Shown here: piece after piece, positions 1-64,000 of the stretch
Numbering within the stretch: the first letter of the stretch is position 1
Layout: every line of letters starts with the position of its first letter
Source: Typha latifolia
Taxonomy: Eukaryota; Streptophyta; Magnoliopsida; Poales; Typhaceae
Assembly: GCA_019914945.1 (NCBI GenBank)
Contig: CM034103.1
Location: forward strand, 9,548,001-9,612,000
Direction of reading: 5' to 3'
DNA length: 64,000 bases
Program-made: the position numbers and the translations under genes
The notes under the pieces: generated by a model
What the model saw: the letters and a program-made list of their open reading frames with translations, nothing else
Database searches by the model: none
What the model was told of the DNA's origin: nothing

Positions 1-2940
1 CATGTTTAAGAAGGACTTGGAAATGGTGCGAAAGTTTGATTTATTAGGATATGCACATTATCTAGCCGAATGAAAATTAAAGGAACTTTATAGACCTAGG
101 CAAAGAGGATTAAAAGTGATAATATTTTTATCTTTTCTGCTGAGGTTCATCATTTATTCCTTCAAATTAGTTTTTTTTTTCTGTTTTATTTATGTTCTGC
201 TCTGCAGAATTTGGAATTCGATTCCATTGTTTCAGGTATTTAGCTTGATTAGTTGAAGTTAGCATTTTATCAGTCTAGCTAGGTCAAGACTTCGTATGTT
301 TAGAAAGATTTTTTATTTTATTTTGTAATATAGGTTTTGATCTTGTTTATCCTATAAATAGTGCTCTAGGCCCACAAGAATAAATAAAACTCAAGAATTT
401 TTCTTACTTTTTTTAACTATTCTCTAATTTAAAGTCCAAGCCTTTGATGTAGACTTCACTAAAATTAATAGATTTAATTTAAAGGGTTTTCATTGGGTCT
501 CTCATCTGCGAAGAGATGAACTCAAAAGTTTATTTCTTCTTCCTTGACTCTTTCTGCAAAGGATTTTTATTCTTAGAAAGATAATCAATTTTCTTTTTAA
601 TGAATAAGTTGGAAAATATTACTTATTGTCAGGCAAATGATGAGGAGAAAGGAATTGATCACTTCTATGGAAAGCCTCCAAATTTCGATTGGATCATATA
701 TATTTGTCTGTGATTATTACTTTTAATATGTAATTTTAAATAAGCCCTTCAGGTTATATCATAGGTATATATACATTTTGACATTATCATATGAGTTGCA
801 TTGATTTTCCATTAACATGACATAATATAGAAGTTCTCCTTAGGTAGACGACAGTACGTATTACCTTTTTATCGTCTATAACGTAACTTCCAATCAGCAT
901 ACAAGTTGTTTCGGTTAGTCTAGTTTTCTTTTTTTTTCTTCAGTTAGTTTAAATTATTTACAAATGACTATAGTGATCTATGAGCGGTCTATTGATTCTT
1001 TAATACTGACTTTAATATAACAATAAGAATATAATCATATAGGAAGAATATATCGCTTTATTGTAACCACGTCTATATATTTGCTAGCATTACATGTTTT
1101 TGTCCAATTTATTTTACATCCTGTGATATATTGTCAAAATGTGATGATTCTTTTCCCTCTCTTTGGTTCGAACTAAGAGAAGAAAGCGAACTACACCAAT
1201 ATGCAACACTCAGATGATGAGGAAAAGGGAATGACATAGAAAACTAGACGGTGTCCTTTTCTTTTCACTGAATACAAGGCCTTATAGTATTGAGAGGTCT
1301 CCAAATCTGAAAGAATCTCAAACAAGAACAAATACAGAATTAGAGAAGATCAAAGATTCCTACAAAGAGAGAGAAAGAAACTGTTTTCCCTTATAATATC
1401 ACCTAATCTCTTTCAGATTTCGATCCAAAGTCCGATCAAAAGTTTTTATGTAGACGTATAGAGTAAAAACACATGATTTTGGTAAGGCTTTTCAGGATCC
1501 TAATAGAGTAAAAGCAGCCTGATGTTCTTCTTGAAATTTGTTTACTAACGATTTTCTTTTTCTTTTTCCTTCTCGATTGTAGCATATCTTCAACATATAT
1601 CCGATCCAGCAGTTCCTCTAGCTTCAAGCTATATCCATCAATATCAGGAATATCAACTTTTAAATCAACATCCTAGCATTGAGACTGTGATGATGACTAT
1701 GGGTAGGTCTTCTCCTCTAAGAAACATTAAGAATAAAGGAGATACTTTTCGTCGCATATATTGGCTTGTGTGCATGAGGATGAGGACAGGCAGAAGATAG
1801 GCTTATCTCCTTAACACCATTGATGTGGTCCAAGTCATCTAAAAGAGGTGACTAATAGATTCAAACTCTATATATCACATCTGCTCATCTCATTGATTAT
1901 AATTCTTATGCCAATCTCTCTCACGTAACATCTTTGTAATCCATTGCAAGGACCTTCCTATAATCCTATTTCTATATCTCTAGGTTAGAGATGCAAGACC
2001 ATCTTACCTCCATGGCAAGCTTTTGAGAGGTCGCCTTGAAAGTGGTGGTGGTGGTAACATATCTATTGCTGGTCCAACCTAAGCAAGCTATAGGATTCAA
2101 TGACTTCCTTTCTTTTTAACTTCTTGTTAGGTCCCCACCATCATCTTCAGTTCTTTGTTGCTGAGAATTTTTCCTCCAAAACTAGCCTAAAGAATTGTTT
2201 AGGAACAACATTTGTAAGTTAAAGATTACTATTTCATCAAATAGTGCAGTTCACAGGGTATGGACAAATATGATATTAGTATAATCAGAAAACATCATAG
2301 GTTGGTAGATAATTCTACCTAACAAAAAAGTAAATCAGCTAATGGAGATATTTTCAGATATGTTATTGAGATAACAAATGTGTAGAGAATATGCTGGTCA
2401 ATCATTTCTGTTGAAGGGCTTATCTGGGCTTATCAGGTAGCTGTGGATCATAAAAGTAAATCACCTTTCATAAATATCTTTGTCAACACTAACCTTCTTT
2501 ACAGATCATTTACTACAAAATTTCACTTATATTCCTCTTAGTCACCTAGGATCGAAACTTATGTTCTTAGCACCCAAAGACTACTTTGTTTAAAGATGGC
2601 CTAGCTAACTATCACTCTCATCCTCGAACCTACTTCTCTCCCACATCCCCATTGAACAAAATTTGGTGGAGTCAAAGATGGCTTCTGCACTTATTTGCCT
2701 TATTAGAAGAAATATCAAAGTCTCTAAATCTGATTAGCTAGGATGGAACTATTTTCTTTATATTGATTAATTCAATCCTTCTCGGATCGGAATTTGATTT
2801 TCGATTGAGTCTACTAGGATCTAGATGATGTATATGGTATAACTTCATTGTTGGGTCAAATTAATTGGTTTTCTTTTATACTTGATTTGGGTTTAGTTTG
2901 AGTCAATTTGAGTCGTATTAAGTTTATTTCTATTTTTTTG
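1..2940. other. AT-rich intergenic DNA, no gene recognised
   Basis: No open frame here resembles a known protein. The short frame on the minus strand near 1436-1627 is lysine-rich low complexity without a recognisable motif. I see no clear terminal repeat, tRNA or promoter. Unrecognised old repeats are likely. Confidence 0.5.
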
Positions 2941-3296
2941 TAATAAGAAATATGAAAAAACCTATACATGCGTATGTATCTATACCCTAGGCAATAATTT
3001 TAACATTTTGCTTAAGTAAATATGCAGAATAAAAACCAAAGTATAAAACAAAGATGAAAGCTAAGATTTTTACGTGGAAAAACCCAAATGAAAAAAAAAA
3101 CCACAGGTCCAAACTCGGATCAAAACCAATCATTAAACTTGTAGCAGTTACAAGACTAACTTAAAAAACAACCTATCGATCCCACGGCTTTGTTTCCTCA
3201 ATCTTGATTGCTAGATTCGGCAATTCACTATTTTTCGTGATTAATCTCCAATCACACTAACCCTTGAGACTATGCATAAGACTTGCAAACTCTTTA

Positions 3297-3936
3297 GCTA
3301 AATTTTGACTTGTTGCATTGAAAATGATGTGATCCACATTTATCTATGCCACAATTAAACTCTTGTTTACACGTCTAATGAACAAAATCTTGTTCACTCC
3401 CTCTCGAGTGAACCCTACATCCACTTAAAAAGTGGTCAACTTCTCATACCAAACTCTTGGAACTTGTTTTAGCCCGCAGAGAGTCTTTTTCAATTTAAAC
3501 ACATGAGAAAGAAATTTATGATCTTCAAACCCTTAGGTTGTTCTACATATACATCTTCGTTCAAAATACTATTTAAGAAAACACTTTTAATATTCATCTG
3601 AAATAATTTAAATTTTAAATGACAAGCAATAGCAAGAAGTATACGAATCGACTTTAGTCAAGCAACAAGTGCAAATGTCTCGTCAAAGTCTATACCCTTA
3701 ACCTGAGTATAATTCCATGCTACTAATCTGGCTTTATTTCTAACTATATTGTTATATTCATCACTTGTATTCTTGTATATCCATTTTATTCCAATTACAT
3801 TCATATTCTCAAGTCTAGGAACTAAATACCAAACATCATTTCTAGTAAATTGATCTAGTTCCTCATGCAGGTTGAGTTCAAACACGCAAATACACTCCTT
3901 TGTATGTGTAAACGCATTCAAACGACTAATACACAT
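3297..3936 (-). pseudogene. Ty1/copia reverse transcriptase fragment
   Basis: The minus strand encodes the N-terminal half of a copia RT. From 3936 downward it reads motifs such as NDVWYLVPR, IGIKWIYKN, NKARLVAWNYTQVKGIDF and FDETFALVA. After a stop near 3658 it continues in broken frames with relics of the YVEQPKG, KTLCGLKQ and VWYEKL blocks, ending close to DHIIFNATS. In this family the enzyme copies element RNA into DNA. Stops and frameshifts make it a dead fragment. No gag, integrase or paired LTR was found. A stretch at about 3060-3110 with a 'tacgtggaaaaaccc' motif resembles part of the copia LTR at 15.5-16.0 kb and may be LTR debris. Confidence 0.85.
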
Positions 3937-4065
3937 TCTCTATATTTGCGAACGCCTAAACCCACATTCGAACGACCAGAACGCATTCTCTGTATTTGTG
4001 AATGCCTAAATCCACGTTCAAGCGCCGTTTGGGTGCATTCGAACGTGATGCGAATACAGTGACTT
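3868..4065. repeat. Cluster of degenerate TTCGAA-centred motifs
   Basis: Repeated variants of the palindrome GCGTTCGAACGC, alternating with 'ttctctgtatttgcgaac'-like spacers, abut the copia RT fragment. The same spacer and palindrome pattern occurs inside the gypsy LTRs at 6.4-6.65 kb and 10.7-10.92 kb and in the intronic LTR at 40.34-40.47 kb, so this is probably a piece of a related LTR. Confidence 0.7.
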
Positions 4066-5559
4066 TTCTCCTCTCGATCTTGAAATTATTCAATCCAAAT
4101 ACTTTCAAAACTTGTATAAATGCTCATATATATGTAGAAAATCACTTAGATTATTTTATACACAATTGTCAGCACTAAAAACCTAACAAAGTATAAGACA
4201 ATGGTAAATTAGTAATACTGAAAATTACAATTACTATTATATAAAATCAAACCCTACTTGTATAGAGATTAATCTTGGAACAAAAATATTAGTGAGTATA
4301 AGTTTTTATGCAATTTCTTCATGTGAAGTGTGAAACCACGGGTGCGAAACCCTCCAAAGCGTGTTCAAGTTATCTCTTTTTTATGATTTTCTTATTATTG
4401 TTATTTATTTGAGTTTTAATACTGTGGCAATGAACTGTCCATACTGTTAGAATAAAAATATAAAAAAAACTATTCTTTAACAGCAACACAAAATTTTAGA
4501 TTAATTAGGGAGCTAATATAATATCAGTGCCATAGGTCATGCGTTTAAATCATACCATACACATTTTTGCTTAAAATATAAAACTCCACATATTTAAATT
4601 AAATTCACTTGTTGGTCCAACAAAATGTATTAGCTCAGAAATAAAAGTAAATATTAAAATATAAAATATAGAAACTATTACTCTTTAATAACTTCATATT
4701 TTATAGTAGTTGGTAAGTAAACACATACTGCAGCAATGTTCCGCCGTCTATACAAATGTTATTTTTTTTCTCATCTTTGATCTTCTTCTTGAATCTTTTA
4801 TTCTCTTATATCATCCTTCATCAGCTTGATATCAAATCTATTCGCGCTACGTCAAAACCATTCGCTCACTTCACCATCGAAGATCAATCTCCTCTCTCAC
4901 CTCGCCATATATAGCACTCACTTCTTTCTTGTCTACATCTCACCAATTACCTTCAGCCCCCGAGCCGTATCTCTCCCATTCATATAGCTCTCCTCTCACA
5001 TCCATCGCCTGTCTCCTCTCTAAACTAGCCCTCTCTTACCTCACAATATGTCTCTCTTGATAGAAAATGCAAGGGAGATAAAACTAGACAATTAAAGCGC
5101 CAAAATATGAAGGTGGAACAATATATATTCGAGCAACTTAGAGAACGCATTATAAGTTAGTCATATGATCTCATCAGGAATTTGATGATCAATTGAGTAA
5201 TCTATATTCTACTGATGCTTTTGAAGCATTGCATATAAGCTACCTCCTCTTCTCTCCCTTCTTTTAAGACTATAAAATATGGTGCAAATTACAGTTAAAG
5301 GTATGTATATCATTTCCACAAATAAGTGATTTACATAGTATTTTAAGGAATTAATGGTCACCTAGTGGTTACTTTCTCCTCAACAATGCATAACTATATC
5401 TTAGCAAGGTGCGTGCTCATACTCTTCTTTCATCTCTGACATGAGGCATGCCAATTATGGTCATACTAAAGTCTCTACTTCAGAGATGACCATATTTAGG
5501 TAGAGCAGATAGTTAGAAGGTATGCAGTTTATGATTTCTATATTGCATATATAATAGGG
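4066..5559. other. Intergenic DNA, no gene recognised
   Basis: AT-rich sequence with a pyrimidine-rich patch at about 4770-5050. No protein-like frame, RNA gene or clear terminal repeat was seen. Confidence 0.45.
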
Positions 5560-5795
5560 ATAATTCACTCGCTGAACTATCACATTTTTCTACAATAATT
5601 TCTTGAACTTTTTTTAGTACATAATAATCTCTTGAATTATTAGAAATACCTCACTTAATTCCTTCTATTATGGAGTCATTATGCACTAAAACCAAAAGTA
5701 TAAAGGGTCATTATGCACACAAAAAAATTTAGAAAATCATTAGTAGAAAAAATAATAATTCAGGGGATAAAAATGAAACTATATGTATATAATAT
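5560..5795. mobile_element. Foldback MITE-like element, copy 1
   Basis: The left end reads 'ctgaactatcacatttttct' and the right end, reverse-complemented, reads 'ctgaattattattttttct', giving long imperfect inverted repeats around a core with 'gaactttttttagtacataa'. The core recurs at 33.5 kb and 38.3 kb, with a partial copy at 16.65 kb. No coding capacity is present. Exact ends and target duplication were not resolved. Confidence 0.6.
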
Positions 5796-5819
5796 GACAA
5801 CTGTCATTAGGGAATGCAC

Positions 5820-5824
5820 TATTT
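5820..5824. other. Target site duplication TATTT (left)
   Basis: The five bases directly before the left LTR equal those directly after the right LTR (11023-11027), as expected for integrase-mediated gypsy insertion. Confidence 0.85.
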
Positions 5825-6739
5825 TGATACGATCTCCCATTTAGGTGACGGTTCGATCAATCCCGATTTTCAGATATGGACACGATCTGACATGAAACTT
5901 TGAAAATAGATCCTAAAATATGCATCCATCGGATCTAAGTAAAATTTTGGTATGGTGTAGCCCTCGAAAAGAGGTTCCAACAAATCTAATTTCAAGCAAA
6001 TCGGACGATGGGATCTCGAGATATCATCTAATCAGTAAACGAACGCCAGGGAGTCTTTGGATCTGTGGATGGAGGCACGAGATCCTTGATGATGGTGGAG
6101 GATGGTGGACTGACGATAATGGGGTGGCACCGATGAGTAAGTGGAGGTGGAAAGGTTATGGATGATGGAAGAGTTAGGGCAAAGTGATAGATAGATTGGA
6201 AGAAGGGACAAGAGTGGGCCGCCCTTGAGGGACTAGGGTGAATGGCCAGTCGAGGGAGGCTAGAAGCGGCGTCGCCGGGGAATGAGAGAACGAGAGAGAA
6301 GAAGACAAAGGAGACAAGGGCAAAACTCAATTCATTCAATAATGATTCTTGGTTGCCATCCACACCTTTAGAGACTAACCAAACAATTCAAAAATGGTAA
6401 TTATTAACCCTAAAATAATAGATTTTCGCTGATCGCGTTTGAACGCGTATTTTGCATTCTCTGTATTTGCGAAACTGATGTAGACGTTCACAAGGGTGTT
6501 CGAACGCGCCCATCCGTGTTCGAACCCGCCCGATTGCATTCAAACGCACATTTTGCGTTCTCTATTTTTGCGAACCTAATGTAGGCATTCACAAGCGCGT
6601 TCGAACGCACTCCATCTGCGTTCGAACGCGACATATAAAAAACTTATTTTTTTATGAAATAAATACTAAAATAAGAATAAAAGACACCCTAAAATATATC
6701 CATGCTCGAGACGACATCGGTGAAGTCTGAATCATATAA
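5825..6739 (-). repeat. Gypsy 3' LTR
   Basis: On the plus strand it starts with 'tgatacgatctccc' and ends with 'tgaatcatataa', where the partner LTR ends 'tgaatcgtatca'. The terminal CA is therefore mutated to AA. It contains several GCGTTCGAACGC-type palindromes at about 6430-6635. Confidence 0.88.
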
Positions 6740-7045
6740 ATCCACCACGTTTCTGCAACCTTGTCCTCAAGGTTTGAAATTAGGGAAGTGATCCATGATA
6801 TCTGACTCTAACTCTCAAGTAGACCCGTCAGTGGGCTTGCCTAGACACTCGATCAGCACTTCTATCTCCAATCTGGATCCATGGCGTCTTCTCCTACGGC
6901 CTAAGACTTGGACCGGTTTAGCTGGGCCATCTTCTTCCATTGGTTCGGGCAAGGCCGAACCCACTACATGGTTAGGCCCAATCTGGGCCTTCAATGCCGA
7001 TACATGGAAAATCGGATGGATTCGGGTTCCCTCAGGTAGGTCCAA
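6740..7045 (-). pseudogene. Integrase C-terminus and chromodomain remnant
   Basis: The frame reads the LPEGTRIHPIFHVSALK block that closes gypsy integrases. A degenerate chromodomain follows, recognisable from EIEVLIECLG, DGSTWE and the HFPNF ending. Chromodomains guide integration towards particular chromatin. The usual 'W-x-G' tryptophan of the strand is replaced (ECLG), and a stop sits near the end. This supports classification as a chromovirus. Confidence 0.75.
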
Positions 7046-7049
7046 CTAG

Positions 7050-8140
7050 TAAGCCACTGGACCGATTCGTTGTAGCACTCGGTACATACCATGGTACTTG
7101 TGACCCAACTTCTAGTTCAAAATTAGCCTCAAATGTGGATTTCCGGTACGGTTGAGCTCGAACAAACACCAATTGATCCACCTCAAACTCTCACTCACGC
7201 CAGCCTTTGTCATGAGTCTGCTTCATGCAGTTTTGGGCTGTTGTTAGGTGAATCTTAAGTCATCTCAAGGTTTCATCTCTATTAGCAAGATCCAAGTCAA
7301 GCTCAATCCTATCCACCGCCGCGAGTCTATCATAGTCATGCAAGACATGGGAAGTGCACCCATAAACCGCCTCAAAGGGGGTCATGTCGATGCTAGAGTG
7401 ATGAGCTATATTGTATGATCACTCAGCCCATGGAAGGAATTTGACCCAATCCTTTGATCGGTCTGCCACAAAGCATCGCAAGTATTGCTCTAGTCCGCGA
7501 TTCACCACCTCGGTTGGGCCATCCGTCTCGGGGTGATAAACTGAACTAAGGTTGACTCGAGTCCCTTGCAATTTGAAGAACTCGGACCAAAACTCGCTGA
7601 TGAAGATGCGATCCCGATCTGACACAATCGTTCTAGGCATCCCATGCAAGCGCGCCACTTCTTGAACAAAAATTTCAGCAACCTTTTTCGCTAAAAACGG
7701 GTGCGTCAATGCTATGAAATGAGCTTATTTGCTCAGCCTATGCACTGCAACGAACACCATTGATTGTCCTTAAACCTCCAACAACCCTTCGATGAAGTCC
7801 ATGGAGATGTCCTCCCAAATATGCTCCGGTATAGGCAGTGGTTGAAATAGCCCGCTGGGCTTGAGTGTCTCCGATTTGACTCGTTGGCAGATTTGGGATT
7901 CACGCACATACTTCTTCACGTCCGACTTCATCGCTGTCCATGTATAGTTTTAGGCCAGCCGCTTATAGGTACGTAAGACCCTTTCATAGCCTGCTATAAG
8001 AGTATCATGGAAGTATGTTATTAATGGTCTTCGTAGCTCTTCGTCCGCGGGTACCTTGATCCGCCCGCGCTCGAGTTCTAACCCATCGCGCTCCTCGTGC
8101 TCGAGGTGGCTTGATGGGTCCTCTCTCAGCTCCTCCATGA
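7050..8140 (-). pseudogene. Gypsy integrase, degraded
   Basis: Minus-strand reading runs from a zinc-binding HHCC remnant (FHDTLIAGYERVLRTYKRLA at about 7950-8010) to the catalytic core. Segments recognisable in order are MDFIEGL, VSDRDRIF and YHPETDGPTEVVNR (about 7520-7560), which hold the D, D and E catalytic positions. The core then continues with LEQYLRCF and FLPWAE and later SIDMTPFEAVYG. Several in-frame stops occur (for example near 7419 and 7715), so no full enzyme is made. It belongs to the chromovirus at 5825-11022. Confidence 0.85.
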
Positions 8141-8279
8141 GTCGAACCAGATCACTATCCTCTATGCTGGCTCTCCGCAGATCTGAGAAGAAAGGAAAGG
8201 TGGGTGCCGAGAAAGAAGCGAGCTCCCTTGCGTCCCCTACACTTGGAAGTTCAAATAGCGGTTAACTTCCATCCAGCAA

Positions 8280-8626
8280 CACTCTCTGGTTATTCCTCCA
8301 AAATGTCAATGTGAGGTTTGTAAAGTCAAATATCACGGCCCCAAGCTTCAAAGTCATTGAGTTCCCAAAACAATGTCGGCACCTCGCAAGGCCAACGGAT
8401 AAAGATCCAATGTGAAAATTTGGCCTTGCACCTTCAACTCCACACCTCCACAAATGAAATCTGCCCGCAATGTGGTGCCATCTCCAATCGTCACATCAAA
8501 CCCTTCCATGGGGTCCGACTCAAGCCCAATCTTCCTAAGAAGCCTCTTGTTAATGAAGTTGTGAGTGGGCCCGGTGTTCATTAAGATTTTCACTATGGTT
8601 GACTTGATTACATCATTCACCCGCAA
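8280..8626 (-). pseudogene. Gypsy aspartic protease with altered active site
   Basis: The reading frame has the retropepsin layout: a strand leading to LMNTGPTHNFI, then IGDGT and LDLYPLALRGADIVLG. Family members have D-S/T-G at the active site. Here the triplet reads N-T-G, so the catalytic aspartate is replaced by asparagine and the enzyme should be dead. Beyond VLG a stop appears, followed by the LTFWRNNQRVLL strand. Just after that the reverse transcriptase expected in this position is missing, and sequence resumes near the integrase zinc region. Confidence 0.85.
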
Positions 8627-8729
8627 TCCCGGAATAGGCGTGGAGGGAGATCTTGGCCATCATGTCCTCCATAAGTCGCTCCTCAGCTACTCCTCCTTGC
8701 TGTCCAGCCACACCCTCATCTTCATCACC

Positions 8730-10066
8730 GATCCCATCGGTTTAGCGCAGCGATGCCCGGGTACAAACTTCTCATCACAATGAAAGCATAGGTCTTTGGC
8801 TCTTCGTTCCTCCACTTGAGCAGGTGTGAGTGGTCATCCCGGACTTCTAAGCACGTACTTCACATCATGGGAGGGCTTCAGGGGTGCTCGAGAAGGCTCC
8901 ATTGCAACAGCGGTTCTTGATACGTCGGTTACATTTCCTGTCGCTATTGTTTATTGAGTTGGATTGCAGCTTCCTTGGCTCGTCCAGTTCTGTTTGAGGT
9001 ATAACTTCATGGTTCAATGTTTCTCTTCCATGAGTACTGCATCTTCGAATGCCTCCTTTAAGGTTCTAGGCCTTAAAGCCCTCATGTCGGCTTGTATATC
9101 TCCCCGCAGCCTGAAGATAAAGGTGCTGCGAAGTTGCTGATTTGTCCATGGGGGTTGACATCGGCTACTTATCCTCTCAAATTCTTCTTGGTATGCCCCA
9201 ACCATGGTCCTTTGCACCGTCTTTGAGAGGAGAGCATCGAAGTCTTCATACCCCGACACTCAAAATTGTCGCATGATATCGACGCAAAAGTCAGCCCAAG
9301 TTTCAATCATCTCATGGGCATTGGCTGCTCGAAACTAATGAAGCGCCGCATCTTCAAGGTGGAAGCTCGCAAGTGTCACCTTATATTTCTTTGTTGTACC
9401 CTACTACGTGAATAATTGTTCTGCTCTATACAACCAATCGATTAGATCACCAACTTTAAACTTAGGAAATTTGAGACGCATGATTTGCCCACGGATACTG
9501 TTGTATCAATCCAGATCATATCCAAGTCCTTGTCTAACCGGAGGAGGATGCACCATGAATGGTTGATGATCCCTCCTTCAATTTTGGTTAACTCGACGCG
9601 GTTCTGGTTCGTATTGCCCTGCCTACGGATCTAGATCTCCAAGACGATCTCCATAGTGGTTCACTCGTCGGATGGGCTCACCTGCAACTGGGCCGGGTGG
9701 AACCATCCTTCCTTGTCTCTGCCCATAGGGTGGTGGCAGCAGAGGCTCTTATGGTTGCAAATTTTGAACCGGTGGCGGCGGGTTCATAGGGGTGGATTCG
9801 CGTCGTGGGGTCGATGGTGCATTCCCGTTCGCCATGGCTTCCCTTGTCACCCATAATTCTCGCATCATGTCCATCATCATCTGGTTGTTGATGGCCATTT
9901 GTTCGGAAAAAGACCCTAAAATGGCTTGAATGGTAGGCTCTTCCGTATTCCAATTTGGTCGGGCGATTCCACGGGTGGAACTCCCCGCAACCGTTTCTCC
10001 CTCCTCTATTGAGAGAATCTCTTCTTCCTCATCTCGCCGTGCAGCCATGGCTCTGGTTGTTGTCAT
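8730..10066 (-). pseudogene. Gypsy gag with zinc knuckle, degraded
   Basis: The start codon at 10066 opens a frame beginning MTTTRAMAARRDEEEE. This sits directly inside the primer-binding site, as gag should. Downstream segments carry the retrotransposon-gag core (YQEEFERISS, LRSTFIFRLRGDIQA, RALRPRTLKEAFEDA at 9014-9259) and a CCHC zinc knuckle, CFHCDEKFVPGHRC, near 8750-8795. Gag would package element RNA in virus-like particles. Stop codons at about 9260 and in the segment before it break the frame. Confidence 0.82.
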
Positions 10067-10089
10067 AGAAAGTACGTGTCCGAGAAACG

Positions 10090-10103
10090 GTGGCTCTGAT
10101 ACC
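10090..10103 (-). other. Primer-binding site, initiator Met tRNA type
   Basis: On the minus strand this reads TGGTATCAGAGCCA, complementary to the 3' end of plant initiator methionine tRNA. It lies three bases inside the 5' LTR, fixing the element's orientation. Confidence 0.92.
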
Positions 10104-10106
10104 AGC

Positions 10107-11022
10107 TTGATATGATCTCCCCTTTAGGTGAAAGTTCAATCTATCTCGATTTTCAAACCTGGACAGGATCTGATATGGAACTTTAAAAATAGATCTCAAA
10201 ATATGCAGCTGTCAAATCAACGTGAAATTTTTAAATGTTGTAGCCCTCGAAAAGAGCTTTCTAGAAAATATAGTTTCAGACAAATCAGACATTGGGATCT
10301 CGAGATATCGTCCGATCGGTAGACGAACGTCAGGGAGTCCGTCTTTGGATCTGTGGATGGAGGCATGAGATCCTTGATGATGGTGGAGGATGGTGGACCG
10401 ACGATAATGGGGTAGCACCGGTGAGTAAGTGAAGGTGGAAGGGTTATGGATGATGGAAGGGTTAGGGCAAAGTAATAAATAGATTGGACGAATTGGGAGG
10501 AGTGGGCCACCCCTAAGGGACTAAGGTGATTGGCCGGTCGAGGGAGCTAGAAGCGGCGTCGCCGAGAAATGAGAGAACGAGAGAGAAGATGAAGGAGACA
10601 ATGGCAAAACTCAATTCATTCAATAATGATTCTATGGTTGCCATCCACACCTTTAGAGGCTAACTAAACAATTCAAAAATGGCAATTATTAATCCTAAAA
10701 TAATAGATTTTCGCCGATCGCGTTCGAACGCACAGTTTGCGTTTTCTGTATTTGTGAACCTGATGCAGGTGTTCACAAGCGTGTTCGAACGCACTCCATC
10801 CACATTCGAACACGCTCGATCGCGTTCGAACACACATTTTGTGTTCTCTATTTTTGCGAACATAATTCAAGCGTTCAAAAGCGCATTCGAACACACTTTA
10901 TTCACGTTCGAACGCAACATACAAAAAACTTATTTTTCTATAAAATAAATACTAAAATAATAATAAAAGACACCCCTAAAATACATGCTCGAGACGACAT
11001 CAGTGAAGTCTGAATCGTATCA
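10107..11022 (-). repeat. Gypsy 5' LTR
   Basis: Partner of 5825-6739, starting TG and ending CA, followed by TATTT. On the minus strand it would carry the element promoter. It holds a second set of TTCGAA-centred palindromes at about 10715-10920. Confidence 0.9.
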
Positions 11023-11069
11023 TATTTACTTGTATATATGCAAATGTGTTGTCGTATATGGGCAATTCA

Positions 11070-11645
11070 TGTTAAGGAAATAAACCTTCTGTATCTATGC
11101 ATAATCAAATAACATCAATTTCCCATAAGAAGCTAAAATGGAAGCAATCAACACAATGGAGTCTTCACTATGTGTAGAGAAATACAAATCTTCTATAAAT
11201 AACACTAGAGGCAAGCATACATGCTTATTGAAAGAAAACCATTCTTTGAGCTAGAATCTCACCATTTGACAAAATACCAAAGAAAAGAGATGAGTGGAAA
11301 GATCTCATTAACCGACGGTGGAAAGCAGGAGGTGTAGGAACTTTTAAAGAGCGCAAAACATAAACCAAAAAAGTATATGAACACCGACATCAAAATTTCC
11401 TTGCAAGATAGTAAGATCACCTCTAATGTCACCTTCCTCTTCTTCTATCCACTAGACAAAACCCTTCTTTCTTTTCCCTCTTTACACATGTACTATCTCA
11501 TATTCACTTATGCACTAAATCCTCTCATCCACTATATTAAGAAATATTTGAAAGATGGCCATATTTACAATTTTACCATTTGGGCTAATTTAAACCCAAT
11601 TCTAGTAGGCTCAAGCCTAGCTTATAAGGAGGACCAAATATAACA
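11070..11645 (-). repeat. Copia 3' LTR
   Basis: Starts 'tgttaaggaaataaacc' and ends 'aaatataaca'. It matches the LTR at 15524-16007 along its first 450 bases apart from an internal deletion around 11164. Confidence 0.88.
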
Positions 11646-11658
11646 AACTCCCCCCTCC
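11646..11658 (-). other. Copia polypurine tract
   Basis: On the minus strand it reads GGAGGGGGGAGTT directly next to the 3' LTR, the expected plus-strand primer site. Confidence 0.8.
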
Positions 11659-11679
11659 GACTCATAAGCAATGCACCTA

Positions 11680-13090
11680 CACAGCTCATGTTTCTCCTTT
11701 GATAAAGGCTTTGTCATCATACCAGATACATTTTTATCAGTGTGGATCTTCTCAATATATGACAATTTTTTTCTCAAACACATCTCGGATCTAATATTAT
11801 CTCATGTTAATGTGTCTGGTATGACAATGAAAAATTGCATGCTTGCATAGATGAATGGCACTTTGACTATCACAAAAGATAACACACTTCTTTTGCTTCA
11901 ATCTATGTTTACCAATGAACCTCTTCATCCAAAGCAACTATTTGCAAGCTTCGATAATGGCAACTCTTTGCAAGCTAAAGCTACACACTTTTGCAACCTA
12001 GATTGCTATGAAATGGCTCTCCCTACAAAAGTAACCAAGAAACCTGAAGTGGACTTCTATGAGTCAACTCTCCAGCCATATCTAAATCTGTGTAAACTTC
12101 TAGGAAGGGATTGCCTCCTCCAAAAGACAAACACATTTTAGATGACCCTTTAAGATATCTAAAAATATATTTTATCGCTGTCCAATACTCTTTTTCTAGA
12201 TTTAAGAGATAACTAACCAACAACTCAATCGTATATGTAATGTTGGGGCTTGTGCATACTATGACATACATCAAACTTCCCATGACATAAGCATAAGGAA
12301 TTTTCTTTATTTCAGCCTTCTTTTCTTGTCTTGAAAGATTTTGTTTAGCACTTAACTTAAATGAGATGCAAGTGGTCAACAGATTTTTCGATGTGCATCC
12401 CAAATCTTTTTAGTACTTTTTTAATATATCTTTCATGTGAAAACCATGACTTTCTAGCTTTCCGAACACAAGAGATCTCTATGCTCAAAATCCATTTCAT
12501 TAGTCCTAAATCTTTCATACTGAAGGACTTGCTCAACTCTTGCTTCAAAATTCCAATCTTATGAGGATCTTTTCCTACAATCAATATGTCATCAATATAC
12601 AACAAAAGAATAAGAAAGTCATTATCACCAAACATTTGCACATCGACATAATGATCTAAGGTGGTTCTCTTGTAGCCAATGTTTATCATGAAGGCATCAA
12701 ACTTCTTATATCATTGTCTTGGTAGAGACTCTTCTTAAATTTTTATACAAAGTGCTCTTCCCCATTGATCTTGAAACCTTTGAGTTGTTCCATAGAGATC
12801 TCTTATTCCAAATTCTTACAAAGAAATCCTTATATCTAATTGTACAATGTGCGAATCCATAGTAGTCACTGACCTAACACCACCCAAACAGATGACATCT
12901 TCACTATTGGTAAGAAGATTTCTTCAAAGTTGACTCCTTTCTTTGGTCCAAATCCTTTTACAACTAACCTTTCCTTATCTTGGTTGTGAGCTCTTCTCCT
13001 CATTCTTCCCTTATGATAATGGTACCAAATCACAAATATGATTCTTATGCATGGCATCAATTCCTCTTGCATAGCTTTCATCCATTCCCC
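11680..13090 (-). pseudogene. Copia RT and RNase H, degraded
   Basis: The RT N-terminal block reads RLVVKGFGPKKGVNFEEIF (12866-13081). The catalytic block reads LLLYIDDILIVG with the YxDD core intact as YIDD (about 12580-12610). SKSFSMKDLG and HERYIKKVLKRF follow. The connection and RNase H part continues to about 11700, with AYVMGSLMYVIVCTSPNI, FRYLKG, CDSQSAIHLCKH and HTRHINMRY. RT copies the RNA and RNase H removes it. Frameshifts near 12360 and 12690 and several stops disable the product. Confidence 0.87.
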
Positions 13091-13389
13091 TTTTGCTCAC
13101 TTTACATAATCTCATGGTAGTTTTTCAATTCAACCCTATCAGTAACACATATTTATTGGAAGAATACTGAATCAGCTTGAGCATGCTCTTCTTCAAGTGG
13201 AACATTATTGATAGTGGCTTCTCCTCCGTCACCATATCCATCAACCATAGGCACATCTTCTCCTTCTTGCCCTTCTCTCCCTTCATCATGCATTATAAGA
13301 GGAATTATAGAAGAACCTAGCAATTCATTGGCGACATATTATGGCTTCTCCGTACTCTTCTTCATTGGCTTATCTATGTCTTCAATGGT

Positions 13390-14240
13390 TTAATCTTGAA
13401 AGAAAACCACATCTCTACTTCTAACAATTCTTTTCCTTTTTGGGTCCCATAATCTATATCCAAACTCCTCATCCACATACCCTATGAAAATACTAGTATA
13501 TGCATTATCATCCAACTTGGTTCTATCCTCTTTTGGTATGTGCACAAATGGTCTACATCTAAAGACCTTCAAGTGTGAATAAGAAACATCTTGTTGAGTC
13601 CAAACTCTCTCTGGAATTTCATCATCCAAGGGAAATAAGGGATACTGATTAATCAAGTGAACCATCTTTATTGCTTCACTCCACAATAACTTGGGTATAT
13701 TGTCCATAGACAACATACTTCAGACTCTCAATAATAGTGTGATTCATCCTCTCCGCTATACTATTATGTTGTAGGGTGCAAGGAACAGTTCTTTCATGTA
13801 AGATGCCATGTGTTTTGTAATATGTTTCAAACTCCTTATATGTGTACTCTCCTCCATTATCACTTCTAAGGTATTTGAGAAGCTTTCCCTTCTCTTGTTC
13901 AACCTTGACATAAAAGAGTTAAAAATGCTAAAAATACTTGATCTTTAGATTTTAATATATAAACCCATACTTTTCTAGAAGCATCATCAATGAAAAAACC
14001 AAGTATAAATTGCCACCAAGAGATTTAGTCTCAAAAAGACCACAAACATCGGAATAAACTAATTGTAAGACCAATTTTCTTCTTAGAATTATTCTAGCAA
14101 AGGAATTTCTATGTTGCTTGCCGAATAAATAATGTCCACAAGATTTCAGCGACGCACCTTTGATGTCTGGCAAAATTGCTTCTTTGTTAGAATTTGCATG
14201 CCCTTCTCACTCATGTGGCTAAGCCTTTGATGCCACAAGA
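13390..14240 (-). pseudogene. Copia integrase, degraded
   Basis: The GAG-pre-integrase segment and start of the core (CGHYLFGKQHRNSF, QLVYSDVCGLFETKSLGG) lie at 13952-14173. The C-terminal part (NIPKLLWSEAIKMVHLINQYP, HLKVFRCRPFVHIPKEDR, IFIGYVDEEFGYRLWDP) lies at 13390-13716. The stretch between carries broken core sequence. This enzyme would join element DNA to the chromosome; stops prevent a full product. Confidence 0.85.
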
Positions 14241-14298
14241 TTGAAGTGGACTGATCCATGAGTGTCATAACGCCGTTGTTAGCTACACTTGTCAATGT

Positions 14299-14712
14299 CT
14301 AATAAAGAGAGCAATATTTCTTACATTTTGCCATAATAAAAGACTCTTTGGTAAGCTTATATACACCTCTACGAAAGGTTGATACATAGCCTTCATCATC
14401 CAAACACCCCGGCAAAATGAGATTAAAATGTAGGTCAGGAATATGATGAACATCTAGGAGGATAACCTTCATCCCAACATTGGTTTCCAAACACATATCT
14501 CCCCTTCTAACTATTTGAGAGCAACCATTATTCTCTATCTTTACCAAGCCAAAGTCACCAGATTTGTAAGATGTAAAGAAATGCTTATGTGGTGTGGCAT
14601 GAAAAGAGGCACCCATGTCTTTGATCCAATCAATGTGAGATGAAGTAGAGGCAACATTGATACATTCTTCATCGCAATAATTTATGACACTCACATCATT
14701 GTTTAGTGTCAC
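14299..14712 (-). pseudogene. Copia protease region
   Basis: The frame contains WIKDMGASFHATPHKHFF, the copia version of the aspartic protease site, where relatives read W-x-x-D-S/T-G-A-S. Here D-M-G replaces D-S-G. The downstream VHHIPDLHFNLIL block is typical for the region before integrase. Confidence 0.82.
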
Positions 14713-14751
14713 AATGGTGGCTTCTGTCTTTTCCTCCGTGCCTTTCCCTTC

Positions 14752-15420
14752 TTAATCTTTCTTTAGGTTCTGACATTCTCTTTTGAAATGACCTTTCATG
14801 TGGCAATAATGACAAATAAGATCTTTTCTTGGCCTAAACTTGCTTCTTAACTTGTAACGATTGTCACGCTCATGAGACCAACCTCTAGTCTCCGTGACTA
14901 GAGCTTGCGAAATAGATTTACCAAAAAAAGTTCTAATCTCTTCATTTAGCAAGCTACTTGTAATTTGACTCATTGTTACAAGCCCTTCATGCCAAATTGC
15001 TTAAAAAGACTACCATAGTCTCCAAAGACTTTGGTAAAGAACTCAATATCAACAATACCTGGAGTTCATCTTCTAGCACCATCTTCATCAAAGCAATTTG
15101 ATTCATGATGCTTTGGACCTCATTTAAATGCTCTGCTTTAGGCTCTCCCTCGTTGTATTTCAAGTTTACAAAATTTCGAATGAGAATTGTCTTGTTTTCT
15201 ACGGTCTTCTTCTCATACAAATCATGTAGCTTTTTCCACAAACATGTGGCGGACGTCTCATTACAATAAGTGAAACAAAACATCTACAGATGTTAGTGAC
15301 TATCTTTCGATATACCTTCTTCCAATCATCATCCCACATGTCTTTACGCTTGTGTTCACTCCTTTCAATTGGTGTGTACAAATATTTACAATAAGGAAGA
15401 CCTTCCATCCTGGGCTTTCA
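14752..15420 (-). pseudogene. Copia gag with zinc knuckle
   Basis: The N-terminal part (YTPIE, DDDWKKVYRKIVTNI) is at 15199-15408. The core (LWKKLHDLYEKKTVENK, LIRNFVNLKYNEGE, LILSSLPKS) is at 14987-15283. The CCHC knuckle CHYCHMKGHFKREC is at about 14765-14815. Frames are broken between the parts. Gag proteins coat the element RNA. Confidence 0.85.
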
Positions 15421-15508
15421 TATTATTCGATTGTTTCCATTGAGAAAAATCATCCTATTTTAGGTGCTTGACTCCATTCCAATGTGCACAATAAAAACCT
15501 CTAACCAA

Positions 15509-15521
15509 GATTTTGATACCA
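15509..15521 (-). other. Copia primer-binding site
   Basis: Minus-strand TGGTATCAAAATC, an initiator-Met-tRNA-type site with changes, two bases inside the 5' LTR. Confidence 0.8.
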
Positions 15522-15523
15522 CT

Positions 15524-16007
15524 TGTTAAGGAAATAAGCTTTCCTTATCTATGCACAATCAAATGAGAGACACAAGTCTCTTATAGAAAGTTAAAACGGA
15601 GCAATCAACAAAATGGAGTAATAGCAACCCAAGCAAATAATCACCCTTAGATTGTTACGTGGAAACCCCAAATTGGAAAAACCACAAAGCCTTGCCCCCG
15701 CAAACTTCTTCACTATGTGTAGAGAAATACAGATCTTCTCTAAATAATACTAGAGGCAAGTACACATGCTTCTAAGAAAAAAAATCATTCTTTGAGTTAC
15801 AACCTCACTATTTGATAGAATGTCAAATTAAAGAGATGAGTGGAAAGATTTCACCAACCAATGGTAGAAAGTAAAAGGTGTAGTAACATTTGAAGAGAGT
15901 AAAAGATAACCAAGAGAAGTATATGAACATCAACATTGAAATTCCCTTGCAAGATAGCAAGATCACTTCCAATGGACCTTCTTCTTCTTCTACCCACTTG
16001 GCAAAAT
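15524..16007 (-). repeat. Copia 5' LTR, outer end lost
   Basis: Starts 'tgttaaggaaataagct' and tracks the left LTR until about 16007, where it changes to A-rich unrelated sequence. It contains the 'ttacgtggaaacccc' segment deleted from the left LTR. Confidence 0.85.
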
Positions 16008-16629
16008 AGATTTGCCTTTAAAAAAAAAACACATTTTTCAAAAAAAAATTGTCTAATTAACACTCTACTATTATATTATAGCACATAATATTAGTGTATT
16101 ACAAATTAAGTAAGCATACTTCTCAGATTATTAACATATCTTTGCAGATAATAATTTGAATGCCCATTGAGATAGGAACAATTTAAAATTGAAAAATATA
16201 AAATTTGTTAGAGGATTGAAACAAAAATTATATAATTGTGTGTGTCAAACTATTAAGTATCAGGTCTTATGGGTATATATGACTGATAAGGGCAACTTAG
16301 AAGTTTTAAAACTATCACCTTAAATAAGATCGAATATTTCTTTCTAAATTCTTTATGTTAAGGTTGGTGAGTTAAAATTAACTCAAGATATTAACTAAAT
16401 TTTTTTATTTTATAAAAGGTGGGGACTTTCTAGGAAAAAATATATATATAAAGTAGGGCTCGAACCATGTAGGAAGGTATTTCGAAATTTCGTTAAAAAA
16501 TAAATAACAGCCTGAAGAAGAGGAGAACAAAGATATATCTTCAGAGAAAACAAAATTCACGCATCTGGGTGGGAATATTCATGAAAGGGAAAGAGGTATG
16601 GTAAGAGTTGTTACTAAAGTGAGCCAGTT

Positions 16630-16725
16630 CATGAAGTTTTTATGTACCAAAAAATATTCAATAGCTCATTGAGAAAATAGGTGATAGTTCAAAAATGAAA
16701 AGAAAATTATCCATAAAAACTATTA
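16630..16725. mobile_element. MITE-like element, partial copy
   Basis: Carries 'gttcatgaagtttttatgta' and 'gtgatagttcaaaaatgaaa', which match, reverse-complemented, one arm and the core edge of the foldback element at 5560-5795. The other arm was not found. Confidence 0.45.
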
Positions 16726-16929
16726 AAGTTGTTGATATTATTAGCTTAACAACTATTAGTTTGGTGTGCATTTGTACTGCAGGATTTAGATTCAGCCAGT
16801 TGTAGGCAAAAAAAAAGTTAAATTAAGATTTGTGTAAATTACTCTATAAATTATCAAATCCCAGTCCGAATCCTAATAAAGCAGACTGATACTATGCTCA
16901 CATTAGGTTGTCAAAGTAATTGTCAAAGT

Positions 16930-17740
16930 AATTAGAGTGATTGACCAAACTAGCCTAGAGCCAATTTTATTGAGCAAAATATACTGTAGCTCTAACTAAA
17001 ATGCTGAACTCATAAGGGTTTTATGTTTTTACGCAACCGTTGATTAGTTCAGCATTTTATCTCTCTAAAACTCTGTATATTTCAGTGTTTTATCCGTAGG
17101 AACTATTTAAGTTAGTATTTCAGCAACTTAAGTTAAAATTTTACTTTTCTACAATATAGTGTTTTTATTCTAGACATAAAACGCTTATGAGTTCAATTTT
17201 TTTATATGACTACAAGTAAAATAGACCCATTTTAATAATAAGTCCGATAGGTGATTTACCTTAATAAATAAAGTTTAAAACATGGCTAGCATGGTCAAAA
17301 ACTCAAACAATTGAGCCTGCTCGAGTTTGACACGCTAGAGCTCAATCAAGCTCAACTCAAAAATAGAGTGACTGCCCAAACTAATCATATTCCAAGTTTT
17401 GTTTACCAAATGGATTGCCTCTCACACTTATTACCAAAAAAGAAATAGTATATTTTACTGTAGTCCTAACTAAATTGCTCAGGTTATAAGCAATTTACGT
17501 TTTTACACAATGATTAGTTTGGCGTTTTTATTTCACTCTAAAATACTAAACATTTCAGCGTTTTATTTATAAGAATCCATTTAAGTTAGTGTTTCAACTG
17601 TTAAAATTTTACTTTTATATAAAAATACTTATTTTGGTAAGAAAAACTTCCCAGAAGTAATATGCTTATGAGTTTAGGGATATAATAAAATAAACCCCGT
17701 TTGGTAATAAATTGGATAGACGGTCTATATTGGTAAACAA
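16930..17740. repeat. Diverged tandem duplication, unit about 450 bp
   Basis: A segment with 'atactgtagctctaactaaa', 'tttttacgcaacc', 'cagtgttttatccgtagga' and 'gttaaaattttacttttcta' recurs after about 430-490 bases with matching blocks in the same order. No protein-like frame lies within. It is AT-rich and may be a tandem array of an unclassified repeat. Confidence 0.7.
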
Positions 17741-18560
17741 AATTTTGTAACATAACTAGTTTGGTCAAAAACTCCTCAAAAATGAGGTGATTCAAGTTTG
17801 ATACATAGAAAGGCTCAAAATTAATTTCGAATTTAATAGATCTCAAAACTCATAATATTTTACTATATTAAGTTTTAAACCTCCACCATTGAATTAGGCA
17901 TATTTCAAGCTTAATTCAAATCGGAATCAAACTTAATTCAATTCAAACTTGATCAAACTTGATTTAGGCTTAAATTAACTAAGATTTAAAATTGCTTATT
18001 GATCTACTTATTTCATCTCGAGCTCTAAATTGGGTTGAACGTGAACCAAAATTATTTCAACTCAAGCTTGATTATATAATTAGACTCGAAATTAATTTCA
18101 AATCACTCGGCTAGATTACACCCTGTGGTCAAGATCTGGCAAATACATATGCGCAAGGTTTGCTATTTTAATCGACACGTCTGATATATGTCCAGGACTA
18201 CGTTTCCAGTTTTCATTTAAACTGGTTCTAAATCATATGTAGCTTCATCTCATTCTTTTCCTCCTGGTAATTTAGGTAGACATCCCATCCAACTATGAAA
18301 TGATAATGGAAACAACTTTGTTACTCCCAGGAACCCAGGATCATTAACACTGATCCATTAGATAGATAGATAGATACAGAAATATAACATGCTTTCCACT
18401 ACATAATCTCTGTTCAAGTTAGCTTAGTTCCAAGTACTGCAACATACGTTATGGATTTCCTCTAGCCAGCATAGGTCAAGGACAGCAGATAAACACACAT
18501 ACAAAGATAAAGATGCTTCACCCCTTCAGAACTTTTTAGGACTTTTAAAAGGAATACTCT
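17741..18560. other. Intergenic DNA downstream of the NAC gene
   Basis: AT-rich sequence with repeated 'ctcaagcttga / tcaaactt' words near 17900-18110 and a short (tagatagata) run at 18361. No gene seen. The 3' untranslated region of the NAC gene probably ends within the right part. Confidence 0.45.
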
Positions 18561-18599
18561 TAAGCATACACAGGGTGCATATTTACAAAACCTGGGATA

Positions 18600-19420
18600 G
18601 GCGATCCTCCATCAGCAAATATTTACTCATAAACCTCCTCCATGTTCCAGCACATAATAGCAGAAGGATCACTGACATAAACGACAAGAAATATCACAAT
18701 GATGCAGCTCCTACCAAACCCATATAATAGAACCTCTTGGTTTAGATGCAGATTGGGTGTTTGTAAACCTCCTCCATGTTCCAAAACATAATAACAGAAG
18801 GATCACTGACAGAAATGACAAGATTATATACAATGACGCCACAGAATCCCCCTTCCAAACCCATATAATAGGAGAACCTCTTGGTTTAGATGCACATTGA
18901 TTGTTCATAAACATCCATATTCCAGCATACAAAAGCAGAAGGATCACTGACAGAGATGAATAGAATATATACGATGACGCCACAGAATCTCCCTTCCAAA
19001 CCCTTACATTAGAAGAATCTCTTAGTTTAGATGCATATTGAGTGTTCCAAAACCTTCGCCATATTCCAACACATAACAGAAAAAGGATCACTGACAGAAA
19101 TGACAAGAATATGCCAAATGATGCTGCAGAATCCCCCCTCCAGACCCACATAGTAGAATATCCTCTTGATTTATATGCATATTGAGTGCTAGGGCTCCCC
19201 CATATTCCATTATATGCATATTGAGTGCTAGACCTTTCCCATATTCCATTATATGCATATTGAGTGCTAGACCTCCCCCACATTCCAAAATATAACAGTA
19301 AAAGGATCACTGACAGAAATGGCAAAAATATATACAGTGATGCTGCAGAACCTCCCTTCGAAACCCATATAATAGAAGAACCGCTTGATTTTCTTGCGCA
19401 TTTCACTATGTCTATATTGC
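18600..19420 (-). repeat. In-frame tandem repeat encoding multiplied transmembrane anchors
   Basis: The word 'ggatcactgac' recurs at 18666, 18800, 18941, 19085 and 19304, spacings of 134, 141, 144 and 219 bases. The 219 equals 141 plus two extra copies of a 39-base subunit ('gtgctagacctttcccatat' type, three copies at about 19170-19285). Four units are in frame in the NAC gene. The fifth (18600-18712) lies after the stop codon and is out of frame. Each unit encodes a loop plus one hydrophobic segment of about 20 residues. Confidence 0.93.
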
Positions 19421-22400
19421 TGCCAGCATACCTTTTTCTCGACGACCTTGTAGGTCTAGCTTCTTGAAATATCTTTACAGGAGGTGTGACATCTGCATGA
19501 CATACAAATCAGTGGTTAGCAAAAATGTAAGTTTCATGACTGCATAACCAAACCATATAACAGGATGGTTAATGCTCCTCTTACCACCAAAAGAAAACTC
19601 CTGAAGCTTGTTGCCACCTTCCAGATTGTTCTGGTCCACATGCTTGCCAACCTGCACGCAGACCATTTTACAGTTCATTGGTTCCTGAAAACTGTAAGAA
19701 CCATGCATAAAATAAAATATCCTTATCATTCAAATGTAAACAGAATTTCTGACCTCATCTTTTGCAACTCTTTTTGCACATATATTGTTACCCCTTCTTG
19801 ATAAACCATTTGTTCTCGAAAAAGCTCCCACTTGAAGTTTAGATTGCAACTGCAACCTTCTCACTGGTTTTCCCTTCTCTCCTACCAACTTGTTTGAACT
19901 TGACGGATCTCGCAGTCGTCGAGCTCTGATGGTAATTCCAGTCTCATTACTGGCCCCATTGATAGGAATCCTCTTAATGTTTAATCGCTCCATTATGCCA
20001 GACAGTTCTAGGAAATGTGTACTTGCTTCTTCAACTTCACGATCATCATGAGAACTGTTTGACTCGCTATTGCTGTTATTATGTTGAACTGAACATTGTA
20101 GCCGGATCCTTCTTGTTGCTGAACCCTGCTCTGCAACAATGGTGTTTGCATCTGTCTGTTGCTCAAGACAATCTCCATTACTTGTCATATTCTTCTGGTT
20201 ACTTGATTCTGCAGCAGAAACCACTGAGTACACATCTTGACCAGTGCTATCATAAGGAAGCAGGTTTATGTCTTCATAGAGAGTGCTTAGCCGTGGCTTC
20301 ATTTCAGGATATTCATCGGAAATATCCATCTGTAATTCTTCAGTCCCAAAGACACAATGTGGATACGGCCAATCAGAAACATCTAGACCAACAGCTCCCT
20401 GAAATAAGAAAAGAAAACAAGAGTTTGGTATTGTTGGGCAATGGGCATTGATAGATCAGTATAGCAAATCAATTCTACCTGAACAAATCCTCTTTTGGCA
20501 TCTAAATTACTGCTTGCCCCATTGTCTTTATATGATGATAGATCAAAGATGTTCTGCTGTGGGACTACCTCATCAGCTGAATCTTTCAGAACAATTGATC
20601 CCCTTGAAGAGATCTCGTCTTGGTTGGTGAGCATCGAATTCAACAACACATCTAATGAATCCTGTGAGGAATTACAAACTTTAAGGTATTCCATATGTGA
20701 TCCTTGGTTAATATTGCCAAAGAAAGGATGGTCTGTGTATGGCAGTGGTGGGGAACTGATGTTAGGAAACCTGTCAGGCTCAATTTTTTCATGCTCTGCA
20801 TCAACAAACTGAGCTAAACTGTCCTGTAGAAGACTGCCCTGCATTTTAATAACAGGAAACAACTAGCCATATTTTAGTCCCTAAGACTAACCACTAAAGT
20901 TAAATCCACGGTTTTGAATATCAGTATTGGTATCAATATCAGTCATCGATAAAAAATTACATATATCAACAGTATCAGCCATTCAGCCACTATATCAACC
21001 ATTTCAGTCTCGGACTATTTTTTAATAACTTAAATTCTAAAATCCCAAAAGTTCAAAAAAAATGACAGATAAGAAATTTTAGATTGCTCACATAAGATAG
21101 TAAGAACATAATATGAAGATTGAAAATGCTAAGAGCAATACTGAAAATTCCGAATGGATTCGGTAAATACATGTACCCATTGCTGTCATCACCTCACAAC
21201 AAAGGTTGTAGGAAGGCACTTGTAAATGAGGGTAACAACCACCTTTGCAACAAAGGTGATCGTAGGAGGTGTTAAAAGAAAAAGGTAAAAAGGGTGGTGG
21301 AATGAAAAAAATATATATAGAAACAAAAAGGAAAGGAAAAAAAAATGGGAAAAAACATAAAATGTGCGCCCGAGACATTAGGAGTCTATAATCAATGTCC
21401 GAAGTTGGATTCTAGTTAGATCCAATTTATGATACGATCTACATATAGTCCACATAAAAAAAAAAAAGAATCAAAATTTTGTGTTTACAGTCAATGGGAC
21501 CGATACTAAGGGAAAATTAGTTTCGACTCCAGTTTTGGATCGACAATTGCTAATATTGATATGAATCGGTATCAGTCGATACTTCAAATCATGGTTAAAT
21601 CCCATTACACATTGATAAGTTGCCCTCTTAATATGCATCTAAAAATTTAAATAACACAATAGCTTAGAATATAAAAGAGAAAAGGAATGAAAGATAAGAA
21701 AGGCAAAAAGGAAATATATATTTCCTAGCCCACTCTAGATCAGCTTATCCTTACCTTTACACCTGCTTCACCTGCATGAGAGTTTGAAGCTATTTTGCAA
21801 TAGTTCAAATCTGGTTTGATATGATAAGTTGCTGAACAATCAGGTTTATCATCTAGCCAACTTTTGATACCAACAGACTGAGTTTTAATAGATTGCAGCA
21901 AAGTTAATGGATCATCTTGCAAAGCAGATGCCGGAGATTCCTGGTTTAATGGGGTTGCGATCTCTTCCATACCCATTGCATCATGTTGTATATCATCCGG
22001 AGAGGATCTAGTTGGCGTCGGAGAGATATTCCTGTCTATCTCCAAATCAGAGCTCAGACTTTTCTCTTCTGGCTTCTTGAATAAGCGATAAAGAACATAG
22101 CCACCCTGGGAAACAAGGTGGAAAGTCAAATACTGTAGAAAATGCTCTATCAGCATTAATTAGTAATTATCTATAGTTAGAGAAAAGCTAATTTCAGGTC
22201 AGAAGCACCAGAATTCCAATATATTAGTACTATTATGACATGTATAATGGGAATATGGAAGGTCTGATATCTTTGGATCCAAAGCTTCCACTAACTTCTA
22301 TTGTCACCCTAGAGACCCTTTTTCCTTCAAATTGATGCTTCTTCCAATAGCCTCTTAACTTTAATTTAGAAGACTGGAATGAGAAATAGTAGATAAACCA

Positions 22401-23504
22401 AGGGACCAACAAATGTATATCTGCTGAAAATCTCAATCAACCCTAGAATTTTAATTTTGAAAGTACTTAATTATCTGCTCATCAACAATATCAAAAGTAT
22501 TCTACTGCATCAATCAAGGTGTGCAATACAAAAATCAGAGAACTCCATTCATCTACAATATGCAGAACTGTCTAACCGAAAACCTCCAACCTTATACAAT
22601 ATCGAGAGAAAAGAAAACAACTTTGCTACTAATATGTTTCACATCATAAGTAACTTACTCCATTTACTGAGGGTCTCACAAAATTATGTCAGAAAGAAGA
22701 ATATCTACTAACACTCTAGGATCAGTAAAATTTGACACCTTTAGAACTAGAACCATTTAAGCATGATAACTCCGTGTCAGAAACTATTGGCATACCATAC
22801 CACCAATTCCAATGTACTTGACTAAAACTCCGCATTAATGAAGTAAATTACTCATTTCAAAACCAAAATGGGGAAAAAAAAACCAGCATATATCAGTAGC
22901 TATAAGTCTTAATTCCAAGCATTCAGACAAATCTTAAACCTGATCTCCGGACTCAAACTCTGGCTCGGTAGTGCGGTACTCGTGAATAATCCAATTAGTA
23001 CGCACGCCCTTCGGCGCTCTCCCACGGTGGAAGACAAGCGTCTTCTTCATGCCAATTATAGCAGCATGCTTTGCCGCAGGCTTGGATCGGATGAATCGAT
23101 CTTTCCCAGTAGCCTTCCAGTACCCAGCCTCCGTCGCCCGATTCGAGCGGTGCCCATTCGGGTACTTCCGATCCTTTGGCGCGAAAAAGAACCACTCTGG
23201 ATCGTCCGATCTTATCAAAGCCTTATCTGGGAATCCGCGAAACCCATCAGAATCGAATCAAAATCGCATCTTTAGAAGAAATCTTCCACTTTTACTGCTC
23301 CCAGTCAAAGGAATGAGAGGAAGCCAGAGGAATACCTGGAAGATCCCATGGCTCGCACTTGCAGACATCTACCTCTGGGATGACCTCGACCTCGGACTTG
23401 ATCCGGCCGGTGATCTTGCCCTTGAGGTAGTGGTTGACGAGCTCCTCGTCGGTGGGATGGAACCGGAACCCTAAAGGAAGCGATTCTAGAGGGACGACAG
23501 TCAT
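18711..23504 (-). CDS. Membrane-tethered NAC transcription factor (NTL type), seven exons
   Basis: Exons, 5' to 3': 23504-23336, 23226-22940, 22105-21755, 20838-20479, 20398-19754, 19651-19585, 19492-18711. All introns are GT-AG and frame is kept, giving 886 residues. Residues 1-163 are a NAC DNA-binding domain: [19 protein letters not shown] at 9-27, then [23 protein letters not shown] and [18 protein letters not shown], and [11 protein letters not shown] opening exon 3. Residues 164-650 are a long acidic, polar regulatory region. The C-terminus has four hydrophobic segments at about 679-698, 752-771, 800-819 and 847-866, each with the LSVIL core. Relatives (NTM1-like/NTL9 type) normally have one such anchor, hold the factor in a membrane and release the N-terminal part by proteolysis. 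Membrane insertion of four segments is inference. The start matches the family's '[10 protein letters not shown]' beginning. Confidence 0.93.
20908..21593. mobile_element. Mutator-like non-coding element in NAC intron 3
   Basis: Flanked by the 9-bp direct repeat GTTAAATCC (20899-20907 and 21594-21602). The ends are inverted: 'acggttttgaatatcag' at left and, reverse-complemented, 'catgatttgaagtatcga' at right. Both ends carry 'ggtatc' repeat words. A 9-bp duplication is typical of Mutator-superfamily elements. It has no transposase frame and makes up most of the 916-bp intron. Confidence 0.75.
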
Positions 23505-23653
23505 GGCATCTACGTCTCCTAAGTTCTACCGCTAGAGAATCAATTGGTAATGTTCTGCCCGGAATTGAAAGCAGTAAAGAGGGTTCCTTTGGGTCGAGAC
23601 GATTCCCAAGGGGTTAATTTCATGGGTTGCGAGAAACCCCAAGCGATCAGGGT

Positions 23654-23662
23654 TTAGGGTTT
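23654..23662 (-). promoter_or_regulatory. Telo-box upstream of NAC start
   Basis: AAACCCTAA on the minus strand about 150 bases upstream of the start codon, probably in the 5' untranslated region or core promoter. Telo-boxes are common near starts of plant growth-related genes. Function here is inferred. Confidence 0.45.
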
Positions 23663-23759
23663 CAGTTAGAAACGGGAGGAGAGAGCTGAGGGAGACCAGA
23701 AGCTACTTTTTCAGTTTTCTCTAAAAGAGGAGAGAGAGTCGCCACTGTTTGTTATTACC

Positions 23760-26700
23760 GCGTTTGAGAGTGTAAAGGGGGACGTGGGACATGTAGGATT
23801 TACGAGATTTGCCACCATGAAGCGCGTCGCGTCGTCCGTTCAACGGTGAAAGAATGAAGGATATATCGTCCAAAAGATTTAATTTAGTGGTGGATCAGTG
23901 TCACACTTCAATACCACGTTCAGATTGGGAGATCGCCCTCAATAAAGGGCCTACTTGTGCTCCATTCAAAATAATTGAGCCACCAAAGGGCTAAGGCTCG
24001 GCTCATATTTGAAACAAGTCAAACTTAATCCTAACTAGAATTAAGTTCTAATCTATTTATCAGGCTGCTCGAATTGAATCTAATCATTGGCTTAGGCTAG
24101 AAATTTAATTCACGCCAAGCTCAACTCGATCCCCCTTAGTTGTTATTTACATATTTACATATTATTAAGGGGGTTCCCTTCTTCTTCCCAAGCTTGCCTC
24201 CTCCCATTTAGCAAGAGGCCTACAAGGCAGGAAAAGAGTTCGGTCAAGCTTAACCCCAGGTACCTTTTTAGGCAATAAAAGCAACAGGAAGGGATTAGAC
24301 TGTGAAAGTCCAACAATTAAAATGTAAACAATAACAAAAATTAAAAAAATTGAAGGTATCATTTATAAATTTCTCAAAAGAAATTATCTGGATTTGCTTG
24401 ACAGTTCCCACTTTCTCAACAAAAAAAAAAAAAAAAAAAAAAAAACCCTAGTACTTAGGTTTCCAGAGTTTTAAATTTCCATTATCTGTTTTGGGTGACA
24501 AAACAGACAAACAGAAAAAAAAAAAAAAAAAACCTATTTTTACCCTAAAGTTCTGAATTTTGGGGTAAAAAAATAATCTTATCCGATCTCTGTAACTGTT
24601 TTACAGAACTCACTGAGAAGAATTCTTCTCAGAATACTCCTCTCCGGCTCTCCCTAATACCCACCATAACTCCCACGCGTCATCCATCTCGTCGGGAGTA
24701 AGTTGCTGTAAACTTTAGCTTCGAGTTGGTTGCCTCTATTATTCACTTTGTCCTCCTTGCTCTTCCCCCTCTTACCTCACCTTTCTCATCAGCGATGAGC
24801 AGCAGATGAGCCTTCTATCTTCTCCTTTGCCTCCTTTGCCACCCACAACCTGCCTTCGATGCACTATAGAAACCCACCACTAGCCTCTCCTTTTACATCT
24901 CCAAATCTGATTGGTTCATCCACAACTTCGCTGCACATTGGCATCCCCATCACTGCAAGTCAGCAATCCCTACAGAACTAGTCATCTTTTTAGCTTTAAA
25001 AGAGAGGGAGTGGCCAAATTTTAATGTCAGTTAATGGAGGAAAAAAAAATAGCCAAGAGAATAGGATGGGGTTGGGATGTGAGTGAAGGTAGAATTTGGA
25101 GGAGAATGATGAAAGCCAAATTGCTGTAATTTGATTCTACAGTTGACAAACATCTAAATTGAAGTGATTACTTTAGGGATTATTGCTAGAATATTCACTT
25201 AGATGGACATTCTAATTCTATAGTTTTGAGTTACTCTGGACTCCAAATCCGGAGCATCCAAACAGGCTCTAAGTCTGTTCATCTAGACAAAAATCAAAGC
25301 CAACTCCAAATGAATTGTAATTCTTGTATACTTGACAATGGAGGAATCTGTTGAAAAAGGGGATTTCTGTTTCTATACATGACCAAAATGGAAGTGAATC
25401 AATGATCAATAAAACACAACAATAGCAATAGCAATAATTTTGTAGAAAGTTTGTGAAGTGTTATGGGTAAAGCTTTAATCTAACAATATTTCCTCCAATT
25501 TTACATGGAAAATCCTAACGGGATATTTGCGGGGCTAAGCCCTATCAAAGATCTCCACTATCCCCATAGTAGGAGTACACTAAAATGTTCTTTCTAGTAT
25601 CACTGGATGCATAAACAACCATCACCAGGACAAGACATGAATAGTCAGCTTGACCATCTGTTGGTTCAACCAATGACTCAATAGGTCAACTACATCTATT
25701 CTATCTAAAATGAAAACATGAATAATAGATAGAAACTTTTTGAACAATCTTTTGAACTAATCCTTACAATTAAATACATCAATATCTACCTATTTGAATA
25801 ATTAATTCCAAGTCATAATATAAGGGCACAATAAAATTAATTGTACCCAACACAGTTGTGCAAAAACATATTAAAGCTATCAATGTATTGAGCAATTGCT
25901 AACAGTATATACTACTAACTTGACACAACAAAATTATAGTAGTCATTACCAAAAAGGCAAAGGGAAGGGTTATTTCAATGGATTTGCACTGTCAGGGCAT
26001 CTTGCAATCAATGTTAGTAGTAGAGAGGTGCAGCCAAGCTGGAGTGGCAAAGAAGTAGCTTATAACAAGTCAGGATTATGGGATGATGGAGAGAATAACT
26101 ACTCAGAAACTTAATCAAAAGATACTAAGTCTTACTGTCTTAGGGTATTGTTGTTTCATTATATATCATAGTTTACATTAGGAAACTTGGAGTAGGACTC
26201 TCGGAGATCGACTTTTTTCTAGGACCAAAACACCTCTCTCCTGCCACATGGGAACTTCGAGCAATGTCTTACTCACTATCCTCAAGATCAATTACAGAAG
26301 GCTTATGTCATTAGAAGGAGACTGATCTCTCAGATGCAAAAGTTCACCCAGAGAGTAAATAATAGTCTAGATGAATGTTACAAGTTTTAGATTCTCAAGG
26401 AAACAGGCCTAGTTACACAGCTGTGGCAAATGAACTTACAAAGCATATGATTAACATAAAGACTTTAAAAGCAAATATAACTAGCCCAGCCAAGGAGCCT
26501 GTATTAGAAATAACATTGTCCTTGTTCCAAATTGCAAGGGAATTTAATTGCCATGATAAAATATGAGCAGCTAAATGCAACAAAATAATCTCTTGCATAA
26601 TCTAGCCTAATAATGAACTCTGTTCAATATCAAAGAATATATGTTCCCAGCTTGTTCATACATTTTGTACAGACAATTTGCTTAAAGGGAATAGATAAAT

Positions 26701-26837
26701 AAATATGGCAATAATTACTGAAATAAGTAAAAGATGAAAAGATACAAAAGCATTCAAACATTAAAAGGCTAGGTTCAGGAGAATTTCAAAAATCAACTAC
26801 GAAGTCTGCAGTATATGTAGGATAATATGCATCTGAT
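23760..26837. other. Intergenic DNA between NAC and FAR1-related genes
   Basis: Contains A-runs at 24420-24445 and 24515-24532, a pyrimidine-rich patch at 24640-24950, and a stretch at 25130-25275 ending 'ctccggattt'-like words that resembles a degenerate MITE end. The plus-strand frame at 25896-26114 and the frame near 26375-26566 show no recognisable motif. No RNA gene seen. Confidence 0.4.
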
Positions 26838-27637
26838 ACCTTCAATAGAAGAATCCATCATGTATTTTGCAGGGAAAATTTCTCTGATCCTTGACAGTTG
26901 CTTTCTTTCCAATTTCAGTTCCTGCAAATTTTAGTTCTGTGCATTTTCTGTTGCATCAGCTGAGGTGAATTTCAAACCAGAAAGAGTCAGAGGATGATTG
27001 GTATTACTTTTCACATAAATTTTCTTTTAATGGAACAAAGGGTCTTTAATGATCATAAATTGAGTTCAATGGAAACAGGGATAAGAGATATTACCTGATG
27101 TTGCAAGTTAGCAATATAGAGACTACAAAATTTCCATCACCAAGCGCAAACAAATGATCAGGAAAATCAGCAGCATGAAAAATGAGACACCTCTTCTCGT
27201 ACATGAAATTGAACATAAATCTAATCAGCCCCATCTTTAATAAACTATCACAACCATGAATAGAAACTGTTGATAAAAGATGATTAGCCCATGGTGTTAC
27301 AAGATCAGGATATATTGATCAGACAAGAACGCCAAAAAGGGATGGCATAAAGGAGAAATGCTACATAATATTATACAAGCTTGATGGCTTCCTTAAATAT
27401 GCGGAAAAAAAAGATTACATCGTCTTTGTCAATAATCAGCCTGAAGCTGAGTCGATCAACTCAACTGACAATTGTTGCACAGACCCACTCAGTTACCTAA
27501 CAGATAATGGCATCTTGTCAGTTCATCCAGGAAAATTTGGTCTCACCATGAGCATTTGCTGTTGTATTTGTACCTTTGTTGATATCAAAATTGAGCTTGC
27601 GGGACAATGACTGGTGCTGGGTTGGGACAGTGGAATG
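26838..27637 (-). other. Candidate extra 3' exons of the FAR1-related gene
   Basis: Three short minus-strand segments are bounded by good splice signals: 27637-27574 (TGCAG before, AAAG|GTACAA after), 27122-27095 (TTGTAG before, CAG|GTAATA after) and 26921-26838 (TTTGCAG before, GAAG|GTATCA after). The last is open in a protein-like frame (ERKQLSRIREIFPAKYMM). If the third main exon uses a donor at 27720, the first segment continues the frame. They may be alternative 3' exons or part of the untranslated region. Confidence 0.45.
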
Positions 27638-27710
27638 CTGCACAGTAAAGATCACAACTCAGGTCTACAAATATATCAAGAATTAAACATTGTAGTGTAG
27701 ACTTCCGGGA

Positions 27711-30540
27711 CTATAGTACCATTGGTTGATCAAGGTGATTGTGAGACATGGCAACATGGGATACCCCACGAGGTTGAACCACCCAACTGGCAAAATTGTT
27801 AGCTTGGCCCTGCATGATAGGCATGGAAACGCCAACTGAACCCCTGACAGTGCACCATGCTATGTTAGGGTTACTTGATGCTTGAGAAACCATTGTATGG
27901 TCAAATAAACCTTGGGTGGGCATATAAGGCTCCTATGTACAACAGGAATAAAACATTCAGAACTTAACTACCTTAGAATCTTTCTGAGATGATTCTTTAA
28001 GTTCAAAACATACAAACCTGAGTAGGCATGACTGTGTCAGGAGGAAAAGAGCATCCTGTAGGTTGCATCGGAATAGGGTTACAGTATGAAGTTGCACCAT
28101 TCCGGTGATAAGATGGAATATGTGATGAGTCGTTGATCATTACTTGATCAGATGCCTCATTTTGCCCTGTTTTAGATGCATAGTGTAAAGCAAGGAAGAT
28201 ATGACTTTGTATACAGTATTACCTATAATAATATTACATACTTGTATTTTCTATATTCTGTGGAGGTTCATGGCGAATTATGGTGTCGATTGAACTGGAA
28301 AAAGTTTGAGATTTCTTTCTTTTCTTCTCAGTTCCACCCTTTGGTTTCCGGCCCCGCTTTTTCTTGCATCCTTCTAATGCATTCAGATGCATGTCATCTA
28401 CCATGGTGATATCTTCATCATCTGTCTGTCTGTTCAATGGAGCAAGCCGCAAGACATGTTCCACTTCTACCATCAATTTATCAAGTTCATTTTCATATAT
28501 TTGCAGAGCATCCTCAGAAAATGCACTTTTTACTGCAATAGATATTGCCTTACGCCACACCCGACTATACTGCAATGTCAAAGGTTCTTCACCATCAGTG
28601 TCAGCCATTAGTCGGATTTTATCAGATATCACTTCAACATTTGCATATTTTGTCCACCTTTTCAATATATACTGAGATGGAAGGTCAAGGATGTTATTGT
28701 TGTTGAGAACTTTTAATGCATGCATGCACAAGATGCCCATGGTTTCAAACTTTCTGCAGCTGCAAGTAACTGACAAATTTGATTGATTAAATTCAACAAA
28801 GGCGTAACAACGCTTTTCAGGGAGGGAAACCTTAAACGTGTAAATAGTCCCATTCATCCCAACTGGTTCACAAAGACAGGAAAGCTGACTCTTGAACTCA
28901 TCCTCAAATTCATTATACATGAGCCGTGTATATGACTGTGCTGCTTCATTTAACATAGGCATATCAACCAGCAACACTGGCTTAGTTTGTCTTGATTTAT
29001 AATCTTCATATAGTTCCTTCTCACGAAACCTCATTAATGTCTTATTATACTGTTCAATAAATTTGGAAAGGGGCAACCTCCTGTTGAAATGTTTTTTAAA
29101 GAGATTCTTCATGCTCTCGCTCCACCGTAATGAAGTCATGGAAGCAGAAAATGAGTTCTTCTGATATATCAACGCCCACTTATCTCGAACTACATATAAA
29201 TCTTGTAGCCATGAATTACTGGCAAGATCATACTTGTTAACTAAATCAACCCATGCACTATGAAAATCCTCTTCAGAGGCACATTCATATATGATACTTT
29301 TAAATTCCTTCTGAAAGTCTGGCTCGCTATTGTACATATGAGAAATATGTACAGAAGCATTTTGGGTTAAATGCCATAAACAAAGATGGTGACTTGTCTC
29401 AGGTAGTGTCATGCTAATTGCTCTTGATAATGCAGGATAATGATCGGTAAATATTGTCCTTGGTTGGCGTTCGGACATTGCAATCATAAAGGTTTTAAAT
29501 AACCACACAAATGATTCTGTTGTTTCATCCAACAACAAAGCAGTACCAAATATAACAAATTGCTTATGATGATTGATCCCAAGGAATGGTGCAAAAGGTA
29601 GCTCACTCTTGTTTGACCGGTAAGTCGTATCAAATAAGACTACATCCCCGAAGTAAGAGTAATCAATTATTGATCTTGCATCTGCCCAAAAGAAATTTGT
29701 GACCTGTTCTCTATCATCAAGTTGTATGGCATAGAAGAAGGAGGGATCTTCTAACTGCTTAGCTTTCAAAAATTCTAAAAGAACTTGGGCATCTCCCTTC
29801 TCAAGTTCTCTCATTCTTGTGGTGTGCAAATAGCTGCTTTGATCTTTTAAAAGAAATCCAACAGTTTCAGCTTCACGAGCCTCTTCTAAAGGAAACTCAA
29901 GAGTCTCAGCAGATTTTTCTGCAACAATACCTATGTCATCACGCTGAGCTAACAATAGCCGTCTATGAGACCTTAATAAGTGTGCTTTATGTGGGCGCAC
30001 AAGAGGATGGTTGTGCTCGTAGATGATTTTGCTCACTGCCCAAATACCATCACGACTTACTTTGTACTCGATGCGAGCCATACAATTTGTCCTGACAGCT
30101 TCGCGTGGTTTCTTCGTCATATGTGTGCAATGCTTCTGACGAGAACCTTCATTGCTACATAAGAAGACCCTATTCCGTACAGTCCCATCCTTTCTTCGAC
30201 CAAGATGCCCCTTACGAACACTAAAACCTTTTCTATGAGCATATTTATTATAAAACATATATGCTTTATCTTCTGAGTGAAATACCATACCAACTTCTGG
30301 CTCCAACTGAAAGTTTCCAACTGCCTTTTGCTTATCCAAAATGTTTGGCTCTTTCAAAGTTGATATTTTAGAAGCCTCGCCATCTTTTAAAGCTTGGGAC
30401 ACCTCTGCTGCATCATTTTCTCTTGAATTAAGCCCCACTGGCATTCTATGTACCCCTTCATCATCTTTCTCTCTTTCACTCAAAGAGTCTTCAGCAGTTT
30501 CTATGGATTCATTATCTGAAGAGGAACCAGATAATTCCAT
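27711..30540 (-). CDS. FAR1-related sequence (FRS) transcription factor, transposase-derived
   Basis: Exons 30540-28242, 28166-28018 and 27932-27711 join in frame to 889 residues. The start at 30540 is chosen because a splice acceptor (polypyrimidine then ATAAG) lies one base upstream of the ATG. The upstream ATG at 30585 would translate that intron. Residues about 85-182 form the FAR1 zinc-type DNA-binding domain (GMVFHSEDKAYMFYNKYA to YEHNHPLV). Residues about 290-400 are the MULE-transposase-like domain (DTTYRSN, FTDHYPAL, CLWHL). A SWIM zinc finger has C593, C595, C605 and H607. A basic stretch (KKKRGRKPK, EKKRKK, about 726-743) is a likely nuclear signal. Family members (FHY3/FAR1 relatives) are nuclear regulators domesticated from Mutator-like transposases. 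The intact exon, single copy and spliced tail argue against an active transposon. Which family member it is remains open. Confidence 0.92.
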
Positions 30541-30772
30541 TCTTATAAAAGAAAAAAAGATGAAAATAGTTAGTGAAAGCCTCATGTATAAATAAAATTA
30601 TAATGGAATAAAACATTCTTCACAATTAACTATTTGAAAAATCTCACTTTCTCATAGTCGGGATATTACACTAGCACTCAACTCTCAGACTATAGGTAGT
30701 GCAAATGATTAAGGATCTGATCTTAGCATACGAACAACAGCAACGAAGTTAGGGAAAATTAGGGAAAAAATT

Positions 30773-31151
30773 ACCTAGGGATGGAGGAAGAGAAAGATGG
30801 GAATATATCTCTTTCCGGGCTTTTAGGGATAATCGCCCGCTATTTGGTCGGATTAGGGCGAGGATTGGGCCGCGACCCGACTCGGGCGGCGGAGAGGGGC
30901 AAGGTGTAGCCGTGGAGAAATCTCTGGTGTAAACATCGAAAACCATCATCGTATACGATCCTAATGGTAAAAAAAATATTGGTAAAAGTAGAGAAAAATA
31001 CCTAGGGATGGAGGAAGGGAAAGAAGGAAGGGATCTCTTTCCAGATCCTTTAGGGTATATCGCCGGCGAGTTGGTCGGATTAGAACAAGGATCGGGCCGC
31101 AGCCCGACTCGGGCGGCGGAGAGGGGCTGGGTGGAGCCGTGGAGAAATCTC
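30773..31151 (-). promoter_or_regulatory. Duplicated 5' leader exon of the FRS gene
   Basis: The segment 30773-30924 recurs at 31000-31151, exactly 227 bases away and without net length change at both ends of the match. Each copy ends, on the minus strand, in a splice donor (CCTAG|GTAATT at 30775/30774; CCTAG|GTATTT at 31002/31001). Together with the acceptor just before the start codon at 30540, this suggests a non-coding first exon present twice, so two leader exons could be used. Confidence 0.7.
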
Positions 31152-31339
31152 CTACGCGAGAGTCCGTATAGAAATTCCCGTGAGGGTACCGGAATAGACA
31201 CCGAGGCTATCCGGACGAGCTCATGGATCTCAATATGCTGACGAAAGGGATCCGCCGTTGGTTCCCTGAGGAACAGATCTGGAACGTCTACTCTATGTCG
31301 GGTATGCTTTTCTCATGGGATGATCTGCGTGTATGCATA

Positions 31340-32100
31340 AAATAATTTTTACTTAATTTTTAAAATAAAAAGTAAGCAATATTAATAGTCTGTAATTTAG
31401 TCAAAAGTATGGGAAGTTCAAACCGTTTAAAGTGATTTTAGTGTGGATAAATAAATATATTTAACCCATATTTTTCTAACATAACCCCTTGTACATTCCA
31501 ATATAGACAAATGACATGTTTTTTTATCCAGTAATATTTCCAGTTTTGACAAATGAGTGGTTGAGAGGAATTATGTTTTGATTTTTAATTATTAAATATT
31601 TTTTCCCAACAACTCTCAAATTCTAGCCTCTTTCCTATTTGAAAGTTTAGCTCATGTTAACTATTATGATATTAAAAGCTAAGATACACTTGCTAATGTT
31701 TTAAAATATTTATATGGTGAAATAATTAATATGGGCTCCATCAAATTATTTATGACCGGTATATAAAATAATATGTAAATGAGGATTAACTCATTCATAT
31801 TATTTTGAGGTATGAATCTCAAAACTAACTATGTGTGTATAGTGGACAGTATTTTAATTTTCTATATGTGAAATAAAATTACAAACATCTATTATATAAA
31901 AAAAAAGGAAACATTAATTAGGTCAATTTAATCATTTTTATTCCTTACCTTAACTATCACAGACATTTTATTCCTATCATATATAACTATTGCATCTTAT
32001 TTATTTCTTTTCAACTAAATGTTGATAATAAATAGAGTGTCATCCTCGTATCTTTATTATTTTCTTTATTTTTTCTTTATCTTACAACCAAATGGTTTAG
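31340..32100. other. AT-rich intergenic DNA, no gene recognised
   Basis: Strongly AT-rich with no protein-like frame or clear repeat structure. Confidence 0.45.
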
Positions 32101-32109
32101 TTAACATTT

Positions 32110-32390
32110 TGAATGGCAATACTGCTTCCACTTAGCCGGTGGAAAGTCTCACACAAGATATTATTTACCTAACTTGCAATTATCAAAATTGTAAAGTCAC
32201 GCATATGTTTAGAGAAGCAAATCACGCTGCTGATTGGCCTGCAAATCTAAGTAAATCTTTAGGTTATGGTTGTACTTGGGATGGAGGTTTTTCTGTTGAT
32301 TTGTCTCAACTTTTGATCTCTAACTCTAAGGGAGCGATGTGTACTCGTGATGGCTGATTAATAAATTAAGTTTTTTAACGGAAAAAAAAA
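32110..32390 (+). pseudogene. LINE 3' end: RNase H tail plus poly(A)
   Basis: The plus strand reads the end of the RNase H-like domain of plant LINE ORF2, recognisable from THMFREANHAADWPAN and the ending LSKSLGYG. It stops at 32357 and a short untranslated part leads into an A-run (32381-32389). A 5'-truncated LINE insertion explains it. Confidence 0.75.
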
Positions 32391-32815
32391 GATGATCCTC
32401 TAGTGGCAAAGTATTGGTGCAATAAAACTTAGAATTTAGATAAAGTTTATACCAAAATTATATAATAACACAATTAACGTAGAGTACAGCAAAAATAAAA
32501 TGTAAGTAATATAACTCATTTATGACTTATATGTAAGGAAGATTGACCTCATATTTTACATCCTATTTACTCTTTGAACTTTCATTAAATAATATAGAAT
32601 TATAGTTGGAGATGTTCTTACACTTTTTCATATCATATAAATCGACCAACTATTAATTAATATAATGCCTAGCATCTTCTCTAACCCAAATAATTTCTGA
32701 GCTTATCTAAATTAAAATAGATAAATATAAATTTTATGATATCGTTAATTATTTTTACGATAAACGAGGGCTTAGCAAAGAGACCTCAAAGCATTATGAA
32801 GATGGAGAGATAGAT

Positions 32816-32822
<7 letters not shown>

Positions 32823-32870
<48 letters not shown>
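32823..32870. repeat. (TA)n microsatellite
   Basis: About 24 uninterrupted TA dinucleotides in AT-rich DNA. Confidence 0.95.
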
Positions 32871-32872
<2 letters not shown>

Positions 32873-33469
32873 CATAGATTATTCACATTGCATGTATTGG
32901 AAGTAATTATTGTTAGTAAGCATTTTATAATTTTTATTTATTCTTTTCAAGAGTAATCTCTAATGAAAAGTATAAAAGATTAACTTAAAAAAAACTAATG
33001 AATTATTTTGTAGGAAGTTCATCCACTCTTGTATTATAGTTAATGAGTAAGAAGAATATATGAGCCATGCATATTATTATTGAATAAGAAGAATTGATGA
33101 ACCGTATTTATTTTCTTATACTTAATTTTAAGGTATGCCTAGATTACCTGGCTCCTGAACTTTGTGAATTTTCTTATATTATGTTTCAAAGTCATATATT
33201 ATATATCTAGTAAAAAATTTATTTAGTTGTATTGTGTTATCATTTGAATGCTAAAAATTAAACTAAACATAATATGGTGTTTTAATTAATTTTTTATATA
33301 AGCATATTTTGTCATATTTTATGAATTTTCATTTGCTTCTTTGTATTATTATTAGATTTTATTATTTTAATATATTTTATTTACAATTTAGTAATTATTT
33401 AATGTGATATATAAAATATTTATAATATTTTGGCTTCTATAAGAAAATTTCTTACTTCGCCACTAGTTT

Positions 33470-33665
33470 AAAGTGAATACCCTCTAAACTATCGCCTTCT
33501 TTTATAACGACTCTTTGAACTTTTTTGATACATAATGATCCCCTAATAAAAAGGTTAAGTGAGATATTTCTGATATTTCAGGAGTCATTATATACAAAAA
33601 AAAAATTCAAGGATTATGGAAAATAGTGATAGTTTAAAGGTGAAGACAATTATTCCAAAATAGCG
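33470..33665. mobile_element. Foldback MITE-like element, copy 2
   Basis: The left arm 'gtgaataccctctaaactatc' pairs with the right arm whose reverse complement is 'gtcttcacctttaaactatc'. The core carries 'gaacttttttgatacataat', the family signature shared with 5560-5795 and 38265-38400. Confidence 0.6.
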
Positions 33666-35519
33666 AATATTATTTAAAGGTAAAATATAATTCATAGAAA
33701 TAATAGTAGGACATATATTTAATATTAATCTCTAGTTTCTCTCTCCTCATCTAATGACTGGAATTAGACAAAATTAAATATTATTGTTTTGTCTCACAAT
33801 TAGTTCTTTTGTTTATATCTCTCTTATATGACTCATTTTTCTATAAGTGTCAAGTATTAGTGAATTATATTCAAATTAATTTGTTTCGTTTCAAATGTAA
33901 AGTGATTTATTGAGGGAGCACTATAAGAATTATTATATTTAGCAACAAACTTTTAGCATCATATTAGAATATTTGATTATATAAAAATCATATAGAAGTA
34001 AATTTTAAGTTTGTTGCTATTTCTTTTCCTCTATTACTATGTTTAGACATAATAGTCTTTATAAGTAAATAAAGTAGTGATGTATAAAAAAATATTGCTA
34101 TTTCATAACATATTTTTATATTTTTAGAAATAATTTACATATGCTTCTATTTGTTTTTATATAGCAGCAATTATATATTTTTAGTGATCATTTACAAATG
34201 CCACTATTTGTTCTTACATAACAATAATTATATTGATATCTTTTAATTAGAAGATGAAGTGTAACTTTATAAAAATTAGATGAGAATATTAACCCACAAA
34301 AACTAAAAAGTCCTCATTTATTATTCTTACTCTTCTCTTACATTTGATATATATATACTCATTTAATTTATTTAAATAGTAGAAGAGGGAATACACTTTT
34401 ACAAAACAAATGTGTAAGAATATCAACTCATCAAAGTCTATCGGGTGGGAATATAAACATAAATCTAGCTCCGTATCCAATAAGATGGGTTCCCAAATTT
34501 GTCTTTCCGTAATTTATAGCTTAAATCAACCCAAACACCCTAAAATTTCTTAAAATCTCTAAGATCCCCTCTCCATGGTCCCCTTGGTGCGTTAATCGCC
34601 TCGTCGTGGTCCTTTGCCACTCTGATCCCCTTGTTAAAAAGATAAGTATTCCTCAATGTCTCGTAGTCCCCTCTTCCCCGCCGTGGTCCTTTCTCATAGT
34701 CACTTCACCATGGTTCCCTCACCATGATGAGTATTTTTATTATTAAGATTAAGGTTTAAATAGAAATAGTGGTGGTAGTGGGCTTGGAAGAGAGGAATGT
34801 GTGGAATGTAGTATATGGGTAGATAAAATGGATGAGATTATTAGTCATCATATATTTTTTCTAAAGTTATATTATTTGATGCTTAGCCTTTTTTAATTTG
34901 ATTTTTCACTTTTAAGTATTTGAGAATTTCCTTCTAATACTTTGTCATAAATTGGAGTGCTGGTTTTGTTGCTCAAAATTGTTTTATTTAGTGCTTTACT
35001 CTTAGAAAAAATATTTTCTATCCTTTTTATCTTTTTTTTTCTCTTAATGTCCATGTAGAGTATGACTAGATATAATTTTGTTAGCTATGGTAAATATAGA
35101 TAATTAATATTTGAAACTCAATAATTTTTCTCACTTCTTTAGAGCATCTCCAATGCTGGCTCCAAATATAGAGCCAAAAATGGAGCAAGAGCCTGGTGCA
35201 CTCCAACACACCAGGCTCCATATATATTAAAATAATAATATAATATATATTATTATATTAGCTATTTTAAATTACTTAATAAGTCATCTTAGCGTTATTA
35301 TTTTTTAATAAAAAATATATGGTTAGAAAATTCTCTTCGAGATCTTTAAAATAAGACTAACATTCAATAGTTTCAGAAGTAATTTTAAATTACTAATTTT
35401 TTAATTAAACGTATCGAAATTATATTACACGAAATAAACATCGAAATAAGCATTACATGTCATTAACTAAAAATATCAAAATTTACATTACATAAAATAA
35501 GCAGAAATTAACCAAACAT

Positions 35520-35665
35520 AATAAAAACAATAGATATTTAATATTCTGGTAAGTGATCTTTGTAACCACCGGTTTCGGTTCCGTAGCCATCGATTTTGGT
35601 TCCGTAGCCACCGGTTTCGATTCCATAGCCACTTTCTCTTTTTTGACTATATCCACCTAATTGCG
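35520..35665 (-). pseudogene. Glycine/tyrosine-rich repeat coding remnant inside the Harbinger element
   Basis: The minus strand reads three copies of a 7-residue unit of the type GYGTETG, from a 21-bp DNA repeat at about 35555-35625 ('accggtttcggttccgtag'). The frame ends with HLPEY and a stop. It may be the C-terminus of the element's second, DNA-binding ORF. The assignment is inference. Confidence 0.5.
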
Positions 35666-35675
35666 ATTAACCTCC

Positions 35676-35885
35676 GACTTGAAAATGAATATTGTGAGGA
35701 ACCTGATATTGTTGATTCTACTCAACCTCTAATCGTTGAAGAGCTTGAAGCCAATGATGATAAACGATTTCAACGATTCCTTGCTCGACATAAAAAGATC
35801 CAAGATAGAGAGACTTATTTTGAGCTTCGAAATGTACTGATTGAACACTTATGACAGAGGCATGGGAATGAAGGAATATAAATTT
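35676..35885 (+). pseudogene. Harbinger transposase C-terminus remnant
   Basis: The plus-strand frame reads EELEANDDKRFQRFLARHKK and then DRETYFELRNVLIEHL followed by a stop where relatives have W. The 'L-R-N-x-L-I-E-H-L-W' ending is typical for PIF/Harbinger and HARBI1-like nucleases. The catalytic DDE region is missing. Confidence 0.75.
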
Positions 35886-36384
35886 TAATTTAATATATTT
35901 TATTTTTAATGTATTTCATGTTTAATGTATTTCATATCTAATGTATTTTAATTTTTAATATTTGCGTTGGGAATAATTTTGAGTAATTATATTTTAGGAC
36001 ACATAATTTATTAGTCTCATTTTTATAAATAATAAAAAATTTAAAATTTAAATTAACTTAAAAATAATTTAATATTAGACTCATTTTAAAGTATCGATGA
36101 TACCTTTCCAATGATATTATTTTTGTTAAAAACTGATTGGTAAAACTAATTATATATTCAGTTTAACTAACTAAATTATTTAATAAAAGATAGAAATAAA
36201 ATTAAAATTATTGAATGTAATAATTATTATTCAATTTTGATATTTTCAAAAGGTTGAAATGACAAATGGAGCCCGACTCCATTTTTATGGTGGGGCTCCA
36301 AATTTGGAGCTAATTTTAAAGCCTCATTGGAGCTCAACTGAGCTCTAAATTTAGAATTTGGAGCACGGTTAGAGTTGCTCTTAC

Positions 36385-36512
36385 AACATCATGATTACTT
36401 ATTCTAAGTATAATAAATGCTTTTCTTTATTGTCTTGTTTGATGGTCTAACATCATGATTACTTATTCTAAGTATAATAAATGCTTTTCTTTATTGTCTT
36501 GTTTGATAGTCT
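36385..36512. repeat. Recent 64-bp tandem duplication
   Basis: Two adjacent 64-base units beginning 'aacatcatgattacttattc' differ by one base seen ('gatggtct' against 'gatagtct'). They start four bases after the Harbinger element's right flank. Confidence 0.95.
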
Positions 36513-37074
36513 AACATAGTAATTCTTATGATATGACATTATTATGTATTTTTAGTTAAACTTGCAAATTAGCTTTTGTCTCTCTTCCTCTTGAATATTT
36601 TATCATGCTAACATATGTTTTGTATTACTTCCTAAAGTTTGATGATGATACATTAAACCCACTTTATTGATTTAACATGCCATTCTACATTCATATTTCA
36701 TTTGCAATAAACTTTATTCTATTTGATTATAGTAAAAAAAAATTTTTTACGACATTCTCTTATCTATAAGCTGTAAGAACCACTTTTCTATATAGAGTTG
36801 AACTAAAAATTTCTACAACTTAACTAGTGTAACGTATGAATTTGTACAAAATTTTTTTACAAAGTTTAAATAAATATATATTCATAGGCAGCTTTATAGG
36901 TTTTCACAATATATCAAAATTCTATGTGAAAACTTGTTTATATATATGATGCATTAGACTATTTAATTCATTTTATAAGAGTATTACAAGGTGTTATTTC
37001 TGGTGTTAATGTTGAAAATTTTAATATCTTTTTGTGATGATTGTATTTGTTTAAGATAATTTTAGCAGTTGCCT

Positions 37075-37290
37075 TAAAGTTGAATGTCATTCTAGGCAGA
37101 AACAATTAGGACCACACTCAACATATTTATAGATGCTAACTTTATACCGACTTTAATTAGGATTTACCTGATTAGTTTTCTAATTCAACTAGGACTTTTA
37201 CCTTAAGGCCTTTTCTAACTCAACTAGGACTCTTACTTAACTAAATATCATTTTATTATTTTATTTTTTATATTAGAAAATTTATATAAC
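37075..37290 (-). repeat. LTR fragment related to the LTR at 47.8 kb, inverted
   Basis: On the minus strand this reads 'agagtcctagttgagttag', 'agtcctagttgaattag' and 'tctataaatatgttgagtgt' in the order of the LTR at about 47890-48070, which is on the plus strand. Only the middle part is present, so it is a truncated copy. Confidence 0.7.
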
Positions 37291-37710
37291 TAAAGATAAT
37301 TTATGTCTTCTATTTTTTGTAAGTTGATTACGTATACTGTAAGACAATTGTCACTTTTATCTATTGCTCTCTCTTTTATTTTATTTTGGATGTTAAAGGA
37401 AACCAAGATACTTGTAGCATATTATGTTATTTTTATTTTCTATATATAATATAGATATTTGAACTTAATACACTACGTGAATTTTTTTAATTATTCATAA
37501 TAAATTTATATTTTGGAGGTATCATATATTGTTGAGATGTTTCTATTTTTGGATATAATCAAATGGCATAAATATATTAAATAAGAGCATATGAAAATAT
37601 ATTGCCTAACTATAATATTCTATTTTACAAAATGGCCGTTGGAAATCAATAAAATCTAATATAATTATAATATTCTTTTATTGCCTAACTTTTAGTAGGA
37701 ATGGTGTTCG

Positions 37711-37782
<72 letters not shown>
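37711..37782. repeat. (TA)n microsatellite
   Basis: About 36 uninterrupted TA dinucleotides, directly before the right-hand subterminal repeats of the CACTA-like element. Confidence 0.95.
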
Positions 37783-37784
<2 letters not shown>

Positions 37785-38264
37785 TAGCAAAAATATTTTG
37801 TTGCTAAAAAATTCAAATTTTTAGCAATAAATATAGTTGTCACTAAACGATTTTTAGTGGCAAATGGTATGTGCTACCATAAGTTCTTTACCATCTTAAA
37901 AATTAATAATAGTAGAAATTATAATCATTACTATAAACTCTACCTATAATAGCAAATATATTTGTTGTTATTAATTATAATATTAGCGGTGAATATTAAT
38001 TTGCTACTAAGATTTAGCGACAACATTTATTGTAGCAAATGATTCTTTTACTGCTAAATATTTTAGTAATAAAAATTATATCTTTTAGTAGCAAACTAGC
38101 ATTATGCTTGCTACTAAATATATAAAATATTAGAGTGAAGGGAGTACGAGAAAGTGAAGACAAAGTCACAATTTTCATTTGCTCACACCAGTTTAAAGCA
38201 TTTCATCACGTATAATCAATATTAAACTTCTCTAATATTTAAGATAAAATAATAAGAAATTTAA

Positions 38265-38400
38265 TGAGATAATTCCTTTTCACTTCTGAACTATCATCAT
38301 TCTCTATTAATGACCGCTTGAACTTTTTTTTGTACATAATGATCCTTTAAACTTTTGTTATTAGTATATAATGATCTATCAATGGAAGGATTCAGATAAA
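38265..38400. mobile_element. Foldback MITE-like element, copy 3 (one arm)
   Basis: Reads 'ctgaactatcatcattctct' and 'gaacttttttttgtacataa', matching the left arm and core of the family. The opposite arm is not recognised. Confidence 0.55.
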
Positions 38401-38414
38401 AAATTTCTATCCGA

Positions 38415-38492
38415 TTCGGATACGGATTTGAATATGGGTCGGATATATTTTTCAGATTCGGATACGGATTTGAATACGGGTCGGATACTTAT
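38415..38492. repeat. Two-copy short tandem repeat with 'cggatacggatttgaata'
   Basis: The segment 'gattcggatacggatttgaa' occurs twice about 40 bases apart, each followed by 'gggtcggata'. Such words are common at the ends of plant DNA transposons, but no partner end was found. Confidence 0.7.
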
Positions 38493-38499
38493 TTAAATA

Positions 38500-39010
38500 G
38501 TAAATATTAATATTATTTATATATTATTTATAGAGATTAATTTCTCTAATTTTATATATTTGACATAAAAAAAATTATTTGTTGTAAAACTCTTATTCAA
38601 CAATTATTCATAACTATTGACTCCTTTATTCGGATGTCTTTTATCTCAAGGATTGGGTGAATAATTAATTCATTTTGGAATGATTGGTAGGTACACTTTC
38701 ATTCTTCTATTTTGCTAGACAATTTTCTAATCTCTTATTAAGACGCAAACTTTGATGCAAGTCTCTATTGTATATGTTATCAAAAGTACTAGTTATTAGA
38801 TGCACTTTTTGCTTCATCGAATTAAGACGTCTCTTAGTTGGAGTCTCAGTTGGACACTCTCTTTTCCACGTCTTGAGAGAGAAAAATGTATGTGTAAATA
38901 GTTTGAACCTGCAATTTTATGTTTAAAAAATAATATTAAATGAGGAAGTTGGAATCATTGCTCTAATAGTGGATAATATTAGTTAGTTAGGCTAGTTTGG
39001 AATCTCACAT

Positions 39011-39011
<1 letters not shown>
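38500..39011. other. Upstream region of the CHORD-like gene
   Basis: AT-rich; no gene. It would contain the promoter. No confident TATA box could be chosen. Confidence 0.4.

Positions 39012-39053
<42 letters not shown>
39012..39053. repeat. (GA)n tract in the 5' leader
   Basis: About 21 AG repeats ending immediately before the start codon at 39054. GA-rich leaders are frequent in plant genes and may bind GAGA-type factors. Confidence 0.92.
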
Positions 39054-39057
<4 letters not shown>

Positions 39058-42000
39058 GGTTTGAGGTCGCGTGCGGATGGCCCGTCGCCTCACCTGTCCA
39101 CCTCATTGCCCGGTCCGACTGGGCTCGGAGAGTGAGTCTCGGGAGAGGCGGCGCCGTCCGATGCGGCTCCGGCCCGCTTCTTCGGACCTGCAAGAACTGC
39201 AAGACGCAGTTCGATCCCGCCGTCAACCACCCCACCGCCTGCCGCTTCCACACCGCCCATTTTGGTGGTCTGTCTCTTCTCATCTTTCTCGTCCCTTTCC
39301 CCTTTCTTGTCTTAGTTTCTTATTTTGTTGCTTTTTTCGATCAATTGATTGGTCTTCTTGCTAAACTATGAGATCGTGCTTGGGCAAAATCAATTTCACG
39401 AGAAGATGAGTTGTGGCATATTATATATGTGATAATAGATTGGAGAATAAGAAGGTATCGTCGATTAGAGGTTCCTTGTATTAGTTAACTTCTAGGAAAT
39501 CCAATTTTGAAATTTTTTTTAGATGGGGGGAGTAGGAGAAGTTTGAGAGATACGAAATATTTACTTTGTATAGACCATGGTCTTCCCTCCTGCACTTCTG
39601 AATTAATTCCAGGAGTTGTAATTCTGAAATCTAAGAAGCCAAAATGCATAGAGTGATGCAACTTCACTGCTGGTTAGTGTTAGACTGTTAAGAGTCTCAA
39701 AATATAGGTTAGGAACAGTTAAAGACATGATTTTCATTGCATGATTTATTCAGAAAATAAAGTATTTTCACGTCATGTCATGGATCCAAAACGTTCCACT
39801 GTTATGATATTTTGACCAATTGTATTCTTATTTTTATACAATTGGTCAAGATGGTTGTGTGTAGGATTGATCCACTTGCAATACTACTTGGGATAGATTG
39901 AGCACAAATGTTGTGGGGCTTGAGCTCATGCTAATCCACATGAGATTGGCTCGACTTGGTTTTATTATTTTGTTCTAGACTGAATACATGTTGGTGATAT
40001 TGCCGACAATTGTCAAAATGGTTTGTCCTTTGGTCGATTATCATTGAATAAGCTATTCTATTGATATTCAATGTTTTCTAATGTTAGCTAATGTGTCTCA
40101 ATCTATATGAACATGATGTACATTGCATGACTGAATGCTTGTGCACAATTATTGATATGTGTGTGTGTGTGCGCACGCGCATGCTAATCCTAGTATTGGT
40201 ATTAGAATGAATAAATTGTCAGTCAACATTGAAGTCATGCTATCGTTGTTGTTTTGGTCAATGATTGGCATGTGATACACTTAGTTAGGATTTTTTCTTA
40301 TTGTATTAGGTGTTTATTTTCATTAAAATAAAATTTTTGTAGGTCGCGTTCGAACACAGGTGGAGTCGCGTTCGAACGCCCTTGTGAACGCCCGCGTTCG
40401 AATGCCTATGTCGCGTTCGCAAATCCAGAGAAAGGGCTTTTTGAGTGCGTTCGAACGCGATCGACAGAAATCCTCTAGAATTATGGTTTTATATTGTTTT
40501 ACGACTTGTTGACTAGCCTCTATAGATATGTGAATGGCAACTAACTTCATTATGCTATTGGATTATTGCCTCCTATCTTCTCTCTAGACGTCTCCCTCCT
40601 CCCTCTTCACCATCCTTCCACATCTGCCGTTAGCAAGGTTTCTCCTCGCTTCTAATCTCCCTCGACTGTCGAGTCACCCCTCTTCTTTGGGATCTCGACC
40701 ACTTCGTTCCTCTCGTCTACTTCCCTTAATCACTTCCACAATCCACCATCATCTCCATACCCATCCATAACTCTAACATCCACTCCACCCGTCACCACCA
40801 CCATCATCCACGTTATTCCGTATTCTCTTCCCTGTTACAATTCGAATTTGCGAAGAGCATAAATACGAAAGTTATAGATTAGGAAGTTACGGATCCAACC
40901 CAATTGGTTTCGTAATTTTCTGACTATCGGAGAATATCTGATGAATATTTTTCCATGGTTGTGCGGACTGCTTCCTGCAATAAATTCAGATCTTAAGGAA
41001 TTGTTCTGTAGCCGATCTTTTGGTTCCAGATCCTATCAATTTGGTATCAGAGCCTAACAATTGATATCAGAGCCTTAACAATTTGGTATCAGAGCTTTAA
41101 CAATTTGGCATCAGAGTTTTAACAATTTGGTATCAGAGCCTTATCAAATTGGTATTAGAGCTTATTAATTGGTATCAGAGCTTATCAGCATGGTCGTGTA
41201 GTGAAGTTATATAGGAGCAAAGGGAAGTTTGTGATAGTACTAAGTTTGCCAAATGGTTCGAGTAGAAAGCAGTTGAAAAAGGCATCACAAAGGTTGTGGA
41301 GGATTGTTCAAATTTCAAATCATGGATTCTCGTGTCATTCAGCACAAGTTGATATGTATCATGCCGGCAAATAATCAGTATTGATATAGGGGATTATATC
41401 AATATTCCCTCATGTCCACATGTGCTAAGCCATGTCTACCCCATAATTGGGTCTCTTTCATCTCTCTCGATACCTCTTTGCTTTTAGTATTTGATCTATA
41501 TAAATTACACTTAAAATTCTAGAAATCAAAATGGAAATACTTGTTTCCCCAAGTTATGCCTCCCAATTTGAAGGAGTACGAAAATAATTGGGTAAAAATA
41601 TCAAATTGGAATCTTCTTACTATATATTTGAGTAGATCTACCACATTTTTGAGAGAGAGAGAGAGAGACTGTATGAGTTGCACCAATATCTAGTGCTAAA
41701 AGACTTCTGTTTGGCATCTAAAATCTATTTTAAGGCCATAAAAGATTGTTATAGATATAGTGAGGATACCCGGTGATACATGTTGTGCCAAGCTAAGGCA
41801 GACATTCCCTTGTGCCTCTCAAGGCAATCCTTTTTCTAAAAAACAAGTTGATGGCATGGTGGTTGAATTGCTGGATGCGAATATGTAGTAGCATCTAAGT
41901 TAGCAAAGGTGAAGTAATTTTAAAGCTAAGACATAAAAAATATGAGTTGAATTGGAGAAAGCTTGAAAGTATTTAATAAAATTGAGAGCAGCCAATCAAT

Positions 42001-44031
42001 GATTTGAGTTGGGGCTAATATGTTCTTTCGGATCTCATTGCAAATGTGGTAAAACCTTATATACAAGATTTTAGTTAGTATTTGTGATAGATTAACTTTC
42101 AACTCTCAAGAATACCTATATTCTGGTAGACAACCCTTGCTACCACTAAGGACAACAACATGCATTCACATGTTGGCACATGATATATATAATGAAGTGA
42201 GTTATTCCTCTACATACAAGGTTGCATAGTGAAGGAAAGATTGGATCAATGGTTCCATTTGCTGATATTAGAAAGATAATGTTATTTGGTCTTTTGGTAC
42301 ATCTTAAGTAATTTAAAGAGAAATTAAAAGAAAAAGAAAATGACGAGGAAGAAATTGTAAATTCTTGTCACCCTTCTTTTTTAAGTAGTCATGTCATTTA
42401 GAGTGTCTTGACATTTTCTAAGAGCTTCTGTTTAGAAAGAAGTTTTCCATCCACTTTGTGTACACCAGTGCATAATGCAACAATTAACATTTTTCAATAT
42501 ATTAATGTTAGGTAACCAAGGAGTCCAATACTAGCAAAAGACCTGACATTGGGTATCTAGAACCATATCAAATGCAAAAGAGTAGTGTATTTGGTTGCAG
42601 AACATCAGTCTATATGACTCCTTTTCATATTAGCTCTAGAATAAAAAATTCACATGCTATCTTTCTCATAATTTACTCATTTGACCTATGAGCCAACTAC
42701 ATAATTTGTTCTCCCTTGAGTCTAATTTGCTGCTCTAGTTTAGCCCTTTCATCCTATTTCCTTTCATCCTATTTCTCTTTCAAATGAACATGTTCCAACT
42801 CCACCCTGAGCCACATGTTTTTAATCACAGATCCACAAGATCCAAGCCCTTTCGTGCCTTTAACTACTCATGAATCATCGTGTATATCTCTTGTCTAAAC
42901 CTGTGTGTCAATCCCAGACAACCTTGTCCTGAATCAAGACTCTTTCTCCAGTTGTATCATACTGCGACTATCACATTGAGTAAAACTGATATGCTCATGG
43001 GCGCCAACAAATTGGTTACACCAAACCCGTGCGTGAGTAGGTTTAAGATCTTCAAATCACCAACTTTAGTACCACTTGATTCGAAAAATGGATAGTGCAG
43101 TCTCAGTGAGACAGTTATGAAACACATGAACACATATCAACCCAAATGCTCAATATATTAGGTTGGAGCACATTAATCTATTTAAATCATTTTCAGTTAA
43201 TTTGAAAACCCATGGTTGTTGTATCTTTTTACTTAGGTCTCTCTTTAGTATTGCTGTAATTAAAGTCGAAGTGATTTCTGTGCCAGAACTTGTACTTAGT
43301 GTTGGAATGCTGCCTTCCTTATGATATGCAATAATTGCTTGTCCTTTAATATGGTAACAGACTTCAAAGTATGTTCTCCACTGAAGATCTCCTCTCTACT
43401 TAACTTCTTGTGAATGTAAGAGATCACTACCTTGGAAAAACATGCAATTAAGAAAAAAAAAAGCAAAGGGAAAACTTTATCAGACACGCCTGCTCTTTCT
43501 AGTCTATTTGATGCAGAGAGCAGCAAAAAAATTCTTAAAGATATTTAATTCAATATATATACTGAAGATGCATAGTGATGCACAAGGTGAAACCACTATT
43601 CAGATATTAAATCCAAAATTTATAGGACTGATCATATTCTGAATTAGTAGGCATTGAATTAGTTTTGCATCTTTTCTTATTCTGAAGGAAAATGCATCTC
43701 AGATAGTTGTTACAAAGTATGATGCCTCAGATTTTCTAGAGCAAAGCAACAAAATTCATAATGATGTATATTAGGATATGTTGGTTTTAGTTTATATATG
43801 AATTGAGGAATTTCTTCTATCTTGTTCTTTACTACTTTATAGTGGGATAGATTCTGTGACACATTTTTTATTTTAGGCGAAACGAAGAGAAAATTTGAAA
43901 GTGTTTATACTGGTGGGACCATGAGCACCCCTGACTCTGGCAAAGTGTTCCAATACTGGCACTGTTGTGGCTCTGAAAATCCATTTGATCCTGGCTGCAC
44001 TGCTGCTCCACACTGTTCATATGATGATTAA
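39054..44031 (+). CDS. Small CHORD-like Cys/His-rich protein, two exons
   Basis: Exon 1 is 39054-39267 and exon 2 is 43877-44031, joined through GGTG|GTCTGT and TTTTAG|GC to a 122-residue protein. The conserved part starts near residue 45: CKNCKTQFDP, then NHPTACRFHTAHFGG and, across the splice, ETKRKFES, YWHCCGSENPFDPGC and the final H before a short tail. The order of Cys and His pairs (CxxC, CxxH, CC, GC..H) resembles a CHORD zinc-binding module, so zinc binding is likely. The biochemical role is unknown to me. Family proteins I recall from plants share the second block. The first 40 residues are basic, GC-rich and poorly conserved in type, possibly a targeting region. The 4.6-kb intron carries an LTR. 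The splice joins a family-typical sequence, which is the strongest support. Confidence 0.82.
40290..41036 (+). repeat. LTR of the gypsy family type inside the intron
   Basis: Aligned by eye with the reverse complement of the 10107-11022 LTR. It shares an AT-rich lead-in, the TTCGAA palindrome cluster (40343-40465), a 'cgcttctaatctccctcgac' block near 40650 and 'ccaccatcatc' blocks near 40750. It ends 'gatcctatca' just before PBS-like sequence. No coding region follows, so it is a 5' LTR stub or nearly solo LTR in the same orientation as the host gene. Confidence 0.7.
41037..41190 (+). repeat. Seven-unit tandem array of primer-binding-site-like motifs
   Basis: Seven units of 20-23 bases, each with a variant of TTGGTATCAGAGC followed by 'yttaaca/yttatca', directly follow the LTR end. 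TGGTATCAGAGC is the standard plant retrotransposon primer site complementary to initiator Met tRNA. Units 1, 3, 5 and 7 are exact in the core; 2, 4 and 6 carry single changes. Confidence 0.92.
41191..43876. other. Rest of the intron of the CHORD-like gene
   Basis: No coding sequence recognised. It includes a short (GA)n at 41651-41669. The plus-strand frame at 42880-43095 has no known motif. Sequence after the PBS array does not read as gag. Confidence 0.45.
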
Positions 44032-45171
44032 TTAGCCCATCAAATTCCTTCAGTTTCTCTACAACACTTATTCCAGCAGAAAATTTGAAGATTTCTTTTA
44101 TCTTGACCCTTGATAATTTACCCCGCATTACAATCTCTTGGTTTTATGTAAGCACTATGTTTATTGTTTTGTTCAAGCTTTACCATTCTGTTTTTATAAT
44201 CTCTGATTCTCTGGCGCCATGTAATTGGAGTATATGTGTGGCATAGCTTTGTATAGTTCCTCATCACACTTGAATTCTACTAGATGTAAGCTTTTCAGTC
44301 ATCAATTCCGTGGTATATGAAGTTTCGTACATGGATGAAGTGTAGTACATGGATCTCCATCAATATTTATATGTCCGGCAACTGAGTTTGTGTAAAATCT
44401 TCAGGCTATGATTGATGTTCTACCATGTTTCCTCCCGCGACGATGTAGATTCCTGACCATAACTGCTGCGGCACCCAGGAAAGGTTAGTAGTTCCTCTTA
44501 AATATTTAAAATCTAAGTTTCTGTGCTTGTTCTTGAAGATCAAAGGATGGATAGGAAGAATCCATTTACATAGAATGGAAACTTTCCATTTAGGACTCTA
44601 TGTTAGCAGTTATTTGTTTTGATTTAAAAGGTTGGCTGCTGAGAAGTTTTAGTTTGCAAGAAAATTTGAACAGGATTAAGGATCCAGACATTTATGACAA
44701 TTTCTGATAAATTCTACTCCCTTGATGGCAGAAAAGTCCAGCAGGTATGAGAAACTTGAGCATGGATGGAAATTTATTTTCCATACGAAGTGCCTCCCAT
44801 AGTCCCATGGGTTATAGAAGAAACCTTTAACACAATAAGACCTTTTTTTAGGGACATTATTTTGGTCGTGTCTGACCACTGACAACGGGAGTTCTGCAAT
44901 TTAATCATATTTAATTTTTTTAAAAATTTATAATAATAGATTCTAATGTGCATTGTATATATAAATTATATATATTTTATTTTTATAAAATACGTATTAA
45001 TTATAAAGAATATATGTACTCAGTTTTATATATTAAAATTAAAAAATTCTAAATTTAATTAAATTATAAAAGCCCCACCACGTGACAAAAGAAAACGATG
45101 CAATTGGGAAGCCAAAATAACCTTCATTTGCAAGCAACATGAATCTTTGATCCGTGTATGCTACTACGATG
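44032..45171. other. Downstream of the CHORD-like gene, no further gene
   Basis: Likely 3' untranslated sequence at first, then AT-rich DNA. No protein-like frame. A very AT-rich patch lies at 44905-45070. Confidence 0.45.
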
Positions 45172-48100
45172 TTTTTTTTTTGGGTTGATAAAAGCCAAAG
45201 TTTTGTTTCATTGAAACATGAAACAACCAAACAACAGCATATTAAGTAGATGGAAAATCCATCTACTAATATCCACACCATATGCCCCAGCATCTATCAA
45301 AAAAACAAAACCAACTACCAACCATCTTCAAGTCAACCAGAGGGGCTAAAAAGCCATCTAAGAAGCAATTCAAAACTCAGGTATCTATGACCACAGCTAA
45401 AACACTCAGATCAACCCAGCAGCAAAAAAAGTCAAACCACCTAAGAGTTTTTAAACCATCAGACCACTGAATCTCATCACAGAGTTTTAAAGAGCACATA
45501 GAAAAATTAAAAAAACCAACTTCAGAACATCCAAAAGCTCTAGCCAGCTCAATCTAGATCCACCACCTCTCCTGGGACAAACTTTTTAGCCTTCTTCGAA
45601 GCCTGCTCTCTTGACAGCTTGCCCATTGCAAGAAGATTGTTGTTATTTGATGATTTAATGAGATCCAATTTCTCTCTAGATTTTGTTATTCCTTTCAAGC
45701 CAAAGACTTCATATTAGCGTTGCAACCCAATTCAAAACCAACTTGGAATTGATTCGCTTGCGAAACTTTCTATCTTCCAGAAATCATTCTTTCATGTGAT
45801 TAGGAAAGGCAGTAAATCTAGTATTCAAGCCCACGTTGTGAAGGATTTCTTTTCACATATTAGCATTTTAAGAATAAATAATTCACTATTTTTTTCTTTA
45901 GAACAGAAAACACGTCCACTAGTCCCATTCCACCATCTTTTGATTAAATTATCTATAGTAAGAATTTTATTCGGACACATCAGCCAAATAAAAGCCCAAA
46001 CCTTTAAAGAAAATTTTAAGTTCCATATGTTTAGTAGTCTCCTAGGCATTATGTCTCTATTATTTAAAAACCTATAAAGAGATCTAGCAGTGAAAATCTC
46101 ATTTTGAGAAAACCTCCAATGCTGAGCGTCTCTCTCATTTGATCCCTCATTTTTACTGGTCTCAATCAGTACTTTCAGTTCCTGCTCATCATTCTTAAGA
46201 TTCTATGACAAATGTATTCTGTATTTCAGATTCCATGATTGACCATTCCAAACATCCTTTATAGTAATATTTTTATCCCAGACAATATTATATGACTAAT
46301 AAAATTGAGTGGCCAAATTGCACTCCTATCCAAATATAAGTCTAAAATATGATATTCTTACCTCCTATTGCCCTCATTTGATCCCACATTTAAAAATCTG
46401 AGCAGTGTTAACAACCCCTTTCCAAAAATGTGAAACATGAGCCATATTCCTTTACATGAAAGGCATCAGCCTTAGCTCTTCTGTAGTAGATTTGCCTTAT
46501 GACTTCCATCCACATGTGATTATCAGTATTCAAAAGCTGCCACCACCACTTAGCTAACAAGGGCCTATTCATATCAGTTTAATTCATGACTCCCATACCC
46601 CCAAATTCTTTTCTCTAACATATTTTCCTGCAACTCATTTGAGAGTAACCCTTCTTCATCTCATTTGTACCCTACCACAGAGATGATCTTCTCATGCCAT
46701 CAATCTTCTTTTTCACCCATGTAGGCATATTAAAAAAAGAAAGATAGTAAAAGGGTATAGAGCTAAGAACAAAAGTTATTAAGGTAATTTGGCCTCCCAA
46801 TGAGAGAAGCTTTCCTTTCCACCCCATAAGTTTTTTCTCAATCTTGTCAATCATTGAACTCAAGTCCATTTTTTGGAGCTTACTATTGTGTAAAAGAAGC
46901 CCAAGATATTTTATTGGTAATTTCTCCACTTGGCAATTCAGCAATTTTGTCAATCTCTTCCCTTTTTCCTAATTGGTTCCTAAGTATATTATGAAACTCT
47001 TCTCAAAGTTTATTCTTAGTCCCGACACTGTTCTAATATAGTATAAAATAAATTTTAGCACACTAACCTCTTTTTCATTTGACTTAAAAAAATGAGAGTA
47101 TCATCAATGCCTTGTAGGTTAATTATTCTTTTTTTTTTCGCATCATCTCTAAAGCCACTTAACAGACCCTTGGATTTTGCTTGTTCTATCATTTGATTCG
47201 AACCATTTGCCACCAACAAAAACAAGTAGGGTGATAAAGAATCACTTTGCTGCAGCCCTTTTTCTACACGTAGAGTAATTTCCCACTTCACCATTCATGA
47301 GCACCATAAAAAATCTAGTAATTATAAATTGCATGACCCAATTAATCCACTTCTTAGGAAACTAGCCCTTTAAGAATGTCAGCCAAAAAATTTCACCGCA
47401 CCTTATCATAAGCTTTGCAAAATCCAGTTTCAAAAAGATCTCTTCCTCCTTACTCAAAAAATAATTTCATGATCACACACCATACTATCCAAAATATATC
47501 TCTTTTTAATGAAAGCACTTTGGTATTCTCCAATTAGTCTTCCAATCATCTTGCATAACCTGCTAGTAAGCACTTTTATAACTATCCTGTAGCTATAATT
47601 TAGAAGACTTATTAGGCTATACTCCTCCACTTTCTCAGCTTCTATCTTTTTAGGCAATCATAGCATAATTTACTTTGTGCAGAAACTCATTTCCTTCATA
47701 CAGATCCTGGAATATATTAAGCAGCTTATGCTTAATTAAATTCCAGAAGTGATAGTAAAACTTTATACTGAACCCATCAGGACCTAGTGCTTTATTTTGA
47801 TACGATCTCGGTTAGACCATCTTGAGCTTAAGCTAATAGGATTAAATTTCTAATTATATTTTATTTATGCATTTATTTAATGTATTTTTAATTTAGTTAA
47901 GAGTCATGGTTGAGTTAGGAAAGCCCTTACTACAAGAGTCCTAGTTGCCTAAAGCAAGAGTCCTAGTTGAATTAGGAAAGCTCATAAGGCAAATTCTAAT
48001 GAAAGTTGATCTAAGGTTAGTCTCTATAGATATGTGGAGTGTAGCTCTAATTGTTTATGCTTGGAATGAATATTAAGTTAAACTAAGTTAAGTTTATTTA

Positions 48101-49450
48101 CCTTGCATTACTTTCAATCGTAGCTATTTATTTTTTTAGGAGTAGATCTTAGTTAGAAACCCTATCTCCACCTTCAAACCCTAGCCACCATCTACCTCTA
48201 CGAGCCACCCATTCATATGGCCAACCGCCACTATCCTTTGATGACCTCCGCAACGTCGATTTTTTCTATTTCTGCCCCGTTTTGATCTTGCTCTACTATT
48301 TTCGTCATAACTTTTTATCTGGATCTCCGTTTGACTTCATTCCAAAGCCATTAGATCCAACACTTTCGCATTATTATCCATCAAAATCTCAAGATCATCC
48401 TACGAATAGATCGTTCTATTCAGCCAAGATTTACTCTTCCATAAAAGCTCTAGTTAAATCATGTGCCTTGGCATCAGTTTATTTGAAGTTTCCCTAAATC
48501 TCATGTTTCATCTTTAGCCTCCATTCAGTAATTGCCCCAAACAAATTTTGATAATAAGATATATATGATTTTTAATAGTATGATCGTCTCTAACTTTCTC
48601 TCCACCAATCAATAATGAACTTATAGTATTATTTCTCTTCCTCTCATTTGCGGAAGTATGTAGTATTCAGATCTCTTTTAATAACTAGTTCTGTCTGGAC
48701 CTCTGCTACCATAGTAGCTCTTCTTCTTTACGCAACTGAGTCATCTTCAAAACCAACTCCTCTCTTATCTCTATGTTCAAGCAATTCATTTCTTTGAATT
48801 TTATCCTCTTATTGTTATTTCTACTCCATCCTCTTAACCCTTGTCTCACTTTCTTAATTTTAGCATTTCAAATATCAATTGTCGAGTTGTTCGCAGTAAA
48901 GCAGTTCCACTATTTTTGAACCAACTCATCAAAGCCTAGCTTCAAAAATCAGTAGTGAATAATTTTGTAGGATATTTATTCTCCCAATTAGTTGTTGCAA
49001 AGACTCTATCTAGCAGAACAAGTACCAGCTACTCTCACACGTTAGACCAGGTGAATTTCCTCCCAATCATCTTCAGCTCAATTAACTCCATGGCATTTAT
49101 CATATCATTAAAGATACTCCTTTATTTACTTTCCACAATCTTGCATCTTCTATCACAGCAATATCTAGTAAGCATTAAAACCACCTCCAATTAGCCAGTC
49201 AGTATCATGCCAACTTTTCATATCTTCTATCTTCCTCCAAAGCTCCCATGACTAAGGGCCATAAATATTTCCCAGCTTCCCTAACATTTGGTGCTACTCA
49301 TAGACACACTGTGCAAAAGATTTCTTCGAACCCAATAATATTCCCTGATGAGCAACCTCCTCCATTCTTTTGAGTAGACAAAAAATCCCTCAAATATTCT
49401 TCTCCTGAGATCTCCCAGATGCCCCCATAACCATATAGCGCCTATCACCC
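45172..49450 (-). mobile_element. L1-type LINE, degenerate, with LTR inserted
   Basis: On the minus strand, from 49450 down: endonuclease remnants (NIYGP and DWLIGGGFN, where relatives have GDFN; GRKFTWSN at about 49040-49100), a linker (SANERKRNNTISSLL near 48630), an interruption by LTR sequence (47798 to about 48480), then reverse transcriptase: NKALGPDGFSIKFY (47740-47795), EYQSAFIKKRYILDS (47454-47657), KGLQQSDSLSPYLFL and GIDDTLIF in place of F-A-D-D (47055-47294), and KYLGLLLH to SLGGQITLI (46672-46953). The 3' end reaches a T-run on the plus strand (45172-45181), the poly(A) tail, after a 'ggcttttatcaaccc' ending typical for plant LINEs. ORFs are broken throughout. Confidence 0.85.
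47798..48480 (+). repeat. LTR inserted in the LINE
   Basis: Begins 'tgatacgatctcggttag' directly after LINE sequence encoding NKALGPDGF. It is preceded by TATTT, as is the gypsy element at 5.8 kb. It carries repeated 'gagtcctagttg' words, a possible TATA-like stretch and then an 'aaaccctagccaccatctac' leader-like part. The right border is approximate and the matching target duplication was not found. No internal gypsy genes follow, so a solo LTR is likely. Confidence 0.65.
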
Positions 49451-50225
49451 GCTCCATGTTATTCGTGTAGATCCACCCTTATTTGATGGTGGTGATGGCC
49501 ACCACCATCCACAGCTTTAACTTGAATTAATCTTGACACTTCTCTTCCGATGCCAGCAACATCACTATATGAGAACAGCCTTCCAGGCGAGCCGAAGAGG
49601 CTTGGCCGAAGACTATTCCCATTATCCCATACACGCAGCAAAGTAGAAATGTAGAATGGCAACAAACCAAACGTTGGAATTCCCTAACAAAGTTGAGATC
49701 CGCCCGAAACAGTCTGAGAGACGACATAGCTCTGGTGAGAGCAAAACGCAACAAACTCCAAGCTTAGGACAATCAATCATTAAATAAGCACTGTCCTACT
49801 CCATAGACGTAGAAGGAAGAAAAAAAAAACCAACTTGGAAAATAAAATCCAATTCGACTTGGAAGCAGATCAAGTTCAGAACTACGCAGAAAATAAAAAC
49901 CAATTCGCAATCCCAAACCCACAAACCATCCCAACATTGCTTGAAGACAGTTGCAATTTAAAGAAGAATATGATCATCAATAGTAACCAAACTAAGGGAT
50001 TTTCAGCTATAGTCTGAATCAGCCAAAACTAGATTCAAGCCGCTGCATAGAAGCTAGAAAATAGCCTGATGAGAAACAGAATCAAAACAAAATCAACCAC
50101 ATGTTGTGCCTTAATAGTCAATACTAGAAAGATAAATAAGACATGTCCTTCCTTGGAAACAGAAAAAATTATGAAAATAACTAAGGCCAAAGATGTTCCT
50201 CCTCCTTCAAGTCTGCATCTGAATT
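49451..50225. other. Region between the LINE and RACK1
   Basis: The left part (to about 49780) has a weak open frame on the minus strand without recognisable domains, perhaps the LINE 5' region. The right part, A-rich on the plus strand, should hold the RACK1 3' untranslated region. Confidence 0.4.
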
Positions 50226-52519
50226 CTACTGACGACCAATCTCCCAGACCCTAATGGTGCCGTCAGTGTAGCCGGTAAACAGTGTGATTCCATCAGCGCT
50301 CCAACTCAAGCTTGTGCAGTACAGCATCTGCCAGAATAATTAAGAGAAAAAAATTAGTCTCATGCTTCCGTTGATCCATCTTACCTCATTAATAATGTAG
50401 CATAATTTACAAACAGAATAATTGCGGGGTCAATAAGTACACAGCAGCCAACAGATCTAACTAGTTAAAAAAATAAAACTAAAAAGATTTAACTAGTTGC
50501 ATCTGAATTTAGAACAAATATTTTGATTTGTTTCAAAATCAGAAGAAACACAAGGAGAACACAATTAATGTTAGGTGGGTAAACTCAAGAGAGGTGAAAT
50601 AGGTAATAAAGTGTACATTTGATAAATAGGAAATAACAAAATTAACTTCAAGGAGCTTTTGGTGTAACAAGCCCAACTTAACGTGGCAGCAGGATGTACA
50701 TTAGACTGATGGGGCACGCTTTTGGTGTTCCTTCAGTTTCTAGTTTCTACCTAAAAGTTTGGGTTACAGGATTCTATGATGGACAAACACATGTATATAT
50801 GTGCGCTTAGAATCTTCAGATGTATGTCTGCGTGTATCTATCTACATATGTTCTTGTGTGTGAAAAATAACTGAGAAACATGTCCTATGTCTAGTGTGTC
50901 CTGTGCATACAATATTAATGTATATCAAGCCAGCTTTCCACTTTGGCCCCTCAATGACAAGCGCTGCTAAGTCAAATGAAAACAACTTGAAATGGTTCTA
51001 CATACAACACTGACGGAAAAATAAACCAGAGTATTTCAGGGCAAATCCACATCCAGTTTACTAGAAGACTTTGTCATGCACCATTTTAGGACAAAGAACT
51101 TCATATTGTTGATCAGTTAAGAAAAAAAACATTTCCAGTTGACAAAATACTCCAAGAAAATAACCTTAACCTGGAAGCCTACTACTAGGAGGCTTAAATT
51201 GATGAGTACACACAGAAATAGAACAGATAGATATTGTCGGTAACTGAGGCAAGATAAAATATTTCCAGGAAACAACAAATTTACATTAATCATAGAAAAT
51301 ACTTGATCCTACATTAATCATATATGAAACACACTCAATCATATATGAAAAAAAAACTTGGTCCTACATTAATCATAGAAAATACAGCAATGACATGAAT
51401 TATATGCAAGATCGTCATACAAAAGCAGCAATCACATGAAGAAGTGGCTTACAATCAATATAGAGAGCATTTGTACCTCTCTAATTGTTCTAATTGTAAT
51501 AAAACGTACTAGTACATTTAGAATCTTATACATATAAACTCATAAGCATATAATGTGTGCACTAAGAAAGATAATACTTACTAATTAGCATAAATACAAA
51601 CATGAAGTATTACATTGAGCATAAGAAAGTGAAAATAGAAGAGCGATACCTGATTCTTGCTGGCGGGCAACTCAGGCTTGAGATCTTGCACGATGGACTT
51701 GCTCTCGAGGTCCCAGATCTTGACGCTGTCCTGTGTGGCAGCGCAGAGCCAATAGCGGTTGGGGCTAAAGCAGAGCGAGTGGATAATAGACCCGGAATCG
51801 AGCGAATAGAGCCGCTTGCCCTCAGCGAGGTCCCAGAGAAGCGTGACCCCATCCTTGCCACCGCTGGCACACAGAGAGCCATCGGGGCTGACCGCGACCG
51901 TGTTAACATACCCGCCGTGGCCGGTGAGGGTGCACCGGAGCTTACAATTGGTGAGGTTCCACACCTTTACGGTGCGATCCCACGATGCAGAGACAATCAC
52001 GGGCTGGAAGGTGTTGGGCGAGAAGCGGACGCAGCTGACCCAGTTGGTGTGAGCGTCGGCATCTTGGATTGTGTACTTGCACTCCCCAAGTGTGTTCCAG
52101 AGCTTAATGGTGCGGTCGCGGGAGGCGGATACGATCTGACGGTTGTCGACGGAGAATGCAACGGACAGGACGTCCTTGGAGTGTCCAACGAATCGGCGAG
52201 TGGTGACGCCGGTGGAAATGTCCCAGAGGCGAAGCTCGCCGTCCCAGGATCCTGAGAGGGCGAACTGACCGTCGGAAGAGAGGACAACGTCCTCAACAAA
52301 GTGGGAGTGGCCCGTAAGGCGGCGGAGGGGAACGCCGTAGGACGCGGTGGAGGGGTCGACGGCGGCGGCGGCTTCGTCCTTGGTTAGGCGCCAGACCAAG
52401 ACGGACTTATCGCGGGAGGAGGAGACGATGGTATTGCCGTTGTCGATCGGAGTAGCGATCGCCGTCACCACGTCGGTGTGCCCGCGAAGGGTGCCGCGGA
52501 GGACTAGGGTTTCCGCCAT
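50226..52519 (-). CDS. RACK1: RACK1, WD40 scaffold of the small ribosomal subunit
   Basis: Exon 1 is 52519-51650 (290 codons) and exon 2 is 50327-50226 (33 codons plus stop), separated by a 1,322-bp GT-AG intron. The protein has 323 residues, in line with plant RACK1. The start is the [14 protein letters not shown] beginning; an upstream in-frame ATG would add nine residues and is less likely. Seven WD40 repeats form a beta-propeller: clear GH...WD units include GHSHFVEDV to [17 protein letters not shown] to IKLWN, and GHGGYVNTV to LLWD. Exon 2 supplies the closing blade (YTDGTIRVW). R36-D37-K38 matches the pair of basic residues needed for ribosome binding in this family. RACK1 binds the 40S head and links translation with signalling kinases and hormone responses. 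The splice position, after lysine-asparagine-glutamine, keeps frame and fits the family. Confidence 0.97.
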
Positions 52520-52564
52520 GGAGGAGGAGTGAGAGGTAGGCAATGAAGAGATGCGCGGCGCCTA

Positions 52565-52573
52565 TTAGGGTTT
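52565..52573 (-). promoter_or_regulatory. Telo-box in RACK1 leader
   Basis: AAACCCTAA on the minus strand, about 46 bases before the start codon. This element is typical of plant ribosomal protein and translation genes, fitting RACK1. Confidence 0.7.
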
Positions 52574-52606
52574 GGGATAGAGAGAAAGCAGCGGAGGTGG
52601 GGAGGG

Positions 52607-52615
52607 TTTATATAG
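52607..52615 (-). promoter_or_regulatory. RACK1 TATA box
   Basis: CTATATAAA on the minus strand, about 90 bases upstream of the start codon. Transcription would begin near 52575-52585, just upstream of or at the telo-box. Confidence 0.7.
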
Positions 52616-52699
52616 AGTTGTGCTAGACTACTGGTAGGGTTAGGTTATGAAGCGGTTTTGGGTTATCGGATCTGGAGTTCGGACCGTTCAACTGTTTTT

Positions 52700-53555
52700 C
52701 GTTGCGATTAGACAAGGAAAAGTTAGCACCGGATAACTTATTACTAATCCAATATTAGTTTTAGTCTGATGATGATTATTTAAACGTAACTTAAAATTAT
52801 ATTATTAAAATAAATTATTTATATTTTAAAATAAAAAATGAACGACATTAAGTTTTTTTTTCAAAATTAATCATCCTTCAAACTTAAATAATTAGAATTA
52901 AAACCGAAAGTAATAAAAAAATAGAATAAAGGTAGTATAAACTAAATAATTTAAAAAATAAAAAATAAAAAATTCATATATATATATATATAATTTATAA
53001 TAATATAAATTTGCACAAATTAGACATAAAAAAAATAAAACAATTCTTATTTTCGATTCGTACATATTTCTTGGTTAAAGATATTTTTATTTTGTTCTAT
53101 CAAATTACTAAGATTTAACTTAAAAAATAATCGGATGATCTATGCATTGCGGGGATCCGTGCTGCTTTAGGACATAAAAGAGCATTAGATAAGCTAGATT
53201 TATTCCAACCGATAACATACTAATCCAATATCTTGAGTTTACTCTACCCTTTAATTTACAGAAGAGTATGAAAAAAAAACAAGAATATATTATTATCCTC
53301 GATAATTAAAACTAATGACGCCAATTGCCAATTACTATTTAAACTGATGTTGAATATCTCAAATTTAAATTATATTATTAAATTAGATTACTCTATATTT
53401 TAAAATAAAAAAATTACATTAAATATTTTGTCAAAACCAGTCATCGTTCAAATCAAAATAATTAGAATTAAAACCAAAAGTAACAGAAAACATACATAAT
53501 AAAAAAATTTAAAAGAACTAAAGGATGCCCTCAAGCTAAAGTAGACTATTGACCT
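52700..53555. other. AT-rich intergenic DNA
   Basis: Contains two related AT-rich blocks: 'cttaaaattatattattaaa...attagaattaaaaccgaaag' at about 52790-52910 and a similar run at about 53360-53480. They look like a diverged direct repeat of an unknown element. A short TA run lies at 52977-52991. No gene seen. Confidence 0.5.
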
Positions 53556-54330
53556 CTAGTGCAAGGTCTCTAGTCAAGCAATTAATATAGAGAAGTTGTC
53601 TATTCTGTTCCGTAGAGTAGTGATCTCACATTGTGTCTACTCTCTAGGTTAGGAGTTTAGAAGTGGGTGAGAAATATCTGGGCTGCCCTCTTTGTCCTCC
53701 AAATCAAAGTCTACATTCTACATAATTTTAGAAGTGCCTTCAAATATGTCACTGACAAAATTCTACATAAGCTGTCTGGATGGAAGGCGACATTGCTATC
53801 CCACGCTGGCCGGTTGACCTTGATCAAATCAGTGCTCAACTCGATACCGATCTATTTTATGGGCACCACCATCTTCCCTAAGACCCTACTCAATAAAATC
53901 AAGGGTTTAATGCATGACTTTTGGTGGGTTTTTAGCCGGGTAGCTCTCACATCTACTTCAAAAGATGGGATCAGGTTTGTCGGCCTATCACTAATGGAGT
54001 CTCGGAGTGCGCTCTCCTGAGCTCACTAACAAAAGCCTCGTGCTCAAGTTAGCCTGGAGACGCGTGTGCAACCCTGTGAGTCCTTAGGCTCAAATTCTCA
54101 ATGCTAGATACTTCCACAAATCCTCCTTCTGGGAAGCAAAGGTTGGTTGAAGACCTTCTTGGACTTAGGCTGCTATCTTAAAAATGTGTGAGGTTTTGAA
54201 GGACAATATATCTTGATCTATAGGAGATGACAAAATTGTTAAAATTTTGAAGGACTTGTGGCTCCCTCATACTAAGCTGTTAAACCTCTCTCTCCCTACC
54301 CATATTCATATAGTTTATGATCTCTCTCTC
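53556..54330 (+). pseudogene. LINE reverse transcriptase C-terminal fragment
   Basis: Plus-strand reading gives INIEKLSILF, EKYLGCPLF, then KLSGWKATLLSHAGRLTLIK and VLNSIPIYFM (53667-53900), followed by ISWSIGDDKIVKILKDLWLP near 54200-54280. This is the end of the LINE RT and the start of the zinc region. Frames shift several times. It ends against GA-rich simple sequence at about 54330. Confidence 0.85.
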
Positions 54331-55070
54331 TCCCTACCATCAGTGCTGGGCTCAGCCCAGCACTGCCTACTACAGTGCTAGGCCGAGCCCAACACTGTGC
54401 AGAAAGAGAAGGAGAAGAAGCCGAGGAAGAAGAAGAAGAAGAAGAAGAAGAAGAAAGGAAAAAGAAAAAGAAAGAAGAAGAAGAAGAAGAAGAAGAAGAG
54501 AAGGGAAGGGAAGAGAGGCTCACCTAGGCAGCGGCGGCGGCGGCGACAGTGACAGCGGTAGGCTGGTGTCGGTAAGCAAAAGGAAAGAGAGCTTGAGAGA
54601 GAGAGAGGTGATTGAGAGAGAGAGAGAGGAGAGTAAGAGAGAGAATGAGAGCACAAAAGAGAGAGAAGGCAGTGAGGAGTGCGGCGGCGATGATGGTGAC
54701 AACGGCGATGGCGAGAAGCCGTCGGCAAGAAGGAGAGAAAGAGAGAGGTGCTAGAGAGAGAGATAGAGAGAAGGGTAAGAGGGAGAGTGAGAGAGGACGA
54801 GCGAGTTAGAGAGAGAGAGCTATAGAGAGAGACGGTGATGGGGGGTTGCGGTGGCGACGGCAGCCGCGGCGGCGGTAGGCTGGCGTCGGCAAGGGAAGGA
54901 GAGAAAGAGAGAGCTCGAGAGAGAGAGAGGAAGGTAAGAGAGAGAGTGAGAGATAGAGAGAGTTAGAGAGAGTTGGAGAGAGACCTCTAAAGAGGGGGGA
55001 GAGAGGCGGTGAGAGGGGGTGGGGTGCGGCGGCGGCGGCGGCGGCAGTAGGGTGGGGCCCGCCGCGGCCA
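54331..55070. repeat. Purine-rich simple sequence: (GAA)n, (GA)n and GGC runs
   Basis: (GAA)n with interruptions at 54425-54512, then many short (GA)n runs to about 54990, with GGC-rich patches at 54530-54560, 54850-54880 and 55028-55045. Long open frames of Arg/Glu or Ser/Leu/Pro type in this stretch come from the composition and are not genes. Confidence 0.9.
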
Positions 55071-55535
55071 GCTGGCCGGGCAAGTGACGCATGGTGACCC
55101 CATGCAGCATCAAGCTGCATGGGCATGAGGCCGGCCACAGTTACACGTCGTGCCCAAATTTGTTTTTTCAAGGTTGGGTTGTTACAAGATCTATCTTCAA
55201 GCACCTCAAACCCTAGCCACCATCATATTTTACTTCTATCCTATTCTGATCTTCTTCTATTATTTTATTTCTAACTTTTCATTCATACCTCAGATTTATG
55301 TGAAGTAAAGAGATTTGATTCGTAACTTATGAGGCTACTATCACATAAATTCTCATAATTTTCTTACGTCTAATCAGTCTAGAACTTGTTCATAACAAAG
55401 GTGGTGGTGGTGGCTGTTTCGCGTTGGTCGGCAGTTTTGGCTGCACGGGGTAATTGTGCTCGGAGAAAAACTTGCATCTCCTTCAAGTTCTCTTTCAAAT
55501 TAATCGAAAGTTTTTTAAATAACACCTTTACCTAA
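55071..55535. other. Possible LTR or leader-like remnant
   Basis: Has 'caaaccctagccaccatc', followed by pyrimidine-rich words, as in the LTR near 48170-48300. No coding sequence. Relation to that LTR family is suggested, not shown. Confidence 0.4.
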
Positions 55536-55539
55536 GTGT

Positions 55540-55752
55540 ATGCAAGGTGAATTTGAGATGAGCATGATAGAAGAGTTAAACTATTTTCTTAGACTTCAAA
55601 TCAAGCAATTAAAAAAATGCCATTTTTATTACCAATCCAAATATACAAAGGATTTGTTTAAAAGATTTGGAATGAAAAGTACAAAATCAATTGGAACTCC
55701 AATGAGTCTATTAATAAAGCTAGACAAGTTGAAAATGATAAGCCGTAGATGA
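55540..55752 (+). pseudogene. Ty1/copia RT fragment
   Basis: The frame carries the block after the copia catalytic site: EFEMSMIEELNYFLRLQIKQ, then YTKDLFKRFGM and IGTPMS. This is a short truncated remnant, opposite in orientation to the copia element at 11-16 kb and probably from another subfamily. Confidence 0.88.
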
Positions 55753-56220
55753 AAAAAAGTATCGGTTTCTTACTTTATTTAATTATTAGTAGGGGCGGAT
55801 ATTATGTTTAATGTTTGTATGTGTGCTAAATTTTAATCATGCCCAAAACAATCTCATAGTAGCCACTAAACATATTTTAGTATTATTTATTAGTCACTCA
55901 AAACTTAGGATTATGGTTTTCGTTGCTTTTAATCTTATTAGTTTTTCCAATATGGATTTTGCTAGTTATAAAATTAATCAAAAAAATATTAGTGACTCTT
56001 GTTAATTAACTCCCAAAAAAAGTCATAAAGGAGCCAAACTATGAGCGACAAAAAGCCAAAGCAGGTGCATATTGCACAATCTATTTTAATTTTAAATTGC
56101 ACTCATGAATACTCGAACTCGTGATTTCCTTTTGTGGGTTGATATGTCACCATCACTTAGAGTGATGGGCATAACTGTAGTTTGACTTAACCAATAATTA
56201 GGAAAAAGAGAATGTATACC
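55753..56220. other. Intergenic DNA left of the full-length LINE
   Basis: No gene recognised. Confidence 0.4.
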
Positions 56221-56232
56221 GAGTAAAATCTT
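56221..56232. other. LINE target site duplication, left copy
   Basis: GAGTAAAATCTT, repeated at 61872-61883. The last TT may belong to the poly(T) tail. Confidence 0.85.
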
Positions 56233-56429
56233 TTTTTTTATATAGAAAATGTTATTCATTTGTCAAAATGTTAATTACTTCATCAGTTGGCCTTTAGTAA
56301 TACAAACTCAAGAAGCTAGACTGCTTAATCTATGAGCTCCACCATTGTTAGCACACCTCGTAAAACAAATCCGGATCTTACGGTAGTTAGAAATCCACTA
56401 TTTACATTCAAGCACTAATGGGCGTATAG

Positions 56430-59400
56430 ACTAGTCGATGCTATCAGACCTTTTATTTATCACCTTCATGACATTGAGATAGTCACTGAAAAGCCAGCAG
56501 ACCTTATTCCCCGCTAGAGCGCTAGTACAGTGGCTTATATGGATACACTTTGCCTTGTAGAATCGGTCCGAGTACCTGTAAATCATAATTCTGATACCTC
56601 TTTTGCTGATGCTCCTCCAAGATGCATCAACCCAACAAACTAGTCCATTCTCTTTCGGTAACTCTCCAGTTAGCTTGAATGGATCATTGAGAATTTCCTC
56701 ACCATGCTGGGCACTAAGAGCAACATTGCTTTTCTTTGCAACATTGATCACTAATGAAGCCTTGCATTCTATGTCACGGTATACTTTGTCATTTTGAGAC
56801 TTCCCACATCAAGTTGAAAGCGTAAGCGAGATCCTCCGGCGCCATCCTTTCTAACATGCGCATGAGCCAATCATCCAACCGATCTGGTGCTGTGTCAATC
56901 TTGAGGCTAAGGTAACCATGTGGCCTGTGGCCTGAGAAAATTTGCACCTTAGGATGAGGTGTTCTATACTCTCTAAACCATTTTTGCATACCAAACAGGT
57001 GGTGTCAACTATGGGGAGTCTCTTAGCGATAACCTCCCCAACAACTACTGATCTATTCAAACCTTGCCACAGAAAAGTTTAGACTCTAGGTATGATCTTC
57101 TGGCAGCTCCACATGGTCTTCCATAGTTTCCATTTATCCGATCATGAGGTGGAGCTGGTCCAGTCACCGTTCGAAAGGAGGTTGAAAGTAGTTTTGATAG
57201 AGAATTCTCCAGACGCTGAGTGTGTCCATACTAGAGATCCTCTACTTTAATGGTTGCTGAGCTAATGAGATTTTTATAATAGCCTGACCAGCATCCTAAG
57301 CATCTCGTGAATTTTCCTTTCATCCCAAGCATGACTGCTTAATAGATCTACAACCATATTCATATTTGGACGGAGTTGAACTTCAGAGAGATCATGCGCG
57401 ATCTAGGGATCGCCCACAATCTTGATGGATCTATCATTGCTCACTTGCCATGTTACACCTTGCCGGAGTTGGTTGCACATTTTTAAGGTGGAATACGACG
57501 TCTAGGAGGCATGTTGTTTCCATCTTGCATTCCAAAAGGATTTATTTCAAAAATATCTTTTCTTCAATAGGGAAGCCCAGTCAGAGTCTGATTCTTTGAT
57601 CAGGCGCCATTAAAGTTTCTTTATCAGTGCCTGATTAACCAAATCCAGCCGTCACCGAGGCCTCCAACATTCTTCGGTTTACATATTGATTTCCAGCTTT
57701 TCATATAAATGTGCCTCTTCTCATCCAAAAAACCCCACCAGAAGTGCCTCATGAGGATCTTTAATTTTGAGAGAAGTATCTTAGGTAGATGTGGAGCGCC
57801 ATGAGGTAGAGAGGGATGGAGCTTAAGAGTGATTTTAGTAGGATTAGTCTCCCTGCATGAGAGAGAGAGAGAGAGAGAGAGAGAGTTGGCCTTCTAGCCA
57901 GATAATTTTTGCAGATGCTTTTCTGCCACAACAGCATAGGCTTTCACTTTTGATCTTGGAAGGAATAGTGGATTGCCGAGGTACCGGTCTCCTTCCTTCA
58001 GACGCTTAACTTGGAGGGCTGCTATGACTCTGTTACACCCTAACTAATCGACACATTTGCTAAAGTGGATTGCTAATTTGTCAATGTTGATGGCCTGCCC
58101 TGAGATACTACAATAGAGATCAATTATATTCTTCAAGTTTGAGCCTTCTTTGGCTGTGGATCTTCCGAAGAGAAGCAAGTCATCAACAAACATTAAGTGG
58201 GTGAGTGGATTAGCTCCCATAGCTACCTTAACGCCATTGATCTTTTTCTTTATCCTTCCTTCTTCCAGTAGTAGAGATAGGATGTTTGAGCTTAAAATGA
58301 ACAAATACGGTGAGAGTGGGCAAGAATGGGCAACCTTGTCTAAGCCCTATTGTTGGGTTGAAGGAGGTTTCAGCAACACCATTTATCTCAATTGCGAGTG
58401 ACACGATTGAGATGCAGTCGTAGATGAGGTCCACAAACATAGGAGGGAAGCCATATCCTTTCAGATAGTCCTTGATGAAATTCCACTACAAACGATCAAA
58501 GGCTTTGGATAGATATGCTTTAAGCATAAAAGATCCTTTGCAGTTCTTAGAAGTTTGGAGGTACCAGAGCATTTCTTTCGCCACCACCTGGTTGTCCATT
58601 ATTTGCTGACCTAGGACAAAAGCTTTCTAGGCTGGAGAGATGATATAATTTAGGAAAGGCTTCATCCTCAGTGCTAGCAGCTTGGCAATAATTTTGTATG
58701 TTGTATTGCATAGGCTGATAGGGCGATAGTCACCTACTCTTTTAGGCTTATCTTTTTTAGGTATGAGGATAATAGTTGTGCAGTTTAGCTCCTTCTCCAT
58801 TGTTCAAGTATGGATGAACTGCGTCACTTCACTAAAGATTGCATCTCCAATCTCCGACTAGAGGATTTGAATGATCCTTGCATTCAGGCAATCGGGTCTA
58901 GAGGCTTTATCCGATCCCGAGGCTCATGAGAACGCTTTTGACCTCTTCCTTGGAAGGGGTGGCACAGAGGCTGGTGGTTGCCTCATGAGGGATTCTCTCC
59001 ATGGAGTTTAGAACTTGTGGACAATAATTTAGGAGTGAAGGAGGGTTTGAAGTACAATACCACTTTGAAGTAGTCGACAAAGGCCACCATAATATGGCAA
59101 ATGTTCCTTGTCCAGTCATCTGTGGGAAGTAGGAGAGCAGTCATGATGTTGTGTCTCTTGCGAGTAGTCACCGAAGCTTGGAAGAAGGAGGTGTTGCGGT
59201 CGCCCCACTTTAGCCAGTTTACTCGAGATCTCTGGTGCTAATAGATTTCTTCTTCTAGTAGAAGGTCTTCGTAGATATCCTACAAAACTCACTCTCGAGC
59301 CCAGTCAATAGATGTGGAACCCTTTGATTGGATATTAAGAATTTCCTGCTCCACTATCTTTAGTTGCTTCCGCAGGTTGTTGGAGCGCTCACTTGCCCAA

Positions 59401-60259
59401 GATTTGATCTTGGAAGTTAGAGTCCGCAGGTTGACGTTGAGGGAGTTGTTAGGGTTATAAGATCTTATCCAAGAGTCCCTATAGTAGGGTAGAAAGTACT
59501 CATTCTTTAGCCACCAAGCCTCAAACCTAAACTTTGGTTCGTTTTTCCTCTTTGCAGGCATTGTATCAAGTAAAATTGTGTTGTGGTCAGAGGATATAGC
59601 TGGAAGGTGGAGGACACGAGCTTCCGGAAAGCTAACACACCACTTCGGACAGCCAAGGGCGCGGTCCAACCTTTCTCTAATTAGGTTGCATGGGGATCTT
59701 TTGTTGGACCATGTAAACATTGGGCCAGCGAATCCAAGGTTCATGAGTCCGGCCTTGTCAATCCAGGTGGTGAATCGCTCATTTTTTAGGTGCAACCACC
59801 TATGTGACCTTCCTTTTCCAACGGTGAGGTAACACAATTGAAATCACTTGCGCAATAAAACAAAAGATAGTTTTTTTTTTGGCGTAGGACATGATCCTCG
59901 ACTAGATGAAACTATTTTTCGAGTGATAAGGGTCTCCTATAGATGCCTCCAAAGACTCAGCTTAACTTAGGGTTAGGTTCATTGATCTGTGCAAAGATGA
60001 AGTTTTGGTTTGCCTCTAGGACATCAACTGACAAACTATCATCCTAGAGAAGCCATAGTCTACCCGAGATGCTAGAAGCGTTGATGATGAAGCTGTTATG
60101 CAGAGGGAGAGAGGAGATAATGGAGGTCACCTTCACTTTGCCGCACTTTGTTTTGGCAAGAAAGGCCAAGTTTGATCTAGTATAGCGGAGGAAGTTTCTA
60201 AGGTTTCAAATTGTCGGGGAACCTCCCTATCCTCGACAATTCCAAGCTAGCAGTTTCAT
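56430..60259 (-). pseudogene. LINE ORF2: endonuclease, RT, zinc region, RNase H (broken)
   Basis: Starts MKLLAWNCRG at 60259, the APE-type endonuclease N-terminus. The endonuclease continues at 59289-59837 (GPMFTWSNKR, ERLDRAL, SDHNTILLD). RT motifs follow: PISLCNTTYKIIAK and KAFDR around 58500-58750, GLRQGCPF (58228-58440) and FVDDLLLFG (about 58170-58200), equivalent to F-A-D-D. A zinc region, CLVCKNGLESIEHLILRC, lies at 56940-57010. An RNase H remnant, CWVDASWRS to NVMKVINKRSDS, lies at 56431-56751. Family enzymes nick target DNA and prime reverse transcription there. Several stops and frameshifts are visible, for example near 58040 and 58900. Confidence 0.88.
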
Positions 60260-60289
60260 TGTCGACCGAGTGACGAATCATTCCGCGCC

Positions 60290-61728
60290 GCTTGGTGTTG
60301 ACTATCATCGCCTTTGTTTACTTGGTGGGTAGGGTTCTTTTGGCTTGTGGATAGATGGAAGCATTAGCCTTGCGCTTACTTGGGGAGAGAAGTGTAGGGG
60401 TAGATTTGTCACCTCCCACATCTACAAGCTTCAATTTCAGGTACTCTTTAGGTTTGCATGCATGGTGGGTGAAGATGTGGCGCTTGTGTAATTAATGTTG
60501 CCTTATTTTAGATGTACTTGCCTTCCAATAGGCCTAACCATTTTAGTGTAGGTGGCTGCGTCAATCCCAACTATCGAAAGAATAATGCTTGCTTTGGAGG
60601 GGGGGCCGCTTTTGTATCATGGTTGGATATGCTTTTCGCTAGCATCACAGATTTTGCATGCCTATAGAGCTTCCTTGAGGAGACTTGCGGTAGGGCTTCT
60701 TCCTTTCAACTATAGCTCCTGCAAGCATCGTGTCAACATGCTCCTATGGGTTTTCGACACCTCGACTAGCTTGGGCAAGGGCCATTAATTTTTCAGGGTT
60801 GGGTGTCAAGGGGATCAATACGTTGGCTGTCTTCGATGTGACCACTTGACAAGCCCCATCGGATTCGCTGAGCGAGTAGAGGGGTCTGATAGGTGACAGG
60901 TCTACCCTCAGCCTGATGTGTTGTCGGTACCCTAGTCATGGCCTGCCTTCACTCCTAGAGCTGGCGGTCTCTGGTGAACTTTGATTTGCTCCCAGGTTCA
61001 GAAACTTGAGCTTTAGGAGGTCCATGAGCTTACTTTAAATATGCTCAGGATATTCCATTCTAATTTTTATTTTCAAGGATCCTCTCTAAGCATATTCCAC
61101 TTGATCATGTCCCACTCTTCCACAAAATAGGCAGTGTCGCGGAAGTCTTTCATATTTAACTTGGATTTCAAGAGTGTTGCCGTTCATCAGGGAGACATCA
61201 AGCGAGCTAGTCAGCGGTTTTGAGATATCAATTTGGACTCTCGTGTGAATGAACTTGCACCAACGAGATAAATTAAAGGTTTCCAAAGTAGCCAGAGACC
61301 CAATCCTCTATGAGATAGATATTCTATAGGTAGTTCGTGAAACTGGACCCAACACTCACTAGAGGAGAAGTTTCAACTGTCCGCTGGGGTGTCAGGCCTG
61401 AGTTGGTCGAGAATGAACAGGTCTCGGTTAAAAGACCAAGGTGATCTGAGCCAGACCCTCCACTTGTCGCTCTCCTTTTCAAGGACGAGAAGAAAAACAT
61501 TCTTCCCAACTTCAATGAACTCTAACAATCCTTTTGGGTTCCAAGCCTTCGAAAGGGCATTTTTGAGTCTAGCGATGTTGAATGATCTTTCAGTAACCAG
61601 CTTACCCACAAGACAAAGTTCGGGATTGCGTGAAGGAATTGTATTATCTACAAAGGATTGATTTCCTCCATGCTGCCTTTAGAGAGGAGCTCTAAGAATC
61701 TTTTTAGGAGCTCTTCGTCTGCCGACAT
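60290..61728 (-). pseudogene. LINE ORF1: DUF4283 and zinc knuckle (broken)
   Basis: Starts MSADEELLKRFLELLSKG at 61728. After an early stop it resumes with GKLVTERSFNIARLKNAL, FLLVLEKESDKWRVW and GPW-like SPWSFNRDLFIL (61373-61609), the DUF4283 domain of plant LINE ORF1. A CCHC knuckle follows: YERLPRHCLFCGRVGHDQ near 61090-61130, ending VEYA where a cysteine is expected. ORF1 products bind element RNA. Confidence 0.85.
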
Positions 61729-61871
61729 GAGGAGGAGACATGTTTAGCCTCAGGAGGGAGGGATGAAGGGTAGGGAAGCAAAGAAGGAAGGTGGGGTTTG
61801 AGGGGTAATCTCTCGCAGGAGAGGGGGAAGGTGGAGAGGGTTACTCTCAAGGGAAGATATACGACAGTATT

Positions 61872-61883
61872 GAGTAAAATCTT
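61872..61883. other. LINE target site duplication, right copy
   Basis: GAGTAAAATCTT, matching 56221-56232. Confidence 0.85.
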
Positions 61884-62144
61884 GATCGAAAAGATTATTC
61901 TAAATAAGGGAAAGTGATAATTTTTAGGAAAAAATTCAAATAACATCCTATATATTTCAATATTTTTTTTATTAACACACTATTTTTGAGAATTTTGTAA
62001 CCATACACTACTGTTAATTTGATTAACTACTATAGTTCCTATAGTTTATGTCAAATAACATCATAGTCTATAGTTTATGTAATTCTACTAATTAAATTAC
62101 TAATATACCCTTAGAAAATTTCTAACTTTAACCCACTTTTTTTA

Positions 62145-62840
62145 TGATACGATTCAGGTATAATCGAATGGGATCAAATCATAGGAACATTAGGCTCGAC
62201 AGATCAAATCTATTTATCTTTTAATTGATTCATGTTTATCTCTTATATAAGCCCTTAAAGTAAGTCTAGTTATATTATGTACGCCCTTAAGACAAGTCTA
62301 GTTAAGTTATGTAAGTTAGTAATACAAGTCCAATTAAAGTCATGTAAGCTTATAAAGTAAGTCCTAGTTTGAGTCGTATAAAATCTTACGACTAATTAAA
62401 GTAGAATTCATTATACTTGACTTCTATATATAGAGGGGTTGAGCTTCTTTATTTAATCATTCAAATATTAAGAAATTATTTTAGCCTTGAGCTTATTTTA
62501 GGAGTAAGAGCAAGATAATTTAGGAATAGAAGTAAATTAATCATACACATTTATTTTCCTAACTCAACCTAGCCCATGCAGATAGGTCAACCCAAGTAGA
62601 TCACACACCGATTGATACTCAATGACTTGGAGGAGCAAGGAAAGAAATACTTGCATTTTTACTACGATGACTGTTTTACCCTCGGTCTAAATGCAAGCGT
62701 CAATCAGCCCATGTCATGTTCTTAGGTGATCACGAAGAGGGATGAACCTAAATCAACTAATTGGTATGATAAGCTCTATGAGTACAAGGTTGTCAAAGAT
62801 TAGTCACCTTGAGGACAATGTGTTTGGAAACATGGTGGAT
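62145..62840 (+). mobile_element. Gypsy LTR plus internal remnant, plus strand
   Basis: An LTR begins 'tgatacgattcaggtataat' at 62145. It has repeated 'taagcccttaaggtaagtctagtta'-type words, written here in part as 'aagtctagtta', then 'tatatatagaggggttgagc' as a possible TATA region. Its right end is near 62575. A short non-LTR piece follows and ends in 'accttgaggacaatgtg' plus 'catggtggat', the 3' coding end of chromoviruses just before the 3' LTR. Nearly the whole internal region is deleted. Confidence 0.75.
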
Positions 62841-63048
62841 TGATATGTCTCAAATTTGATTGGATTGAATCATGAAAACATTGGGCTTGCTGGATTAAGT
62901 TTATTTATCTTTTAATTAATTTATATTTATCTTTTATGTAAGCCTTTCAGGCAAGTTTAATTATGTCATGTAAGCCCTTAAGGTAAGTCTAGTTATGTCA
63001 TGTAAGCCCTTAATACAAGTTTAGTTAAATTATGTAAGCTACTAATGC
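62841..63048 (+). repeat. Truncated second LTR copy
   Basis: Starts 'tgatatgtctcaaatttgat' and follows the first 200 bases of the LTR at 62145, including the 'gtaagcccttaaggtaagtc' repeats. It stops near 63048, where gag of a minus-strand gypsy element begins, so it is cut at this junction. Confidence 0.8.
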
Positions 63049-63501
63049 AAGGTCCGGCATCAGGCGCTCAGTGGCTCTCCACCACTCTTCCGCCTCCCCA
63101 CGGAGAAGGAAGGTGGCAAAGTTCACCTGACGACTCTCCGGGCACTCAAAAGCGATCAGGATCTTCCGTATATCCACCATCCACCTATTAGCCTCCATGG
63201 GGTCTGTCGTGCCGCTGAACAAAGGGGGGTTAAGCTGCATGAACCGGTTCAGCGACCAGGCGGACCCGCCTCCAATCTGCTCGGCTGGAGTAAAATGCCC
63301 TGACGGCTCCCTCGGTATGTGCATCCCAGACATGGCTGCCGTGCGCTCTCGCACTAACTCCTCGATGAGCCTCTCTTGCTGTCTGACAAGCTGTCCCAGG
63401 GCCTCAATGCTAGCTGAAGCACCGGCTGCTGGTTCATCGACGGGGGCTGGAGCCCGTCCACGACCAGTCGCACGAACAGACCGAGCACGTCTAGGCGGCA
63501 T
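63049..63501 (-). pseudogene. Gag N-terminal part of a second gypsy element
   Basis: Start at 63501 (MPPRRARSVRATGRG). It contains the retrotransposon-gag features LNRFMQLNPPLFSGTTDPME, then NRWMVDIRKI and LLRGEAEEWW. The frame leaves gag after ATERLMPD and runs into the LTR sequence at 63048, so gag is truncated. GC-rich and without internal stops, it is younger than the other elements here. An upstream start at 63516 would add five residues. Confidence 0.88.
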
Positions 63502-63660
63502 TCCTGCTAAGTTCAAAGCAATTTAGCTCTTAATTCACAAGTATAGCACAAGTCGCGAGTGACTCTATTATTCATTACTCCTAGTTATTCATTATTATTA
63601 TTCATTTCCTATGTATTTGAATGATATCTAGGAAGACTTGCCGGATTTATGGTGAACCTA

Positions 63661-63673
63661 GGCTCTGATACCA
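63661..63673 (-). other. Primer-binding site of the second gypsy element
   Basis: Minus-strand TTGGTATCAGAGCC, an initiator-Met-tRNA-type site, between gag and the LTR that starts at 63677. Confidence 0.9.
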
Positions 63674-63676
63674 AGT

Positions 63677-64000
63677 TGAAACACCCAAACCTCCAAATAC
63701 ACGTGTAAACCGCGTGGGTAAATCCCCCCACGCGGTGTATCACATGACCTGTCAGTACAAGGATTTCACAAGGCACACAACATCACAATTTCACTATAAA
63801 TAAACTCAATTATAAGAGTCCGGATACAAGTCCACAGGCCACAACAAGCCTTCCAAATATACATCCAAAATACAATGCTAAAGTCCAAGAAAATACAACG
63901 TCATCATCACACCCTCGCAGGGGCTTAATACACTAATATACGTACTGGAAAGAAAAGCGGCTACTCCCCACGAGGGGTGAGCTTACAGCCCAGCGAGTAG
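63677..64000 (-). repeat. 5' LTR of the second gypsy element, cut by window end
   Basis: Begins TGAAACACCC on the plus strand directly after the primer-binding site. It continues to the window end without its other terminus. It contains the inverted 'cacgcggt/accgcgtg' words near 63708-63740. Confidence 0.8.

Follow-up and report, generated by a model that had tools for sequence, protein, structure and literature searches.

The last exon of an NTL-type NAC gene of Typha latifolia holds five tandem copies of a membrane-anchor unit, four of them in frame with the protein and one decayed beyond the stop codon. In the reading that we favor and consider reasonably probable, the product would be a four-span protein whose NAC half and C-terminus would both lie in the cytosol, it would enter the membrane by way of SRP and Sec61, and its first span would act as the switch for release.

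A NAC gene with four hydrophobic segments

The gene lies on the minus strand at 18711-23504 of the window, by which we mean the whole 64,000-nt stretch that was analyzed. Its seven coding exons (23336-23504, 22940-23226, 21755-22105, 20479-20838, 19754-20398, 19585-19651 and 18711-19492), with the stop codon at 18711-18713, form a spliced model that is open from end to end, encodes exactly 886 residues and is identical across all of them to the NCBI protein P0001 of T. latifolia. The NAC (NAM) domain, encoded by exons 1-2 (22940-23504, minus strand), was matched by PF02365 at the N-terminus, over residues 10-141, with 154.8 bits against a cut-off of 27 (E = 1.9e-45), which places the protein in the NAC family. 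Pfam matched nothing in the 886-aa protein beyond this domain.

The coding part of the last exon (18711-19492, minus strand) bears the anchor array. A paralog on contig 14 (C14) has the same seven-exon layout, and its last exon begins at the matching site; the last exon of the window gene is thus supported both by exon borders common to the two genes and by the identical NCBI protein. The sequence and position of the repeated unit agree with the C-terminal anchors of relatives and of the paralog, consistent with a homologous anchor and with membership in the NTL group. The nearest relatives among the matches listed bear the names NTM1-like 9 or NAC014.

Hydropathy finds four segments in the protein encoded by this exon, all on the minus strand. 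Segment 1 (aa 678-698, 19278-19340) lies nearest the NAC part and contains a proline. Segment 2 (aa 751-771, 19059-19121) is followed by RR, segment 3 (aa 799-819, 18915-18977) is the weakest of the four and has no RR after it, and segment 4 (aa 846-866, 18774-18836) is followed by RR inside a 20-residue tail. The four sequences are of the same make (LYIFLPFLSVILLLLYFGMW, FGIFLSFLSVILFLLCVGIW, SYIFYSSLSVILLLLYAGIW and LYIILSFLSVILLLLCFGTW), no charged residue falls within any of the spans, and the best 19-residue hydropathy means for units 1-4 are 2.35, 2.75, 1.94 and 2.73. When we shuffled the residues of the last 261 aa 5000 times and counted a segment at a hydropathy of at least 1.9, 3717 shuffles contained no segment, 1195 contained one, 88 contained two and none contained more than two, compared to four in the real sequence. 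An earlier sequence-only reading of this DNA had proposed a NAC transcription factor with four successive hydrophobic segments sharing an LSVIL core, produced by fourfold multiplication of the anchor. The PF02365 match, the hydropathy profile with its shuffles and the in-frame repeat units uphold each part of that proposal.

A tail anchor, as defined in passages of PMC9545932, is a lone transmembrane segment situated within roughly the final 40 residues. The window protein falls outside this definition, with four segments of which the first ends 189 residues ahead of the C-terminus.

Other features of the window are recorded here in their own right. Downstream of the NAC gene, at 13952-15417 on the minus strand, are broken ORFs that by eye resemble a Copia-type retrotransposon, with a zinc-knuckle-like CHYCHMKGHFKREC. 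A tandem repeat at 41019-41181 comprises 7.6 copies of a 22-nt unit, four copies having the exact sequence TTGGTATCAGAGC, which resembles the primer-binding site found in Copia retrotransposons of plants; further exact matches to this pattern occur on the minus strand at 10093 and 63662. An ORF of 787 aa at 28234-30597 (minus strand) looks by eye like a transposase-derived factor of the FAR1/FHY3 family. Tandem repeats of 102 nt (10715-10913) and 50 nt (3915-4021) have TTCTCTATATTTGCGAAC in common.

The repeat array and its single-anchor relatives

At the DNA level, the direct repeat is a five-member family whose start-to-start spacings, in the 5′ to 3′ direction of the gene, are 219, 144, 141 and 134 nt; Tandem Repeats Finder also detects the array (score 586). 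The three spacings among coding units 1-4 are all divisible by three, whereas the 134 nt to the fifth unit is not. The longest spacing equals 141 + 78 nt, the 78 nt being two additional copies of a 39-nt repeat in the first loop, where a repeat search finds three copies (19171-19287, minus strand) that lengthen the loop. The sequence-only reading had seen four repeats at spacings of 134-144 nt. This has to be corrected, as the coding units are spaced more widely at the first step and the 134-nt interval leads from unit 4 to a unit that had been overlooked.

This fifth unit (18619-18708, minus strand), identified by the DNA repeat and by alignment, lies beyond the stop codon and is frameshifted. 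The alignment of the five units gives it gaps of 3, 7, 3 and 1 nt; its anchor core is in a different frame, and in the frame matching units 1-4 a stop stands immediately ahead of the core. That unit 5 is broken past the stop codon suggests that five units were made and four are left in the protein.

Units 1-4 diverge from one another by 18-25% over aligned codons, and divergence from the reference copy, gaps excluded, is 19-33%. Protein and DNA searches of the plant's own genome found the unit elsewhere only as weak hits on C6, C4 and C14, the C14 match being the single anchor of the paralog. We rejected a mobile-element origin of the unit because, apart from these weak matches, it is restricted to this locus in its own genome.

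To place the array among related genes, we examined the best 120 of 948 matches from a whole-protein search (the 948 including the query itself), one of the 120 being the query, and counted segments by hydropathy at a threshold of 1.6 over roughly the last 280 residues. Of the 119 relatives listed, a single C-terminal segment is present in 92 and absent from 27, and none has a second segment or a spaced array. The distance from segment to C-terminus is 23 residues or fewer in 91 of the 92 single-segment relatives listed and 74 in the exception, compared to 189 for the first segment of the window protein. At a threshold of 1.2, two of the 119 listed show two segments: in Ananas P0022 the two nearly abut, and in Musa P0065 a weak extra segment with no likeness to the anchor precedes the tail by some 70 residues. 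Among the matches listed, palm anchors share the LSVIL core of the window units, and pineapple and grasses have cores close to it. With the last exon alone as query, no relative was found at E 0.01 among 7450 candidates, and residues 560-886 matched only the window protein itself.

The C14 paralog encodes 702 aa with one anchor and is identical to the window protein at 351 of 655 aligned residues. Its ortholog in T. angustifolia, P0009, is identical to it at 672 of 702 residues and also has one anchor. Both belong to the same family as the window gene and keep its exon order, and both carry the anchor YIIWLVPSVILLLLFVGI, but unlike the window gene they have this one anchor only, with the best hydropathy window ending 6 residues before the stop. 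The statement of the sequence-only reading that membrane-tethered NAC factors normally have a single C-terminal segment agrees with these counts, allowing for the 27 listed relatives that have none. The comparison of unit number in related species that it had called for shows one anchor in the paralog and in P0009, and a spaced array in none of the 119 listed. The single anchor in relatives, in the paralog and in P0009 makes it most likely the older state.

In a tree of 37 proteins chosen from the 120 listed, with the window protein represented by its first 640 residues, the window gene was placed in a set of ten Poales rows (97% SH-aLRT) and did not pair with the other Typha gene. Comparison of 142 window ORFs of at least 70 aa with 47 kb of C14 gave matches only over the NAC gene, so an origin of the gene pair by whole-genome duplication is not supported. 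The window gene and the paralog are separated by a dS of 0.80 across residues 1-625 and of 0.91 in the NAC part. Among units 1-4, dS is 0.15 to 0.48, each unit being short on synonymous sites, and the units thus seem younger than the gene pair, though not recent. As only 4% of residues differ in the C14 gene between T. latifolia and T. angustifolia, the array would be expected in the latter too.

These observations point to an ordinary tail anchor multiplied within the last exon as the most likely origin of the array. The duplicated segment, about 141 nt long and ending directly ahead of the stop codon of a single-anchor ancestor, would have been copied in frame several times; from the layout, a unit that ends before the old stop would lengthen the protein in frame at each copying. 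The last unit would have decayed later, leaving the stop after unit 4.

Two relatives were observed to have altered tails. In the C-terminal 50 residues of Musa acuminata var. zebrina P0065, the 13-residue ILLVVLLPLCLGI occurs twice in tandem, and in those of Ananas comosus P0022 the single tail anchor is enlarged. Anchor duplication may be recurring in this NAC family.

Predicted topology and alternative explanations

Stretches rich in K and R are expected on the cytosolic side of a membrane by the positive-inside rule. In the window protein, the density of K+R is 0.211 on the N side (38 residues), 0.096 in loop 1, 0.222 in loop 2, 0.115 in loop 3 and 0.200 in the tail. Segments 2 and 4 each have a double arginine behind them, segment 1 has one arginine there, and segment 3 lacks the pair. 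This alternation is the order expected for four spans with the N side in and the C-terminus in; ranked simply, five stretches would fall into it with a chance of 1 in 10, and the length of the N-side stretch was of our choosing. Single-sequence AlphaFold2 modeling of the exon protein placed helices at 48-73, 120-157, 168-200 and 214-248, over the four segments, at low confidence; with a mean pLDDT of 54, the model could not support a search by fold. The NAC domain is predicted to be cytosolic for all Arabidopsis NTLs but NTL1, according to passages of PMC9237531. A cytosolic NAC domain followed by four spans would put the C-terminus in the cytosol as well.

A tail anchor exits the ribosome only once translation ends and so takes a post-translational route such as GET. 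By established principles, a first span 189 residues from the end should emerge during translation and meet SRP. Multiplication of the anchor would then have shifted insertion from the post-translational GET route for tail anchors to a co-translational SRP/Sec61 route, with the four spans alternating in the membrane. Two points count against this: the units were copied in one orientation, so two of the four spans would have to insert against the ancestral preference, and unit 3 is only marginally hydrophobic (-0.25 on an insertion scale).

Release of NTLs from the dormant membrane-held form is thought to occur by intramembrane proteolysis, and helix breakers inside a span are held to favor such cuts (passages of PMC9545932 and PMC9237531). 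Among the four spans, only span 1 contains a proline. A single cut, in span 1 or ahead of it, would suffice to release the NAC part irrespective of the spans behind, so that spans 2-4 would more likely provide a heavier polytopic hold than further switches. The multiplied anchor is likely to have changed both the insertion and the release of this NAC factor. We put forward more tentatively, as a possibility somewhat short of an even chance, the full history in which duplication within the exon made a tail-anchored factor four-span, moved it from GET to SRP and brought its C-terminus back into the cytosol, the loop charges having since been adjusted.

How far the units are constrained bears on whether all four spans matter. 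Pooled over units 1-4, dN/dS is 0.70 (single pairs 0.38 to 1.49), compared to 0.61 when the decayed unit is set against the others. The ratio fails to separate the coding units from the broken one and gives no sign of strong selection; by this measure the units appear to be under weak constraint only. Measured against the paralog, dN/dS is 0.09 for the NAC domain, which is well conserved, and 0.55 for the linker, which is loose. Such values, together with the loss of one unit in five, would suit an array that arose as a by-product of slippage in a weakly constrained tail, with only the first span anchoring the protein and the others tolerated and discarded on cleavage. We nevertheless consider this unlikely, since the four units are still open and hydrophobic, the gaps among them are multiples of three, and the charge pattern agrees with insertion. 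In 20,000 runs of random substitutions on the consensus of the units, all four stayed open in 1.6% and stayed open with a hydropathy of at least 1.9 in 0.6%.

A further alternative, that acceptor-like sites within the units give rise to spliced forms with a varying number of spans or none, draws on TCTGTCAG, present in all four coding units with pyrimidines at 8 of the 11 preceding positions (19310, 19091, 18947 and 18806), and on a donor-like AAG/GTATGC at 19431. By phase reading, the exon 6 donor could be spliced in frame to each of the four acceptors, and use of the 19431 donor with the first acceptor would yield a short soluble end. Removal of an anchor by splicing is established for bZIP60 (passages of PMC9237531) and is suggested for some Arabidopsis and cotton NACs (passages of PMC5694209). 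Yet the four sites resemble one another through common descent and fall on conserved Ser-Val codons, the Arabidopsis NTLs are described in passages of PMC9237531 as without anchor-less transcripts, ANAC050 excepted, and the database holds one protein of this gene, though the P0001 cluster has two member sequences; we regard such a cassette as quite improbable. That the true gene has one anchor, with the array an artefact of assembly or annotation, might be suspected from a long tandem repeat inside one exon and an NCBI model that may derive from the same assembly. Units whose DNA agrees with the reference copy at 67-81% are too divergent for an expansion error, which the sequence-only reading had itself raised, and the array DNA matches a single place in the 214-Mb assembly of 62 contigs (in a search that skips very common words). 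We rejected an artefact on these two grounds and judge it very improbable. Four similar spans with similar Trp/Gly flanks could also be imagined as a helical bundle with a second function, resembling a channel or receptor domain or serving to bind partners, but Pfam is silent outside the NAC domain and the spans are free of charged residues, which leaves this idea with hardly any probability.

Comparison to known multi-span factors

The NTL (NTM1-like) NACs, such as the monocot NTM1-like 9 and NAC014-like proteins, likewise combine a NAC domain with a C-terminal anchor having the core LSVIL..L..GIW. They have one anchor, whereas the window gene has four spaced spans and a decayed fifth unit, the first span ending far from the C-terminus. 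The enlarged hydrophobic tails of Musa P0065, through its exact 13-residue repeat, and Ananas P0022 are likewise extensions of the anchor, but each is one unbroken stretch, with copies lacking loops between them, unlike the window array.

NAC proteins with two predicted transmembrane helices are reported for chickpea (Ca_14390), groundnut (six) and tea (CsNAC55) in passages of PMC8059324 and PMC9731689. These resemble the window protein in having more than one predicted span; they have two, and a repeated unit goes unmentioned in those passages. Across families, transcription factors have one to 13 spans, with a maximum of three in Arabidopsis (passages of PMC5694209). Within the titles, abstract beginnings and passages of the open-access literature, we found no NAC with four spans or a repeated anchor; the tables of PMC5694209 may hold NACs with more than two.

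The array has a bearing beyond the NAC family. How single helices gave rise to multi-span membrane proteins is usually reconstructed from ancient folds. In this one exon the steps are still legible, from single-anchor relatives to four open copies and one decayed copy. The gene offers a system for asking whether a membrane-bound transcription factor held by several spans can be released, and whether the route of insertion is set by how far the first span lies from the stop codon. If the four-span reading is true, the gene would show in nature how a polytopic membrane protein can arise when one helix carried by a transcription factor is multiplied.
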